A stretch of DNA of 64,000 nucleotides. Origin: Bacteroidales bacterium. GTDB taxonomy: Bacteria; Bacteroidota; Bacteroidia; Bacteroidales; UBA932. The notes under the pieces were generated by a model. It worked only from the letters and a program-made list of their open reading frames with translations. It did no database searches and was not told where the DNA came from. Of this stretch, positions 1 to 64,000 are shown in pieces. The position numbers and the translations under genes were made by a program. How positions within the stretch are numbered: position 1 is the stretch's first letter; each line of letters begins with the position of its first letter. The stretch is from the NCBI GenBank assembly GCA_016290385.1, contig JAEETO010000002.1, forward strand, positions 1 to 64,000, given 5' to 3'.

Positions 1-195
1 GATCTCCTTCGCATTCACCATCAGGCTCAGCTTGAAGATCTTCTCGGCGCCTTCGGCCCCGATCCGCTTCCGGAACTTCGTCATGTCGATCGGGTTCATC
101 GGCGGACGCTTCTGGAACACCTTCTCCCCAGTGAAGTATTGCATGTACGGATTCTCCATCCAGTGGGCTACCACGCCTTCGTCGCTCAGATACGC
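1..195 (-). mobile_element. IS5-like transposase fragment (N-terminal part; runs off the left edge, N-terminus appears degenerate)
   Basis: Minus-strand reading gives AYLSDEGVVAHWMENPYMQYFTGEKVFQKRPPMNPIDMTKFRKRIGAEGAEKIFKLSLMVNAKEI, typical of IS5-group transposase N-termini (LSDE.vv..w.ENPY.QYF.Ge..Fq...P.dp....kfRkRiG). No clean start codon upstream in frame. Confidence 0.65.
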
Positions 196-301
196 TTGAA
201 ACCGACAGATCGCCGGCCGTATTGTCGCCACCTTGACCGACCTTGGCCACGATGCCCAGTTCCTCCCAACAAATGAAAGATGTGCCCCCTAGATATATGC
301 A

Positions 302-850
302 TCAATCAACTATTTGAGGCACTATCGTAACAAACTCCGACCCGTTATATATACTGTAATAAATACTTTCGGTCCCTACAATGATCATCAATAGAAAAGA
401 TACACATATTTCCGAAGTAACAAAGTTGCTTATAATTGAATTACAATCAGTTCCTGAAGGTGATGGATTCTTCTCTGGATGAGTATGCCACTCTCCAACA
501 TAAACTCTTGTATGTTCAGATTCTTCGTAATCTAGACTAATAAACTCATTTGCCTTAACCGCATCCCTTTCACAACCACATCTACTATTATGCGCCACAC
601 ATGGAGGTGAAACCTTGCTTATTCTAAAGGTCTTTTCATCTATCTGAGAACCGGTCAGAACTCCGCACATTTCGTTACCTTCATGTTGAGCATATCCTCG
701 CAAAGTATCAAGGACTACTTCTTTTATTTCGAATCTGACGTCCAAGTTGTTTAAAGGGGGAGCCTGAGCAGTTGGTTTTTTGAAAGGCCACCCGCCCGTT
801 CTACGAGTTTGATTCCTTTTTGTTCTGCTATTTCTAAGTTTCCTACCCAT
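302..850 (-). CDS. cap3: CBASS Cap3-like JAB/JAMM isopeptidase
   Basis: JAMM motif E...HTHPEKNPSPSGTD; last gene of a CBASS operon directly after the E1-E2 gene. Start uncertain: the ATG at 850 overlaps cap2 by ~100 nt; a TTG near 747 is an alternative. Confidence 0.85.
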   Translation of the reverse strand: MGRKLRNSRTKRNQTRRTGGWPFKKPTAQAPPLNNLDVRFEIKEVVLDTLRGYAQHEGNEMCGVLTGSQIDEKTFRISKVSPPCVAHNSRCGCERDAVKANEFISLDYEESEHTRVYVGEWHTHPEKNPSPSGTDCNSIISNFVTSEICVSFLLMIIVGTESIYYSIYNGSEFVTIVPQIVD

Positions 851-2487
851 TGGTATATTTGAGTTTCTTCCGTTTTGTTTATAAGTCTATCAATATGAAA
901 GAATAACCCAGAGAGTAACAAAGTAACATCGTTGGCAGAATAGAGTGCATACTGGCCATTGCATCCTGCATCTCGATGAATAAGTTTCACGCCTTCTTCA
1001 TATTCGGATTTATCAATCAAACAATATTCAAGGAAGTTGTCATCCAAAGCAGTTCTCAACCGTTTTATTGTTTCTTCTTCATCTGGATTCACATATATTA
1101 TCAAACCCGATATCCCATAAGGTTCGAGCCATATTATAAACGACGGTATCTGTATTTCTTTTGCCAACACCTTATCCAAAAACCATTTCTCAGACATTAT
1201 ATCACCTGTACACAAGAAAATGGAGCTAGCCTCATTTAGATTATCAAATGAAATCTCTTCAATCTGTTTATCAATTGGAGTGACTTTTCTATCTGGGCGG
1301 TAAAGAGTCAGAAAATCAGCAACCGCATGAACTTTTCTTTGATCAACGTAATTAAAACCAAGCAGATGACGGCCCAGATTATCTATGGTCAAGTTATCTG
1401 GATCAATAAGAGTGAAACTAGCATTGTTATAACCGTTGAGGTAGTAGCACAAATTGCTGCCTACGCTACCTAAACCTATAATTAAAAACTTATGTTGCTT
1501 CATGAACGCCCCAGCCGTGCGTTCTGCGATTCGTTTCTCCTCATAGATGTTTGACTTTATTCTACTCAAAAACTTGTTCTTATACTCTAGTTTTGTCAAA
1601 ACATCAATAGCATTTAAAGTACCAGGTCTAAAACCTTTCCGATAGAGGTTCAAATTGGGGACAGTCACACCCCCCATCATATATTCTAGACCTAAGGGGA
1701 AAAGGATATGGCCTTTATGATTCTTTTGGAGAAACTTTTTACATACTATCTTATCCTCGTCATCTACAATACATTCCAGAAATTTACTCCCGGTTAGCGA
1801 ATATGGTGGTGTTGCAGGAATGTGCAGTGACTTGATAAATAGAACAGGTACTTTACTGGCTTTGTATCTAATCTTGATATTCTTCAGTATATCTTCTGAC
1901 TCATCTAAACCACACACAATACATTGGTCAAAGTACTTATCGTCTTTGGCAATGTAGTCCACATGATAGGTAAAACCTCTGAGTTCGCATGTGTGCTCTG
2001 GAATGTTACCCAAATAAATCCAGTGAGGTTCCAACTCGGCTTCATCTTCATATTTCTCCGACCAATAACTGTCTATTTCTTTGGCATATTCTTCAGTATT
2101 GTCCTGGTTCGAATATAACTCAATCCACCTCCTTGTCTTAACAATATTATCTTTTATCAGTCCATAGATGTTGGTCGTGTCATAGACAACACCATCTTCG
2201 TAAAGGCAAAGCTTTCTTGTTTTAACGGATATGTGAGGGAGATAACAAAATCTACTGTCTGGTACAATCATCCAGGGCATCACGTAAGGGAACTCACGTG
2301 GGAAAGCCATGAACACATTCACATCAGAATTTTTACCAAAAGTTTCTGCTGTTATGGTTAACTTCCAAACAGGTACATTAGCTTTTCTTCGCTGATCGCC
2401 ATCTGGCAAATAGTCCACCTCTTCAATAGCATATTCTTTCGATAATATCGCGAGACAATGCGTCAGGATGGTTTCGATGTCAGGCAT
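751..2487 (-). CDS. cap2: CBASS Cap2-like E2-E1 fusion (ubiquitin-transfer-like)
   Basis: N-terminal E2-like domain with candidate catalytic Cys (HISVKTRKLCLYED), C-terminal ThiF/E1 domain (FLIIGLGSVGSNLCYYLNGYNNASFTLIDPDNLTIDNLGRHLLG) and a downstream GCNGQY cysteine. Confidence 0.88.
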   Translation of the reverse strand: MPDIETILTHCLAILSKEYAIEEVDYLPDGDQRRKANVPVWKLTITAETFGKNSDVNVFMAFPREFPYVMPWMIVPDSRFCYLPHISVKTRKLCLYEDGVVYDTTNIYGLIKDNIVKTRRWIELYSNQDNTEEYAKEIDSYWSEKYEDEAELEPHWIYLGNIPEHTCELRGFTYHVDYIAKDDKYFDQCIVCGLDESEDILKNIKIRYKASKVPVLFIKSLHIPATPPYSLTGSKFLECIVDDEDKIVCKKFLQKNHKGHILFPLGLEYMMGGVTVPNLNLYRKGFRPGTLNAIDVLTKLEYKNKFLSRIKSNIYEEKRIAERTAGAFMKQHKFLIIGLGSVGSNLCYYLNGYNNASFTLIDPDNLTIDNLGRHLLGFNYVDQRKVHAVADFLTLYRPDRKVTPIDKQIEEISFDNLNEASSIFLCTGDIMSEKWFLDKVLAKEIQIPSFIIWLEPYGISGLIIYVNPDEEETIKRLRTALDDNFLEYCLIDKSEYEEGVKLIHRDAGCNGQYALYSANDVTLLLSGLFFHIDRLINKTEETQIYQWVGNLEIAEQKGIKLVERAGGLSKNQLLRLPL

Positions 2488-3466
2488 ACTGACTGTTTTT
2501 CTTTATCGTTCCTGCAAACTCTTTCTGCTGTGCATCGTCATCTACATCTTTGGCGGTGGAACAACTGAAACGGTCACCAAAATACTTCTGCCACTTTTCA
2601 CAACCTTCTTTCTGGTTTTTGGAGTTTACCGCGCGTTCAGCATCTTCTCTGAAAGACTTTAAGCGGGATAAAAATGTATTACGCTTAGTATCCGAATAGT
2701 GTTCAAACAAATCTTCACCAGGCGATACAGGGCGTTTACATATAAAATGACCCTCTTTGCTCAATTCATCCTGCATTGACACCAAAGTGTCCTTCATGAT
2801 GACATCCAAACGGGTTGCATCATTCTCCGTATAATGGTTTGCTGCTAAAATGGTTAGAATAAAGCCACAAGGCAAATCAACACTTTTGTCATACTTAATC
2901 CAATCACGCCATGCTTTGAGGAAACGAACTATCTCGCGAAGGTATGTTTTATTATCGCACTGCTCCTCAAACCACTCGTTGAACTGTTTGGCATCCTGTT
3001 TCGCCCATGGTTTCTTTTTATGGGCCAGTTGAGGATGCTCGTCACCATCAACCTTGAAATAGATGGGGAGATCAATATGATGACCATCCGCATAGTTTAC
3101 ACGTACGCAAGCATTTTTATCATTAGGTGCTTGCTCCGTATGACCATCGACAGCAGCATACACTTTGTCATGATACCACTGGATTTCATGTTTTTCGTCC
3201 TCAGAATCTCCAATGAAATATACACCATCGTCCAGATCGTATGCCGCGAGACCAACATCATCAACAATTGGGTTTAGAATAGTCCCAACTGCGAATGATC
3301 CTTGGCTATAAAACTTGGGTTGAATCTCGTCTTCGAGATTGTTTTTGAAGTAATTACGTATTCTATCCCGCAAAGCTTTGCGGTTACCCTTCAATTTCTC
3401 TATTCGGCTATCATTCGCCTTAATAGCATCATGAAAAGCCACAAACTGTTCGTGATTATTTGCCAT
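2480..3466 (-). CDS. CBASS CD-NTase (cyclic oligonucleotide synthase)
   Basis: Nucleotidyltransferase signature GSFAVGTILNPI...YDLDDGVYF and a later acidic residue in VNYADGHHIDLPIYF; SMODS/DncV-like layout; overlaps cap2 and the effector by a few nt. Confidence 0.88.
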   Translation of the reverse strand: MANNHEQFVAFHDAIKANDSRIEKLKGNRKALRDRIRNYFKNNLEDEIQPKFYSQGSFAVGTILNPIVDDVGLAAYDLDDGVYFIGDSEDEKHEIQWYHDKVYAAVDGHTEQAPNDKNACVRVNYADGHHIDLPIYFKVDGDEHPQLAHKKKPWAKQDAKQFNEWFEEQCDNKTYLREIVRFLKAWRDWIKYDKSVDLPCGFILTILAANHYTENDATRLDVIMKDTLVSMQDELSKEGHFICKRPVSPGEDLFEHYSDTKRNTFLSRLKSFREDAERAVNSKNQKEGCEKWQKYFGDRFSCSTAKDVDDDAQQKEFAGTIKKNSQYA

Positions 3467-4073
3467 TATTCTTAGATTTCTTTGTTAATTCCCATGAACC
3501 TGTGCAATTACGGTCATTCCAATATGTGCCTGAGAGCCTTGTAAGGTCTGCATAGTCAATATCCAACTTTGTAGAACCATAGTGAATATTCAAACCTCCT
3601 TCTTCTCTCTTCTCCGCTTTGTTTCTATACTCTAATTTTGGATCATTCTGGTATGAGTATACAAAGATCGTCCTATCAAGTGTGTCATCGTGAATGAACA
3701 CTGAACTAAATGAATCGCTCCTACTCTTTTCAAAATATCCATGAACATGAGTTTCAAGGAATGACTGGCTTATTTTGAGTGTAAACTCATACTCAGTATC
3801 CTTAAAACTGGACTTACCTTTTCCAGACCATTCACCACTAATATTGGGAATATGTAACCACCTACCAACAAAAGGAATCCGCCATAATAACCAATTAAAT
3901 AATACGGCTAAACAGCAGACTATAGCGCTTGTATAGCCTATATCTCCCCAAAGAGTTTCCAATTCCCAAGGATTTCCGTTGTTATAAGAACGTATAGCAA
4001 AATGGATGATCAGAAAAACCACAATTACAGTTACAGCTATGCATTTGATAAATGTTTTATAATTCTTCTGCAT
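3456..4073 (-). CDS. cap15: CBASS effector, Cap15-like (two TM helices followed by a beta-rich domain)
   Basis: TM1 IAVTVIVVFLIIHFAI, TM2 YTSAIVCCLAVLFNWLLW, then PNISGEWSGKGKSS... beta-rich C-terminus ending GTYWNDRNCTGSWEL; first gene of the CBASS operon. Matches the SMODS-associated 2TM-beta layout. Confidence 0.75.
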   Translation of the reverse strand: MQKNYKTFIKCIAVTVIVVFLIIHFAIRSYNNGNPWELETLWGDIGYTSAIVCCLAVLFNWLLWRIPFVGRWLHIPNISGEWSGKGKSSFKDTEYEFTLKISQSFLETHVHGYFEKSRSDSFSSVFIHDDTLDRTIFVYSYQNDPKLEYRNKAEKREEGGLNIHYGSTKLDIDYADLTRLSGTYWNDRNCTGSWELTKKSKNNGK

Positions 4074-4144
4074 ATATATTCTTTCTTTAAATTATTACAT
4101 CCAACATACCCCCCCCTAAACAAATTAATCGTTGCAGCCCCTTC

Positions 4145-4759
4145 CTACTTCGTGATGTCTCTGATTATATCAAACAGTTTATACATCTGCGTGTATGACT
4201 TGTACACCTCCGGCTCTGTCGCGTGCAACTTATCCAGTTCGCGCGATAGCTCAATAGCCTTCACCATATCTCCCTTTTCCTTAAGTTCACGGTAGATGTG
4301 TGTTTTGTTGAAGAAAGCCTCCGTCTTCTCGTAGTTGGGAATGTGTTTCTTCAGTTCCTGCGCCACGGCATCATAGTCCGCATATTCCTTACTCGACGGG
4401 CCGGGCATATAGTGCATCAGGAACCAGTATTCCGTACAAGGACTCGACTCCACAAAGATAATCTTTGGATTATCCTTCTTCAACGAACGATAATGCTCCA
4501 TTTTGTCGTGGTTACCTTCAATAACATCCATGTCAATAAGGCACAACACATAATCATAGCCCGCATACACTCGTTCTTTTGCCAGATTCACAATATCATC
4601 AATGTCTGAATGCTTTGGAATACCGGGCACCAGACTGAACCTGTAGCGCTCAGTTGTGCGCATGTCATCCACATAGCGATACTCTGTCAAACCTTCACCG
4701 ATGATAGCGATGCTCTTACGTACTCTTCTATTCACCTGTCTCATGCTCATAGTATTCAT
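4145..4759 (-). CDS. RloB-like protein (AbiLii-like)
   Basis: RKSIAIIGEGLTEYRYVDDMR ... DYVLCLIDMDVIEG ... IIFVESSPCTEYWFLMHY, characteristic RloB blocks; start overlaps the upstream ATPase gene. Confidence 0.75.
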   Translation of the reverse strand: MNTMSMRQVNRRVRKSIAIIGEGLTEYRYVDDMRTTERYRFSLVPGIPKHSDIDDIVNLAKERVYAGYDYVLCLIDMDVIEGNHDKMEHYRSLKKDNPKIIFVESSPCTEYWFLMHYMPGPSSKEYADYDAVAQELKKHIPNYEKTEAFFNKTHIYRELKEKGDMVKAIELSRELDKLHATEPEVYKSYTQMYKLFDIIRDITK

Positions 4760-6053
4760 CCATATCCATATAAATACTGTCCAGGAAAGGCAGATTCACT
4801 AGCTTTTCCTGCCTGTACGCATTGTAAACCGACAGCGTCTTGTGCAGACCAAGAGTTGACAGTCTAATCAGTTGAGTCTCTCCGCAATCGTTCTTGTCTG
4901 TGAACCAAATCACATCCCTGCGGATATAGTCCTCATCCAAAAGATTGATGTCGTGTGTAGAGACAATCAGCTGTCCGCCACGCTTGCTGTTCACCAGGAA
5001 CACTTTTATAAAATAAGACAGCAATTCATAGTGAATACTTGTCTCTATCTCGTCAATCGGAAGAATCACACCGTGAACCAACAGGTCATAAAGGATCGTA
5101 GCCAATCCCATATATCTCTTGGTTCCCCGAGACTCCAATTCCTCGTCAAGTTCTTTATCCCCGTTACTGGTATGGTGCACAAAGAACATCTCGTCCGAAT
5201 GCAACGTGCCTTTTTTCAGGATCTCTTCCTTTGCCTTTTCAGGCATTCCCGAAGTATTCTTTATCACCAGTTCCATTTCAGGAGTAATGCTCACTTCCTC
5301 CTCATGGATAGCAATATCAGAGATATTAAAGTCAGATGCTTTCAAGAAATGCAGAATGAATTTCTTCAGTCGTCCATCTCTATCTCTAGTTATACGGCGT
5401 TTGGTAAAACCCATCAGACTGCTCTGCGGATACATAATTGGAGCAATTCTCTGGGAAAAGAAATCATATACCAGATTCAACCTTGATTTCTCAACATTTG
5501 ACTTTCCAAATGCAGCAATAACCGTGCGTTTATTAAAGGTATTACCCTCAATAGCCTCTCTGCTTTTCTTGACCAATCCCACTTTGCCGCCAAAAACAAT
5601 GTCTGTTGCATCTTTTTCAGCATTATACGTGCGCTTGTACAACAAAGTTGGCTGAACAGACGAATAAACCTGCAGGGTTTCCTCATAAATAACCTTGTTA
5701 TCCAACACCAGGTTGAGTTTATACTTCTCCCGGTTCAGATAGAAAGACATTTCAAACTGCGTCCGTTCCTTGCCCGACACATCATCAAGCAAGAAAGGCA
5801 CAACTCCAATCTCGTCGCCTTTGTTCAAACCGTCATTGACCATGAACTGAGAAAAGAAATCGAGTGCTTTCAAGATGTTTGTCTTACCTGAAGCATTAGA
5901 CCCATAGATAAAGCCAATCTTCAAAAGCGAGACGCCGTCAGCTACCTCTTCGGTATATATATCACGAGAAGTATCATCACTTGTCGGGATAAAACTCAGC
6001 GTCTGCTCATCCCGCAACGAATAGAAATTCCTGATTTTGAATTCCGCTATCAT
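4728..6053 (-). CDS. AAA-family (AAA_15/21-type) ATPase, AbiLi/RloA-like
   Basis: MIAEFKIRNFYSLRDEQTLSF..., Walker A GSNASGKTNILKAL, Walker B-like PIDEIETSIHYELLSYF, LIVSTHDINLLD; directly upstream of an RloB gene with a 32-nt overlap. Confidence 0.8.
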   Translation of the reverse strand: MIAEFKIRNFYSLRDEQTLSFIPTSDDTSRDIYTEEVADGVSLLKIGFIYGSNASGKTNILKALDFFSQFMVNDGLNKGDEIGVVPFLLDDVSGKERTQFEMSFYLNREKYKLNLVLDNKVIYEETLQVYSSVQPTLLYKRTYNAEKDATDIVFGGKVGLVKKSREAIEGNTFNKRTVIAAFGKSNVEKSRLNLVYDFFSQRIAPIMYPQSSLMGFTKRRITRDRDGRLKKFILHFLKASDFNISDIAIHEEEVSITPEMELVIKNTSGMPEKAKEEILKKGTLHSDEMFFVHHTSNGDKELDEELESRGTKRYMGLATILYDLLVHGVILPIDEIETSIHYELLSYFIKVFLVNSKRGGQLIVSTHDINLLDEDYIRRDVIWFTDKNDCGETQLIRLSTLGLHKTLSVYNAYRQEKLVNLPFLDSIYMDMDEYYEHETGE

Positions 6054-6078
6054 AATTGTTCAGTATTAAACGACGGTT

Positions 6079-6086
6079 CAAAGATA
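6079..6086 (-). promoter_or_regulatory. Bacteroidales -7 element (TATCTTTG) upstream of the AAA ATPase gene
   Basis: Plus-strand CAAAGATA = minus-strand TATCTTTG (TAnnTTTG), about 25 bp before the ATG at 6053. Confidence 0.5.
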
Positions 6087-6239
6087 CAACAAATTTTTGA
6101 AACCAACGATTTTATTTTTATTATTCGTTCAGATTTCACGAAATTTAAATATAAATTCTGCCAATTTGTCATTTCCTGTCTTCTGGCAGCGTATTTGCCG
6201 TAGAAAAGAATAAAGGGATAGTCCGAATCCCCTGTCTAA

Positions 6240-6403
6240 CCCGAGAACCTTGGACAAGTTCTCACAGTGCCTGAAAAGGAGCAGGCGTTAAGCTCTCGCA
6301 TCAAAGACCGATGGGATAGTAGTCGGTACTTTGCAGGACGGTACTTCCAGAGTTTACGACCGATCTTACGTTGCCAAGATAGTCGATCAGGTTGTCTCAC
6401 ACT
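6240..6403 (-). pseudogene. Degenerate Rhs core fragment (remnant of an orphan Rhs C-terminal cassette)
   Basis: gggatagtagtcggtactttgcaggacggtacttccagagtttacgaccgatcttacgttgccaagatagtcgatcaggttgt closely matches the same strand at ~8859-8941 inside the intact Rhs gene (encoding HLGNVRSVVSSGNTVLQSTDYYPFGL). Confidence 0.75.
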
Positions 6404-6408
6404 ATCCT

Positions 6409-6954
6409 TCACATTATACCACAATTACAATATGGATCATACATTTCCTTGAATATAAACACATTGTCCGAATAATCGTAAATCCAGAAAGAATAGGTAT
6501 CGTCATCAATAAGGAATAAAATGATTTCCCCATTCTCCGTCTCCCCATCCGGCTCGTAAAAAACAAAGTCTTTCTTTTCTGAAGTTCTTTTAAAAACAGT
6601 GCTGTCTAAAGCTTGCCCTTCTACAACAAACCAATGTCCCATATGCTCAAAACACCCATTATAACATTGATTGTCTCCAAAATCAACCAACCAAGAACCA
6701 ATTGATCCAATGTTATACTCGGTAGTGGTATCATTCACGATTCGACTGTGAATCGAAAAAATCAATTCGGGTGTATAATACGCACATTTCCTCTCATGGA
6801 TGATAATACTATCAAGAATCGGTAATAAGCTCTCATTTCGTATTTTTAATATCCGTACATTTCTAAGTCGACCATCATTGTCTGAATTCAATAAAACAAA
6901 GAAGGCTGAAATAATGACAACGATAAACAATACAAAGGCTATGATCTTTTTCAT
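6409..6954 (-). CDS. Hypothetical N-terminally membrane-anchored protein; candidate Rhs-associated immunity/accessory protein
   Basis: ORF 6409-6969 with a better start at MKKIIAFVLFIVVIISAFFVLL (6954); AT-rich; lies between the Rhs gene/first small ORF and the Rhs remnant. Confidence 0.55.
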   Translation of the reverse strand: MKKIIAFVLFIVVIISAFFVLLNSDNDGRLRNVRILKIRNESLLPILDSIIIHERKCAYYTPELIFSIHSRIVNDTTTEYNIGSIGSWLVDFGDNQCYNGCFEHMGHWFVVEGQALDSTVFKRTSEKKDFVFYEPDGETENGEIILFLIDDDTYSFWIYDYSDNVFIFKEMYDPYCNCGIM

Positions 6955-7124
6955 CTTAGTATAGTCCATTTTGATTGTATCTATGATATTGCCCCGGATG
7001 AGTATAGATATTTAGGGACAGTCGTAAATTGTATAATCAGCCTTCCTTTCCAATAATTGTTGCGGAGGGAGCGTATGGAAGGCAACTTACGCTTTGGAAA
7101 AATACTCCGGACAGCTATGATTAT

Positions 7125-7997
7125 TTATAGATTACCATACAACGGGATGGTTGTCATAAATGCGCCAATATCTGAGTAATCATTTATTCTCTGAAAGATA
7201 GCATCTTTTATTTCAGATAAATACTCTTGACAAAAGACTTGTACAGAAGTTTTCATACAAATCGTGTCCACCTGTAAATCAGAGGTTGTTGTTTTCAATA
7301 ATAAGCTCTCTATCGGAGGAATATCACTTATAATATTTATAGAGTCATCAATACCGCTATAGTAAATAATACAGAGAAGAGGGGAATACCCATTGGCCAA
7401 GATTCTATCTAATGCGTATTCACCCGGAATTATATAATAACCCTTAGCCAAGACAAGGGCATTATATTTTTGGTGAACCATGTTAATACAAGAATCCAAC
7501 TCACTATAATTAAACTGAGATGGAAACAAATAATCACCTTCTCTATTGAATGCTGACGATTCAAAGCTCGACCAGAAATCCATCTCATCTAATAAAAAAG
7601 ACTCAGGGTGACTTAACCTATAAAATTGATCCCCTATGAAATAACAGGATGCAATTCCAGCATGAGTATTCAATAGAAAAAATACTGAGTCTTTATAAAA
7701 AGCATACCGAACTTTATGAGGAGCGAATGTCTCTAAAATATTGACGCCTGTAAAGTACTCAAGCTCAGAGAAATAAGCTGGTTCATTTTCTTTATAACTA
7801 CTCATGAACTTGAATAAATCATCATATTCATCAGGTAGCACGTAATAGGCTTGACAATACATTCTAACAAGATTATACAAAATAGGGTGTACAGGTCGCC
7901 TACGGACTTCTTTCCGTATTTCCTCACAATTCATCTGACAAACGCATGATACAATAAATAAAATAAGCATGATAAGTATAGATATAAACTTACCCAT
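7125..7997 (-). CDS. Hypothetical lipoprotein; candidate immunity protein for the Rhs tip
   Basis: Internal start MGKFISILIMLILFIVSCVCQM gives a lipoprotein signal (LFIVSC) and begins just after the Rhs stop; same strand and AT-rich composition as the Rhs tip. Confidence 0.6.
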   Translation of the reverse strand: MGKFISILIMLILFIVSCVCQMNCEEIRKEVRRRPVHPILYNLVRMYCQAYYVLPDEYDDLFKFMSSYKENEPAYFSELEYFTGVNILETFAPHKVRYAFYKDSVFFLLNTHAGIASCYFIGDQFYRLSHPESFLLDEMDFWSSFESSAFNREGDYLFPSQFNYSELDSCINMVHQKYNALVLAKGYYIIPGEYALDRILANGYSPLLCIIYYSGIDDSINIISDIPPIESLLLKTTTSDLQVDTICMKTSVQVFCQEYLSEIKDAIFQRINDYSDIGAFMTTIPLYGNL

Positions 7998-8004
7998 TCT
8001 CTTA

Positions 8005-11000
8005 TTATTGTTGAGGAAATAATTTTTTCCATGCGGAGATGATTTTTTCAGCATTTTCATCCGAATAATTAATAATTACTATATCCCAGCCTTTATTATT
8101 TTTTAGAACGATAAAGTGTCCTGATAAATAACCGCTAAATAAACCATTTAATGACTCTATTTCATATTTTGGTGTCTGGCCTATTCTCAAATAACTATTT
8201 TGTTCAATCTCAGAATTATTAAAAAAGGTTGTCTTTCTATCGCTTTGAAAATTAAAACCATCATAGCAAAATGGTCTAATAGAATGTTTGAAGTTTTTAA
8301 AATAAAAGCTTCTACTAGGCAGTGGCGCTATCTCTTGAGAAAACAGAGTATTATTATTTTTTTTAGAATTAGAATATGTTGCAATTATCAAATCGTCTAT
8401 GCGTCTATACATTTCTCCCTCAAAAGTGTGACGCCCCTCAATATCAATAAGTTTAACTTTTTCCCCGAATAAACTATAATACATTCCCGTACTACGATCT
8501 AAATAGCTATAGCCTAAATCCGTATAACCCTTTTCCTTAATCTCTTCTACAGACAATTGACCCTCATAATAAGTATACTTCAATTCTCCATTTTCGTCAA
8601 AATACGAATACCAATTCTGACCATCCGGATCCACCAGCATCACCGGATTACCGGCACAATAGCTATAAGCATTCACTCCATAGTACTTCTCCGCCATTGG
8701 GTCGGGGACGGTCCAGCGGGCGATGCGGGGATCGTAGTGCCTTGCGCCGTAATCCAAGGTCCCGAGGTAGGATGTGCCGACGGTGTAGCCTTCCAGCTCC
8801 TTGCCGTTGTAAAGATAACGATTATTCGTGATATTCGCATCGCTGAACGCAAGGCCGAACGGATAGTAGTCGGTACTTTGCAGGACGGTGTTGCCCGAGC
8901 TTACGACCGACCTTACGTTGCCGAGATGGTCGGTAATGTTGTATTGTGTCGTATATGCTCCAGTTGACGGGTTTCTCGTCAGCTGGCCGTTCGGGGTCAG
9001 GATGTAGTCGACGGCCAGGCTGGCGTCGTAGACGAAGTCGCCGCAGTAGACGCTCTTCAGCGTTCCGCCCTGCTTGACCGCCAGCTTGTTGCCGTTGGCG
9101 TCGTAAATGTAGTCCACGGTGCCGGTGTTGGAGGATACCTTGATCTTGTTCGGCAGTTTGACCGGGCTGTAGGTGACCGTCAGCCCCCTGAGGCCGTCGG
9201 TCTTCATCGTGCCGTCGGCATTGTATGCATACGATTTCTGGACGCCGCCCACCGTCACCTTCGACAACTTGTTCGTCCCGCTGGAATAGGCATAAGCGAG
9301 CGTCTCCGCCCGTGCCCCGGTCCTAATCATGCTTGTCAGGTTGCCGTTACTGTCGTAAGCGACCGCCTCGGAGTTGCCGCCTGAATGGGTACCGGACGTC
9401 AGCCGCCCATAGGCGTCGTAGGTGTATGCGTAGGTCTGTGAGCTGCCGCCGGCGTGCGCCCACGTCTCTCCGCTGATGTTGCCGCCATACTGCGGCGTCG
9501 TCCCTGTCTCGTAGCTGTAGGAGATGCCGAACTTGTCGGTCCCCAATGACGAGGGATTGTTGATTCCCGTCAGGCGGCCCCGGATGTCCCAGGCGTAGTT
9601 CACCACCTGCGTGCCCGTCCCGAGAACACGCGTGGCCTGTCGCCCGATGGCGTCCCAGGTGTCGGTCTCCAGCGGCGTCAGGGTCCCGCCGTCCAGGCCC
9701 TGCTGGATGGACGTCAGGCGCCCGGCGTAGTCGTAGCCGTACTTGCGCAGGACCGTCGTGGTCGTCGAGCCGACGGTCTGTGATTCCTTCGTGGCCGCGA
9801 CCTCTCCTTGGTGACGCTGCAGGGTACTCCGGCGGAAAGTGCCCGCCGTTCCTCCCGTGTAGATGTCACCCACCTCCTGTATCAGCCTGCCGAGGTTGTT
9901 GTAGTAGAGACTCGTGGTCAGCAGGATGCCCGAAGTGGTCAGCTCGTTCCCGTCGAGGACCTTTGCCTTGCGCCCGGTCACCAGGCCCTTGACGGCGGAA
10001 GACTGCACCGAAGAGGAGGACTGTCCGACGTCGGATCCGGCTGCGCTGAACGACAGGACATCGGGATAGCCATAGCTGTCGTAGTAGGTGATGGTCAGGA
10101 CGTCTTTCAGCGCGACCGGCAGGACGGTGTCGCTTGACGTATAGCCGGAAATCGCACCCGATGCGCTGCGCGTCTCGTGGAATGCCTGGCTGGCATAGTT
10201 GTTACGCAGCGTCGAGGCGCCGGAGTAGCTCTTCACGATTCCCGAATACACCTCCCGCCCCAGACGGTCATAGCGATGGAATTCCCACAGGAAGTCGTTG
10301 CTCTGGAGCGCATCCTGCGAGGCGACGAGACGGTCGTCCGCATCGTAGACGAACTCTGTCTTGCCCTTGTCCGGCACGTAGCTCTCGATGAGGCGGTCCT
10401 TCGCATCATAGATGTAGCGGTAGTACATCGTTGACGTGACGGACGTTCCAGAAGGCTGGGCTTTCGGCGGGATGACCGCCACTAGGAGTCCGGCATCATT
10501 ATAGACGTAACTCGTCCGGAGATTGCCTACGCGTGTCTCCACCACGTTTCCGTTGCGGTCGGTGAAGGTAATCGTCGTACGCTCGTCGGGATCGGTGATC
10601 AATTCTTTGAGAAGCGTCCCGGCGGCGTAGGCACTGCCGCGCGTGACCACGCTCGTCGACGCCGTGATGTTCCAGCGGTAGACAGCGTCAGTCGTAGAGT
10701 TCACGCCGTAGGCATGCTTCACGCCGTGGGTCAGGTATCCGCCTGCGCCGGGCAGGTATTCCCTGAGGACGCGTCCCACCGGCGATGACTCATACTCGGT
10801 GCGGCTCTTGGCATATGGCACATCGGCGGAGCTGTACCGGGCCGAATACCAGCCCGACTGCTCGCTGGCATAGTTGGGCCGATAAGCGCCGCCCGTACCC
10901 GCCGAACCGTATGGCAGCCACGCGTCCGTAACGCGACCCCATGCGTCGTAGGTGGGATACTGCATCACCAGGTCCTTCGACTCCCCAGAGCCGTAGGCCT

Positions 11001-14000
11001 GCACGGTCTGCACTTCCCGGTATTGCCCGTCATAGTAGTGCGCCACGGTCCGCCGCCTGGCGGCTGCGACGCTGCTGATGGCGCCCAGCGCCGTGTCGGG
11101 CGTGCTCACCTTCACGTAGCTGTTCCCCGCACCCGTGGCATCGTTGTATTCGATGGCCATCGTCACCTTTGCGGCATTGTCCTTGACCGTAGTCAGCCGC
11201 TGGAGTCCGTCGTAGGCGTATTCCTCCTTCCTGCCCGCCGGGTCGAAGGCGCCGCTCACGCCGTAGAGCGGCTTCAGCGTCCTTCCCTCCACGAGCGCAT
11301 CGGAGATCCCGCGCAGCGTGGACAATGCCGATGACACCGTGGCGTCAGACGGATCGACGGCCAGTGAGAGCGACCCGAGGGTCTGGACGCCAAGGGCTGA
11401 TGCCACCTCACTCCACGACGCCCCCGTGACCTTTGCCACCGGCGTGGTGTGGCTGTAGCTCCAGACATGGTTCTCCGTGTCGTCCTTCCCGTAGACGATG
11501 CTGCGGGGGTTGCCCCAGCTGTCATATTCAGCATACGTGATGCGTACCGGCGGGTTGGAACTACCCTTGGCGTACCTTACTTCCGAGGGGCGGAAAAGAT
11601 ATCCGCCGGGAGCGTCGGTCCCCGCAAGACGGACGTACGTGACCCGCGCCGTGTCCACCTGCGTGCCGCCTACGACCAGGGCCTGGCCAACAACCGGCGA
11701 AACGATGTGGCGCCCCACCAGCGAATCCATCATCGCGCCGGAAGATGTGAACGGATAGGTGTACCGCATTACCGATGTGCGTCCGTCGCTGCGCGTCGTC
11801 GTCTCCGTGGCAGGATAATGCCAGTCCTGCATAAGGGTGTACGCCAGCGTGCGGTCGGTGGTGAAGGCCGATGTGGAGACGCTGCCTACGCTGTCGATGC
11901 CGAAGGTCTCGACGGTCTCGCCGCCGGGATAACGCACGCCACGGGTCGAGGTGTAGAGGTAGTAGTACAGGGGCGCCACTGCGTCTCCGCTTCCCAGGTC
12001 GTCCATCCGGCGTATCGACCAGTAGTCGGGCAGCAGCCCGCTGTCGGCATTCGAGGATGCCTGCGGATGGTTGTAGTACACCCCGTGGTAGAATCCTAGG
12101 TTTACGATCTCGGCCTCCACGTCCTCGACCCATTTAAGCGTAGTACGACGGACGAGATGTCCGCCACCGTCGTATTCCTCCGTCTTGGTCAGTTTTGAGG
12201 TATTGTAGTTCAATGACTCTCCCTGAAGGTGCCATTCCTCAAAAGGAAACAGGCATTCGTTGGCATTGAGGAAACCCGTGGTCCCGACCGTGAAGGACTG
12301 CGGGACGGTGAAGGTCCTCTCCGTACGGCCGAGGGCCGTGGACCCCGCGTAGACGGTCTCGGTCACCTTGTCGTAATCGACCGCTTCGCCGCCGCCGCTG
12401 ACCCGGGACACGTACTTCGGGGTGATGGTCCTCGTGCGGTCGACGGTGATGAAGGATATGTTGGCCCCGACGGTTGGCGCCTCATGGACCGTGAGCTGGT
12501 TGACCATATCGACGCAATACTTGGAATCGGGTATGGCGGAGATGCTGCCACCGGCATAGGTGTAGCCCGTCTTGCGCAGCACGGCGCCTCCCTTGTCCTT
12601 GTACTCCACGGTCTTGATCCTGAGGCCGGGGCCCGTGCCGCCTGTTACAGTTGCGCCGCGCTCCTTGGTATAAGTGTTCGGTTCGAACGTGAACTCGGTG
12701 TATCCTCCGCCGGGATAGGTGATGCGTTTGAGGATGTTGTGCTGGATGTAGGCGGTATCCGGGCTGCGGTGCCCGCCATTACCGAGGGTGAACGACGTGC
12801 TGAAATTGTATCCCAGCGCGCCGATCGACCGTGTGGGCAGGAAGCAGTTCTGGCTCGACGTCGTTCCGTTGAAGTAACCCCACCAGTCGCAGGAAGGGGC
12901 GCTGACCGTGTTGTTTATCACGTTGTTGTAGGCAAGGATATAAGACTGGCGCAGGATACTTGAAGCGTCATACACATTAATCGAATCGAGAAGGGGCTCG
13001 GCCGTGTTGATGTTGTTGGACCTGGTCTTGAAGACATACTTGCGGACTATGTTCCCTTCATGGTCTTTCACCGTAACGCTCGAGATGTGATTCGAAGATT
13101 CTACTATATCCACGGATCCCAGCGGCCATGATATCCTGCTTGGAAACACTTTACGGAACGCCGTCAGCGAATAGGGCATCTCCGTGTTCTCTCCGGTGGG
13201 ATAATACCGGCTCAGGTAGTCGCTCGCAGCCTCGCCGTCGGGCGCGTAGCCCGTGTACCAGAACAGGCGCACCGAGTCCTGCACCCTGTACCATTGGTCC
13301 TGCCCGGAGCTGTAGGTATAATTGCCGCTGCGGGTATATTCGAACGACACCTTGTTGCCGGCATCATCCTCCGCCTCGCGGAGCTGCCAGCCCGTGGCGT
13401 AGGTCGTGCCGCTCCCGTTTACATCGTACGTGCAGTACTCCATGTATGCCGCATCCGTGGAGACGGGCGTCGTCGAGGCCGACCCGCTGCCGAAGCGGTA
13501 GCGCGTGCCGTCACCGTCGAGCACCTCGATGCCGTTGAACATCGACATCACCGTGCCGGACGACTTCACGGTACCAGCGACCTTCCAGTTCACCGACGGA
13601 GAAAAATGGCCCGTGTAGGTCCCGGAACTCTCCGTGAGATAAAAAGATGCCGCCCCAGTCGGGGTCGTCATCGTGAACTCGTCCTTCTCCGTATCGTACC
13701 GTGTCGGGCCGTACCATCCGTAGAGGCTCGAGATCGTATATTGGTCGTCGCTGCTACCGAGCTGGTCGAAATGCGTGTACTGGTCTGCCTGGTACCATGT
13801 CGATGCCTCGTCCGGCTTTCCCTTGATCACCCTGTTCACACTTCCTCCCACGTCCAGCACCCAGCCGAAGCCCACGTTCGGCGCCACGCTCCTGTCCACC
13901 TTCGCATTCGTCGTCGAATACCGCAGGACGATGGGTATCGACAGTTTGCCATACTTGATCGTATAGAGCGGTATCGATATGTCCGGAACACCCTTGTTCC

Positions 14001-14169
14001 CGTCCGCCGGATAGTTTACCGCGTCGTGCAGTGCCGCCGCTTCCGGCGACAGGGCGATGTAGTTCACCTTGTCCAATGAGATGGCATCCTGCGCAGACAC
14101 GGAGGGAGCGGAGAGCAGGACGAGCAAGGAGAGCAGGGTGATGGAAGAAAACAAGCGTAGCGGCTTCAT
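8005..14169 (-). CDS. Large secreted Rhs/YD-repeat protein with variable C-terminal tip (putative polymorphic toxin)
   Basis: Signal peptide MKPLRLFSSITLLSLLVLLSAPSVSA; many YD-type repeats (YDAYGRLTSGTHSGG, YDSNGNLTSM, YDANGNKLA); terminal Rhs core HLGNVRSVVSS...LYNGKELEG...LDYGARHYDPRIARWTVPDPMAEKYYGVNAYSYCAGNPVMLVDPDG followed by an unrelated ~200-aa AT-rich tail. Confidence 0.9.
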   Translation of the reverse strand: MKPLRLFSSITLLSLLVLLSAPSVSAQDAISLDKVNYIALSPEAAALHDAVNYPADGNKGVPDISIPLYTIKYGKLSIPIVLRYSTTNAKVDRSVAPNVGFGWVLDVGGSVNRVIKGKPDEASTWYQADQYTHFDQLGSSDDQYTISSLYGWYGPTRYDTEKDEFTMTTPTGAASFYLTESSGTYTGHFSPSVNWKVAGTVKSSGTVMSMFNGIEVLDGDGTRYRFGSGSASTTPVSTDAAYMEYCTYDVNGSGTTYATGWQLREAEDDAGNKVSFEYTRSGNYTYSSGQDQWYRVQDSVRLFWYTGYAPDGEAASDYLSRYYPTGENTEMPYSLTAFRKVFPSRISWPLGSVDIVESSNHISSVTVKDHEGNIVRKYVFKTRSNNINTAEPLLDSINVYDASSILRQSYILAYNNVINNTVSAPSCDWWGYFNGTTSSQNCFLPTRSIGALGYNFSTSFTLGNGGHRSPDTAYIQHNILKRITYPGGGYTEFTFEPNTYTKERGATVTGGTGPGLRIKTVEYKDKGGAVLRKTGYTYAGGSISAIPDSKYCVDMVNQLTVHEAPTVGANISFITVDRTRTITPKYVSRVSGGGEAVDYDKVTETVYAGSTALGRTERTFTVPQSFTVGTTGFLNANECLFPFEEWHLQGESLNYNTSKLTKTEEYDGGGHLVRRTTLKWVEDVEAEIVNLGFYHGVYYNHPQASSNADSGLLPDYWSIRRMDDLGSGDAVAPLYYYLYTSTRGVRYPGGETVETFGIDSVGSVSTSAFTTDRTLAYTLMQDWHYPATETTTRSDGRTSVMRYTYPFTSSGAMMDSLVGRHIVSPVVGQALVVGGTQVDTARVTYVRLAGTDAPGGYLFRPSEVRYAKGSSNPPVRITYAEYDSWGNPRSIVYGKDDTENHVWSYSHTTPVAKVTGASWSEVASALGVQTLGSLSLAVDPSDATVSSALSTLRGISDALVEGRTLKPLYGVSGAFDPAGRKEEYAYDGLQRLTTVKDNAAKVTMAIEYNDATGAGNSYVKVSTPDTALGAISSVAAARRRTVAHYYDGQYREVQTVQAYGSGESKDLVMQYPTYDAWGRVTDAWLPYGSAGTGGAYRPNYASEQSGWYSARYSSADVPYAKSRTEYESSPVGRVLREYLPGAGGYLTHGVKHAYGVNSTTDAVYRWNITASTSVVTRGSAYAAGTLLKELITDPDERTTITFTDRNGNVVETRVGNLRTSYVYNDAGLLVAVIPPKAQPSGTSVTSTMYYRYIYDAKDRLIESYVPDKGKTEFVYDADDRLVASQDALQSNDFLWEFHRYDRLGREVYSGIVKSYSGASTLRNNYASQAFHETRSASGAISGYTSSDTVLPVALKDVLTITYYDSYGYPDVLSFSAAGSDVGQSSSSVQSSAVKGLVTGRKAKVLDGNELTTSGILLTTSLYYNNLGRLIQEVGDIYTGGTAGTFRRSTLQRHQGEVAATKESQTVGSTTTTVLRKYGYDYAGRLTSIQQGLDGGTLTPLETDTWDAIGRQATRVLGTGTQVVNYAWDIRGRLTGINNPSSLGTDKFGISYSYETGTTPQYGGNISGETWAHAGGSSQTYAYTYDAYGRLTSGTHSGGNSEAVAYDSNGNLTSMIRTGARAETLAYAYSSGTNKLSKVTVGGVQKSYAYNADGTMKTDGLRGLTVTYSPVKLPNKIKVSSNTGTVDYIYDANGNKLAVKQGGTLKSVYCGDFVYDASLAVDYILTPNGQLTRNPSTGAYTTQYNITDHLGNVRSVVSSGNTVLQSTDYYPFGLAFSDANITNNRYLYNGKELEGYTVGTSYLGTLDYGARHYDPRIARWTVPDPMAEKYYGVNAYSYCAGNPVMLVDPDGQNWYSYFDENGELKYTYYEGQLSVEEIKEKGYTDLGYSYLDRSTGMYYSLFGEKVKLIDIEGRHTFEGEMYRRIDDLIIATYSNSKKNNNTLFSQEIAPLPSRSFYFKNFKHSIRPFCYDGFNFQSDRKTTFFNNSEIEQNSYLRIGQTPKYEIESLNGLFSGYLSGHFIVLKNNKGWDIVIINYSDENAEKIISAWKKLFPQQ

Positions 14170-14337
14170 GGCGGTAAGTATTTTATTCTTTTAAAGTTCG
14201 GAAAAAGCGTGAAAGTAGTCAACATAAAAACGGCTATTCGGCATCTCGGAAGATGCGAATCGTTCCGCAGCAGCTTTCGGTCTTGTCTTAAGAGCTCAGG
14301 GGCAAAAGCGTCCTGAACAACGGATCAAAATGCAGAA

Positions 14338-14721
14338 CTATTGAACTGTGAAATAGCCATAAAACGTATCTCCAGCAGGAGTTAAAAATTCAATCAAGTA
14401 TAAACCACATCCAAAAGGAACGGGAAGAGAAACGGTTCCTTCCATGGAATCGACATTGGTCGTGGTAGAAAGCCCGGCCGTGCAGTTCGTCATCCTGACA
14501 CCTACTTCTCCAAGATCATACGCGAATTCCACGGTTACAATACCTTGAATGGGATAGAAAATAGCTTGTAACGGTATGGGCACCATCGAACGATGGAGTG
14601 ATTGTCCACTTGGCAAATATTGAATGTCTATGACATCTCCTTCCTCAACATCAGCGAATGAGAAAACAGGGACTGCGGCAAGGCAAGCCGCAAACAAAAA
14701 AAGTGACAGGATTCTTTTCAT
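14338..14721 (-). CDS. Small secreted beta-sandwich-like protein (possibly DUF3244-like)
   Basis: Start at MKRILSLFLFAACLAAVPVFS (14721) gives a clean signal peptide; C-terminus GLYLIEFLTPAGDTFYGYFTVQ resembles small periplasmic beta-sandwich proteins. Confidence 0.5.
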   Translation of the reverse strand: MKRILSLFLFAACLAAVPVFSFADVEEGDVIDIQYLPSGQSLHRSMVPIPLQAIFYPIQGIVTVEFAYDLGEVGVRMTNCTAGLSTTTNVDSMEGTVSLPVPFGCGLYLIEFLTPAGDTFYGYFTVQ

Positions 14722-14854
14722 GGCTTTGCGTTCTTTGTTGTATACAAAGTTACAGTACCTCTTTTCAAGACCACGCAGCCACGCCCGAAAAACATCTAAC
14801 ATGCACTCTGCGAAAAGCGGCGCCAGATGACCGTTTGAGGCATATTTCAACTTC

Positions 14855-14877
14855 CCTGTTAGAAACAATCTAACAGG
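14855..14877. repeat. Perfect 9-bp inverted repeat (cctgttaga-aacaa-tctaacagg)
   Basis: Direct reading; intergenic between the TPR regulator end and the small secreted protein gene. Confidence 0.6.
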
Positions 14878-14957
14878 ATTTCCCTCGATCTATCGTTATA
14901 TGCTGATTTTCAAGAATTTACCCCCCCCACCCCGCGTCATGAGAGTCGTTAAATAAA

Positions 14958-16640
14958 TCAGCGGAAGAAGAGAAGATATTGATTCTTGAATTTGGCTGAT
15001 GAGCGGGCAATGGAATCCTTGAGACGGGATTTTCTCTCATAGGTGGCGGGCATGGACGAAATTTGGAACGCCGCTTTCAAGACACTGGGATCAAAACCGG
15101 CAAAGACAAAACTCGCAAAACGATAATCCTTTTCTGAACAATCCGGGAAATCCTCGCGATAGTGCGTCATTACTTCATCGAACAATTCATTCAAGCGACA
15201 TTCAAGCAATTTCTGCCCTTCTTCGTCATCGGACAACCTTGCCATGGCATTCTTGGCTTCATAATAGACATCGTCCTTCACATCGACGGGAGATTTGCCT
15301 GGATGATAAAAGGCCTTGTACAGCTTTCCCCATTCCCGGAAAGACGACTGGAGATGCGTGGTAAATTCCCGCTGGAGACTGGCTTGCTGCACATTCATTT
15401 CCGTTACCCGATCAGACAACGATTCCACGGCCTTTTGCAAAGAAGCATTCTCCCGAGACAACAAACGGGCTTTTTGTTTATCGTGTTCATGTTTTCTGCG
15501 GAGCAGCAAATAACCGGACATCATGACAGCTATGAGGAGTAGGATGGAAAGCACAAAAATCCAGGTGATCAAGCGTTTTGCCTCCTCCGTTTTCGTTTTC
15601 TCCAATGCATAAAAATCGCGCTGAGACCTGACCGCTGACTGTCTGAGAATGTCCAACATCATTTCTGTCCGTTGGTCATTCGATTCATTTAGCAAATGAA
15701 AGGCCTTTTCATATTGTCCCTCTTGCGATAATGCTTTGCTTCTCCAAGTTTTATACGCGTATGTTTCACCTGCAGGCGTCATCTCCAGTTTATGAAAAAA
15801 CGAATCAGCACGCTCGACGTCGCCAATCATGGCCAGTGAGTACGAATAGGCTCCCCAATGATTGACCGAAGGGAGACGACCCAAAATAGACAGCGCCTCT
15901 TGAAACAAGGAAACTCCGGCAGAATAGTCGTCAAAACTATTGACGCGAAGCAGGGCATAATCAGACAAGATGAATGGCATAACCTGTTGATTCGCTGAAT
16001 CCTTTTCCGCTATAAGACAACTAAACAAGGAATCTGCTTCTTCTGTCCGCTTCAGGTTCGTCAATCCTTGCGCCATCCTATAACGGGAAGCCATCGCGAG
16101 CTTATCATCTCCGCACGCCTTGGCGGACAGAAATGCCAATTCCGAATATCGATAGGCTTCTTCCGGCATACACGTATTTGAGTACGTGTCTCCCATAGCT
16201 TGATACAGCAGGGATTTGAATCGGTCATCCTCTATCGTCCCGGCATAATCCAACGCACGGGTGAAGGAGATGATGGCATCTGCATAGTCCCCCCGGTTGT
16301 ATTGTATCCTCCCCAGATAATACCATGCCTTGGCACGACGGATGCCGGAGGGATGCCGGTCATAGTATTCCACCGCCGGCATCACTACATTCACATCGGT
16401 CGTGTCGATCCAGTTCTTGTCGAGGGCCATGGCGTGCAGCAGTGCGTAGTGGGCGCGGAGCTTCGGCGTGGTGAGTGTGGTGGTGTCGATGGAGCGGAGA
16501 GTGGCCAGGGCACTGTCGGGACGCTCCTGGATGTAGGTTTCTACATCCAGAAGCGTAGCGGCAACCTGGCGGCTGGCGCAGGAAGCGAGAAGGAGGGCGG
16601 CCAGCGGCCACAAGATAAAAGCAGACAGGCAGTGACGCAT
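14958..16640 (-). CDS. TPR-containing membrane-anchored regulator with C-terminal HTH-like segment
   Basis: Lipoprotein-like N-terminus (LLLASCASRQ), TPR-like repeats, TM LITWIFVLSILLLIAVMMSGYLLL, coiled coil, C-terminal EKDYRFASFVFAGFDPSVLKAAFQISSMPATYERKSRLKDSI typical of Bacteroidetes TPR/LuxR-like regulators. Confidence 0.7.
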   Translation of the reverse strand: MRHCLSAFILWPLAALLLASCASRQVAATLLDVETYIQERPDSALATLRSIDTTTLTTPKLRAHYALLHAMALDKNWIDTTDVNVVMPAVEYYDRHPSGIRRAKAWYYLGRIQYNRGDYADAIISFTRALDYAGTIEDDRFKSLLYQAMGDTYSNTCMPEEAYRYSELAFLSAKACGDDKLAMASRYRMAQGLTNLKRTEEADSLFSCLIAEKDSANQQVMPFILSDYALLRVNSFDDYSAGVSLFQEALSILGRLPSVNHWGAYSYSLAMIGDVERADSFFHKLEMTPAGETYAYKTWRSKALSQEGQYEKAFHLLNESNDQRTEMMLDILRQSAVRSQRDFYALEKTKTEEAKRLITWIFVLSILLLIAVMMSGYLLLRRKHEHDKQKARLLSRENASLQKAVESLSDRVTEMNVQQASLQREFTTHLQSSFREWGKLYKAFYHPGKSPVDVKDDVYYEAKNAMARLSDDEEGQKLLECRLNELFDEVMTHYREDFPDCSEKDYRFASFVFAGFDPSVLKAAFQISSMPATYERKSRLKDSIARSSAKFKNQYLLFFR

Positions 16641-16652
16641 GTTCAGGCGAAG

Positions 16653-17858
16653 CTATTTCGCCTTCTTTGCTTTGAGTTTCTCTTTGACCCGCAGTTCAAA
16701 ATCTGCGAGGACGTTCATGTAGTTGATGAACGCTTCATACGGCGTGTCGTAGGGGTTGAAGTAGCTGTGGACGCTGCCGTCGGAGAAGAATTTGGTACAC
16801 ATGTAATAGAAGTGGTCGCTTTCCTGCAGCTTGCGGAAAATGCTGACCAGGTTTTCATCTTTGGTCTTGTAGACTTCGGCCTCCATCGCATAGAGCTTGT
16901 TGAAGGCTTCCTCCTGCAGGTCATTGCCGAGCCAGGCGCTGGTGTCGCGCTCCTCGTCCGCCCAGGAGATGGGATACGGCACGTGCAGCGGGGCGACCGG
17001 CTGGTATTTGCGGGCCGCTTCGGAAGGCGTGCTGAAATCGATGTTGCGCGCGAGGATGGCTGCCGGGAGGGCGTTCATGAAGTCGAAGATGCCGCTGGCG
17101 CTGCGCTGGTGCTCGCCAAAGGTCTCATAGTCCATGAAGAGGTTGAGCACGTCGTCTTTCTGGAGGGCGGAGACGGCCCAGTCGGCGAACTTGTCGGCCG
17201 TCAGCGGCCAGCTGTTCCATCCCTTGTCGGAGAAACGGAAAGCGATGTCGTCGCTCAGGTTGAAATTGCGGAGCAGGAGCTTCATGCGCGGATTGAGCGC
17301 ATTGACATACACGAAGTTCGGGCTCTTCCAGCCCAGGATGTGCTTGGCCCCTTCGGTCAGCATCACGTCGTAGCCCATGTCAGCCACGGCGGCGCCGATC
17401 ATGTCGGAGTAGATGAGCTCGGTGTTGCGGAACACCGTGGGCTTCACGCCGAACAGGCGTTTCATCAGGTCGGCATGCTGCTTCACCTGTTTCTTGAACT
17501 CGGCGGTCGAGGCGAGCGAGGCGAGCGAGTGGGAATAGGTCTCACTGAGGAATTCCACGCAACCCGTCGCAGCGAGGGCCTTGAAACTGTCGATCACTTC
17601 GGGCACGTAGCGCTCGAACTGCTCGATGGCGGTGCCGGAGATGGAGAATGCCACCTTGAAGGCGCCGTTATTGCGGAGGATCAGGTCGTGCAGCATCTTG
17701 TTGGCCGGCAGGTAGCAGCGTTCGGCCACGCGGCGCACGATGGTCCGGTTGGAGAAATCGTCGAGATAGTGGAAGTCGTTGCCGATGTCAAAGAAGCGGA
17801 ACTGCCGCAGACGGTCGGGCTGATGGACTTGGAAGTAGAAACAAACTGACTTATTCAT
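16653..17858 (-). CDS. Glycoside hydrolase family 57 (alpha-amylase-like)
   Basis: MNKSVCFYFQVHQPDRLRQFRFFDIG... GH57 N-terminal QVHQP motif; in a glycogen cluster. Confidence 0.85.
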   Translation of the reverse strand: MNKSVCFYFQVHQPDRLRQFRFFDIGNDFHYLDDFSNRTIVRRVAERCYLPANKMLHDLILRNNGAFKVAFSISGTAIEQFERYVPEVIDSFKALAATGCVEFLSETYSHSLASLASTAEFKKQVKQHADLMKRLFGVKPTVFRNTELIYSDMIGAAVADMGYDVMLTEGAKHILGWKSPNFVYVNALNPRMKLLLRNFNLSDDIAFRFSDKGWNSWPLTADKFADWAVSALQKDDVLNLFMDYETFGEHQRSASGIFDFMNALPAAILARNIDFSTPSEAARKYQPVAPLHVPYPISWADEERDTSAWLGNDLQEEAFNKLYAMEAEVYKTKDENLVSIFRKLQESDHFYYMCTKFFSDGSVHSYFNPYDTPYEAFINYMNVLADFELRVKEKLKAKKAK

Positions 17859-17878
17859 AGCGTTACTTTTTTATTTTC

Positions 17879-19168
17879 TTATTGACCGTCGATGGCCGAC
17901 TGATAGACGTCGCGCACCTTTACGGCGGCGGCGTCCCATTTGAGGTTGTCCACTTCTTCGCGGCCACGCTCCGTGGCCAGGCGGGGAAGCGCCGGATAGT
18001 TGAGCAGGCCGTACATGGCGTCTGCCAGGGCATTGACATCCCAGAAGTCCACCTTGATGGCATACTTCAGGACTTCGGCCACGCCCGACTGCTTCGAGAT
18101 GATGGTCGGCACGTCGGACTTCATGGCCTCGAGCGGCGAGATGCCGAAAGGCTCGGAGACCGAAGGCATCACATACACGTCGGAGAGGGCGAACATCTTC
18201 TGCACGTCGTCGCCGCGCAGGAAGCCCGTGAAATAGAAGCGGTCGGCGATGCCGAGTTTCGCCACGTAGCGGATGCAGCGGTTCATCATGTCGCCGCTGC
18301 CCGCCATCACGAAACGGGTGTCCGGGCAGACCTTGAGCACTTTGGCGGCCGCCTCGATGAAATATTCGGGACCCTTCTGGAAGGTGATGCGGCCCAGGAA
18401 GGTGATGACCTTGTCGTGGACGCCGCGCTGCACGGAGAGTTTCTCCCGGCCGGAGAAGTCGACGGCGTTGTGGACCGTGACGACCTTGGCGGGATCGATG
18501 CCGTACTTGGTGATGACGATGTTGCGGGTCAGGTCGCTGACGGTGATGACCTTGTCGGCCTCCTGCATGCCCCGCTGCTCGATCTCGAAGACGCGGGTGT
18601 CGATGTTGTCAGCGCTGCCGCGGTCGAAAGAGGTGGCGTGGACATGGATGACCAGGGGCTTGCCGGACACGCGCTTGGCGGCGATGCCGGCGTAATAGGT
18701 CAGCCAGTCGTGGGCATGGATCACGTCGAACTGCTGCTCGGCCGCAATCGCGCCGCCTACCATGGCATAACGGGAAACCTCTTCCATGAGGTTCTTGCCG
18801 TACTTGCCGGAGAATTTGTATTTCTGGCGGAAATAGAACTTGAATTCCTCATGCTGGTTGCGCTGCTCTTCCTCGACCAGGTCGGTGAAGTCGACCGGAT
18901 CGATGTAGGGATGCAGGTTGGAGCCTACGCGCAGGAACTGGACCTTGCCCAGAAATTCTTCGATGTTGGGGTACGCATCGTACACGGCCACGTCGCTGGC
19001 GTTGATGATGCGGACGGAGCTCTGGTCTTCGTCGCCGCTGGCCGAAGGCATCACGAACAACACATCGACGCCGGCATGCGCCAGACCTTTGGTCATGCCA
19101 TAGCATGCCGTGCCCAATCCTCCCGCGATATGGGGCGGGAACTCCCAGCCGAACATCAGGACTCTCAT
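17879..19168 (-). CDS. Glycosyltransferase (glycogen/starch synthase-like GT4/GT5)
   Basis: MRVLMFGWEFPPHIAGGLGTACYGMTKGL ... VISFLGRITFQKGPEYFIEAA-type block ... VMPSVSEPFGISPLEAM. Confidence 0.85.
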   Translation of the reverse strand: MRVLMFGWEFPPHIAGGLGTACYGMTKGLAHAGVDVLFVMPSASGDEDQSSVRIINASDVAVYDAYPNIEEFLGKVQFLRVGSNLHPYIDPVDFTDLVEEEQRNQHEEFKFYFRQKYKFSGKYGKNLMEEVSRYAMVGGAIAAEQQFDVIHAHDWLTYYAGIAAKRVSGKPLVIHVHATSFDRGSADNIDTRVFEIEQRGMQEADKVITVSDLTRNIVITKYGIDPAKVVTVHNAVDFSGREKLSVQRGVHDKVITFLGRITFQKGPEYFIEAAAKVLKVCPDTRFVMAGSGDMMNRCIRYVAKLGIADRFYFTGFLRGDDVQKMFALSDVYVMPSVSEPFGISPLEAMKSDVPTIISKQSGVAEVLKYAIKVDFWDVNALADAMYGLLNYPALPRLATERGREEVDNLKWDAAAVKVRDVYQSAIDGQ

Positions 19169-21099
19169 AACGATTCCTCCTTATTTTGCTTGATCAGATA
19201 TTTCACTCGGATGATCTCCGCCACGCTGAGCGCCGAGTTGATGGCTCCGTGCGGGATGTATGGCGGATCGCCGTCGTAGATTTCGGCCACAGCGGCGATG
19301 CCATGGATGTTCAGGTCCTCCTGGAAGCCGTCGACCAGTTCCTGCGCCTTGCGCACGAACGAAGGGCCGAAGAGCTTGAAGCTGGCGTCCACATAGGCGC
19401 CCAGCAGCCAGGGACGGGTACAGCCGTTGTGGGTGGCGGTGTCACGCTCGATCTGGTTGCCGTCGTAACGGGAACGGTAGAGCGGATTCTTCGGCGACAG
19501 GGTGCGGATGCCGCGTGTGGTCACGAGTTCGCGGTCCACGGCGTGCAGGATCTCGGCCTGTACTTCTTCGGAAACGGGGCTGTAGGGCAGCGAGCAGGCA
19601 TACAACTGGTTGGGCCTCGTGAACACGTTCTGGCCCGCTTCGTCGACGTAGTCGGCCAGATGATGGCGGGCTTCCACCCAGAACAGGTTGTAGAAATTGG
19701 CTTCGATGGCGGCTTTGACTTCTGCGCAGCGCTTCGTGAAAGTACCGGCCTTGCCGAAGCAGCTCTCCATGTCGAGGGCGAAGCAGACAGCGTTGTACCA
19801 CAGACAGTTGGTCTCCACCTGATAGCCGTGGCGCTCGGTCACGGGCCTGCCGTCGACGTAGGCGTTCATCCAGCTCAGGGCAACGCCCGGTTTCTGGGCC
19901 CAGAGCAGGCCGTTCTCGTGCAGCTGTGCCTCCGGACGGCCGTCCATGTAGCTTTCGATCACCTGTTTGAGGAACTTGCCGTATTTCTTCCAGGCGCCTT
20001 CGGCGTCGCCGGTGAATTTCACCAGATGCTGGACGGCTTCCGTAAGCCGCAGCGGCGATTCGACCTGGTCGCTTCCCTTGAGGAAAGGTTTCTTCTGTTC
20101 GAGCATCAGGTCGGAGAGTATCTTCTCGAAACGTTTCACGTCGCCGTTGTTGTAGAGCGTCAGGCCCGGCAGGGCGATGCAGGTCTCGCGCATGCCACCC
20201 ATCTCGTGCCACGAGAAACCGGTGCAGATGCGGGAGAGCGGGCCCTTTTCAGCGAAGAGCTGTTCGGCGGCAGCCTTCAGGCAGTCGTCGTAATTGTCGC
20301 GCGGCATACGGCGCTTGGCCTCCCGGGTGAACTGCGCCTTGAGGTTGCGGTGTGAGACCGGCTCGGTGGAAGCGGAGAAGACGATGCTCTCTCCCTTTTC
20401 CAGCGGAAGCTCGAAGAAGCCCGGCACGAGCAGGTCTTCCTGGCAGTCGAAGCCGCGGCGGTATTCCTCCTTGTAAACGATATTCTTGTACCAGTCCGGT
20501 GCGTGGACATAGTCGCTTTTCTTGGAAATCTGGAGATGGAGGCGCGGGAAACCCTTGTAGAGGCAGAACGATACGCCGCCCTCTTCGGGACGGTAGTGCG
20601 TGTCTGCGTCGGGATTGGCCACGGTCAGTGCGTGGATGCTGCGGAAGGCCAGATACGGTTTCAGGCGCAGCACGGTGTGGGAATGGGCGTCGAGCAGGGT
20701 GTAGCGGATCAGCAGCTGGCCGGCTCCCACCACGAAAAGGATTTCTTTCTTGAAAAGCATGCCGCCCACCCGGTAGGTGATCACCGGATAGGGGTCCATT
20801 TCAAAATCAACGATGTACTTGTGTCCGCGGGGTTCGTAGATGTCTCCGTAGCAGTGGATGCCCAGGTTGAAAGGCATGCCGTGCTGCAGCAGCGTTTCGT
20901 CGAGTGCCGACAGGAGCATGTAGCGGTGACCGCCGAAACGGTCGATCGGAACTGCCATCAGGCCGTGATACTTCCGGGTGTTGCACCCCACGATGGTCGT
21001 GTTGCAGTAGCCGCCCGCCCGGTTGGTGGCAAGCAGTTCCCGCTTGAGGGAGTATTCGAGATTCACGAGCTCCGCTTTGTTGAATTGCAAATAAGCCAT
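19165..21099 (-). CDS. Glycogen debranching enzyme
   Basis: MAYLQFNKAELVNLEYSLKRELLATNRAGGYCNTTIVGCNTRKYHGLMAVP; C-terminal NGCTRPWLLGAYVDA. Start moved to 21099. Confidence 0.85.
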   Translation of the reverse strand: MAYLQFNKAELVNLEYSLKRELLATNRAGGYCNTTIVGCNTRKYHGLMAVPIDRFGGHRYMLLSALDETLLQHGMPFNLGIHCYGDIYEPRGHKYIVDFEMDPYPVITYRVGGMLFKKEILFVVGAGQLLIRYTLLDAHSHTVLRLKPYLAFRSIHALTVANPDADTHYRPEEGGVSFCLYKGFPRLHLQISKKSDYVHAPDWYKNIVYKEEYRRGFDCQEDLLVPGFFELPLEKGESIVFSASTEPVSHRNLKAQFTREAKRRMPRDNYDDCLKAAAEQLFAEKGPLSRICTGFSWHEMGGMRETCIALPGLTLYNNGDVKRFEKILSDLMLEQKKPFLKGSDQVESPLRLTEAVQHLVKFTGDAEGAWKKYGKFLKQVIESYMDGRPEAQLHENGLLWAQKPGVALSWMNAYVDGRPVTERHGYQVETNCLWYNAVCFALDMESCFGKAGTFTKRCAEVKAAIEANFYNLFWVEARHHLADYVDEAGQNVFTRPNQLYACSLPYSPVSEEVQAEILHAVDRELVTTRGIRTLSPKNPLYRSRYDGNQIERDTATHNGCTRPWLLGAYVDASFKLFGPSFVRKAQELVDGFQEDLNIHGIAAVAEIYDGDPPYIPHGAINSALSVAEIIRVKYLIKQNKEESL

Positions 21100-21168
21100 G
21101 GTCTCACAGATATGTTTAATCGCGCAAAGGTACAAAAAAGAATTAAATCACACTTATTTATAATAATC

Positions 21169-23142
21169 TTATCTCTTTTTCAGCACTTGTACGGTACGGC
21201 TCGGGAGATATAGATAGAGCGTGTCCGCATCCCCTTCCCGGACCGTCTGATGGCCCTGCTTGGGATCATTGCGGGAGAAGCCGCCGAATTCGGGCGCATC
21301 GCTGTCGAGCAACAGTTCATAGCTGCCTGCCGGCACGCCGAAACCATAGTTGTCGAAGGAGAATTCGGGATTGAAATTGAAAGCGAAGACCAGGCCGGCG
21401 CGCTCGAGAAGCAGCACTTTCTTCTCCTCGTCGCAGCGCAGGCAGCGGGCCGGAGAGGCCAGCAGCGCGTTCTCGCGGGCCAGCTTCAGCATGGCCTGCT
21501 CAAAGCGCCAGAGACCGTGGTAACGCAGGGCGGGATTGTCGACGAGCGACCACTGCCGGCGGGCGTAGAAGAACGACCAGTCGTTGCCTTCACGCGGGAA
21601 ATCGATCCATTCGGGATGGCCGAATTCGTTGCCCATGAAGGTCAGGTAGCCGTCGCCGGCCGTGGCCAGGGTCACCAGCCGGATCATCTTGTGCAGGGCG
21701 ATGCCGCGGTCGATGATCAGGTTTTGTGAACCGATGTTCATGTTCCAGTACATTTCCTTGTCGATGAGGCGGAAAATGATGGTCTTGTCGCCCACCAGCG
21801 CCTGGTCGTGGCATTCGGCATAGCTGATGGTCCGCTCGTCGGCGCGCTTGCCGGAGAGTTCATGCCAGATCTCGCCCATGCTCCAGTCCCAGTCGCCGCG
21901 CTCCTTGATCCACTTGATCCAGTGATCGGCGATGCCCATGCTCATGCGGTAGTCGAAGCCGATGCCGCCTTCGGCGATGGGCGCCGCCAGGCCGGGCATG
22001 CCCGACATGTCCTCGGCGATGGTGAAAGCGTTGGGGTTCAACTCTTTGACCAAAATGTTGGCCAGGCCCAGATAAGTGATGGCATCGCCGTCCTGTCCGC
22101 CGTCGAAATAGCAGCCGTAGTTCGTGAAATCACGTTCCAAGCCGTGGTCGTAGTAAAGCATGCTGGTCACGCCGTCGAAGCGGAAGCCGTCGAGGCAGTA
22201 TTCCTCCATCCAGTATTTGAGGTTCGACAGCAGGAAATGGATGGTCTGGCCCTTGCCGTAGTCGAAGCAGCGCGAACCCCAGGCGGGATGCTGTCCGCGG
22301 GGGCCTTCGTGGAAGTAGGTCGTATAGGAGCCGTCGAGGCGGCTGAGGCCTTCCACTTCGTTGCTCACGGCATGGCTGTGGACTACGTCCATGATCACGG
22401 CGATGCCGGCCTGGTGGGCTGCGTCGACCAGTGCCTTGAACTCCTCGGGCGTGCCGAAGCGGCTGCTCAGGGCGAAGAAACTGGACACCTGGTAACCGAA
22501 GCTCCCGTAGTAGGGATGCTCCTGCAGTGCCATGATCTGCAGCGTGTTGTAACCTGTCTCGATGACGCGCGGAAGGACGTTCTCCCGGAACTCGGTGAAG
22601 GAGCCCACTTTCTGCTCTTCGGTGCTCATGCCGATATGGGTCTCGTAGATGAGCGGATTGTCAATCTTCGGGCCGCGTTTCTTGCGCCAGCGATAGGGTT
22701 TCAGCGGCTCCCACACCTGGGCGCAGAACACTTTGGTCACTGGATCCTGGATGCAACGGGTGGCATAGGCAGGAATACGTTCTCCCCCGCCGCCGGGCCA
22801 TTCGACGAACCATTTGTATCGGTCGCCGTGGACAATCTTTTCACCGGGGACACGCAGTTCCCAGTTGCCGCCGCCCACAGGCTGAAGGGCCCATTCATTG
22901 CTGCGGCGCCAGCCGTTGAAGTCGCCGGTCAGGTAGATCTTGGAAGCATTGGGCGCCCACTCGCGGAACACCCAGTCGCCATTTTCGCGGTGCAGGCAAT
23001 AATACATGGCGCCGTTGATGGCTCGTTTCAGGGGTTTCAATTTGCCCGCAATGGACTCTTTCACACGCAGGATCTGCTGGTTGCGTCCTTCGACGGCATC
23101 CTTGTAGGGCGCCAGCCACGGGTCTTTTTCGTAAATCTTCAT
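21169..23142 (-). CDS. glgB: 1,4-alpha-glucan branching enzyme
   Basis: GH13 blocks DVVHSHAVSNEVEGL, GFRFDGVTSMLYYDHG, TIAEDMSGMPGLAAP, TFMGNEFGHPEW. Confidence 0.92.
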   Translation of the reverse strand: MKIYEKDPWLAPYKDAVEGRNQQILRVKESIAGKLKPLKRAINGAMYYCLHRENGDWVFREWAPNASKIYLTGDFNGWRRSNEWALQPVGGGNWELRVPGEKIVHGDRYKWFVEWPGGGGERIPAYATRCIQDPVTKVFCAQVWEPLKPYRWRKKRGPKIDNPLIYETHIGMSTEEQKVGSFTEFRENVLPRVIETGYNTLQIMALQEHPYYGSFGYQVSSFFALSSRFGTPEEFKALVDAAHQAGIAVIMDVVHSHAVSNEVEGLSRLDGSYTTYFHEGPRGQHPAWGSRCFDYGKGQTIHFLLSNLKYWMEEYCLDGFRFDGVTSMLYYDHGLERDFTNYGCYFDGGQDGDAITYLGLANILVKELNPNAFTIAEDMSGMPGLAAPIAEGGIGFDYRMSMGIADHWIKWIKERGDWDWSMGEIWHELSGKRADERTISYAECHDQALVGDKTIIFRLIDKEMYWNMNIGSQNLIIDRGIALHKMIRLVTLATAGDGYLTFMGNEFGHPEWIDFPREGNDWSFFYARRQWSLVDNPALRYHGLWRFEQAMLKLARENALLASPARCLRCDEEKKVLLLERAGLVFAFNFNPEFSFDNYGFGVPAGSYELLLDSDAPEFGGFSRNDPKQGHQTVREGDADTLYLYLPSRTVQVLKKR

Positions 23143-23157
23143 CGTATGCTGTTTATT

Positions 23158-23355
23158 TTACTTTTCCGTCTTCATCAGTTCCTCGATGGCTTCCTGGTTG
23201 CCCTGGATATAGGCCCGGCACCACCTGATCAGCTCCATCGCCTTCTTCACATCCTCCCCGATCGCGGTCAGATCCCGCTCCGGATCCTCGATCTTCTTCA
23301 CCAAAGCCTCCAGCTCGGCGTACACTTCTTCGTATTTCTTTTCTTTTTCCATCAT
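23158..23355 (-). CDS. xseB: Exodeoxyribonuclease VII small subunit
   Basis: 65 aa, YAELEALVKKIEDPERDLTAIGEDVKKAMELIRWCRAYI, adjacent to xseA. Confidence 0.85.
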   Translation of the reverse strand: MMEKEKKYEEVYAELEALVKKIEDPERDLTAIGEDVKKAMELIRWCRAYIQGNQEAIEELMKTEK

Positions 23356-23374
23356 TTCAAGGTTTTAAAGATAA

Positions 23375-24562
23375 TCATTTCCTGCGAATTTCGGAAACTT
23401 CGGCGTCGACGATGCCGTCTCGGAACATGACGGAAAGGCGGTCACCGGGGGTGAAGGCGGCGGCGGTGGCGGCGCGGCGGCCGTTCTTGAGAGCGATCAG
23501 GAAGCCGCGGTCGAGGGCGCGCCGGGGATCGATGGCATCGAGGCGGCGTTCGAGCAGGTCGAGCTGGTGGCGGGCTTCGGCGTGGCGGTCGGAGACCGCA
23601 TGTTCGATGCGCAGACGCAGCGCATCGAGCACACTTGACTGCGCCATGGCATGGGTGAGGACAGCCAGGTGCAGGCGCTGGACCAGCGTGTCGAGCTGCC
23701 AGGCCTCGGCCGCGAAGCGGTCGAGGAGCCAGTCGGCCAGGGCCGTGGGCGTTTTCACGTGGGTATGGGCGACCATGTCGATGACGTGATAATCATGGTC
23801 GTGACCGATGGCCGTCAGCACCGGCAGAGGGAACTGGGCCACGTTGACCGCCAGGTCGTAATCGTCGAAACAAACCAGATCCATCGCGCCGCCGCCACCC
23901 CGCAGGATGAGCACGGCATCGAAAGCATCTTCTTCAGCCGCCACGGCATCGAGCGCCGCGATGATGCTCGCCGGAGCGGCGTCGCCCTGCATCAGCGCCG
24001 GGAAGAGCCGCAACTCGAAACGGAAGCCGTATTCATTGCCGGAGAGCTGGCGCTGGAAATCGCGCCAGCCCGCCGCCGTCTCGCTGGTGATGACAGCCAG
24101 GCGCCGGGGCAGCAGCGGGAGCTCGAGCTGGGCGTTCATGCCGAACATCCCTTCTGCCTCCAGCCGGGCGATGGTCCGCTGGCGGGCCAGTTCCAAATCG
24201 CCCACCGTGAAGGAAGGGTCGATGTCGTAGATCACCAGAGACAGACCGTAGAGCACCGAGTAGCTGACCTGCACCCGGACCAGCACCCGCATGCCCACCT
24301 GCAGCGGACGACCCGTCTGCGTCTCGAAATACGGGCGTATCATCCGCCAGGAAGAGGCCCATACGACGGCGGAAGCCTTGGCCAGCAGCGCATTGGAATC
24401 CGGGTCCTTTTCCACCAGCGTAAGGTAGCAGTGCCCCGAGGGATGCTGCTTCAGTTCACTGATCTCGGCCTGCAGCCAGACCGGCTCGAAGAAGGTCTCT
24501 TCGAGCCGCTTTTTCACTTGCTCCTGCAAGGCAAGCAGACCCAGCGGATTGTTCGTTTCCAT
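23375..24562 (-). CDS. xseA: Exodeoxyribonuclease VII large subunit
   Basis: N-terminal OB fold and AVITSETAAGWRDFQRQL, DAVLILRGGGGAMDLVCFDDYDLA, PVLTAIGHDHDYHVIDMVAHTHVKTPTA. Confidence 0.93.
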   Translation of the reverse strand: METNNPLGLLALQEQVKKRLEETFFEPVWLQAEISELKQHPSGHCYLTLVEKDPDSNALLAKASAVVWASSWRMIRPYFETQTGRPLQVGMRVLVRVQVSYSVLYGLSLVIYDIDPSFTVGDLELARQRTIARLEAEGMFGMNAQLELPLLPRRLAVITSETAAGWRDFQRQLSGNEYGFRFELRLFPALMQGDAAPASIIAALDAVAAEEDAFDAVLILRGGGGAMDLVCFDDYDLAVNVAQFPLPVLTAIGHDHDYHVIDMVAHTHVKTPTALADWLLDRFAAEAWQLDTLVQRLHLAVLTHAMAQSSVLDALRLRIEHAVSDRHAEARHQLDLLERRLDAIDPRRALDRGFLIALKNGRRAATAAAFTPGDRLSVMFRDGIVDAEVSEIRRK

Positions 24563-24598
24563 GTTGACAAATATACGAATTAATTCCGCAAAATTTCG

Positions 24599-24606
24599 TA
24601 TTTTTG
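24599..24606 (+). promoter_or_regulatory. -7 element TATTTTTG for engB; a divergent TATATTTG (24568-24575, minus) faces xseA
   Basis: TAnnTTTG matches on both strands in the 65-bp divergent intergenic. Confidence 0.5.
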
Positions 24607-24627
24607 CAGAACCAATTTTCCGTATCC

Positions 24628-25224
24628 ATGATCATCAAGCAGGCCCTCTTTGCCGGAAGCAGCCAGCGCACGGACCAGAAGCCGAAAATCCGCCATCCGG
24701 AATTCGCCTTCATCGGACGGAGCAACGTCGGAAAATCCTCCCTGATCAATCGCCTCTGTGGTATCAACGGGCTGGCCCACACCTCTTCCACCCCCGGCAA
24801 AACACAGCTTGTCAACCATTTTTTGATCAACGACGCATGGTATCTCGTGGACCTGCCCGGCTACGGCTATGCCCGCATGGGCAAGAAGGGACGCGAGAAG
24901 TTGCAGGAAATCATCAGCGACTACATCCTCCACAGCGAGGAGATGGTGCTGCTCTTCGTGCTGCTTGACGCCCGGCACGACCTCCAGCAGATCGACCGTG
25001 ACTTCATCACGGAACTCGGCGCAGAAGGCATCCCCTTCGCCCTGATTTATACCAAATGCGACAAACTGGGCCCCGTCGCGCTCAAGACGCAGGTGGAACG
25101 CAACGCCGAAGTGCTGCGCGAGACCTGGGAAGAACTTCCGCCCACCTTCTGCAGTTCCGCCGAAACCGGGGCGGGACGCGACGAAATCCTGCAATACATC
25201 GAATCCATCCTTAACACACTATAA
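24628..25224 (+). CDS. engB: Ribosome biogenesis GTPase EngB (YsxC/YihA)
   Basis: FAFIGRSNVGKSSLINRLCG ... TPGKTQLVNHF ... DLPGYGYARMGKKGREK. Confidence 0.93.
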   Translation: MIIKQALFAGSSQRTDQKPKIRHPEFAFIGRSNVGKSSLINRLCGINGLAHTSSTPGKTQLVNHFLINDAWYLVDLPGYGYARMGKKGREKLQEIISDYILHSEEMVLLFVLLDARHDLQQIDRDFITELGAEGIPFALIYTKCDKLGPVALKTQVERNAEVLRETWEELPPTFCSSAETGAGRDEILQYIESILNTL

Positions 25225-25241
25225 TAAACTCCTCGACTTCC

Positions 25242-26192
25242 ATGGAAGAATACGATCACAAACTGAAGATTTTCGCCTGCAAGAATTCCCATGCGTTTGC
25301 AGAGCAGATTGCGAAGCATCTCAACACCACGCTCGGAGACTCCGAACTGACCGTCTTCAGCGACGGTGAATTCCAGCCGCAATTCACCGAGAGCGTGCGC
25401 GGCGCCACAGTGTTCATCGTCCAGAGCACCAATCCGCCGGCCGACAATCTCTTCGAACTGTTGCTGATGATCGACGCTGCCCGCCGGGCTTCCGCCTACA
25501 AGGTGATTGCCGTGATCCCCTACTTCGGCTGGGCCCGCCAGGACCGCAAGGACCGCCCGCGCGTTTCCATCGCTTCCAAGCTCGTGGCCAACATGCTGAC
25601 TGCCGCCGGCTGCGACCGCGTGATGACCTGCGAACTGCACGCCGCCCAGATCCAGGGCTTCTTCGACATTCCCGTCGACCACCTGTGGGCCACTTCCATC
25701 TTCATTCCGTATATCAAGGCGATGAACCTCGACAACCTGTCGATCGCCTCGCCGGACATGGGCGGCGCCAAGAAGGCCAACGTCTATGCCAAGCACCTCA
25801 ACGCCCCGCTGATCATCTGCCACAAGGACCGCACGAAAGCCAACGTGATCGGCACCATGACCGCCATCGGCGAAATCGAAGGCCGCAACGTCGTGATCGT
25901 CGACGACATGGTAGACACCGCCGGCACCATCACCAAGTGCGCCGACGTGCTGAAGGAACGCGGCGCCCTGAGCGTCCGTGCCGTCTGCACCCATCCGATC
26001 CTCTCGGGCCCGGCCTACGACCGCATCAACGCTTCCCCTATCCAGGAATTCCTCGTCGCCGATACCGTTCCCCTCAAGCCGGACAAGGACAACTCCAAGT
26101 TCACCGTCCTGTCGATGACCGAACTGTTCGCCAACGTGATCGACCGCATCTATCACAACGAGCCGGTCAGCGACATGTTCATCCGCAGCTAG
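25242..26192 (+). CDS. prs: Ribose-phosphate pyrophosphokinase
   Basis: KIFACKNSHAFAEQIAKHL..., PYFGWARQDRKDRPRVSIASKLVANMLTAAG, VVIVDDMVDTAGTITK. Confidence 0.95.
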   Translation: MEEYDHKLKIFACKNSHAFAEQIAKHLNTTLGDSELTVFSDGEFQPQFTESVRGATVFIVQSTNPPADNLFELLLMIDAARRASAYKVIAVIPYFGWARQDRKDRPRVSIASKLVANMLTAAGCDRVMTCELHAAQIQGFFDIPVDHLWATSIFIPYIKAMNLDNLSIASPDMGGAKKANVYAKHLNAPLIICHKDRTKANVIGTMTAIGEIEGRNVVIVDDMVDTAGTITKCADVLKERGALSVRAVCTHPILSGPAYDRINASPIQEFLVADTVPLKPDKDNSKFTVLSMTELFANVIDRIYHNEPVSDMFIRS

Positions 26193-26195
26193 GCC

Positions 26196-27041
26196 ATGAT
26201 CCTCGAACCCCAACTCCCGATCGAGAGCGTCCACGGACGGCTTGTCGGCAAGATCCGCGATTATTTTGCCGGCGCCGGCATGAAACGGGCCGTGCTGGGC
26301 CTTTCCGGCGGCATCGATTCCGCCCTCGTGGCCGCCCTGGGCGTCGATGCCCTCGGTGCAGAGAACGTCCATGGTATCCTGATGCCTTCGGCATTTTCAA
26401 CGGAAGGGTCCGTGGCCGATTCCATCGCGCTGGCCCGGAACCTCGGCATCAGCTACGACATCGTTCCCATCGGCTCCATCTACGACAAAGCCATGGAAGC
26501 CATGGCGGCATTTTTCACGGACGGCCAGTGGAGCGTGGCGCAGGAAAACCTGCAGGCCCGCATCCGCGGCGCCATCCTGATGACCTGGTCGAACCGTTTC
26601 AACGCGCTGCTGCTCAACACCTCGAACAAGAGTGAACTCTTCACGGGCTACGGCACCCTCTACGGCGACCTCTGCGGTGCCATCATGGTGATCGCCGACC
26701 TCTACAAAGTGCAGGTCTATGAGCTTTCGCACTACGTGAACCGCCTCCATGGAAAAGAAGTGATCCCCGAAGCCATCCTCACGAAGGCGCCCTCCGCCGA
26801 ACTGCGACCGAACCAGAAAGACACCGACTCACTGCCGGCCTACGAACTGCTCGACCCCGTGCTCCACGCCCTGTGCGAAGAAGAACTCACCCCGGAGGAA
26901 GTCGTGGCCCGCGGCACCGATGCCGCCCTGGTCGAACGCATCGTCCGCCTCAAGCGCGGCGCCGCCTTCAAGGTCATGCAGATTCCGCCTGTCCTGACTG
27001 TGGGCGGTCACCCGGTCGTACCGCCGTTCAAACAGCTCTAA
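26196..27041 (+). CDS. nadE: NAD+ synthase (ammonia-dependent type)
   Basis: GLSGGIDSALVAALGVDALG, NTSNKSELFTGYGTLYGDLCGAI, no glutaminase domain. Confidence 0.92.
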   Translation: MILEPQLPIESVHGRLVGKIRDYFAGAGMKRAVLGLSGGIDSALVAALGVDALGAENVHGILMPSAFSTEGSVADSIALARNLGISYDIVPIGSIYDKAMEAMAAFFTDGQWSVAQENLQARIRGAILMTWSNRFNALLLNTSNKSELFTGYGTLYGDLCGAIMVIADLYKVQVYELSHYVNRLHGKEVIPEAILTKAPSAELRPNQKDTDSLPAYELLDPVLHALCEEELTPEEVVARGTDAALVERIVRLKRGAAFKVMQIPPVLTVGGHPVVPPFKQL

Positions 27042-27047
27042 AGTACG

Positions 27048-27338
27048 ATGAAAGTATTTCTCCTGGCAGTCCTGCTTCTGGCACTCGCTGTCACCGGTCT
27101 GGCCGTCACCATCCTGGTGAAGAAAGACGGCAAGTTCCCCGACGGCGAAATCGCCCACAACAAGGCACTTCGCAAGCAGGGTATTATCTGTGCCAAGGAG
27201 GAAGAATTGCGCCTTTGGCGCAAACGCAACCCGCAGGCCGCAGCGGCGGGCGGGCGTCCCGACGCCTGCCCCGCCGGCGGCTGCGACGGCTGCGCCTATT
27301 TTGAAACCGAAACTACGAAAAACACAAGATCATGTTAG
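27048..27338 (+). CDS. Small TM-anchored Cys-rich protein
   Basis: One N-terminal TM (FLLAVLLLALAVTGLAVTILV) and C-terminal DACPAGGCDGCAYF; 4-nt-scale spacing with neighbours. Confidence 0.6.
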   Translation: MKVFLLAVLLLALAVTGLAVTILVKKDGKFPDGEIAHNKALRKQGIICAKEEELRLWRKRNPQAAAAGGRPDACPAGGCDGCAYFETETTKNTRSC

Positions 27339-28128
27339 TCAATACCGTCATCAAGGACCGCATCTGCTATGTGGAGATGCAGAATGCCGATCATTTCAAC
27401 TGCCTGAGTGCCGAAATGTGCAAAGAACTGGCCGAAGGTGTCACGGAAGGTTACCGCAAGGAATGCGTCGGCATCGTCATCAAGGCCCAGTGCAACAAGG
27501 GCGTCTGGAGCGCCGGCCACGATATCCGGGAACTGCCCCAGGACGGGGAAGACCCGCTGGCCTACGACGTCCCGATGGAACGGCTGCTGCGCAGCGTCCA
27601 GGACGTCCCCATCCCGGTCATCGCCTGCGTGAGCGGCACGGTCTGGGGCGGTGCCTGCGACCTCTGCCTGTCGTGCGACATGATCGTGAGCACCGACAAC
27701 GCCACCTTCGCCATCACGCCCGCCAAGATCGGCATCCCCTACAACGCCTCGGGCATCATCCACTTCATCAACCAGCTGGGTATCAACAAGGCCCGTGAGA
27801 TGTTCTTCCTGGCCCAGCCTATCACCGCCCACGACGCGCTGAACGTGGGCCTGATCAACCGCATCGCCACGGCGGAAGAGTTGGACAAAGTGCTGGAGGA
27901 ACAGTTCCTGACGCCGCTGCGCCGCAACAGTGTGATGAGCATCAGCGCCATCAAGCGCCAGTTCCGCGCGCTGAGCAAGGCAGCCAACGTCATGCCCTCG
28001 GAAACCTTCGAGCGCATCAACGTCTACCGCACCAAGGTCTACCAGGGTGCCGACTACCTGGAAGGCATCCGTTCCTTCCTGGAGAAGCGCACGCCCGAAT
28101 ACAAGGGAAAAGCTTCAGATTTGGACGA

Positions 28129-28132
<4 letters not shown>
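27332..28132 (+). CDS. scpB: Methylmalonyl-CoA decarboxylase (enoyl-CoA hydratase family)
   Basis: WSAGHDIRELPQDGEDPLAYDVPMERLLR, GTVWGGACDLCLSCDMIVSTDNATFAITPAKIGIPYNASG. Confidence 0.82.
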
Positions 28133-28881
<749 letters not shown>

Positions 28882-28883
28882 CG

Positions 28884-30584
28884 TTAGCTGATCTCGAGTT
28901 CAAAATCTTTGCGCAAGGCATTGAATTCGGGCGAATTCTCCTGCAAATACTTTGCCTTGTCGGAGGGCATGTACATGCCGCGGCCGGTTTCCTGGGCTTC
29001 CTTGACGTCGACGATCAGGCGGATGGCCCTGTCGCCGAACTGTTTCTGGAGGAAGGCTTCCATGCGCGGGCGGCAGTTGCGGTCGATCCATTCCTTCTGG
29101 GCAAGGTTGCCGACCACGAAGTGGATGTCCTTGCCGTCCATGACGGGGGTGGCGTTGGCGATGGCGGAGGACAGGCGCGGCATTTTGCTCTCGCTTTCAG
29201 CCAGGGCTTTCCAGATGTCGGTGAGTTTCGTGACATCGGGGGCGGCAGAGTCTTTGGCGGGTGTGTCCTGCTCGGCCGGAGCAACGGGTTCCTGCTTCGC
29301 CTGTGCCATCATCTCCTTGATCGACAGCCCGGTAGAATGAGCTTTTTTCACCTCCGGCTGCGGCTCGTGAGCGGTGGGTTGGCCTGGTGGAACAACCGCG
29401 GTTCGGTCGTGGCGAGTGCTCGCAGACACGACCGGTTCCGGTTGTGCCTTGGGCTTAAGCTCACGAGCCGCGGCGGCGAAGTTGGCTTTCAGATTGCAGA
29501 TTTTCATCAGGGCGAACTCGATCAGCAGGCGGGGGTTGCCGCTTTGCTTGTAGGCGCTTTCGCAGGCAGTGGTGATGTTCAGGGCTTCGAAAAGGAAGCC
29601 GACCTCGCAGCGGGCTGCGTATTCGTGGTAGCGGGCGGCGACGGTCGGAGCGAGTTCGAGGAGCGTGCGCGAAGCATCGTTCTTGCAGACCAGCAAATCG
29701 CGGAAATGGCAGCTCAGCCCGCCAATGAAACTCTGGGCATTGAAACCCTTCGAAAGAATCTCATCGAAGGTGAGCATGGCCTGGGCATAATCGCCCGAAA
29801 GGAAGTTGTCCGTCAGGCTGAAATAATAATCGTAGTCCAGAACGTTCAGGTTCTTGATCACCTGCTCGTATGTGATCTCCTTGCCGCAGAAGGCGACCGT
29901 CTGGTCGAAGAGCGTGAGGGCGTCGCGCATGGCGCCGTCGGCTTTCTGCGCGATGATGTGCAAGGCATCGTCGCTTACCGTTACACCTTCTTTCGCGGCG
30001 ATTTCCCGCATGTTGCGCACCATGTCGTCGACGCTGATGCGGTTGAAGTCGTAGGTCTGGCAACGAGAAAGGATGGTCGGGAGGATCTTGTGCTTCTCAG
30101 TAGTGGCCAGGATGAAGATGGCGTGGGCCGGCGGTTCCTCGAGGGTCTTGAGGAAAGCGTTGAAAGCCTGCTGCGAAAGCATGTGGACCTCGTCGATGAT
30201 ATAGACGCTGTAGCGCCCGACTTGCGGCGGGATGCGCACCTTGTCAGTCAGGGCGCGGATGTCGTCGACCGAGTTGTTGGAGGCAGCATCCAGCTCGTGG
30301 ATGCTGTAGGAACGGCCTTCCGCAAAGGAGCGGCAGGACTCGCATTCACCGCAGGGCTCGAGATCCGGCCCGGGATTGGCGCAGTTGATGGTCTTGGCAA
30401 AGATGCGGGCGGCGCTGGTCTTGCCCACGCCGCGCGGACCGCAGAACAAGTAAGCATGCGCCAGCTGTCCCCGCAAGATCGAGTTCTTGAGCGCCCGAGC
30501 GATGTTTTCCTGCCCCAGCAGCGTCTCGAAGCTGTTGGGCCTGTACTTCCGGGCCGATACGATGAATTGTTCCATAGTCTGCAA
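28884..30584 (-). CDS. dnaX: DNA polymerase III subunit gamma/tau
   Basis: RKYRPNSFETLLGQENIARALKNSI, FCGPRGVGKTSAARIFAK, zinc-binding CANPGPDLEPCGECESC. Confidence 0.95.
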   Translation of the reverse strand: MQTMEQFIVSARKYRPNSFETLLGQENIARALKNSILRGQLAHAYLFCGPRGVGKTSAARIFAKTINCANPGPDLEPCGECESCRSFAEGRSYSIHELDAASNNSVDDIRALTDKVRIPPQVGRYSVYIIDEVHMLSQQAFNAFLKTLEEPPAHAIFILATTEKHKILPTILSRCQTYDFNRISVDDMVRNMREIAAKEGVTVSDDALHIIAQKADGAMRDALTLFDQTVAFCGKEITYEQVIKNLNVLDYDYYFSLTDNFLSGDYAQAMLTFDEILSKGFNAQSFIGGLSCHFRDLLVCKNDASRTLLELAPTVAARYHEYAARCEVGFLFEALNITTACESAYKQSGNPRLLIEFALMKICNLKANFAAAARELKPKAQPEPVVSASTRHDRTAVVPPGQPTAHEPQPEVKKAHSTGLSIKEMMAQAKQEPVAPAEQDTPAKDSAAPDVTKLTDIWKALAESESKMPRLSSAIANATPVMDGKDIHFVVGNLAQKEWIDRNCRPRMEAFLQKQFGDRAIRLIVDVKEAQETGRGMYMPSDKAKYLQENSPEFNALRKDFELEIS

Positions 30585-30629
30585 ATATAGGAATAAATTT
30601 TTGATGGAGGCGCTCCCTTCGCCGGGCCG

Positions 30630-31925
30630 TTACGGTTCCATTCCGAATTGCGCCTTCAGCCATTTGAGCGCCTGCTCGGTCTGCCAGGGATAGAGCCAGT
30701 GGCCGGTGTCGCGCGCGACCTTGAGGGTCTTGGGCGCCGTGATCACGTTGTAGGCCGAGAAGGTGGAGGAAGGGCAGCAGACGATGTCATTGAAGCCCCA
30801 GGCATAGAAGCCGGGCTGGGTGAGGAAACGGGCGAAGTTCACCACGTCGTAGTATTTCGATACCGCGACCTTCTGCTCGATGAGCGGATCGCTGCGGTCG
30901 AGGAAGAGGTGCGGCCAGCCGCCGCTGCGGCCGTAATAGTAGCCGGTCACGTCGCAGAAGGCGGGATAATAGGCGAACAGCGCGCTGATGCGCTTGTCGA
31001 GCGCCGCCGTCACGATCGAAAGCATGCCGCCCTGGCTGCCGCCATAGCAGGCGATGCGCGAGGCATCCACATCCGCGCGGCTGCACAGGTAGTCGACGGC
31101 CCGCACGCAACCCAGATAGCTGCGCTTATAATAGTAAGTATCCTTGTTTTCGATGCCTTTGAGCACGTAGCCCGACATCGCGCCGTTCTCCAGCTGGCGG
31201 TACATCTCTCCATCCTGGTCGACCGGGATGCCGTGGACGCCGATTTCCAGCACCACGAAGCCCTCGTAAGCCAGGGAATTGATGCCGCTGAACTTGCGGA
31301 CGGCCGCACCGGGGAGGCGAAGGATGGCCGGCTTGGGGCCTTCCGTCTTCGGCACGGAAAGAACTCCGTACACATAGTTGCCCTTCTTGTACGACTGGAT
31401 ACGTACGTAATAGACATCCACGCGGTCGTCGCTCTCTTCCGGGGCATAGCGCTCACGCACCAGCATCGGGACCTGTGCCGCCTTGGCCTTGGATTCCTCC
31501 CAGAATGCCGTGAAATCGGCCGGCAGCGAAGTGGTCGGTTCGATCTTGTCGGGTTCGAAGCCGATATTGGTCATGCCCGTGTATTTCTTGCCGTCCCAGG
31601 TCACGCTGACGTTGACGGTCGTGAATCCGGGCACTTTCCGGCCGGGAACCTTGATGCGGGCATAGCCGTCCTTGCCGGTGGTCACCTTGCCGCTCTTCTC
31701 GGCCTTGAGCTTCTCAGGGCCGTAGCTGTATTCGATTTCGGTCAGCGGCATGCGGATATTCTCCTTCACGGCATAAAGGGTAAACGAAGCGGATTCGCCG
31801 CAGGCATAGACCCAGTCGGAATGGTCGGGTTCGGCATAGACCGTGATGAACTGTTTGGAAGGCTGTGCCGTAGCCAGTGCCAGGGCGAGGGACAGAAATA
31901 CGGCGAGGGACAGGAATCTTTTCAT
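30630..31925 (-). CDS. Secreted acetyl-xylan esterase-like (CE7) hydrolase
   Basis: Signal peptide MKRFLSLAVFLSLALALATA; CYGGSQGGMLSIVTAALDKRI nucleophile elbow; C-terminal DTGHWLYP. Start trimmed from the 32117 ORF. Confidence 0.8.
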   Translation of the reverse strand: MKRFLSLAVFLSLALALATAQPSKQFITVYAEPDHSDWVYACGESASFTLYAVKENIRMPLTEIEYSYGPEKLKAEKSGKVTTGKDGYARIKVPGRKVPGFTTVNVSVTWDGKKYTGMTNIGFEPDKIEPTTSLPADFTAFWEESKAKAAQVPMLVRERYAPEESDDRVDVYYVRIQSYKKGNYVYGVLSVPKTEGPKPAILRLPGAAVRKFSGINSLAYEGFVVLEIGVHGIPVDQDGEMYRQLENGAMSGYVLKGIENKDTYYYKRSYLGCVRAVDYLCSRADVDASRIACYGGSQGGMLSIVTAALDKRISALFAYYPAFCDVTGYYYGRSGGWPHLFLDRSDPLIEQKVAVSKYYDVVNFARFLTQPGFYAWGFNDIVCCPSSTFSAYNVITAPKTLKVARDTGHWLYPWQTEQALKWLKAQFGMEP

Positions 31926-32017
31926 AATGGACAATCTGATAGGTTTCGCGGCATGCTCCGCGATACAAATATACGCATAATCCTGCGTCATAAGCGCATT
32001 TTCACTAATTTTGCCGC

Positions 32018-33259
32018 ATGATTCAGACAAAGACTTTCGACTGCGGCCTGCAGTTCGCATTCCGCCGCAGCCGCTCGCAGGTAGCCTACGCCGCACTGGC
32101 CATCCAGTCGGGGACACGCAATGAGCCCGCAGCCCACAGCGGCATCGCGCACATGACCGAGCACATGCTCTTCAAAGGCACGGTCCGCCACACCCCGCAA
32201 CAGATCAGCAACCGGCTTGAAGTACTGGGCGGCGAACTCAATGCATACACCGCAAAAGAGGAGACGGTACTCTACTCGACGGTATTGAAAGAAGATACGG
32301 CCAAGGCCGTGGACCTGCTCTTCGAACTGGCCTTCACCTCCACTTTCCCGCAGAAGGAGCTCGACAAGGAACGCTGCGTGGTCATCGACGAGATCAATAT
32401 GTACAAGGATTCTCCGTCGGAGTGCATCTTCGAGGAATTCGAACGGCTGCTCTTCGAGCCCAGTCCGCTGGCCCGTCCGATCCTCGGCACGACGAAAAGC
32501 CTGAAATCCATTGATTCCGCCGCCTTGCACGCTTACGTGCACGATAATTTCCGCCCCGAGCGGATGTGCATCGCCATCGTGGGCAACATGACCCCGCAAC
32601 GCGCCGAAAAGATCGCACTCCAGGCCGTCTCCAAATACATACCCGCCGATTACCAGCCCGCGCCGCGCCCGGCACGTCCGCTCGCGCCGGCGCAGCTCCC
32701 CCTGCCTCCCGTCTTCAACAAGGAAGTCGCCAAGAAGAACCACCAGATCAACTGCATCGTGGGCACTACGGCTTTCTCCTATTATGACAACCGCCGCATG
32801 GAGATGATCCTGCTGGCCAACCTGCTCGGCGGGCCGAGCGCCAATTCCCGGCTCAACCAGCTGCTGCGCGAGAAAAACGCCCTGGTCTATGCCATCGATG
32901 CCTCGTTCACCCAGTTCGCCGACAACGGCTCGATGCTCATCTATTTCGGCTGCGAAAAGCCCAATCTGGACAGGTGCCTGGAGCTGGTGCATGCCGAACT
33001 GGCCGCCATTCGCGAAAAGCCTTTGTCGGACCGCGCCTTGCGGATCGCCCGCCGGCAGTTGGTCGGCCAGCTCGCCGTTGCCTCCGACAACGGTGAGGCC
33101 CAGGCCCTTTCCATGGCCAAGAGCATGCTGGTGTTCGGCGAAGTCATGCCCGACGAGGAAGTGCGGCGCCGCCTGGAAGCCATCACCCCGGAAAGCCTGC
33201 TGCGGGTCGCCCGCGAAGTGCTTGCCGAAGAGCGCCTCCGCACCTTGATTTTCAAATAG
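32018..33259 (+). CDS. M16 family zinc metallopeptidase
   Basis: HIAHMTEHMLFKGT (HxxEH) and ELNAYTAKEETVLYSTV. Confidence 0.9.
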   Translation: MIQTKTFDCGLQFAFRRSRSQVAYAALAIQSGTRNEPAAHSGIAHMTEHMLFKGTVRHTPQQISNRLEVLGGELNAYTAKEETVLYSTVLKEDTAKAVDLLFELAFTSTFPQKELDKERCVVIDEINMYKDSPSECIFEEFERLLFEPSPLARPILGTTKSLKSIDSAALHAYVHDNFRPERMCIAIVGNMTPQRAEKIALQAVSKYIPADYQPAPRPARPLAPAQLPLPPVFNKEVAKKNHQINCIVGTTAFSYYDNRRMEMILLANLLGGPSANSRLNQLLREKNALVYAIDASFTQFADNGSMLIYFGCEKPNLDRCLELVHAELAAIREKPLSDRALRIARRQLVGQLAVASDNGEAQALSMAKSMLVFGEVMPDEEVRRRLEAITPESLLRVAREVLAEERLRTLIFK

Positions 33260-33261
33260 CC

Positions 33262-33891
33262 ATGGACGCACTTGAACGCTATATCCGGGAGATGTCGACA
33301 CCGCAGGGCGAAACGCTCGCGTGGGTGGAACGCCAGTCCTGGCTGCGGACCAGCCACGGCCGCCAGGTCACCGGCCCGCAGGTCGGCGCGCTGCTGCGGC
33401 AGTTCGTGCAACTTTTGCAGCCCCGGCATGTGCTGGAAATCGGCACCTTCTCCGGCTATGCGACGCTCTGGATGGCGGACGCCCTGCCGGAAGGCGGACG
33501 CATCGACACCATTGAAATCAACGATGAGATGGAAGACCTCATCCGCGAGGGTTTCGAACGGGCGGGCCTTGCAGGCCGCATCCGGCTTCTCATCGGCGAT
33601 GCACTCGACATCCTGCCGACCTTGACCGACAGCTACGAGCTGGTTTTCATCGATGCGGACAAGCGGGACTATGTGGCTTATTATCAGTCAGTATTCGACC
33701 TGGTCGCCCCGGGCGGCCTCATCGTTGCGGACAATGTGCTCTGGGACGGAAAAGTCTGCGGGGAAGAAATACCCCGCGACCAGCAGAGCCGCGGCATCCT
33801 GGCCTTCAACGACCTGGTGGCCGGTGACGACCGCGTTGAAAATTTCATCCTTCCTTTGCGCGACGGCCTGAACATCATCCGGAAAAAATAA
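33262..33891 (+). CDS. Class I SAM-dependent O-methyltransferase
   Basis: VLEIGTFSGYATLWMADALPEGGRIDTIEIN ... VFIDADKRDYVAYYQ ... GGLIVADNVLWDGKV. Confidence 0.9.
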   Translation: MDALERYIREMSTPQGETLAWVERQSWLRTSHGRQVTGPQVGALLRQFVQLLQPRHVLEIGTFSGYATLWMADALPEGGRIDTIEINDEMEDLIREGFERAGLAGRIRLLIGDALDILPTLTDSYELVFIDADKRDYVAYYQSVFDLVAPGGLIVADNVLWDGKVCGEEIPRDQQSRGILAFNDLVAGDDRVENFILPLRDGLNIIRKK

Positions 33892-33907
33892 TTATCTTTG
33901 TTAGTCC

Positions 33908-33933
33908 GTCATGCCCGGCTTGACCGGGCATCT
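33908..33933 (+). repeat. Palindromic repeat, copy 1: gtcatgcccggcttgaccgggcatct
   Basis: Near-perfect palindrome; matches 46797-46822 in inverted orientation with compensatory stem change. Confidence 0.75.
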
Positions 33934-33967
33934 GAGATGAATTATACACTAACAAATCTATACAATT

Positions 33968-34393
33968 ATGGGACTCATTAAAGAATTCAAGGAATTCGCC
34001 CTCAAGGGCAACGTGATGGACATGGCCGTCGGCGTGGTCATCGGCGGTGCGTTCGGCAAGATCGTCTCCTCGCTGGTAGCCGACATCATCATGCCGCTCA
34101 TCGGCGCGCTGCTGGGCAACGTGGACTTCACCAAACTCGCCGTTACACTCCGCCACGAAGTGGTCGACGCAGCAGGCGAAGTCATCAAGCCGGGTGTCTA
34201 TCTCACCTACGGCAACTTCATCCAGGCCGCCGTCGACTTCTTCATCATCGCCCTCTGCATCTTCTTCGTCCTGAAGGGCATCAACAAGATGAGCAAGAAG
34301 AAGGAAGAACCCGCTCCGGAACCGGCCGAACCCGTCGTTCCCGAAGACATCCAGCTCCTCCGCGAGATCCGCGACGAACTGAAGAAGAAATAG
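33968..34393 (+). CDS. mscL: Large-conductance mechanosensitive channel
   Basis: [45 protein letters not shown]. Confidence 0.95.
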
Positions 34394-34413
34394 CAAGCGC
34401 ACAGCCGCAGTAT

Positions 34414-34440
34414 AAAAAAAGCCCGGAATCGGGCTTTTTT
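34414..34440 (+). terminator. Rho-independent terminator after mscL
   Basis: aaaaaaagcccg-gaat-cgggctttttt. Confidence 0.85.
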
Positions 34441-34457
34441 TATACCTTTGCGGCGAC

Positions 34458-36383
34458 ATGACACTCTTTCTCACAGGCAGTCCCACCCGTTACGGAGAGG
34501 AATCCTTTACGGAAGACAATGGCTTCCTGGCGGCTGTCAAAGCTGCCCTGGACGAAGCCACGGGCGGGCGGCGCGCACCCCGCGTGCTGCTGGTGAGCGC
34601 CGCGCCCGACGACCGGGGCTTCACCCGCTCCGTGAAGAAAGGCATGAGCGACTGCATCCACAAGTCCGGTATCCGGACGGGCACCATCACGATGCTCGAA
34701 CGGCGCAACGCCCACCGGGCGGCCGAGCTCGTACAAAAAGCCGACTGGGTGGTCATGTGCGGCGGGCATACCCCCACGCAGAACCGTTTCATCCACGAAA
34801 TCGGCCTCAAGGACCTTCTGAAGGATTTCCACGGTGTGGTGATGGGCTGTAGCGCCGGCTCCATGAACTGCGCCGACAAAGTGTACGCCCATCCCGAACT
34901 GCCCGGCGAAGTCACCAACCCGCATTACCAGCGCTGGCTCAGAGGGCTGGGCCTGACCGACCTCAACCTGATTCCGCATTATGACCAGGTGCGGCATTTT
35001 AAGGTGGACGGCAAGCGGCTGCTGGAGGATGTGGCTTTCCCCGACAGTCTGGGACGCCGTTTCTATACTTTTCCCGACGGCGGCTACATCCGGGTCAAAG
35101 ACGGCCGCAGCGTACTCCACGGCGAAGCCTGGGAGATTTCCGGCGGCGGAATGCGCCGCATCTGTGAAGAAAACAAATCCTATTCATTCATGAACCTGAT
35201 TTTCATTTCCCCCCATTTCCCGCAGACCTACTGGCACTTCTGCGCAGGCGCCCGGAAAAACGGCGTCAACGTGCTGGGCATTGCGGACACCAACTACGAA
35301 AACCTGCCGTGGGAGCTTCGCCAGAACCTCACGGACTACTATAAAGTCAACAACCTGGAAGATTACGGCGAAATGTACCGCGCCGTAGCCTGGTTCGCGC
35401 ACAAATACGGCAAGATCGACTGGATCGAGTCGAACAACGAATACTGGCTGGAGCAGGACGCCCGCCTGAGGACGGACTTCAACATCACCACCGGCCTCCA
35501 CAACGACCGCATCGCGTCCATCCGCAACAAGTCCGAGATGAAGAAATACTACGCCCTGGGCGGCATCCCGACGGCACGCCAGGTCAAGGGTTCCGCCGGC
35601 AGGGACGCCATCCGCGCCTTCGTCGCGAAAACCGGCTACCCGGTCATCGCCAAGCCGGACAGCGGCATGGGCGCCTCCGGCACCTTCAAGCTCAGGAGCG
35701 ACGCAGAGCTGGAAGCCTGGCTCGAATCCCATCCCAACTTCGCTTTCTTCGTCATCGAAGAGTTCATCACAGGCCTGCTTGTGAGTTACGATGCCATCTA
35801 TAACTCCCGCCTCGAACCCATTTTCGAGAACAACTCGGTCTTCCCCACGCCCATCATGGACATCGTGCACGGCAACCTGGACACCTGCTACTGGACCAAC
35901 AAGACCGTGCCCGCGAAGCTCGCCGCCATCGGCCGGCGCACGGTCAAGGCCTTCAATACACCGAGCCGCTTCGTCCATCTGGAGTTCTTCCAGCTCGACC
36001 GCGACCGCGAAGGACTGGGCAAGAAGGGCGACTACGTGGGCCTGGAAGTGAATATGCGTCCGCCGGGCGGCTATACGCCCGACATGATGAACTACGCCCA
36101 CTCCACCGACGTGTTCCAGATCTGGGCCGACATGGTGGCCTTCGACGAGCGTCGCAAGGCGGAAGGCGAGCAGTTCTACTGCGCCTATGCCTCGCGCCGC
36201 GATGGAGTAGCCTACGCCCACAGCCATGCAGAAGTCCTGGCGCAATACGGCCCGGCCATCTGCTTCCAGGGCCGCGTCCCCGACGCCCTCTCCGACGACC
36301 TGGGCAACCACTGCTACATCGCCCGCTTCCCCAACAAGAAAGACATCGATCCCTTCTTCCATTTCGTCACGGAGCGAAGCTGA
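34458..36383 (+). CDS. Fusion of peptidase S51/class-I-GAT-like domain with ATP-grasp domain
   Basis: Residues ~1-240 carry MCGGHTPTQNRF and GVVMGCSAGSMNCA (S51/PepE-like nucleophile elbow). From MNLIFISPHFPQTYWHFCAGARKNGVNVLGIADTNYENLP onward an ATP-grasp domain (YPVIAKPDSGMGASGTFKL, FFVIEEFITGLLVSYDAI, GLEVNMRPPGGYTPDMMNYA). Confidence 0.8.
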   Translation: MTLFLTGSPTRYGEESFTEDNGFLAAVKAALDEATGGRRAPRVLLVSAAPDDRGFTRSVKKGMSDCIHKSGIRTGTITMLERRNAHRAAELVQKADWVVMCGGHTPTQNRFIHEIGLKDLLKDFHGVVMGCSAGSMNCADKVYAHPELPGEVTNPHYQRWLRGLGLTDLNLIPHYDQVRHFKVDGKRLLEDVAFPDSLGRRFYTFPDGGYIRVKDGRSVLHGEAWEISGGGMRRICEENKSYSFMNLIFISPHFPQTYWHFCAGARKNGVNVLGIADTNYENLPWELRQNLTDYYKVNNLEDYGEMYRAVAWFAHKYGKIDWIESNNEYWLEQDARLRTDFNITTGLHNDRIASIRNKSEMKKYYALGGIPTARQVKGSAGRDAIRAFVAKTGYPVIAKPDSGMGASGTFKLRSDAELEAWLESHPNFAFFVIEEFITGLLVSYDAIYNSRLEPIFENNSVFPTPIMDIVHGNLDTCYWTNKTVPAKLAAIGRRTVKAFNTPSRFVHLEFFQLDRDREGLGKKGDYVGLEVNMRPPGGYTPDMMNYAHSTDVFQIWADMVAFDERRKAEGEQFYCAYASRRDGVAYAHSHAEVLAQYGPAICFQGRVPDALSDDLGNHCYIARFPNKKDIDPFFHFVTERS

Positions 36384-36429
36384 AAATCTCGCGTGGCACA
36401 TTCCACGCTGATTTTCAATAGATTACCCG

Positions 36430-36461
36430 AAATCGGTTGCGCATTTTTACGCAACCGATTT
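36430..36461 (+). terminator. Stem-loop, probable terminator (12-bp perfect stem)
   Basis: aaatcggttgcg-cattttta-cgcaaccgattt followed by tcg; between the fusion gene and mraZ. Confidence 0.6.
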
Positions 36462-36520
36462 TCGTTAATGCGCTGAATATCAAGCACCTGTCTGCCACGG
36501 CGGGAATCGCCGAAATCTTT

Positions 36521-36560
36521 TTGTGGAAAATTTTGGAATTATTTGGAAGAATGTGGAAAA
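36521..36560 (+). promoter_or_regulatory. Four TGGAA repeats at exact 10-bp spacing, candidate MraZ operator
   Basis: ttgTGGAAAA/tttTGGAATT/attTGGAAGA/atgTGGAAAA with TGG at 36524, 36534, 36544, 36554. Confidence 0.65.
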
Positions 36561-36574
36561 TTTTCTTAACTTTG
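36542..36574 (+). promoter_or_regulatory. dcw cluster promoter (TTTG-N21-TAACTTTG)
   Basis: -33 TTTG 36542-36545 and -7 TAACTTTG 36567-36574; ATG of mraZ at 36607. Confidence 0.65.
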
Positions 36575-36606
36575 CATCACACATCACTGAACGCATATAG
36601 GATACG

Positions 36607-37053
36607 ATGGCGAAGTTTATCGGTTGCTACAAGGCAAAGGTCGACGACAAGGGAAGACTGATCTTCCCTTCCGCCTTCAAATCCAGTATGGGCGAGGGCG
36701 CAAGCCTTCGCTTCGTAGTTAAAAAGTCTCTCTTCGCAGAGTGCCTCGAAATGTACGCCTACGATGAGTGGGAACAGGATTCCGAAGCGGTCAGGAGCCG
36801 TCTGAACTTCTTCAACAAGGAGCATGCGACTTTCTGGCGGGAATACATGAGAGGCACTGCGGACGTAGAGCCGGACGGAAAGCTGGGACGCATGACGATT
36901 CCGAAAGCCCTCCTCGAGAAGGCGGGCATCGAAAAGGAAGTCATCTTCGCGGGAAGCAACCACATGATCGAGATTTGGGACAAAGAGAAGTACGAGGCGA
37001 AAGAGATGGAGAGCCGGGACTTCGTGGCACTGGCCGAAAAGATTCTCGGATAA
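36607..37053 (+). CDS. mraZ: Transcriptional regulator MraZ
   Basis: MAKFIGCYKAKVDDKGRLIFPSAFKS; first gene of the dcw cluster. Confidence 0.92.
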   Translation: MAKFIGCYKAKVDDKGRLIFPSAFKSSMGEGASLRFVVKKSLFAECLEMYAYDEWEQDSEAVRSRLNFFNKEHATFWREYMRGTADVEPDGKLGRMTIPKALLEKAGIEKEVIFAGSNHMIEIWDKEKYEAKEMESRDFVALAEKILG

Positions 37054-37071
37054 CGGAAGGAGATTCCCGAC

Positions 37072-37941
37072 ATGTCTGCTTACCACACTCCCGTCCTGCT
37101 GCACGAGAGCATCACGGCGCTTGCCATCCGCGAAGACGGTGTCTACGTGGATGCAACATTCGGCGGAGGCGGCCACAGCCGCGAGATCCTCAGGCATCTC
37201 GGCCCGAAAGGGCGGCTGATCGCCTTCGACAAAGACCGGGAAGCCCTGGCCAATGCGCCCGACGATCCGAGACTGACCGTTGTGCACAACGATTTCCGTT
37301 TCGTTCACAACTTCGTGAAATACTACGGATATTCGGCGGTGGATGGAATTCTGGCGGACCTGGGCGTATCGTCGCACCAGTTCGATACGGAAGAACGAGG
37401 CTTCTCCTTCCGTTTCGAGAATGCGCCGCTGGACATGCGGATGAATGCAGACGCACCTTTGTGTGCGGCAGATATAGTAAATAGTTATAGTGGGGAGGAT
37501 CTGGAAAGGATCTTCCGGCTTTACGGCGAGGTGGAAGGCAGCAGGCGGGTTGCGGAACTGGTGGTTTCGGCCCGGGAGAGAAGCCCGTTGAAGACCACGG
37601 ACGATTTAGGCAGAGCAATCGCACCTGTTCTGCCTAAATTCTTAGAACATAAGTATTTAGCTAAGATATACCAAGCGCTGAGGATTGAAGTCAATGGCGA
37701 GATGACTTCATTGGAGGGGTTTATGAAAGGGGCTTTCCGATCGCTCGGGCAAGGAGCACGGCTGGCCGTCATTACATACCATTCATTAGAAGACCGCATC
37801 GTCAAGACCGCAATCAGGGACGGCTGTCAGGAAGGACAGCTCCAGCGTGTGAACAAGAAACCGATTCTTCCCTCCGAGGAAGAAATTTCTTCCAACACGC
37901 GCGCGCGCAGCGCAAAACTGAGGGTCGCCGAAAGGCAGTGA
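37072..37941 (+). CDS. rsmH: 16S rRNA (cytosine1402-N4)-methyltransferase
   Basis: YHTPVLLHESITALAIREDGVYVDATFGGGGHSREIL, DGILADLGVSSHQFD. Confidence 0.95.
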   Translation: MSAYHTPVLLHESITALAIREDGVYVDATFGGGGHSREILRHLGPKGRLIAFDKDREALANAPDDPRLTVVHNDFRFVHNFVKYYGYSAVDGILADLGVSSHQFDTEERGFSFRFENAPLDMRMNADAPLCAADIVNSYSGEDLERIFRLYGEVEGSRRVAELVVSARERSPLKTTDDLGRAIAPVLPKFLEHKYLAKIYQALRIEVNGEMTSLEGFMKGAFRSLGQGARLAVITYHSLEDRIVKTAIRDGCQEGQLQRVNKKPILPSEEEISSNTRARSAKLRVAERQ

Positions 37942-37945
37942 GACG

Positions 37946-38314
37946 ATGGCAAAACGGGAAAAGGATCCAAACAAGAAAAAGGGCCGCTTCAAACGGCTGG
38001 TGGACAAGGTGGTCAGCTACCTGAGCGGGGACAAGCTGATCGAGTGGGGCGTGGACCGTCAGCTCGGCTTCATCTTCTACATTTTCCTCATCATTTGCGC
38101 TTCCATCGCCTGGAGCCTGATGGTGGAACAAGACCTCGTGAAAGTACAGAAAAACGAAAAGGCGCTGCAGGAACTGCGGATCAGCTACCAGCAGCGCACG
38201 CTCGACCTGGTGGGCATGAACAACCGCACCCGGATCGACGGCCTGCTGAAGGCGAGCGGCTCGAAGCTGCATGCCCCGGTGGAGCCGCCCAAACGCATTG
38301 AATTGGAGAAATAG
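37946..38314 (+). CDS. FtsL-like cell-division protein
   Basis: Single TM protein between rsmH and the division PBP; positional assignment. Confidence 0.75.
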   Translation: MAKREKDPNKKKGRFKRLVDKVVSYLSGDKLIEWGVDRQLGFIFYIFLIICASIAWSLMVEQDLVKVQKNEKALQELRISYQQRTLDLVGMNNRTRIDGLLKASGSKLHAPVEPPKRIELEK

Positions 38315-38319
38315 GCAAT

Positions 38320-40374
38320 ATGCAGGTCAATATCAGAAAAGTCGGCGCCTTCTATCTGCTGTTCGTGCTCCTGGCACTGGTGGCAGCGGGGCAGATCGTG
38401 AACCTGCAGTTCATCCACAAGCCGGGACGCAGCTACTCGAAGAAGACCACCCGCGAAGACGTGCTGCCCTGCACCCGCGGAAGCATCCTGGCCGACGACG
38501 GACGCTACCTCGCCTTCTCCATCCCGGAATACCGCATGGGCATGGACTGCGTCCAGCCCGACTCCGCCGTTTTCGCCAGGGGCATCGACTCGCTTGCCAT
38601 CTGCCTGGCCGACTTCTACAAGGACAAGAAGGCTGCCCAATACAAGAAAGATATCGTGGAGCGCCGCAAGGAGGGCCTGGAAGGCGGTCGCCGCTACCTG
38701 TTCCTCAACCGCCGGCTGCTCACCTACCAGGAGATGAAGGAAGTCTCTTCTTTCCCCATCCTGCGGGAAGGACGGGCACGCGGCGGCCGCGACGAAGTGA
38801 AAGTGGACCACCGCACATATCCCTACGGACGACTGGGCTTCCGCACCCTCGGCTACATCAAGGACCAGAGCGAAATCCCGACTATCGGCATCGAAGGCAG
38901 CTGCGACTCCATCCTGCGCGGCACCGACGGCCTCCAGCCGATGCGCCTGACCGAAGGCCGCAACTGGATCGTCGACACCGACCGCGAGACCATCCAGCCC
39001 GTAGACGGCCTGGACGTCCAGCTGACGATCGACATCGACATGCAGGACATGGCCCAGAACGCCCTGACCAGCATACTCAGCAAGACCAATGAAGTCCATG
39101 CCGGCACTGTGGTCGTAATGGAAGTGGCGACGGGCGAGATCAAGGCGATGGTCAATCTCGAAAAAGACGGCCACGGCGGCTTCGACGAAACCTACAACTA
39201 CGCCATCGGCCGAAAGGGCGAACCGGGTTCGGTCTTCAAGGGCGCCACGCTGACGACCCTTCTCGAAGACAAGAAGGTTACCCTCGAAACGGAGGTACCG
39301 GCCATCGTCACCTGGAACTACGGCGGCGGCGCGCCGTTCGTAGACCATTATCTGGACCGTTACAGCACGATCAGCGTCAAGCGGGCGTATGAGATCTCTT
39401 CGAACAACGTCTTCCGCATGCTGGCCGCCCGGAACTACGACAACGATCCCAAGGAATTCCTCGACAAGCTGACCAACGAACGTCGCATCACCTACGACTT
39501 CCCCTTCGAGCTCAAGGGCATGGCCAAGGCTACCGTCAAGGATCCGGAGGTCAAGACGGGCCGTGCTGCATGGAACATGAAGGACCTGCCCCAGATCGCC
39601 ATGGGCTATACGGTCGAGATCACCCCGCTGCACACCCTCAACTTCTATAATGCCATCGCCAACGAAGGCGTGATGATGCGCCCCCATCTGGTACGGAACT
39701 ATCAGAAGGAAGGACAGGTCGTCAAGGAATTCAAACCTGAGAAGATCGGCACCGTGTGCAAGAAGGAGACAGCACACGAAATGTGGCGGGCCATGCGCGG
39801 CGTGGTCGAATCGGAAGGAGGTACCGGCTACCGCATCTTCAAGGGCTGCCCCATCGGGGTAGCCGGAAAGACGGGAACCGCCCGCATCGTTTTCCCCAAT
39901 AACGGAAGATATGAAGACAGGGCCGGCCACAAGATGCACCAGGCGACTTTCGTCGGCTTCTTCCCCAGCGACACGCCCCGGTACTCCATGATCGTCGTCG
40001 TCTATTCGGAGCCGACATACGCCAATTTCTACGGCGCCACCTGGTGCGGCCCGGTGTTCCGCCAGGTCGCCGAAGGAATCTATGCCTCGTCGGCAGACTG
40101 GCAGGAGCCCCTCCCGAAGAAGGGATTCTTGCCCAAATCTGATGACTTACTGTCCCTGCAGGGACGTGAAGATATCCATAAAGGACTGGTTCCCAATGTG
40201 AAGGGGATGGGCTTGCGCGATGCGCTCGCATTGCTGGAGCGATCGGGCTATTCGGTCTCCTTCGAGGGACAGGGCATTGTGGACAGCCAGACACCGGCCG
40301 CCGGCGACACGGCCTTCGACCTGAACATCGCGCTCAAACTGAAAGAACAATACTTGCAAGATGAAACTAAGTGA
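38320..40374 (+). CDS. ftsI: Division-specific penicillin-binding protein with C-terminal PASTA domain
   Basis: RKGEPGSVFKGATLTTLL (SxxK), SSN motif ISSNNVF, KTGTA; PASTA VPNVKGMGLRDALALLERSGY. Confidence 0.92.
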   Translation: MQVNIRKVGAFYLLFVLLALVAAGQIVNLQFIHKPGRSYSKKTTREDVLPCTRGSILADDGRYLAFSIPEYRMGMDCVQPDSAVFARGIDSLAICLADFYKDKKAAQYKKDIVERRKEGLEGGRRYLFLNRRLLTYQEMKEVSSFPILREGRARGGRDEVKVDHRTYPYGRLGFRTLGYIKDQSEIPTIGIEGSCDSILRGTDGLQPMRLTEGRNWIVDTDRETIQPVDGLDVQLTIDIDMQDMAQNALTSILSKTNEVHAGTVVVMEVATGEIKAMVNLEKDGHGGFDETYNYAIGRKGEPGSVFKGATLTTLLEDKKVTLETEVPAIVTWNYGGGAPFVDHYLDRYSTISVKRAYEISSNNVFRMLAARNYDNDPKEFLDKLTNERRITYDFPFELKGMAKATVKDPEVKTGRAAWNMKDLPQIAMGYTVEITPLHTLNFYNAIANEGVMMRPHLVRNYQKEGQVVKEFKPEKIGTVCKKETAHEMWRAMRGVVESEGGTGYRIFKGCPIGVAGKTGTARIVFPNNGRYEDRAGHKMHQATFVGFFPSDTPRYSMIVVVYSEPTYANFYGATWCGPVFRQVAEGIYASSADWQEPLPKKGFLPKSDDLLSLQGREDIHKGLVPNVKGMGLRDALALLERSGYSVSFEGQGIVDSQTPAAGDTAFDLNIALKLKEQYLQDETK

Positions 40375-41821
40375 TATATTGAAAGGCATCGACGTCGTGT
40401 CCTCCACGGGCGACCTGGGCCGGGAGATATCCTTCCTGACCTTCGACTCGCGCACCTGCCGCGAAGGAGCGCTCTTCATCGCCGTGCCGGGAACGGCAGT
40501 TGACGGACATGCGTTCATCGCCAAGGCCGTCGCAGCCGGCGCCAGCGCCGTCCTCTACCAGAACGACACCCCGGGCCTGGACAGTCTCGGTAACGCCACG
40601 CTGGTGAAAGTGGCCGACAGCCGCAAGGCCCTCGCCCTGGCCGCCGACAACTGGTACGACCACCCGTCCGGCAAGCTGAACCTGGTGGGCATCACCGGCA
40701 CCAACGGCAAGACCACGACCGTCACGCTGCTCTACAACCTGTTCACCCGTCTGGGCTGGACCTGCGGCCTGATCTCCACCATCGCCAACTACATCGACGG
40801 CGAACGGCTGGAGACCTCCCACACCACCCCCGACCCGATCGAGCTCAACGGCCTGCTGGCGCGGATGGTGGAAAAAGGCTGCAACTACTGCTTCATGGAA
40901 GTCAGCTCCCACTCCGTTGACCAGGAGCGGATTGCCGGCCTGCAGTTCAAAGTAGCCATCTTCTCCAACCTGACCCACGACCACCTCGACTATCACAAGA
41001 CTTTTGCCGCTTACCGTGACTGCAAGAAGCGCTTCTTCGACCAGTTGCCGAAAGACGCCTTCGCGCTGACCAACATCGACGACCGAAACGGCGAAGTGAT
41101 GGTACAGAATACCGTTGCCCGGATCCGCACCTACGCCTGCAAGCGCATGGCCGACTTCCATTGCAAGATCGTGGAAGAAAGCCTGGAGGGCATGCTCGTC
41201 AGCATCGACGGCACCCAGGTCTGGACCCGCTTCATCGGAGCGCACAACGCCTACAACCTGCTGGCCGTCTACAGTACGGCCGTGCTGCTCGGCGCCAGGC
41301 GCGAAGAAGTACTGGTGCAGCTGAGCGCCCTCGGTCCGGTGGCCGGCCGCCTCGACTTCGTCCGCGGCGGCAACGACCTGACCGGCGTGGTGGACTATTC
41401 CCACACGCCCGATGCCTTGGAGAACGCCTTGAAGACACTCCGCGAGACCTGCCAGGACCGCGCCCTCGTGTGCGTGTTCGGCTGCGGCGGCGACCGCGAC
41501 CGGACCAAGCGCCCTGAGATGGGCGCCATCGCCGCGAAATACGCCGACCGCGTGGTCGTAACCTCCGACAACCCGCGCACCGAAGATCCCGAAACCATCA
41601 TCCAGGAGATCCGCGCCGGCATGGACACGGCCGCCCGCGCGAAAAGCCTCTTCATCACCGACCGCCGCGAAGCCATCCGGACAGCACTGATGACCGCCCC
41701 GCAGGGCGCCGTCATCCTGGTGGCCGGCAAGGGACACGAAGACTATCAGGTCATCGGCACCACCAAGATCCATTTCGACGACAAGGAAGTCATCGCCGAG
41801 ACCTTTGAAGAAATGAAATAA
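40361..41821 (+). CDS. murE: UDP-MurNAc-tripeptide synthetase MurE
   Basis: GITGTNGKTTTVTLLYNL, HTTPDPIELNGLLARMV, FGCGGDRDRTKRPEMG, TSDNPRTEDPETI. Confidence 0.95.
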   Translation: MKLSDILKGIDVVSSTGDLGREISFLTFDSRTCREGALFIAVPGTAVDGHAFIAKAVAAGASAVLYQNDTPGLDSLGNATLVKVADSRKALALAADNWYDHPSGKLNLVGITGTNGKTTTVTLLYNLFTRLGWTCGLISTIANYIDGERLETSHTTPDPIELNGLLARMVEKGCNYCFMEVSSHSVDQERIAGLQFKVAIFSNLTHDHLDYHKTFAAYRDCKKRFFDQLPKDAFALTNIDDRNGEVMVQNTVARIRTYACKRMADFHCKIVEESLEGMLVSIDGTQVWTRFIGAHNAYNLLAVYSTAVLLGARREEVLVQLSALGPVAGRLDFVRGGNDLTGVVDYSHTPDALENALKTLRETCQDRALVCVFGCGGDRDRTKRPEMGAIAAKYADRVVVTSDNPRTEDPETIIQEIRAGMDTAARAKSLFITDRREAIRTALMTAPQGAVILVAGKGHEDYQVIGTTKIHFDDKEVIAETFEEMK

Positions 41822-41833
41822 ACGCAGTACGAC

Positions 41834-43024
41834 ATGCTCTATCATCTGTTTCAATATCTGGAAAAATCAGGCATCGACTTCCCGGGAGCCGGCCTGATGC
41901 AGTATATTACATTCCGGGCCATCTGCTGCGCAGTGGTGGCCATCCTCACCTCGATGCTCGTGGGCAAATCCATCATCGCCAGGTTGCAGAAGAAGCAGAT
42001 CGGCGAGACCATCCGCGACCTCGGGCTGGAAGGCCAGCTGCAGAAGAAAGGTACCCCGACCATGGGCGGCATCATCATCCTGCTGTCGATCCTGGTTCCG
42101 ATCCTGCTCTTCGGCGACCTGACCAACATCAACGTCCTGCTGCTGATCCTGACCACCGTATGGCTGGGCATGCTGGGTTTCCTGGACGATTATATCAAAG
42201 TGTTCAAGCACAACAAGGAAGGCCTCAATGGCAAGTACAAGATCGTGGGCCAGATCCTGCTGGGCGTGGCCGTGGGCCTGACCCTCTACCTGACGGCCGA
42301 CCCGGGCCTGAGCTACAGCCGCACCACCATTCCTTTCTTCAAGGGCAATGAATTCGACTACAAATGGCTGATTCCCTTCTCCGGACCCGTGGTCCGCGCC
42401 CTGCAGGGCGGCCTCTACGTAGCCGTGATCACCTTCATCATCACCGCCTGCTCCAACGGCACCAACCTGACCGACGGCATGGACGGCCTGGCCGCCGGCG
42501 TGTCGGCCATCGTGGGCGCGACCATCGGCGTACTCGCCTATGTGTCGGGCCACGCAGGCTTTGCCGATTACCTCAACATCATGTACCTCTCCAATACCGG
42601 TGAGGTCACGGTCTATGTGAGCTGCTTCGTGGGTGCCCTGCTGGGCTTCCTGTGGTACAACTCCTTCCCGGCCCAGGTCTTCATGGGCGACACGGGCTCG
42701 CTGGCGCTGGGCGGCATCATCGGCGTGATGGCCATCCTTATCCGGAAAGAACTGCTGCTGCCCATCCTCTGCGGCGTCTTCCTCGTGGAAAGCCTGTCGG
42801 TGATCATCCAGCGCTTCTATTTCAAATATACCAAGAAAAAGACCGGCACCGGCGTGCGTGTGTTCCGCATGTCTCCCCTGCACCACCACTTCCAGAAGGA
42901 GAATCCCGACGCACTCATCCAGCGCCCGAAAAACATACATCCCGAAAACAAGATTGTCGTCCGCTTCTGGATCGTATCCATCATCCTGGCGGTCCTCACC
43001 ATCGTAACCCTGAAGATCCGGTAA
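41834..43024 (+). CDS. mraY: Phospho-MurNAc-pentapeptide transferase
   Basis: [61 protein letters not shown]. Confidence 0.95.
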
Positions 43025-43026
43025 TC

Positions 43027-44358
43027 ATGAAAAAAGCAGTCATCCTTGGCGGTGGAGAAAGTGGCGTTGGCGCAGCCGTGCTGGCCAAAGTGCAACATTA
43101 CGATACTTTCCTTTCGGACAGCGGCACGCTGAAGGAGCCGTTCCGCAAGCAGCTGGAGAAATGGGAGATTCCCTTCGAAGAAGGCGGTCACAGCGCAGAA
43201 AAAGTGCTTTCGGCCGACCTTGTCATCAAAAGTCCCGGCATTCCCGAGACGGCGCCGCTCGTGGTACGTCTCCGCGAACAGGGGACGCCCGTCATATCTG
43301 AAATCGAGTTCGCCGGCTATTACGATACGGCCCGGAAAATCTGCATCACCGGCAGCAACGGCAAGACCACGACCACTTCGCTGATCTACTACCTGCTGCA
43401 GAACGCCGGCCTCAACGTGGGCCTGGGCGGCAACATCGGCAAGAGCTACGCGATGCAGGTGGCCACGGAGAAACATGATATCTACGTGCTGGAGCTCAGC
43501 AGCTTCCAGCTCGACGGCATGTACGACTTCAAGGCCGACATCGCCGTGCTGATGAACATCACGCCCGACCACCTTGACCGCTACGACCATTGTTTCCAGA
43601 ATTATATCAACGCCAAGTTCCGCATCACCCGCAACATGAAGCCGGAAGACTGCTTCATCTTCTGCAACGACGACGAGGTGACCATCGGCGAACTCAACAA
43701 GATCGTGGTGCAGGCCAAGAAACTGCCTTTCACCCAGAATGGAACGGTGGACGAAGGCGCCTGGATCGAAGACGACACCATGCGCGTGCGCTACGACGGC
43801 GATGAATTCGACATCCTCGTGCGCGACCTTGCCCTGGAAGGCCGTCACAACGTCTACAATTCGATGGCGGCAGCCATCACCGGCAAGATCATGAAGGTCA
43901 CCAACGAGACCATCCGCAAGTCGCTGACCACCTTCGAGGGCGTGGAGCACCGCATGGAAAAAGTGATGACCGTGGGCGGCGTGCTCTACATCAATGACTC
44001 GAAGGCGACGAACGTCAATTCCACCTGGTACGCGCTCGAAAGCGTCCAGACCCCGATCGTCTTGATCCTGGGCGGCACCGACAAGGGCAACGACTACGCC
44101 CCGATCGCCGACTTGGTGCGCGAGAAAGTGAAAGCCATCGTCTGCCTGGGCGTGGACAACAAGAAGATCAAGGATTTCTTCGGCGGGATGGTTCCCGTCT
44201 GCGAGACGCTGTCGGCCGAAGAATGTGTCAATAAATGTGCGGAACTGGCCGTACCGGGTGACACGGTGCTGCTGAGCCCCTGCTGCGCCAGTTTCGACCT
44301 CTTCAAGAACTACGAGGACCGCGGACGCCAGTTCAAGGAAGCGGTAAGGAGGCTGTAG
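43027..44358 (+). CDS. murD: UDP-MurNAc-L-alanine--D-glutamate ligase
   Basis: MKKAVILGGGESGVGAAVLAK, ITGSNGKTTTTSLIYYLLQ, INDSKATNVNSTWYALES. ORF extension upstream lies inside mraY. Confidence 0.95.
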   Translation: MKKAVILGGGESGVGAAVLAKVQHYDTFLSDSGTLKEPFRKQLEKWEIPFEEGGHSAEKVLSADLVIKSPGIPETAPLVVRLREQGTPVISEIEFAGYYDTARKICITGSNGKTTTTSLIYYLLQNAGLNVGLGGNIGKSYAMQVATEKHDIYVLELSSFQLDGMYDFKADIAVLMNITPDHLDRYDHCFQNYINAKFRITRNMKPEDCFIFCNDDEVTIGELNKIVVQAKKLPFTQNGTVDEGAWIEDDTMRVRYDGDEFDILVRDLALEGRHNVYNSMAAAITGKIMKVTNETIRKSLTTFEGVEHRMEKVMTVGGVLYINDSKATNVNSTWYALESVQTPIVLILGGTDKGNDYAPIADLVREKVKAIVCLGVDNKKIKDFFGGMVPVCETLSAEECVNKCAELAVPGDTVLLSPCCASFDLFKNYEDRGRQFKEAVRRL

Positions 44359-44359
44359 C

Positions 44360-45697
44360 ATGAACCAGTTCTGGAAACTCAAGGGAGACCGGGTCATCTG
44401 GATCATCGTGGTGTTCTTCGCCATGATTTCGATCGCTGCCGTCTTTTCGTCGAGCAGCTTCCTGGCCTCGTCCCGCGGCATCAGCAAGGTCGCCATCTTC
44501 ATGGAACAGACCAAATCGGTGCTGATGGGTTTCCTCGCGCTGCTGATCTGCTACCTCATCCCGCTGCGTTTCTACCGTACCTTCTCCTTTGCCATCTACG
44601 GCATCTCGGTGCTGTTGCTCCTGATGCTCTTCGTTCCGGGACTCCGCGCCGAGATCAACGGCGCCGTCCGCGGCATCAAGATCCACGGGCATACCTTCCA
44701 GGTCTTCGAGTTCGCCAAGATCGGCGTGATCCTGTATCTGGCCCGCGCCCTGGAGCTCTGGGGCGACAGCCTGGACGATTTCAAACAGTTCGCCCTGAAG
44801 ATCCTGCTGCCCGTGGGCGCGGTCTGCCTGCTGATCATGCAGAACAGCTTCTCTTCCGCCCTGCTCATCGGACTGATCAGTTTCCTCATCCTGTTCTTCA
44901 TGAACGTGAGCATCAAGAACCTGGGCATCACGGTGGGCATCCTGGCGGCGGCCCTGCTGCTGATGTTCCTGACCTACCATGCCTTCTTTGCGGGAAAGCC
45001 GCAGCGGCTCGAATCCAGCGTAGGCAAGATCTTCAACCGTTTCGGCACCGTGGAAAACCGCCTGACCGCCCACTTCCAGAAAGAAGAGGAAGATTTCGAG
45101 AATCTGTCCCGTGCAGAACAGCAGGAACTCATGGACAAGGACCGCCAGAGCGAGAATGCCAAGGTCGCCATCTCCGAAGGCGGCATATTCGGCAAGGGAC
45201 CGGGCAAGAGCACCCAGCGCTATTCCCTGTCCATGGCCTTCTCCGACTTCATCTATGCCTTCATCGTGGAAGAGTACGGCCTGCTGGGAGGCGTTTTCGT
45301 CATCCTGCTCTACCTGATCTTCCTTTTCCGTTGCATACGGCTCTGCCAGCGTTGCAAAGCCACCTATTCCAGCGTGCTGATCGCGGGTCTTGCGTTCCTG
45401 ATCACCACGCAGGCCTTCCTGCATATCCTGGTCAACGTGCGCATCCTGCCCATTACCGGCCACACCCTGCCCCTGATCAGCCACGGCGGCACGGCCTATC
45501 TGGTGCTGAGCGGGGCCTTCGGCATGATCCTGTCGGTCAACAAGCAGCTGGAGAAACAGGACGCCAGGGAGCGCGCCGCCCGCGAAGCGGCGGCAGCGGC
45601 CGAAACCATCGCGATGGCCAGCCTCGCTGAAACGGACGGCTTCCATCAGAGCACCACAGATACTTCCGAATTCAACTATACGACTCCCGATGAATAA
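44360..45697 (+). CDS. ftsW: FtsW (SEDS family)
   Basis: Multi-TM SEDS protein, FSDFIYAFIVEEYGLLGGVFVILLYL, LPLISHGGTAYL. Confidence 0.92.
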   Translation: MNQFWKLKGDRVIWIIVVFFAMISIAAVFSSSSFLASSRGISKVAIFMEQTKSVLMGFLALLICYLIPLRFYRTFSFAIYGISVLLLLMLFVPGLRAEINGAVRGIKIHGHTFQVFEFAKIGVILYLARALELWGDSLDDFKQFALKILLPVGAVCLLIMQNSFSSALLIGLISFLILFFMNVSIKNLGITVGILAAALLLMFLTYHAFFAGKPQRLESSVGKIFNRFGTVENRLTAHFQKEEEDFENLSRAEQQELMDKDRQSENAKVAISEGGIFGKGPGKSTQRYSLSMAFSDFIYAFIVEEYGLLGGVFVILLYLIFLFRCIRLCQRCKATYSSVLIAGLAFLITTQAFLHILVNVRILPITGHTLPLISHGGTAYLVLSGAFGMILSVNKQLEKQDARERAAREAAAAAETIAMASLAETDGFHQSTTDTSEFNYTTPDE

Positions 45698-46796
45698 ACC
45701 TCGCATCATCATCAGTGGCGGCGGAACGGGCGGACACATCTTCCCGGCCCTTTCCATCGCGAACTCGATCAAGGAAATCTGCCCCGAAGCGGAGATTCTC
45801 TTCGTGGGGGCGGAAGGCAAAATGGAAATGGAGCGCGTCCCGGCAGCCGGTTACAAGATCATCGGCCTCCCGGTGGCAGGCCTGCAGCGCAAGCTCTCGC
45901 TCCAGAATCTCGCACTTCCCGCCAAAGTAGCCACAAGCGTCCGCAAGGCGGGCGAAATCATCCGGGATTTCAAGCCGGACGTCGCCGTGGGCGTGGGTGG
46001 CTATGCCAGCGCACCGCTGCTGTGGAGTGCTTCCCACAAAGGCATCCCGTGCCTGATCCAGGAGCAGAATTCCTACGCCGGCCTGACCAACAAGATCCTC
46101 GCGAAACGCGCCGCCTGCATCTGCACGGCCTACGAGGGCATGGAGCGTTTCTTCCCGGCCGACCGCATCATCCTCACCGGCAATCCCATCCGGAAGGAGA
46201 TCGCCCCGGCCACCGAAGAGCAGCGTGCGGAAGGCTACCGTTTCTACGGGCTGGACCCGAAGAAGAAAACGCTCTTCGTCGTGGGTGGCAGCCTGGGCTG
46301 CGGCACCCTGAACCGGGTGATGCGCGACTGGGTGGAAAACCGGGCCGCCAAGGCGGACTACCAGGTCATCTGGCAGTGCGGCAAGTTCTACAAGAACGGA
46401 ATCGACGCCTTCATGGAAGGGCGCACGGTTCCCAACCTCGTCTATACCGATTTCATCCAGCGGATGGACCTGGCTTATGCCGTGGCGGACCTGCTGGTTT
46501 CCCGCGCGGGCGCCGGCACGATCTCGGAACTCTGCGTGGCGGGGAAAGCCACGATCTTCGTCCCCTCGCCCAATGTGGCGGAAGACCACCAGACGCACAA
46601 TGCGATGGCGCTGGTGGGCAAGGACGCGGCCCTGATGGTCCGTGACGCCGAGGCGGATGCGAAGCTGCTCGACACGGTCGAAGGGCTCATCGGCGACGAC
46701 GCCCGGCTGGCCGGACTGGAAAAGAATATCCTGAAGCTCGGAAAGAAGGATGCTTCGGAGGTGATTGCAAAGGAAGTTTTGAAACTGGTAAAATAG
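45690..46796 (+). CDS. murG: UDP-GlcNAc transferase MurG
   Basis: IIISGGGTGGHIFPALSIANSIK, IQEQNSYAGLTNKILAK, SRAGAGTISELCVAGKATIFVPSP. Confidence 0.95.
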   Translation: MNKPRIIISGGGTGGHIFPALSIANSIKEICPEAEILFVGAEGKMEMERVPAAGYKIIGLPVAGLQRKLSLQNLALPAKVATSVRKAGEIIRDFKPDVAVGVGGYASAPLLWSASHKGIPCLIQEQNSYAGLTNKILAKRAACICTAYEGMERFFPADRIILTGNPIRKEIAPATEEQRAEGYRFYGLDPKKKTLFVVGGSLGCGTLNRVMRDWVENRAAKADYQVIWQCGKFYKNGIDAFMEGRTVPNLVYTDFIQRMDLAYAVADLLVSRAGAGTISELCVAGKATIFVPSPNVAEDHQTHNAMALVGKDAALMVRDAEADAKLLDTVEGLIGDDARLAGLEKNILKLGKKDASEVIAKEVLKLVK

Positions 46797-46822
46797 AGAT
46801 TCCCGGTCAAGCCGGGAATGAC
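46797..46822 (-). repeat. Palindromic repeat, copy 2: (minus) gtcattcccggcttgaccgggaatct
   Basis: Same 26-bp element as 33908-33933 with a G:C to T:A compensatory stem pair; lies immediately after the murG stop. Confidence 0.75.
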
Positions 46823-46824
46823 GA

Positions 46825-48183
46825 ATGATGTATACGAATTATTATTTTATCGGAATCGGCGGGATCGGCATGAGTGCCATCGCACGGTACTTCAAGCACC
46901 GCGGGTTTGAAGTGTCTGGCTACGACCGTACGCCGTCGGCCCTTACGCACGCACTCGAAGGAGAGGGGATCGCCGTCCACTACGAGGATGACATCGACGC
47001 CATCCCGAAAGACATCGCCCATACCTTTGTCATCTATACGCCGGCGATTCCGGAAGAGCTCGGCGAACTCCAGCATGTCCGCAGCCACGGCTATGCCTTG
47101 TGCAAACGCTCGAAAGCCCTTGGCGAAATCGCGCGCGGCCAGGAATGCCTCGCCGTATCGGGCACCCATGGCAAGACCACGACCAGTACCCTCCTCGCCC
47201 ATATCCTGACCGCTTCGGGCGAAGGCTGCAACGCATTCCTGGGCGGCATCTCCAAGAATTACGACACCAACCTGCTGCTGAGCAAGAATCCGGTCCTGGT
47301 GGCCGAGGCCGACGAATTCGACCGCTCCTTCCTGCAGCTGCATCCCCATATCGCCGTGGTGACGGCCACCGACGCCGACCATCTCGACATCTACAACGAC
47401 CACGCCCATGTGATAGAGGCTTTCGGCCAGTTCACGGCCCAGGTCGACGCCGACGGCGCCGTCGTGGTCAAGCACGGCGTGGAAGTCCCGCTGGCCAATA
47501 CCACCGCAAAGGTCTTGCGCTATTCCTACGACAAGCCCTGCGACTTCTACGCTTCGGATATCCAGCCGATGGAAGGCGGACGCTTCGATTTCACCCTGAA
47601 CCATCCCGGCGGGCGCATCGAGCATTGCAGCGTCGGCATCCCGGGCTGGGTCAACGTGGAGAATGCCGTCGCCGCTGCGGCCGTCGCACTGCTTCACGGC
47701 ACCACCCCCGCGGCCATCCGGGCAGCCCTCGCTACGTTCCAGGGCGTCAAACGCCGTTTCGACATCCATGTCAACACCCCGCGCATCGCCTACGTAGATG
47801 ACTATGCCCACCATCCCAATGAGATCAAGGCGGCCATCAGTTCAATCCGCAACATCTTCCCCGGCAGGAAACTGCTCGGCATCTTCCAGCCGCACCTCTA
47901 TACCCGTACCCGCGACTTCGCCACAGAATTCGCCGAAGCGCTCAGCGGCCTCGACGCCCTGATCCTGCTTCCCATCTACCCGGCCCGCGAAGAACCCATC
48001 CCCGGCGTGAACGCCGAGCTCATCTTCGACCAGGTGACCCTCTCCGACAAAGTGCTGATTCCCAAGGAGCAGCTCTTGGACCACCTGAAGACCCGCGACA
48101 TCGACTGCCTGGTCAGCTTTGGCGCAGGCGACGTCGACCGCTTCATCGAACCCATCGAAAACTGGCTCAAGACCCTCGCATGA
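46825..48183 (+). CDS. murC: UDP-MurNAc--L-alanine ligase
   Basis: YFIGIGGIGMSAIARYFKHRG, VSGTHGKTTTSTLLAHIL, DDYAHHPNEIKAAI. Confidence 0.95.
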   Translation: MMYTNYYFIGIGGIGMSAIARYFKHRGFEVSGYDRTPSALTHALEGEGIAVHYEDDIDAIPKDIAHTFVIYTPAIPEELGELQHVRSHGYALCKRSKALGEIARGQECLAVSGTHGKTTTSTLLAHILTASGEGCNAFLGGISKNYDTNLLLSKNPVLVAEADEFDRSFLQLHPHIAVVTATDADHLDIYNDHAHVIEAFGQFTAQVDADGAVVVKHGVEVPLANTTAKVLRYSYDKPCDFYASDIQPMEGGRFDFTLNHPGGRIEHCSVGIPGWVNVENAVAAAAVALLHGTTPAAIRAALATFQGVKRRFDIHVNTPRIAYVDDYAHHPNEIKAAISSIRNIFPGRKLLGIFQPHLYTRTRDFATEFAEALSGLDALILLPIYPAREEPIPGVNAELIFDQVTLSDKVLIPKEQLLDHLKTRDIDCLVSFGAGDVDRFIEPIENWLKTLA

Positions 48184-48956
48184 TCAAGCGCATCCTTCTT
48201 ACCTCACTGATCGTACTGCTGTCGGGCGGCATGCTGGGCAGTTACTTCTATTTTACCGGCAGGCTTGTCGCGCAAGGAAGGCGGCAGGCGCGCTGCCAGA
48301 AAGTGGAAGTGATCCTGCTCGACTCGCTCCAGAGCAACATCGTGGACAAGAAGGAGTTGCACGGACTGCTTGCCCGGCAGAGCATCGGCCGGCCTGTCGA
48401 CAGCATCGACCTGCACCAGCTTGAAACGCAGGTCGGCGGCATGGGCGAGGTGGTCACCGCACAAGTCTATACCGCCAACGACCGGACCCTGGCCGTCAGG
48501 ATTACCCAGCGCAAGCCCGTAGTCCGGTTCGAAAAAGACGGGAATCGCTGGTACGCCGACCCGGAGGGATACCTGTTCCCGGTGCACAATGCCGTGGACG
48601 TTCCCGTCGTAACCGGATATCTTCCCTTCCAGCTGGAAAGCAATTACAAGGGCTTCGCTCCCGACGCGACGCGTGACTGGACCAGCGGGATGGTGGAACT
48701 GGCCCGATACATCGACGGAAAACCCGTGCTCAGGAACGAAATCACCCAGCTCGACATCGCCGCCAACGGTGACATCGTGCTCTACACCCGTGAGCCCGGA
48801 CCCTCCATCATCTTCGGTGACAGCGCCGACTATGTGACCAAGTTCCAGAAACTGGATGCCTGGTGGCGCTACATCAAGCCGCAAATGGAAGAAAACAAAC
48901 ACTACAAGACAATCAATCTAAAGTATAACCAACAGATAATTTGCAGGCAGCCATGA
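48180..48956 (+). CDS. ftsQ: FtsQ/DivIB-like cell-division protein
   Basis: Single N-terminal TM, POTRA-like layout, position between murC and ftsA. Confidence 0.8.
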   Translation: MIKRILLTSLIVLLSGGMLGSYFYFTGRLVAQGRRQARCQKVEVILLDSLQSNIVDKKELHGLLARQSIGRPVDSIDLHQLETQVGGMGEVVTAQVYTANDRTLAVRITQRKPVVRFEKDGNRWYADPEGYLFPVHNAVDVPVVTGYLPFQLESNYKGFAPDATRDWTSGMVELARYIDGKPVLRNEITQLDIAANGDIVLYTREPGPSIIFGDSADYVTKFQKLDAWWRYIKPQMEENKHYKTINLKYNQQIICRQP

Positions 48957-50377
48957 GCAAATACGCAGCAGCATTGGACTTCGGCAGCTCCAAGATCGCG
49001 CTGGCCGTCGGTGAGAAGACCGACAGCGGTGTCAGGATCGTGAGCTACCACGACGCCCCTTCGGCCGGCATCGAGAGCGGAGAGATCGTCAACGACTTCA
49101 AAGTCGAGGAGGTCGTCCGCGGGCTGGTCGACAAAGCGAAGGCCGATCTTCCGGAAGAGATCGGATCCTTCACCTTCGGCCTTTCGGGCAGAGTGCTTCA
49201 CAGCAAGACGCTCCCCGTCAAGATCACCCGTCGCGACCCTTCTTCCTATATTCTGGAAGAGGAAGTGCGCCAGATCACCAAGGCCCGCTACAAGACCGCG
49301 CTCGAAGGCGATGAGATCGTCTTCGAGGCCGTTCCCCAGAAGTACAGCACGGAAGACCGCATCGGCATCACCTACGACGAGATCATCGGCATGGTGGGCG
49401 GACAGATCGAAGTGGACTTCAAGCTCTTCACCGGACGCAAGTCGCTTCTCGACCGGCGGGTCAACATCCTCAAGAAACTGGAAATCATGCCCGGCAAGGC
49501 CATCCTGAACGCCATCGCTTCAGCCCGCGCCGTGCTGAGCCGTCCGGAAATGGAAAACGGCGTGGCGCTGGTGGACATCGGCAAAGGATCCACGGAAGTG
49601 GCCATCGTCAAAGACAACATCGTCCGCCATGTCGCCATCATCCCCTTCGGCGGCGAATCGGTGACCGGTGACATCAAGACCGTGGCCAACATCACCCGCG
49701 AATGGGCCGAGACGGTCAAGCTGCGTCACGGACGCTGCTGCGAAGAATACGCCATCGAGAACAAGAAACTGGTGCTCAAGAGCGAAAACGAGACCATCGA
49801 GGGCGAACTCGAGATGAGCCTGCTCATCCGGACGGTGGAAGCCCGCCTGAGCGAGATCCTCGATGCCGTCCGTTACGTCATCGAACAGTCGGGCTATGCC
49901 GGACGCATCGCGTCGGGCGTGGTCATCACCGGCGGCGTGAGCCATCACGAAGACCTGCTCCAGCTCGCCAGCGCCCTGCTCGGCCAGAAGGTCCGCCTGG
50001 CTGCGCCGCAGGGTTCGATCGACAACGGCAGCGTGGAAGACGCCTACGACGTGTATGCTTCCACGGCCGTCGGACTGGTACTTGAAACCCTCGACCCCAT
50101 GCTTTCGCATGCCATCGACATGAGCGAAGAAGCCAAGCCTGCCCAGCAGGCCGCCGCACAGAGCATCCAGGAGACCCTCTTCGAGACGGAGACCGAACCC
50201 GAGACCGTAGAACGCCCGCTTACCAAGCGCGAACGCAAGGAAGAAGAGCGCAAGGCAAAAGAAGAGCGCAAACGGCTCGAAAAGGAACGCAAGGCCGCCG
50301 AAGAAGAGCGGAAGAAGAAAGAGAAAAAGGGCCCGAGCTTCATCGATATGTTATTTTCTGACGACAACAACGCTTAA
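48953..50377 (+). CDS. ftsA: Cell-division protein FtsA
   Basis: YAAALDFGSSKIALAVGEKT, VALVDIGKGSTEVAIVKD, GVVITGGVSHHEDLL; charged C-terminal extension. Confidence 0.93.
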   Translation: MSKYAAALDFGSSKIALAVGEKTDSGVRIVSYHDAPSAGIESGEIVNDFKVEEVVRGLVDKAKADLPEEIGSFTFGLSGRVLHSKTLPVKITRRDPSSYILEEEVRQITKARYKTALEGDEIVFEAVPQKYSTEDRIGITYDEIIGMVGGQIEVDFKLFTGRKSLLDRRVNILKKLEIMPGKAILNAIASARAVLSRPEMENGVALVDIGKGSTEVAIVKDNIVRHVAIIPFGGESVTGDIKTVANITREWAETVKLRHGRCCEEYAIENKKLVLKSENETIEGELEMSLLIRTVEARLSEILDAVRYVIEQSGYAGRIASGVVITGGVSHHEDLLQLASALLGQKVRLAAPQGSIDNGSVEDAYDVYASTAVGLVLETLDPMLSHAIDMSEEAKPAQQAAAQSIQETLFETETEPETVERPLTKRERKEEERKAKEERKRLEKERKAAEEERKKKEKKGPSFIDMLFSDDNNA

Positions 50378-50382
50378 GAGAT

Positions 50383-51648
50383 ATGGACGCAGATTTGATA
50401 CCTACCAACTGGGAAAAACGTGGTAACATCATCACCGTCGTCGGTGTGGGCGGCGGTGGCAACAATGCCGTTTCCTATATGTATTCCCTTGGGCTCAAGG
50501 ATGTCGATTTCGTGATTTGCAACACCGACACCCAGGCCCTGCAGCGGAGTCCTGTTCCCGCCAAACTCCAGATCGGCCCCATCCTGACCAAAGGCCTGGG
50601 CGCCGGTACCGACTACACGGTCGGCCGCCAGGCCGCCGAGGAATCGATCGAAGAGATCGGCAAGCTGTTCGCCGGCGACACGCAGATGGTCTTCGTGACC
50701 TGCGGCATGGGCGGTGGTACCGGCACCGGTGCGGCGCCGCTCGTGGCCAAGACGGCCAAGGAACTGGGCATGCTGACCGTCGGCGTGGTCACCGTTCCTT
50801 TCCGCGATGAAGGCAAGGAGGCGCTCTACCGTGCCATCGAAGGCATCAAGGAGCTCAGCAAGCATGTGGACAGCATCCTGGTGATCGACAACCAGAAGCT
50901 CTACCAGCTCTACGGCAAGATGAACATCTTCACCGCCTTCAACAAGGCCGACGAGGTCCTGGCGACGGCTGTCAAGAGCATCGCCGAGATCATCACCAGC
51001 AGCGGTTACATCAACGTGGACTTCGCCGACGTGAAGAAGGTCATGAAAAACAGCGGCGTCGCCATCATGGGCATCGGCGAGGCCGAGGGAGACGACCGTG
51101 CCATCAAGGCCGTCGAGATGGCCCTCAAGTCCCCGCTGCTGAACGACCTCAACCTGCGCAGCGTCAAGAACGCCCTGATCAACATCACTGCCAGCTCCGA
51201 CGAGGAGAACGGCATCTCGATGGAGGAACTCTCCCAGATCATGGAATTCACCTCGCAGTACACCGGCGCCACCATCAACTTCAAGCGCGGTATCGTCTTC
51301 GACGAATCGATGGGCAGCAAGATCAGCGTCACCATCATCGCCACCGGCTTCGAGATGTGGCAGCTACCGGTCATCGACGAGAACGAAGTCAACCGGGGCA
51401 ACCGGATCGAAGTCCCTTACGGCAAAGACCTGTTCCAGAACCGGAAGAAGGGCACACCCATCGCGCCCGACGACGGCAAGCTCCTCAACAAGAAGCGCGT
51501 GAGCGGCATCCCCGCCCTCATCGTAGAAGACGTCCGCCGCATCAAGGAGCTGGAAGAAGAGCCGGCCTGCATCCGTCGCGAGCGCATGCTGTCCCCTGAA
51601 AAAGCAAGTGTCCCCCAGGAAGTCAAGGAGACTTCCGCAAGCGAATAG
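50383..51648 (+). CDS. ftsZ: Cell-division protein FtsZ
   Basis: VVGVGGGGNNAVSYMYSLGLKDVDFVICNTD, CGMGGGTGTGAAPLVA. Confidence 0.97.
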   Translation: MDADLIPTNWEKRGNIITVVGVGGGGNNAVSYMYSLGLKDVDFVICNTDTQALQRSPVPAKLQIGPILTKGLGAGTDYTVGRQAAEESIEEIGKLFAGDTQMVFVTCGMGGGTGTGAAPLVAKTAKELGMLTVGVVTVPFRDEGKEALYRAIEGIKELSKHVDSILVIDNQKLYQLYGKMNIFTAFNKADEVLATAVKSIAEIITSSGYINVDFADVKKVMKNSGVAIMGIGEAEGDDRAIKAVEMALKSPLLNDLNLRSVKNALINITASSDEENGISMEELSQIMEFTSQYTGATINFKRGIVFDESMGSKISVTIIATGFEMWQLPVIDENEVNRGNRIEVPYGKDLFQNRKKGTPIAPDDGKLLNKKRVSGIPALIVEDVRRIKELEEEPACIRRERMLSPEKASVPQEVKETSASE

Positions 51649-51652
51649 AGCT

Positions 51653-53206
51653 ATGGAAAGACGACGCAGGGTCCGCTTCGCACCCAGCCCCACGGGGCCG
51701 CTCCACATGGGCGGTGTCCGCACGGCACTCTACAATTACCTCTACGCCAGACAGGCGGGCGGCGATTTCATTCTCCGCATCGAAGACACGGACTCCCAGC
51801 GTTTCGTGCCGGGGGCCGAGGAATACATCATCGAATCGCTCCGCTGGTGCGGCATCTTCCCCGACGAGGGAGTGGATGCAGACGGCAAAGTCGTGGAGGT
51901 CGCTTCGCCGAAGCACCCCCACGCTCCCTACCGCCAGTCGCAGCGCCGCGGCATCTACCGCAAGTATGCGGAAGAACTCGTGGCAAAAGGCTACGCCTAC
52001 TACGCGTTCGACACGGCCGAAGAACTGGCTGCCTTACGGACGGCGGCAGAGGCGGAAAAGAAGACTTTCACCTACAACTGGGAGACACGCGGTTCTTTGA
52101 AAAACTCGCTGACGCTGCCGGCCGACGAGGTCGCGCGCCGCGTGGCCGGAGAGACGGGCTGGACCATCCGTTTCAAGATTCCTGAAAACCGGATCGTGAA
52201 GATGGACGACATGATCCGCGGACACATCGAGGTCAACAGCAATACGCTGGACGACAAAGTTTTGTGGAAACGCGTGGACGAGCTGCCGACCTATCACCTG
52301 GCCAACATCGTGGACGACCATCTGATGGAAATCACCGAGGTTATCCGCGGCGAGGAATGGCTGCCTTCCCTGCCGCTGCACTATCTTCTGTATGAAGCCT
52401 TCGGCTGGCAGGACACGCAGCCGCGCTTTGCGCATCTGTCGCTGCTGCTCAAGCCGGACGGAAAGGGCAAGCTTTCGAAGCGCGACGGCGACCGGCTGGG
52501 ATTCCCGGTTTTCCCGCTTCGCTGGGTCAACGCCGAGGGCGAAGTGTCGCGCGGCTACCGCGAGGACGGTTATTATCCCGAAGCTTTCGTCAACATGCTG
52601 GCCTTCCTGGGCTGGAATCCGGGCACGGAGCAGGAGATCTTCTCGCTCGACGAGCTGGTGAAGGTGTTCACGCTGGAGCGTGTCATCAAATCGGGTGCTC
52701 GTTTCAATCCCGACAAGGCCAAGTGGTTCAACCAGGAATATCTCCGCATGCGGCCCATTGGGAAGTTGGTGGCGGAATTCCGCGCGTCGGAAGGCGAGCG
52801 CATCGCAGCCTTCAGCGACGATTATGTGGCCGGTGTGCTCGAGCTCATGCGCGAACGCGTCCACTTCCCCACCGAATTCCGCGAAGCGACCTGGTTCTTC
52901 TTCGAGGCCCCTACGGAGTATGACCCCGCGGCCGTCGCCAAGTTCTGGAAAGACGACATCCCGATGATTATCCCGCAGGTCCGCGATTTCATCGCCGGCA
53001 TCGAGCCCTTCACGAAAGAGCATGTCGGCGAATCGCTCGAAAACCTGATCCGCGAAAACGCCTGGCCCATGGGCAAAGTCATGAACACCCTCCGCCTCTT
53101 CCTCGTCGGAAAGTCGGTCGGCCCCGGCGTCGCCGAAATGATGGCCCTCATGGGCAAGCCCGAAGTCTTTCGGCGCATTGACAGAGGTATTGAAACGCTG
53201 AAATAA
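51653..53206 (+). CDS. gltX: Glutamyl-tRNA synthetase
   Basis: RFAPSPTGPLHMGGVRTALYNYLYAR (HIGH-like) and GKLSKRDGDRLGFPV (KMSKS-like). Confidence 0.95.
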   Translation: MERRRRVRFAPSPTGPLHMGGVRTALYNYLYARQAGGDFILRIEDTDSQRFVPGAEEYIIESLRWCGIFPDEGVDADGKVVEVASPKHPHAPYRQSQRRGIYRKYAEELVAKGYAYYAFDTAEELAALRTAAEAEKKTFTYNWETRGSLKNSLTLPADEVARRVAGETGWTIRFKIPENRIVKMDDMIRGHIEVNSNTLDDKVLWKRVDELPTYHLANIVDDHLMEITEVIRGEEWLPSLPLHYLLYEAFGWQDTQPRFAHLSLLLKPDGKGKLSKRDGDRLGFPVFPLRWVNAEGEVSRGYREDGYYPEAFVNMLAFLGWNPGTEQEIFSLDELVKVFTLERVIKSGARFNPDKAKWFNQEYLRMRPIGKLVAEFRASEGERIAAFSDDYVAGVLELMRERVHFPTEFREATWFFFEAPTEYDPAAVAKFWKDDIPMIIPQVRDFIAGIEPFTKEHVGESLENLIRENAWPMGKVMNTLRLFLVGKSVGPGVAEMMALMGKPEVFRRIDRGIETLK

Positions 53207-53207
53207 A

Positions 53208-53639
53208 ATGAAAATTGGATTTGCATCGGATCATGCTGGATATGAATATAAACAGCAACTGATCGCATACTTGCGGCGGAAGGGATACTCCGTCGTCGAT
53301 TACGGGACGCATGGGACCGCCAGCGTCGACTACCCGGACTTTGCCCATGACCTTGCCCGCGGCATAGAAAGCGGCGAAGTCGACCGCGGCATCGCCCTCT
53401 GCGGCACCGGCAACGGCATGGCCATGACCCTCAACCACCACAAGGGAATCCGCGCCGGCCTCGCCTGGAACCGCGACATCGGCGCCCTCATCTCCCAGCA
53501 CAACAACGCCAACGTCCTCGTGATGCCCGCCCGGTTCATCACCCTGACCATGGCCAGACTGATTACCAGGACCTGGCTCGAAACCCCGTTTGAAGGTGGA
53601 AGACACCAGCGCCGCATCGACAAGATACCTTGTGCTTGA
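53208..53639 (+). CDS. rpiB: Ribose-5-phosphate isomerase B
   Basis: MKIGFASDHAGYEYKQQLIAYL, GIALCGTGNGMAMTLNHHKGIRAGL. Confidence 0.93.
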   Translation: MKIGFASDHAGYEYKQQLIAYLRRKGYSVVDYGTHGTASVDYPDFAHDLARGIESGEVDRGIALCGTGNGMAMTLNHHKGIRAGLAWNRDIGALISQHNNANVLVMPARFITLTMARLITRTWLETPFEGGRHQRRIDKIPCA

Positions 53640-54429
53640 CGGATGCCCCGTCGAAGAAGGCATGCCCGCCTTCTTCGAGGCGCACCTCACGCATGACCTG
53701 GCGGATTACCCCGACGGGATCGTCCTCCCTTTGGACAAACCCTACCGCTGGACCTCCGCCGACCTCGTACGCAAATGCAAATTTACCCTGCAGAAACACT
53801 TTGGCCTCCGCAAGCTGAAAGTCGGCCACGCCGGCACCCTTGACCCGCTCGCCACGGGCTTGCTACTGGTGTGCATCGGCAAGGCCACCAAGCTTGCGGA
53901 GGCACTGCAGGCCTCTGAAAAAGAATACCTGGCCACCGTCGAATTCGGTGCTACCACTTCGTCTTTCGACCTGGAGCAGCCCATCGACCAGTATTTCCCC
54001 TATGAACACATCGACGAGGCGGCTGTCCGCGCCGTACTCCCGCAGTTCATCGGGCCCCAAGACCAGGTCCCTCCCCTCTTCTCGGCCAAGATCGTAGGCG
54101 GCCTGCGCGCCTACGAGTACGCGCGCAGCGGCGAGCCGGTCGAACTCAAGACCAACCGCATCGAAATCTACGACATCACACTCGAAGGATTTACACAGCA
54201 CAACGTGATGACAGGCGACAACTACGCCATCGACCCCGTCGTCCGCCACGTCCACAACTACCACACCTCCTCGACCAGCGACGGCACCCGCCCGGCGGCA
54301 TCTTTACGCATCCGCTGCTCCCGCGGCACCTACATCCGCTCCTTCGCCCGCGACCTCGGCCTCGCCCTCGGCTCCGGCGCCTACCTCACCGCCCTCCGCC
54401 GCACGGCCAGCGGCAACTTCCGCGTTTAA
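53590..54429 (+). CDS. truB: tRNA pseudouridine(55) synthase
   Basis: LPLDKPYRWTSADLVRKCKF, KVGHAGTLDPLATGLLLVCIGKATK; start may be internal (M near 53662). Confidence 0.92.
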   Translation: MKVEDTSAASTRYLVLDGCPVEEGMPAFFEAHLTHDLADYPDGIVLPLDKPYRWTSADLVRKCKFTLQKHFGLRKLKVGHAGTLDPLATGLLLVCIGKATKLAEALQASEKEYLATVEFGATTSSFDLEQPIDQYFPYEHIDEAAVRAVLPQFIGPQDQVPPLFSAKIVGGLRAYEYARSGEPVELKTNRIEIYDITLEGFTQHNVMTGDNYAIDPVVRHVHNYHTSSTSDGTRPAASLRIRCSRGTYIRSFARDLGLALGSGAYLTALRRTASGNFRV

Positions 54430-55577
54430 GGCTGCTGCGTGAAGACGGCCATGACGGCCAGAAGGGAGCGGACATCGCCGGAACGGTCTTCTGCTTCTTC
54501 CCCATTCACTCCGGCCTTGCCGTTCTGCGACGGCTTTTCATCCTTCAGTTCATAGTAGCGTTTCAGGAAGTGGCCGGCACCCGACCAGATGGTGTGGATG
54601 TAGCCCTGGAAGCGGGCGGCGGTTTCGGGCGCGGACTGGGCCCGGAAGCGCCGCTGGTCGTCGATCTGCTGCAGGCAGACTTCCGGATTGCGATAGCCGC
54701 AGGTCGCTACGGAAAAGCCTTTGAGGGCGAAATAGGCAGCGGTCAGGTCGGCACGCTCGTAGTGCCAGTCGCAGATGAACACATCCTTGGGGATACGGTC
54801 GATGGCCGGCCAGGTATCGTTATAACTGGCTTCCCATTCACCGATGCCCGTGGTACGGCCATCGATGAGCCGGTCGCCCCAGATCATCAGATGGCGGCCT
54901 TTTTCTGCCAGATGATTGCGGATCAGCGTCACTTCGCCGGCGAAGAGATCGGCCTTGTCCTTGTCGTGGCAGCGCGGGCACTCTTCTTCGCCCAGATAGA
55001 ACACTTCGTCCATCCCGGCATGGAAAGCGTCGGCTTCAAAGACATCGCAGACCTCATCGACCACTGCGAAGACCACATCATGGACTTCCGGATGCAGCGG
55101 GCAGTAACTCTTGCAATAGAGCCGCTCCGGATTGGGCCAGGGCGTATAGTTTTCCGTCTTTACCGACGGATTTTCGTCGAACTGGGGATATTCCCGCAGC
55201 AGAGCGAGATTCTGCTTTGCCCAGGACTGGTGACCCAGCAAGTTGATCTGCGGCACGAGGCGGATGCCGTGTTCCCGGCAGAGGGCCACGATCCGCTTCA
55301 CGTCTTCCAGCTTCAGGGGATTTGGATCGCGGAGTTCCGGATGCGATTCATAGGCGTAGTTCCAGTCCACGCGCAGGATCAGCAGGTTGAAATGTGCAGG
55401 AACAAGTTCTTCTTCAATGAAGGTCAGGAACCGGTCGAGTGCGTCCGGCTTGGGCGCCTCGATGGCCAGGCCGCGGACCGGGAGCGGTTCCCCAGCCTCC
55501 TCTTCCACCATATTTTTGCAGGACGGGAAAAGCAGGAGAAGCGACAGGGTCAGCAAAAGAAAAGACAAATGTTTCAT
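54426..55577 (-). CDS. Glycoside hydrolase family 20-like lipoprotein
   Basis: Lipobox LFPSCKN; LVPQINLLGHQSW; FHAGMDEVFYLGEEECPRC (D-E pair). Confidence 0.7.
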   Translation of the reverse strand: MKHLSFLLLTLSLLLLFPSCKNMVEEEAGEPLPVRGLAIEAPKPDALDRFLTFIEEELVPAHFNLLILRVDWNYAYESHPELRDPNPLKLEDVKRIVALCREHGIRLVPQINLLGHQSWAKQNLALLREYPQFDENPSVKTENYTPWPNPERLYCKSYCPLHPEVHDVVFAVVDEVCDVFEADAFHAGMDEVFYLGEEECPRCHDKDKADLFAGEVTLIRNHLAEKGRHLMIWGDRLIDGRTTGIGEWEASYNDTWPAIDRIPKDVFICDWHYERADLTAAYFALKGFSVATCGYRNPEVCLQQIDDQRRFRAQSAPETAARFQGYIHTIWSGAGHFLKRYYELKDEKPSQNGKAGVNGEEAEDRSGDVRSLLAVMAVFTQQP

Positions 55578-55598
55578 GATGGGGAGGTGTTATTGATA

Positions 55599-56885
55599 TT
55601 ATCGCTGCTTGCGGGGAACAGCAAAACTGTCGACGGTGTGTCCGTGCTGGTCGTAGACCGTGACCAGGAGGCGGTTGGCTTCGACATCGACCGTGCAGGC
55701 GCAGCTCATGTCGAGCTCCTTGAGATCAAGGACCCTGGCATGACGGGGACTCTCGGTGAGGGACCGGTCCAGCGGGCGGCGCTTGTCACCGCTGGATCCC
55801 ATATCGAGGTAAAATGTCCCTTTCTCCGGATCCGTTGTGGGGCGGTCGCCATCCAGCGCAAAGGTACGGGAATAGATGTGGTCGTGGCCGCTCAGTACCA
55901 GGTCCACGCGGTATTTCCGGAATATGGGGAACCATTGCGGACGCAGGTTCCGGGCTACCGCTGAATCCACGATTTCCGAGCCGAAGATGGACTTGTGTTC
56001 AAATACCACGAGATACTGGTAGGTACCTGCCAGACGGTCGAGCGTTTCTTCGAACCAGCGCAACTGGTCGGAAAAACGCGTACCGGTGGAAATGTCGGAA
56101 TTGTGCATGTCCAGCGACACGAAGAGGACGTTGTTGCAGCGGAACCAATAGGAGGTGTTGCGGCTATCCGGTGCGCCGTTGTCGGGAAACTTGAACAGAT
56201 GATTGAACGTATAGGCATAGTCGTACTGGGGATAGTGCCCGTCAACCTTGTCGGAGGCCCAGTAAGCGTGGTCCCCGGGGGAACAGGCGTAGACGAAATC
56301 CCGGAACACATCGTTGTCGAGGAGGAAGGTCCACTCGTACTCGTTGCCCGCCACATCGATTTGATCCCCGCTGCAGAGCATCAGGACCGCATCTGAGGCC
56401 AGTTCTTTCATCTGTCGGACCAGCGGCAGCGTCACGGGATTCTCCCGATGCTGGAAGTCGGTGAATGCGACGAACTTCCAATTTCCCGGCACACCTGCGG
56501 TCCGGAAACTGCGGACATCCGATCCGGACCCGTCCGTCACAATTTTGTAGCAATAGCGGGTATCGGCAGCCAGGCCGGAGAGGGTCGCATGGCACACATA
56601 GCGTTCCTGCGTATAGAAAGTGGAGTTCCTGGCCGTGTTCGGGATTTCAGCCGTGCTCCAGCGCTGGCAGACCGGCCACGCTTTCTTTGCCATCGCGAAA
56701 TCCGGATCGGATTCCAGGGTATACAGGACATAACTGTCACTGCTGCTGCAATGGTAGTTGACGGTAACGGCGCTGGCAGGGTTCTCGGCCACCGTCGTGA
56801 CGATGTGCCAGGCCATCTGCTGGCCGTAGCCGGCAGGGCAGCACAACCATGCGGAAAAAATCAAGAGAAGTGAGAAACGTTTCAT
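55599..56885 (-). CDS. Secreted metallophosphoesterase (purple acid phosphatase-like)
   Basis: Signal peptide; KFVAFTDFQHRENP, CSGDQIDVAG, VLSGHDHIYSRTF. Confidence 0.8.
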   Translation of the reverse strand: MKRFSLLLIFSAWLCCPAGYGQQMAWHIVTTVAENPASAVTVNYHCSSSDSYVLYTLESDPDFAMAKKAWPVCQRWSTAEIPNTARNSTFYTQERYVCHATLSGLAADTRYCYKIVTDGSGSDVRSFRTAGVPGNWKFVAFTDFQHRENPVTLPLVRQMKELASDAVLMLCSGDQIDVAGNEYEWTFLLDNDVFRDFVYACSPGDHAYWASDKVDGHYPQYDYAYTFNHLFKFPDNGAPDSRNTSYWFRCNNVLFVSLDMHNSDISTGTRFSDQLRWFEETLDRLAGTYQYLVVFEHKSIFGSEIVDSAVARNLRPQWFPIFRKYRVDLVLSGHDHIYSRTFALDGDRPTTDPEKGTFYLDMGSSGDKRRPLDRSLTESPRHARVLDLKELDMSCACTVDVEANRLLVTVYDQHGHTVDSFAVPRKQR

Positions 56886-56956
56886 GGCCTGATCGCTTTG
56901 TATGTAAAGGTAGTCAATTTTATCTGGAAAATGATTACCTTGCGGAAAATTAGACT

Positions 56957-57856
56957 ATGAAACACTTCGCTTGTATTCTGGTCGGCTTGAGTGTTCTGGC
57001 CGGCCTGATGCTGTCCGGCTGCGGATCGCAGGAACAGCAATATGTCAAGAAGGCCGTGAAACTGATGAACAAGCACGGACTCTTTGCCGAGGGTCCTGCA
57101 TGGGAGGCGGCACGTTCGTCCGCACTGGCTTCGCAGCCATCCACGATGGAAGAAGCGTATGATGTCTGCCGGGAGGCCCTGAAAGTGGCCGGCGGCAAGC
57201 ACTCTTTCCTTTCCACCGTAGAACGGCAACAAGCTTCGGCAGCGGAAGACAAGGAGACGGCGCCTTCCGTGACCTTGCTGGAAGACGGCATCGTCCTGAT
57301 CACGCTGCCGCATTTCAGCGGGCAGAACCAGGACGACAACCAGCGCTACGCCCGCGCCGTGCTCGATGCCCTTCCGGAAACCGAAGACATCAAAGGGGCC
57401 GTCATCGACTTGCGCGGCAACACCGGCGGCAACATGTATCCGATGATTGCGGCCATCCACCGTTTCCTGCCCGACGACACGATCCTGCGTTTCAAGAGCC
57501 GCCAGTTCTCCACGCCTATCACGAAAATCTTTATCCTTAATAGTGTTGGCCTGCAGGAACAGATGCTGATTCTCTGCCCCGTCGCCCTGTTGACCGATGA
57601 TATGACGGCCAGTTCCGGCGAGGCGACGCTGCTATGTTTCAGAGGATTGGCAAGTGCCCGCAGTTTCGGTGCGCCCACGGCGGGTTACGCCTCCGCCAAC
57701 ACGCCTTACCGCATGCCCGACGGCTCGCAACTCGTGCTGACGACCAGCTGCGACATGGCCCGCACCGGCGAAATCTTCTGCGACGACCCCATCGCCCCCG
57801 ACGTCCCGACGGACCACCCCCTCGAAGACGCCCTCGCCTGGCTCCGCAGCCGCTAG
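56957..57856 (+). CDS. S41-family peptidase-like lipoprotein
   Basis: Lipobox GLMLSGCGSQ; GAVIDLRGNTGGNMYPMIAAI, TASSGEATLLCFRG. Confidence 0.8.
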   Translation: MKHFACILVGLSVLAGLMLSGCGSQEQQYVKKAVKLMNKHGLFAEGPAWEAARSSALASQPSTMEEAYDVCREALKVAGGKHSFLSTVERQQASAAEDKETAPSVTLLEDGIVLITLPHFSGQNQDDNQRYARAVLDALPETEDIKGAVIDLRGNTGGNMYPMIAAIHRFLPDDTILRFKSRQFSTPITKIFILNSVGLQEQMLILCPVALLTDDMTASSGEATLLCFRGLASARSFGAPTAGYASANTPYRMPDGSQLVLTTSCDMARTGEIFCDDPIAPDVPTDHPLEDALAWLRSR

Positions 57857-57880
57857 CGGCTACAGCCTTTCCTCCGCTTT

Positions 57881-58023
57881 ATCCCATTTCTCTGTCACGA
57901 AAGGGACGGTTCATCTATCTCATCCCTTTCGCGTCAAAGAATCGGGCGTTTTCCCTGAAAATGCCTCCACGAAAGGGAAGAAGCGGCGTCTGTGTACCTT
58001 TCGTGACAGACCCCACGACGCAG
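57881..58023. repeat. 143-bp palindromic REPIN/BIME-like element, copy A
   Basis: atcccatttctctgtcacgaaaggga...ccccacgacgcag; alternating cgaaagg/cctttcg hairpin arms; outer arms ctgtcacgaaagg / cctttcgtgacag are perfect inverted repeats. Confidence 0.8.
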
Positions 58024-58038
58024 AGACTCATTGAATAG

Positions 58039-59319
58039 TTAACGCAGCAGTTTTTCCTGCAGCAGGGAGTCCAATTCCTCCACTGTCGGGTCGATGGCCA
58101 GGATAGTACCGTCGCGGTCGAGGACGAAAGCCTTTGCGTGATTGGCCTTGAGGGAAGGAGCGGCATCGATGGCTACGAGATTGATCCAGGGATAGCCGTC
58201 TCTTTCGAGCGCCTTGCGCCAGGCCGCGTCGTTCTTGAATTCCAACGCGACGCCGACCATCGTGAAGTCTTCTCCTGCATATTTCTCGTAAATGGGAATG
58301 AGTGCCTTGCTCCGGATGCGGCAGGAGCCGCACCAGGAGGCCCAGAAATCGACCACGGCCAGTTTGCCGGCGGTCAGATCGGAAAGCTTATGCTGCACGC
58401 CTTCTGCATCAGGCAGTGTGAAATCCCGGAAGGAATCGCCCACCTGGTTGCCGGTCAGCGAAAGGATGATCGAATGATAGGGATGATCGGGGAACTTGTC
58501 TGCATAGGTGTGGTCGTACAGGTCGATCCAAGGCTGCAAATCCTTCTTGGAGACAAACGCAGACCGCAAATTCTGGTAAAGCAGGTAGAAGGAACTGATC
58601 ATGGGATGCTCCAACAGATACGCACCCTGCAGGCTGTCCTTCGCGGCATTGAGGGCATCCAACTCCCGCTTGACGGCCAGGCCCGCTTCGGTGTAACTCT
58701 CATCCAACTTCTTCAACTTGTCCGTCTCCGCCCAGATTTCCACGCGACGCTCCCGCGATGCAGTGTCTTCTTCTGCCATCAGGGCGTAGACCGCATCGGT
58801 ATACAGAGCTTTCTTTTCCATCAACGCCATGAATCGCTCTTCGACGGGCCCGGAGAGCGGATCCATGCTGTGGCTGATAAGCGAATAACGATTGAAGTTG
58901 TCGTTTTCAGGCGTGTCGGAGACCAGTTCTATGACCTCGCCAAATTCTACCGGTCCGATGATCCGGATGCCTTTCGCCGTCGGCACGAAAGGCCGGACCT
59001 GGGCCATACCGGATCCAGGTACCGAGAACACCAGTTCATAGACCAGCGTCGAATCCAGCCGGACCGTGCCCTCAAAGTTGCCCTTCTTCATCTTGAAGGT
59101 CGCGACCGGCTCATCCCGGAACCAGGACTGGTCCGGCCGGTAGACATATACTTTGGAATAGTCTTTCGTGACCTTTGTCCCGGAAATCGGACAATCGGTC
59201 ATAAACTGCTCCCGTTCAACGGGCAAAGCGTCCGAATCAGAAATGGCTCTGCTTTGATTGCCCTGGCAGCCCGCCAGAAAGATGGCGGCCAGCGTATAGA
59301 GAATAGCGTGCTTGAGCAT
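58039..59319 (-). CDS. Thioredoxin-fold (TlpA/ResA-like) lipoprotein with DUF4369-like N-terminus
   Basis: LAAIFLAGCQGN lipobox; VVDFWASWCGSCRIRSKALIPIYEKYAG (CxxC). Confidence 0.85.
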   Translation of the reverse strand: MLKHAILYTLAAIFLAGCQGNQSRAISDSDALPVEREQFMTDCPISGTKVTKDYSKVYVYRPDQSWFRDEPVATFKMKKGNFEGTVRLDSTLVYELVFSVPGSGMAQVRPFVPTAKGIRIIGPVEFGEVIELVSDTPENDNFNRYSLISHSMDPLSGPVEERFMALMEKKALYTDAVYALMAEEDTASRERRVEIWAETDKLKKLDESYTEAGLAVKRELDALNAAKDSLQGAYLLEHPMISSFYLLYQNLRSAFVSKKDLQPWIDLYDHTYADKFPDHPYHSIILSLTGNQVGDSFRDFTLPDAEGVQHKLSDLTAGKLAVVDFWASWCGSCRIRSKALIPIYEKYAGEDFTMVGVALEFKNDAAWRKALERDGYPWINLVAIDAAPSLKANHAKAFVLDRDGTILAIDPTVEELDSLLQEKLLR

Positions 59320-59346
59320 AGTATATTACTCTTGTTTTTAGCATTG

Positions 59347-59383
59347 AACCCATTCCCCTGTCACGATAGGGAAGAAGCGGCGA
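59347..59383. repeat. Short derivative of the 143-bp element (internal deletion)
   Basis: acccattcccctgtcacgatagggaagaagcggcg joins the left end (cccattt.ctgtcacgaaaggga) directly to the right-half block (agggaagaagcggcg) of copy A. Confidence 0.65.
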
Positions 59384-59536
59384 CCACAAAGATACATTAA
59401 AGATGGGCCGCATTTATGATTTCTTTTTTGATTTTGCGAAAAACTCCTTACCTTCGTAACAAGCATTTCGGCTGTGGCGGTAGAACGCGGCGGACGAATT
59501 GTGCGAATGATTTGTGTAACCAGAAAACGAAATGCC

Positions 59537-60475
59537 ATGAGAAAGACCTATCACATTTCTCTGTCCTCCCACGATGAGGTATTGTTCCGAAGTGAAGCCG
59601 ATCTGATCCGCGGCTTCAATTGCCTGGCGCTGGCATCGCTGGAAACTGATTCCCGCTTGCTGGCTGACGGTTTCCCTTCAACCCATCTCCATACTTTGGC
59701 GCAAACGGATGCGCCGGAGGAAGTGATACGTCGGTATCGCTATGCTTATGCCCGGTATTTCAATGCCAGATACAAGCGGCGGGGCCGGCTGGCCGAGCGG
59801 CAGGGCTTCATCCTGCATGTTGACGGATTTCATCATACGATGGCGGCGCTTAATTATGTCAATCGGCAGGGGCTCCATCACGGTATTTCCCCGACACCGT
59901 TCGGCTATCCTCATTGTTCGGCGAATGCTTTCTTCGCGAAGCAGTTGGGTAAGCTACATTCCAAGACATTGATGCCCGATACGGAGCGCTACAAGTATCT
60001 GCCGAAAGGCGTTGTCATTCCGCATCAATACCGTATGGATGCTACCGGCCTCCTGCTAAGGGAAGACATTCTGGACGTAGCCCAGGTGGAATCCTTCTAT
60101 GGAACCCCGCGGAACTATATCTACCAGATGAACAAGATAGGAGACGAGATGTCCCTCCGGGAACAGAAAGAGGAACCTTCTTCTTCGCCACTTATCACCC
60201 TTGAATTGATTGAGCAGGGAACACCGGATATGGATATTGAAAGACTTCTCCGCAATGAAAACGGGAAGCACGATCCCGCCTGGATATCTGATCTGGAACT
60301 TTGTGGCCTGATCGATGAGACCTGTCTGCCAAAATATTGCAAAGGAAAGACGATCTATGAAGCCTCCATTTCTCAGCGTGCCTTTCTCTACGACCTTATC
60401 GAAAAGAATCTGTGGCGATCCCGAAAGAAAAAGACGACCGATGCGCAACTCCGCCGCTGCCTCTGCCTGAAATGA
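59537..60475 (+). CDS. Divergent Y1/HUH transposase-like protein (RAYT/TnpA_REP-like)
   Basis: HUH-like STHLHTLAQT, then YRYAYARYFNARYKRRGRLAERQGFILHVDGFHHTMAALNYVNRQGLHHGISPTPFGYPHCSANAFF, matching the RAYT layout (NHYHLL / YNRRHGRVG / ...YIHLNP....YPWSSY). Start trimmed to 59537. Confidence 0.65.
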   Translation: MRKTYHISLSSHDEVLFRSEADLIRGFNCLALASLETDSRLLADGFPSTHLHTLAQTDAPEEVIRRYRYAYARYFNARYKRRGRLAERQGFILHVDGFHHTMAALNYVNRQGLHHGISPTPFGYPHCSANAFFAKQLGKLHSKTLMPDTERYKYLPKGVVIPHQYRMDATGLLLREDILDVAQVESFYGTPRNYIYQMNKIGDEMSLREQKEEPSSSPLITLELIEQGTPDMDIERLLRNENGKHDPAWISDLELCGLIDETCLPKYCKGKTIYEASISQRAFLYDLIEKNLWRSRKKKTTDAQLRRCLCLK

Positions 60476-60504
60476 AGCTTCGCTGCTGGGCCCTCGGTGG
60501 CTTG

Positions 60505-60647
60505 ATCCCATTTCTGTGTCTCGAAAGGGACCGTTCATCTATCTCATCCCTTTCGCGTCACGGAATCGGGCATTTTTCCCGGAAACGCCTCCACGAAAGG
60601 GAAATAGCGGCGCCTACATGCCTTTCGTGACAGACCCCACGGCGCAG
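60505..60647. repeat. 143-bp palindromic REPIN/BIME-like element, copy B
   Basis: Same orientation and same length as copy A, with scattered substitutions. Confidence 0.8.
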
Positions 60648-60666
60648 GAAGAGTGGGGCGGGGCCG

Positions 60667-61863
60667 CTACTCTTCCATGAAAAGCTCGCCCTTGATGTAT
60701 TCGATGCTCTTCCGGGCGAATTCGTAGCCGCGGGTGCCGGGGCGGGCGACTTTCAGGTATTTTTCGTAGTATTCGAGGGCCTGCTTGTATTTCTTCTGAC
60801 GCTCATAGCAATAGGCGATGGTCGAGAGGGCTTGGATGTTCGAGGGATTGTAGCGGTATGCTTCCTGATAGTGCGCGATGGCCTCGTCGAAACGCTCGAG
60901 GCCGTAGTAACCTGTCCCGTATTGATGATGAATGCGGGAAACGAACGCGGAATCCGGCCGGATCATGTCAGATGCCTTATCGAGCCAGGGCTTGACTTGC
61001 TCGTCAAACGACCGGTACATTTCAGCCATGACAGCGGCGATGGTCCAGGCCAGATTGGCATCGGACGAGTCGATGGCCCAGGCCTGCAGGAGCTCCCGCT
61101 CGGCCCGGTACTGGACGTTCGTATGCCAGTAACTCTGTCCGAGGTAGAAGTGGACGGGATAGCTGTCCTGACCCATGTCTTCGAGTTGCTGGAAGATATC
61201 GGTCGCTGATTCATAGTCGCCTTTCAGGTAATACGCGAGGCCCCGGATGGGCAGCACCGTGAGATTCGCGGAGTCAAGGGCCAGATAATCTTCCGTCATG
61301 CCAAGCACACCGTCATAGTCCTTTTCAGCGAGCAGAAGGTTGGCGGCCTTGCTCACGACCGATTCATTGCGCGGCTTGATGGCCAGCGCCTTTTTGTAAT
61401 AAACCAGCGCTGAGTCGGCCTGCCCCGTCAGATTCCACGCGTCTCCGGCCAGTGCGGCGACAGCCGGAATCGAATCGCGCGCCAGCACCTCCTGACCGAT
61501 ACTCGCGCAGGCGCGATAGTCCTTCATCCGGAAGGCAATCTGCATCTGCTTGATCCGGTAGAGCAGGTTGTCCGGCGCCTGGAGCGAAAGCATTTGGTAA
61601 GTGCCGGCCGCAGCTTCGTAATCGCCGTTGATGAAGTGGCAGTCGGCCAGTTCCGCAAGGACTTCCTCGTCGAGCGCTCCGGGCTGGACCAGTGCTGACA
61701 GCTTCTCAATGGCTTCATCCGTCTTGAAGATACTCTTGAGATAGCGTGCTTCGGCAAGCGCCTCCCGTCGTGCGGCGAGCGAATCCGCCGCCGGCTGTGC
61801 CGCCGCCGCGACACCCAGCGTCGCGGCAGCCAGCACAAGCAGCAGACAGCGTATCCGTTTCAT
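60667..61863 (-). CDS. Secreted TPR protein
   Basis: Signal peptide MKRIRCLLLVLAAATLGVAAAAQ; repeated TPR-like units (e.g. YQEAYRYNPSNIQALSTIAYCYERQKKYKQALEYYEKYLKV). Confidence 0.8.
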   Translation of the reverse strand: MKRIRCLLLVLAAATLGVAAAAQPAADSLAARREALAEARYLKSIFKTDEAIEKLSALVQPGALDEEVLAELADCHFINGDYEAAAGTYQMLSLQAPDNLLYRIKQMQIAFRMKDYRACASIGQEVLARDSIPAVAALAGDAWNLTGQADSALVYYKKALAIKPRNESVVSKAANLLLAEKDYDGVLGMTEDYLALDSANLTVLPIRGLAYYLKGDYESATDIFQQLEDMGQDSYPVHFYLGQSYWHTNVQYRAERELLQAWAIDSSDANLAWTIAAVMAEMYRSFDEQVKPWLDKASDMIRPDSAFVSRIHHQYGTGYYGLERFDEAIAHYQEAYRYNPSNIQALSTIAYCYERQKKYKQALEYYEKYLKVARPGTRGYEFARKSIEYIKGELFMEE

Positions 61864-63167
61864 TTGCTTAACTGAAAGACAACGGGGAAGTTGTAGACCA
61901 CCCGTGTCGGCTCGCCCCTGACAGTGCCGGGTGTCCATTTCGGTGAATCGGAGATAACTTTCACCGCTTCATCGTCGAGCAGCGGATGGACGCCGCGGAG
62001 CACTTTCACTCCCGTGACGCTGCCGTCTTTCTCAACGGTAAACTGGAGCGTGACGCGGCCCTGAAGGCCCTTTTGTTTCGCCTCGGGCGGATAATGGAGA
62101 CGCTGGTTCACCCAGTGGGAGAATTGGTTGGCGTCACCGCCTTCGAACTTGGGCTTGGTCTCGACCAGGGCGAAGGGGATGGCTTCGCTCTCGTCGGCCG
62201 GCTCCGCCTGGGTTTCCGGTTCGGCTGCCGGAGTTTCCATGACGGGCTGCGCTTGTTCGCTGACTGTCGGTTCCGTTAGTTCTTCGGTTTCTTTGGAAGT
62301 ACATTCTGCCAGCAGCAGCGTGGTGGCGGCCAGCAGCGGGATGAGCAGCGCCAGGGAGAGTTTCTTCCAGGCTGCTTTCGAGGAAGTTTGCATCATCGTA
62401 ATACGGTTTTTGAGTTGGGCGTGATTGAAACCGTTGGCCAGGAGGAAACGTTTTTCCCCCACGGCTTTTTTCACGAGTAATAATTGGTATTGCGTTGCAT
62501 CGATGCCTTGGTTGAGGACGAAGTCGTCGGCTTCGTATTCGTGGAGCAGCTTGAGCTCGGTCCGGCAGATCCATACCAGCGGGTTGAACCACTGGAGGAC
62601 GGTCAGGAGCGAAGAGAGCAGCAGGTCCACCGAGTGGCCGCAGCGGACATGAGCCCGTTCGTGGGTGAGGATGGCGGGATAGCGCTCATAATCGCTGCGC
62701 GCGATGACGATGTGCCGCATCCAGCTGTAGGAGGGCGTTTCCTGATCCACCAGATGAAGGATATAGCCTTCGTGTTTTTCGCCGGGGTTTCGGCGGAACA
62801 TCCGGAACATGCTGCCGTAGGAGCGGACATAGAAGGCGAATGTCGCCAGCGCACCGGCAGCATAAAGAAGCAGCAGGAGGGTCTGCCACAGAGGCATGCC
62901 CGGAACGGTAGCCTCGCTGGTTTCGACAAGCGGAGCTTCGCCGTTGAAAGCGACGACAAAGACAGGCTCGATCCATTGGGAATAAAGGGTCGGAGACGGG
63001 AGCCGTACCGGAATCAACGGCAGCAGCAGGCACATCACGCTGCCGGCCAGCAGCACGATCCGGTTGAAGCGGAACCATCCGCTGCGTCGCATCACCAGCA
63101 GGAAGAATGCGTCGAAGACGGCCAGTAGCGCCGAGCTCTTGAGCAGGTAAACCAGAAGGCTGTTCAT
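61860..63167 (-). CDS. BlaR1/MecR1-like M56 metallopeptidase with C-terminal TonB domain
   Basis: Multi-TM N-terminus, ILTHERAHVRCGHSVDLLL (HExxH-like), C-terminal YPPEAKQKGLQGRVTLQFTVEKDGSVTGVKVLRGVHPLLDDEAVKVISDSPKWTPG (TonB). Confidence 0.85.
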   Translation of the reverse strand: MNSLLVYLLKSSALLAVFDAFFLLVMRRSGWFRFNRIVLLAGSVMCLLLPLIPVRLPSPTLYSQWIEPVFVVAFNGEAPLVETSEATVPGMPLWQTLLLLLYAAGALATFAFYVRSYGSMFRMFRRNPGEKHEGYILHLVDQETPSYSWMRHIVIARSDYERYPAILTHERAHVRCGHSVDLLLSSLLTVLQWFNPLVWICRTELKLLHEYEADDFVLNQGIDATQYQLLLVKKAVGEKRFLLANGFNHAQLKNRITMMQTSSKAAWKKLSLALLIPLLAATTLLLAECTSKETEELTEPTVSEQAQPVMETPAAEPETQAEPADESEAIPFALVETKPKFEGGDANQFSHWVNQRLHYPPEAKQKGLQGRVTLQFTVEKDGSVTGVKVLRGVHPLLDDEAVKVISDSPKWTPGTVRGEPTRVVYNFPVVFQLSK

Positions 63168-63526
63168 GGCCGTTTGTTTTCGATCTGGGCGATCAGCGCC
63201 TTGAGTTCTTCGAGATCCATCTTGTCTTCCTCCACGAAGCGGGAGACTACGCTCGCATAGGAATTGGCGTAGAACTTTTCGACCGTGTCGGAAATCACCT
63301 GGTCGGCGAAGCCGCGCTCGTCCACAAGGGCGTAGTAGCGGTAGGCATTGGCGAATTTCTCGCGACCGACGTATCCTTTCTCCTCCAGGAATCCGACCTG
63401 GGTGGCGACGGTGTTATAGTGCGGTTTCGGATCCGGGAAATGCTTGAGCAGGTCCTGGATGAACATCGGACCGTAGGCCCAGAACATCCGCAGGATCTCG
63501 TCTTCTTTGGCAGTCAGTTTCTCCAT
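63164..63526 (-). CDS. BlaI/MecI/CopY-family transcriptional repressor
   Basis: KLTAKEDEILRMFWAYGPMFIQDLLKHFPDPKPHYNTVATQVGFLEEKGYV. Confidence 0.9.
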   Translation of the reverse strand: MEKLTAKEDEILRMFWAYGPMFIQDLLKHFPDPKPHYNTVATQVGFLEEKGYVGREKFANAYRYYALVDERGFADQVISDTVEKFYANSYASVVSRFVEEDKMDLEELKALIAQIENKRP

Positions 63527-63689
63527 TATTGCTTCTTTACGGGATTATCTCCACTGCAAAGATAATACTTTTTTCTTATTTCCTAATATTTTTCGGAGAA
63601 AAACGAAAATTTTGCGGAAATCATGCAAATACAGATTTGCGCGGAATCTTTGACGCAAGATTTCGTACATTTGTGCATCTTGTTATTGT

Positions 63690-64000
63690 ATGAAGAAACG
63701 TAATCAGCGTAACCGGACGACAAAATCCGGATTCTTTGCGATGCTGCTGGCCCTGGTCGGCATCGGAACGACCAGTTGCTGGCCTGTCTGCATGTACGGA
63801 ACCCCCTCTGCCGAATGGTCGGTCAAAGGGAAAGTCATCGATGACGCAGGGCGGCCGGTCCCGGGTCTTCAGGTGGCGCTCGGCAACCGTGTGGACAATG
63901 AGCCCGGCGTCATCTACGACCAGAACTACTGGCCGCTCGATACCTTGACAACCGGCCCGGACGGGGTGTATCAGGTCAATTCCAGTGGGTTCCCGCTGTC
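63690..64000 (+). CDS. Radical SAM-associated putative lipoprotein (partial, runs off the right edge)
   Basis: MKKRNQRNRTTKSGFFAMLLALVGIGTTSCWPVCMYGTPSAEWSVKGKVIDDAGRPVPGLQVAL; CMYGTPxAxxxVKGKV block typical of the family; -7-like TACATTTG at 63666-63673. Confidence 0.65.
   Translation, partial: MKKRNQRNRTTKSGFFAMLLALVGIGTTSCWPVCMYGTPSAEWSVKGKVIDDAGRPVPGLQVALGNRVDNEPGVIYDQNYWPLDTLTTGPDGVYQVNSSGFPL

Follow-up and report, generated by a model that had tools for sequence, protein, structure and literature searches.

Organization of the locus

Two palindromic elements, A (57878-58023) and B (60502-60647), both on the forward strand, enclose two genes in the 64,000-nt stretch of DNA analysed here (C120:1-64000, hereafter the window). 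The first gene, on the reverse strand, codes for a TlpA/AhpC-TSA-type lipoprotein (58039-59319). It is followed, on the forward strand, by a 42-bp internal-deletion derivative of the elements (59344-59385), a possible Bacteroidetes -7 box (59449-59456), a conserved leader (59463-59536) and a gene for a 312-residue protein (59537-60475), predicted to be a RAYT-like Y1/HUH endonuclease with a C-terminal extension (residues ~140-312). As the TlpA-like gene separates element A from the RAYT gene, only element B and the derivative are immediate neighbours of the latter. The TlpA-like gene also adjoins the RAYT gene in the related genome RUG13016, which has the element-TlpA-RAYT block in common with the window. 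The contig belongs to a 2.36-Mb genome in 154 contigs (hereafter the own genome). The host is a rumen Bacteroidales bacterium, and the relatives named below are uncultured Bacteroidales or Bacteroidia genomes, several of them rumen-derived.

The original prediction described A and B as two 143-bp palindromic copies. Both copies are real: they align in direct orientation (57876-58023 with 60500-60647, 2624 bp apart), with 87% identity over 148 nt, and copy A used as a query in the own genome retrieved B with an E-value of 5.7e-47. Their conserved unit is 146 bp long rather than 143 bp.

Architecture of the palindromic elements

We aligned 39 units over 146 columns, with gaps no longer than one base. 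Each unit comprises two hairpins (columns 16-29/46-59 and 87-101/118-132), with stems of 14-15 bp that each close a 16-nt loop. In element A, which was delineated by self-comparison, genome search and alignment (covariance model score 119.9 bits), the first stem (57893-57906/57923-57936) closes the loop at 57907-57922 and the second (57964-57978/57995-58009) the loop at 57979-57994. The hairpins of element B (122.6 bits) lie at 60517-60560 and 60588-60633. The alternating CGAAAGGGA and TCCCTTTCG arms folding into two hairpins, as initially proposed, were thus confirmed, both by single-stranded DNA folding, in which both copies beat shuffled sequences (z -5.3 for A and -2.6 for B), and by covariation among the 39 homologues. 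The stems differ between subfamilies (CGAAAGGGA, GGACGCTCGGTCCA, GCGACGCAGA, GCGAGACGGA, GCGACACAGA and others). Over the 39 units, pairing is kept in 86% of the cells, and 26 of the 29 stem pairs have changed on both sides. The covariation score was 0.573, vs 0.194 for shuffled alignments, of which none in 500 reached it, and 0.09-0.17 for slid ones; as the aligned elements are related, the shuffle count should not be read as a probability, and the slid control is the better guide. Chance repeats were ruled out by the E-values, the covariation and the controls.

The two hairpins have their stems in common and differ in their conserved loops (GATTCATCTATCTC vs CCAAGCGGCGCC), so that the unit is not a symmetric REPIN. 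Its left and right termini read TTnATCCCATT and GGCGCA, respectively. A 5-mer common to the right terminus and loop 2 was found in 21 of the 39 units, compared with a single unit for loop 1; for the left terminus, a 5-mer in common with loop 1 was found in 15 units, and one in common with loop 2 in three. The tetranucleotide GT[AG]G was found in none of the 39 units at the foot of hairpin 1, and in seven of them at each of the three other feet. Owing to the lack of a GT[AG]G foot and of a loop of a few nucleotides, and to the asymmetry, the label 'REPIN' given in the original prediction holds by analogy, not by strict definition. Short tandem repeats of the right terminus of the element (e.g. 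ACCAGCGCGCCGCAATCTTTATC) adjoin copies at L176:8050-8340 and beside elements in the loci L173 and L085.

Distribution of the elements

Nearly 90 distinct copies of the element were collected, mostly intergenic. In the own genome, copy A identified, besides B, a divergent full copy (C112:4019-4164), a 74-bp single-hairpin form (C120:70435-70508) and a right-end fragment (C120:65554-65580). The covariance model added C103:7772-7914 and two weaker matches, bringing the own genome to five clear copies plus partial and weak ones. With the covariance model, elements were detected in 20 of 40 genomes of the same genus. The highest number, up to 54 strand-wise matches, was found in G104 and corresponds to ~25 distinct copies, because palindromic copies match on both strands. 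Copy numbers are ~5-25 per genome, tens rather than the hundreds typical of REPs. The genome-wide count therefore extends well past A and B, in the own genome as in the genus. Four weak matches follow one another at a spacing of ~144 bp in G053:C23:18799-19447, an apparent tandem array.

Only 8 of 84 elements lie in an ORF of at least 200 residues, compared with 177 of 252 random control positions, and the elements are often at the 3' ends of genes. This intergenic test ruled out a protein-coding repeat. Units are found on one or both sides of close RAYT homologues across the genus. RAYTs of other genera and several paralogues of the own genome have their own hairpin pairs, on one or both sides; a few such RAYTs showed no hairpin pair within the stretch examined. 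Among the 19 same-genus genomes covered by both searches, elements are present in all eight that carry a close RAYT (E <= 1e-142), and of the other 11 only G016 and G115 gave matches, both weak (hypergeometric ~0.0006). The proposed link between the RAYT and repeated palindromes thus extends beyond the window: the genomes with elements are those with a close RAYT.

The RAYT-like protein

The motifs STHLHTL and ALNYVNRQGLHHG, which had suggested a Y1/RAYT-like identity, are present in the product of gene 59537-60475. They contain His50-Leu-His52 (59684-59692) and Tyr107 (59855-59857), the presumed nucleophile, which aligns with the Tyr of paralogues matching REP_Tyr_transpos. In an alignment of 24 family members, RAYT-like ones included, His50, His52 and Tyr107 are invariant. 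Distant members read MSNHIH and YVLRNPxHHG, and the middle residue of the HxH motif is not always hydrophobic, since HHH and HNH occur. The HUH-to-Tyr spacing of the window protein, 55 residues, is slightly below the RAYT/TnpAREP median of 58-67. No Trp is found between residues 52 and 107, and hence no W motif (WE/WQ/WT). Full-length close members have an intact reading frame and intact catalytic residues.

HMM searches, suggested along with the original prediction, matched members of the family but not the protein itself: the window protein alone has no match in Pfam or NCBIfam, but 9 of the 24 members match NCBIfam REP_Tyr_transpos and 6 match Pfam Y1_Tnp (E <= 0.01), relatives scanned singly scoring under the curated cut-offs of the RAYT and Y1_Tnp models. 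Similarly, a PDB search with the window protein alone gave chance matches only. The family profile ranked the IS200 transposases 2ec2 (E 0.004) and 2f4f (E 0.022) on top of the solved structures, with an E-value of 1.0 for the TnpAREP structure 4er8. In profile-profile comparisons (hhalign) with four RAYT-like paralogues of the own genome, the motifs align (E 6e-20). An AlphaFold2 model of the window protein from a shallow input of nine sequences has low confidence (pLDDT 47, pTM 0.29), and the HUH assignment thus rests on sequence profiles. The sequence comparisons support the predicted homology of the window protein to Y1/HUH enzymes.

Relatives at E <= 1e-20 were found in 49 genomes of a 200-genome sample of the host's family. 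In a 295-genome sample of the host's order, no match at E <= 1e-25 was found outside the own genome. Two or three RAYT subfamilies occur within tens of kb on one contig in G104:C15, G035:C7 and G068:C13, as if by local duplication followed by divergence, and a homologue of the S41 peptidase gene of the window lies close to some of these clustered RAYTs. One RAYT paralogue is truncated (L028:1399-1746; G000:C28:7456-7701): it consists of the N-terminal 82 residues with the HxH motif and a short in-frame C-terminal tail, with no Tyr region. In three divergent loci (L028 of G000:C28, L093 and L095), a gene is present upstream of the RAYT start, and in L028 it overlaps the RAYT start codon. The L028 copy has a Pfam match to a Myb-like DNA-binding protein; its product is possibly a partner protein of these divergent RAYTs.

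The 74-nt leader is 80% conserved over 20 RAYT loci with differing stems and subfamilies. It is closed by an inverted repeat, GCATTTCG/CGAAATGC, that stops one base short of the RAYT ATG, and it folds better than shuffled sequences (z -3.0). Its covariation support is thin because the outer pairs hardly vary, and an Rfam search over the locus, leader included, gave no match. Structured 5' UTRs limit expression of IS200-type genes. By analogy, it is a reasonable guess that the leader is a structured 5' UTR that might limit RAYT expression.

Joint diversification of RAYTs and elements

We compared stems and proteins at those RAYT loci that have elements close by. The stem difference is 9% within a locus, vs 45% between loci. 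The two copies at one locus differ by 9% in the stems, 14% in the loops, 26% in the spacer and 32% at the ends. In Mantel analyses between loci, stem difference correlates with protein difference (rho 0.51, p 0.0005), whereas loop difference does not (rho 0.12, p 0.18). The spacer also correlates (0.35, p 0.0015), as expected from shared descent. Residues 60-90, between the HxH motif and the Tyr, show the best correlation with the stems (0.70) and are also the most variable part of the protein. This association fits recognition or common descent alike and separates neither. Each RAYT subfamily is bordered by elements that have their own covarying stems and share common loops.

These data bear on the idea that the palindromes have no connection with the RAYT and are next to it by chance or through a common intergenic placement, as intergenic repeats with a regulatory or terminator-like role. 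Their intergenic location, often at gene 3' ends, and the stable RNA hairpins expected of them agree with such a role. It is nevertheless very improbable, as the elements flank the RAYTs of all close subfamilies examined, with stems that match the subfamily, further subfamilies come with their own hairpin pairs, and the elements are concentrated in genomes with a close RAYT. Conserved loops and termini with stems rewritten in each subfamily are not expected of terminators either.

Derivatives, empty sites and rearrangements

The short derivative reported in the original prediction is present as a 42-bp insert, in which the left end and first arm of the element are joined to the arm and loop of hairpin 2. 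It begins at the left terminus of the element and stops at the GCGGCG(ACC) of loop 2. In comparison with the 94%-identical orthologue of RUG13016, its site is empty there (TAACA|ACAAAG), with no target duplication. Two more partial copies break at the loop-2 GCGGCG, which lies approximately at the start of the C120:65554 fragment and at the end of a copy in RUG13016; this pattern of three cases was spotted post hoc. The comparison of empty sites thus gave a clean one for the derivative and none for full-length elements, since the intergenic flanks of the ~six solo copies searched in relatives were too diverged. Between G104 and G223, full-length copies are shared, with ~99% identity there. At one site, a full element in G104 corresponds to a single-hairpin form in G223.

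The window block 57877-60478 (element-TlpA-RAYT) is elsewhere in RUG13016, where it abuts an element, at the position that corresponds to the single-hairpin copy (70.4 kb) of the own genome. Segment 60476-63609 is inverted in RUG13016, with an element at the border. In a third species, G222 (L278, G222:C11), the genes that flank A-TlpA-RAYT-B (window 57862/60663) are directly adjacent. This site, which lacks the whole 2.8-kb locus, is either empty or the result of a deletion. The 65.7-70.5-kb segment is inverted in G222 across a full element. Each of these changes may have gone in either direction. A metallophosphatase-like gene (window 55599-56885; G200:C19:33863-35071) is beside the RAYT block in RUG13016 and on the other side of the S41 peptidase gene in the window, which represents another rearrangement.

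The gain or loss of the 42-bp piece without target duplication and the different places of the element-TlpA-RAYT block in two species, together with a Y1/HUH enzyme and subterminal hairpins, would also suit a degraded IS200/IS605 insertion sequence, bounded on the left and right by the elements and moving as a unit with its transposase. We consider this unlikely. Each flanking element is already a complete left-plus-right unit, its orientation relative to the gene varies by locus, and genomes have few RAYTs and many solo elements. Furthermore, the RAYT paralogues of the own genome are just 21-60% identical, unlike IS copies, and near-identical multicopy units were not found in this draft genome. 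As an incidental observation, no tnpB-like neighbour was noticed. A composite transposon with ends in fixed orientation was ruled out, since element orientation relative to the gene differs among loci.

The shortened forms join homologous arms, for which no transposase is needed, and ordinary recombination between repeated arms can account for several derivatives. RecA-type or slippage recombination between arms might even be the only process at work, the RAYT being now inactive or having another role and the elements being fossils of past movement. Single-hairpin derivatives joining homologous arms in two genomes are consistent with this scenario, as is the low copy number. However, the hairpins are the best-kept parts of the copies at a locus, frame and catalytic residues are intact in full-length close members, and breakage at the loop-2 motif, which is outside the arms, is seen repeatedly. 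We thus regard fossil elements as somewhat unlikely, with more in their favour than the insertion sequence.

Proposed mechanism and significance

We therefore favour, with fair confidence, the view that the locus is REPtron-like, composed of a divergent RAYT-type Y1/HUH endonuclease and its cognate non-autonomous elements. The cleavage and mobility attributed to it here are predicted from sequence. The system is of the REPIN/RAYT type but a distinct variant, as it lacks both a GT[AG]G foot and a W motif and has a long C-terminus, an asymmetric element and a low copy number.

A model can be drawn on the basis of the element architecture, the pairing of enzyme and element lineages, the conservation of the catalytic residues, one precise insertion or loss without duplication, and the copies present at breakpoints. 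The RAYT would bind the hairpins of single-stranded DNA, probably at the replication fork, and would tell its own from foreign elements mainly by the stem sequence, with residues ~60-90 as the best candidate for reading it. Tyr107 would then nick at sites marked by the loop and terminus motifs, TTCATC-like on the left and GCGGCG on the right. Through strand transfer, the small elements would be excised, copied or shortened, whereas the enzyme gene would remain at low copy, and recombination between element copies would rearrange the neighbourhood.

More tentatively, and with more doubt than conviction, we propose that the cuts are marked by the loops instead of a foot tetranucleotide. Each loop would contain the motif at which its side of the element is cut (TTCATC-like for the left hairpin, GCGGCGC for the right), and the freely rewritable stems would serve as an address for each RAYT. 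By rewriting the stem, duplicated RAYTs might then found new element families within one genome that are insulated from each other. This would amount to a new way of choosing a single-strand target.

To our knowledge, bacteria have few domesticated transposon systems, and RAYT/REPIN systems are among them. The question addressed by the window family is how a RAYT enzyme and its palindrome change together and yet keep each other. As one genus harbours many parallel RAYT subfamilies with the same architecture and loops and with rewritten stems, the recognition rules can be tested by swapping stems, loops and enzymes. The family thus represents a natural system for the coevolution of an enzyme and its target DNA, whose elements are in addition tied to inversions around the RAYT locus.

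Comparison with known systems

Like the gamma-proteobacterial RAYT/TnpAREP systems, the window family has a Y1/HUH enzyme beside cognate palindromes, dispersed intergenic non-autonomous elements and joint diversification of both. Canonical REPs are marked by a GTAG foot, and their loop is only a few nucleotides long (PMC3116915, PMC8266576). In the TnpAREP enzymes, the closest tested models, the GTAG foot guides cleavage, and bases of the loop or bulge are read (PMC8266576). Unlike those REPs, the elements of the window family have conserved 16-nt loops, variable stems, halves carrying different loops, and tens of copies. The window protein differs from gamma-proteobacterial RAYTs by its 312 residues, its lack of a W motif and its YVNRQ tyrosine motif.

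The original prediction assumed no well-described family of this type in this lineage. Bacteroidetes RAYTs flanked by 'atypical secondary structures' have, however, been published as subclass 2.6 in a classification of 4,043 Y1 proteins, which describes them as short proteins with WQ and NP motifs (PMC6006769). The window family resembles this TnpAY1 subclass in its Bacteroidetes hosts and in flanking structures devoid of GT[AG]G, of which additional copies occur elsewhere in the genome (PMC6006769). By their published description, the subclass 2.6 proteins are set apart (~179 residues, with NH[LIV]H, WQ and YIH[QN]NP motifs) from the window family (~310 residues, with THxH and YVNRQ and without W and NP motifs). 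Our search of the literature, with subscription journals and preprints outside its scope, found no description of the present family.

The long C-terminal domain that follows the Y1 core is a feature shared with TnpAY1 subclasses 2.1 and 2.3 and with the TIRYTs, the latter flanked by inverted repeats (PMC6006769, PMC3733652). According to the same classification, the subclasses with a long C-terminus have no REP-like elements (PMC6006769). Subclasses 2.1 and 2.3 and the TIRYTs are reported without REP-like hairpins; the window family thus joins a long C-terminal domain with cognate hairpin elements, two features that the published classification keeps apart.

Lastly, the window family is similar to IS200/IS605 and their transposase-less derivatives in the asymmetric left and right hairpin ends, the lack of target duplication (42-bp insert) and the predicted Y1/HUH chemistry. 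Unlike in IS200/IS605, no unit was found with a tnpA gene between one left and one right end; rather, each element has both ends and contains no gene.
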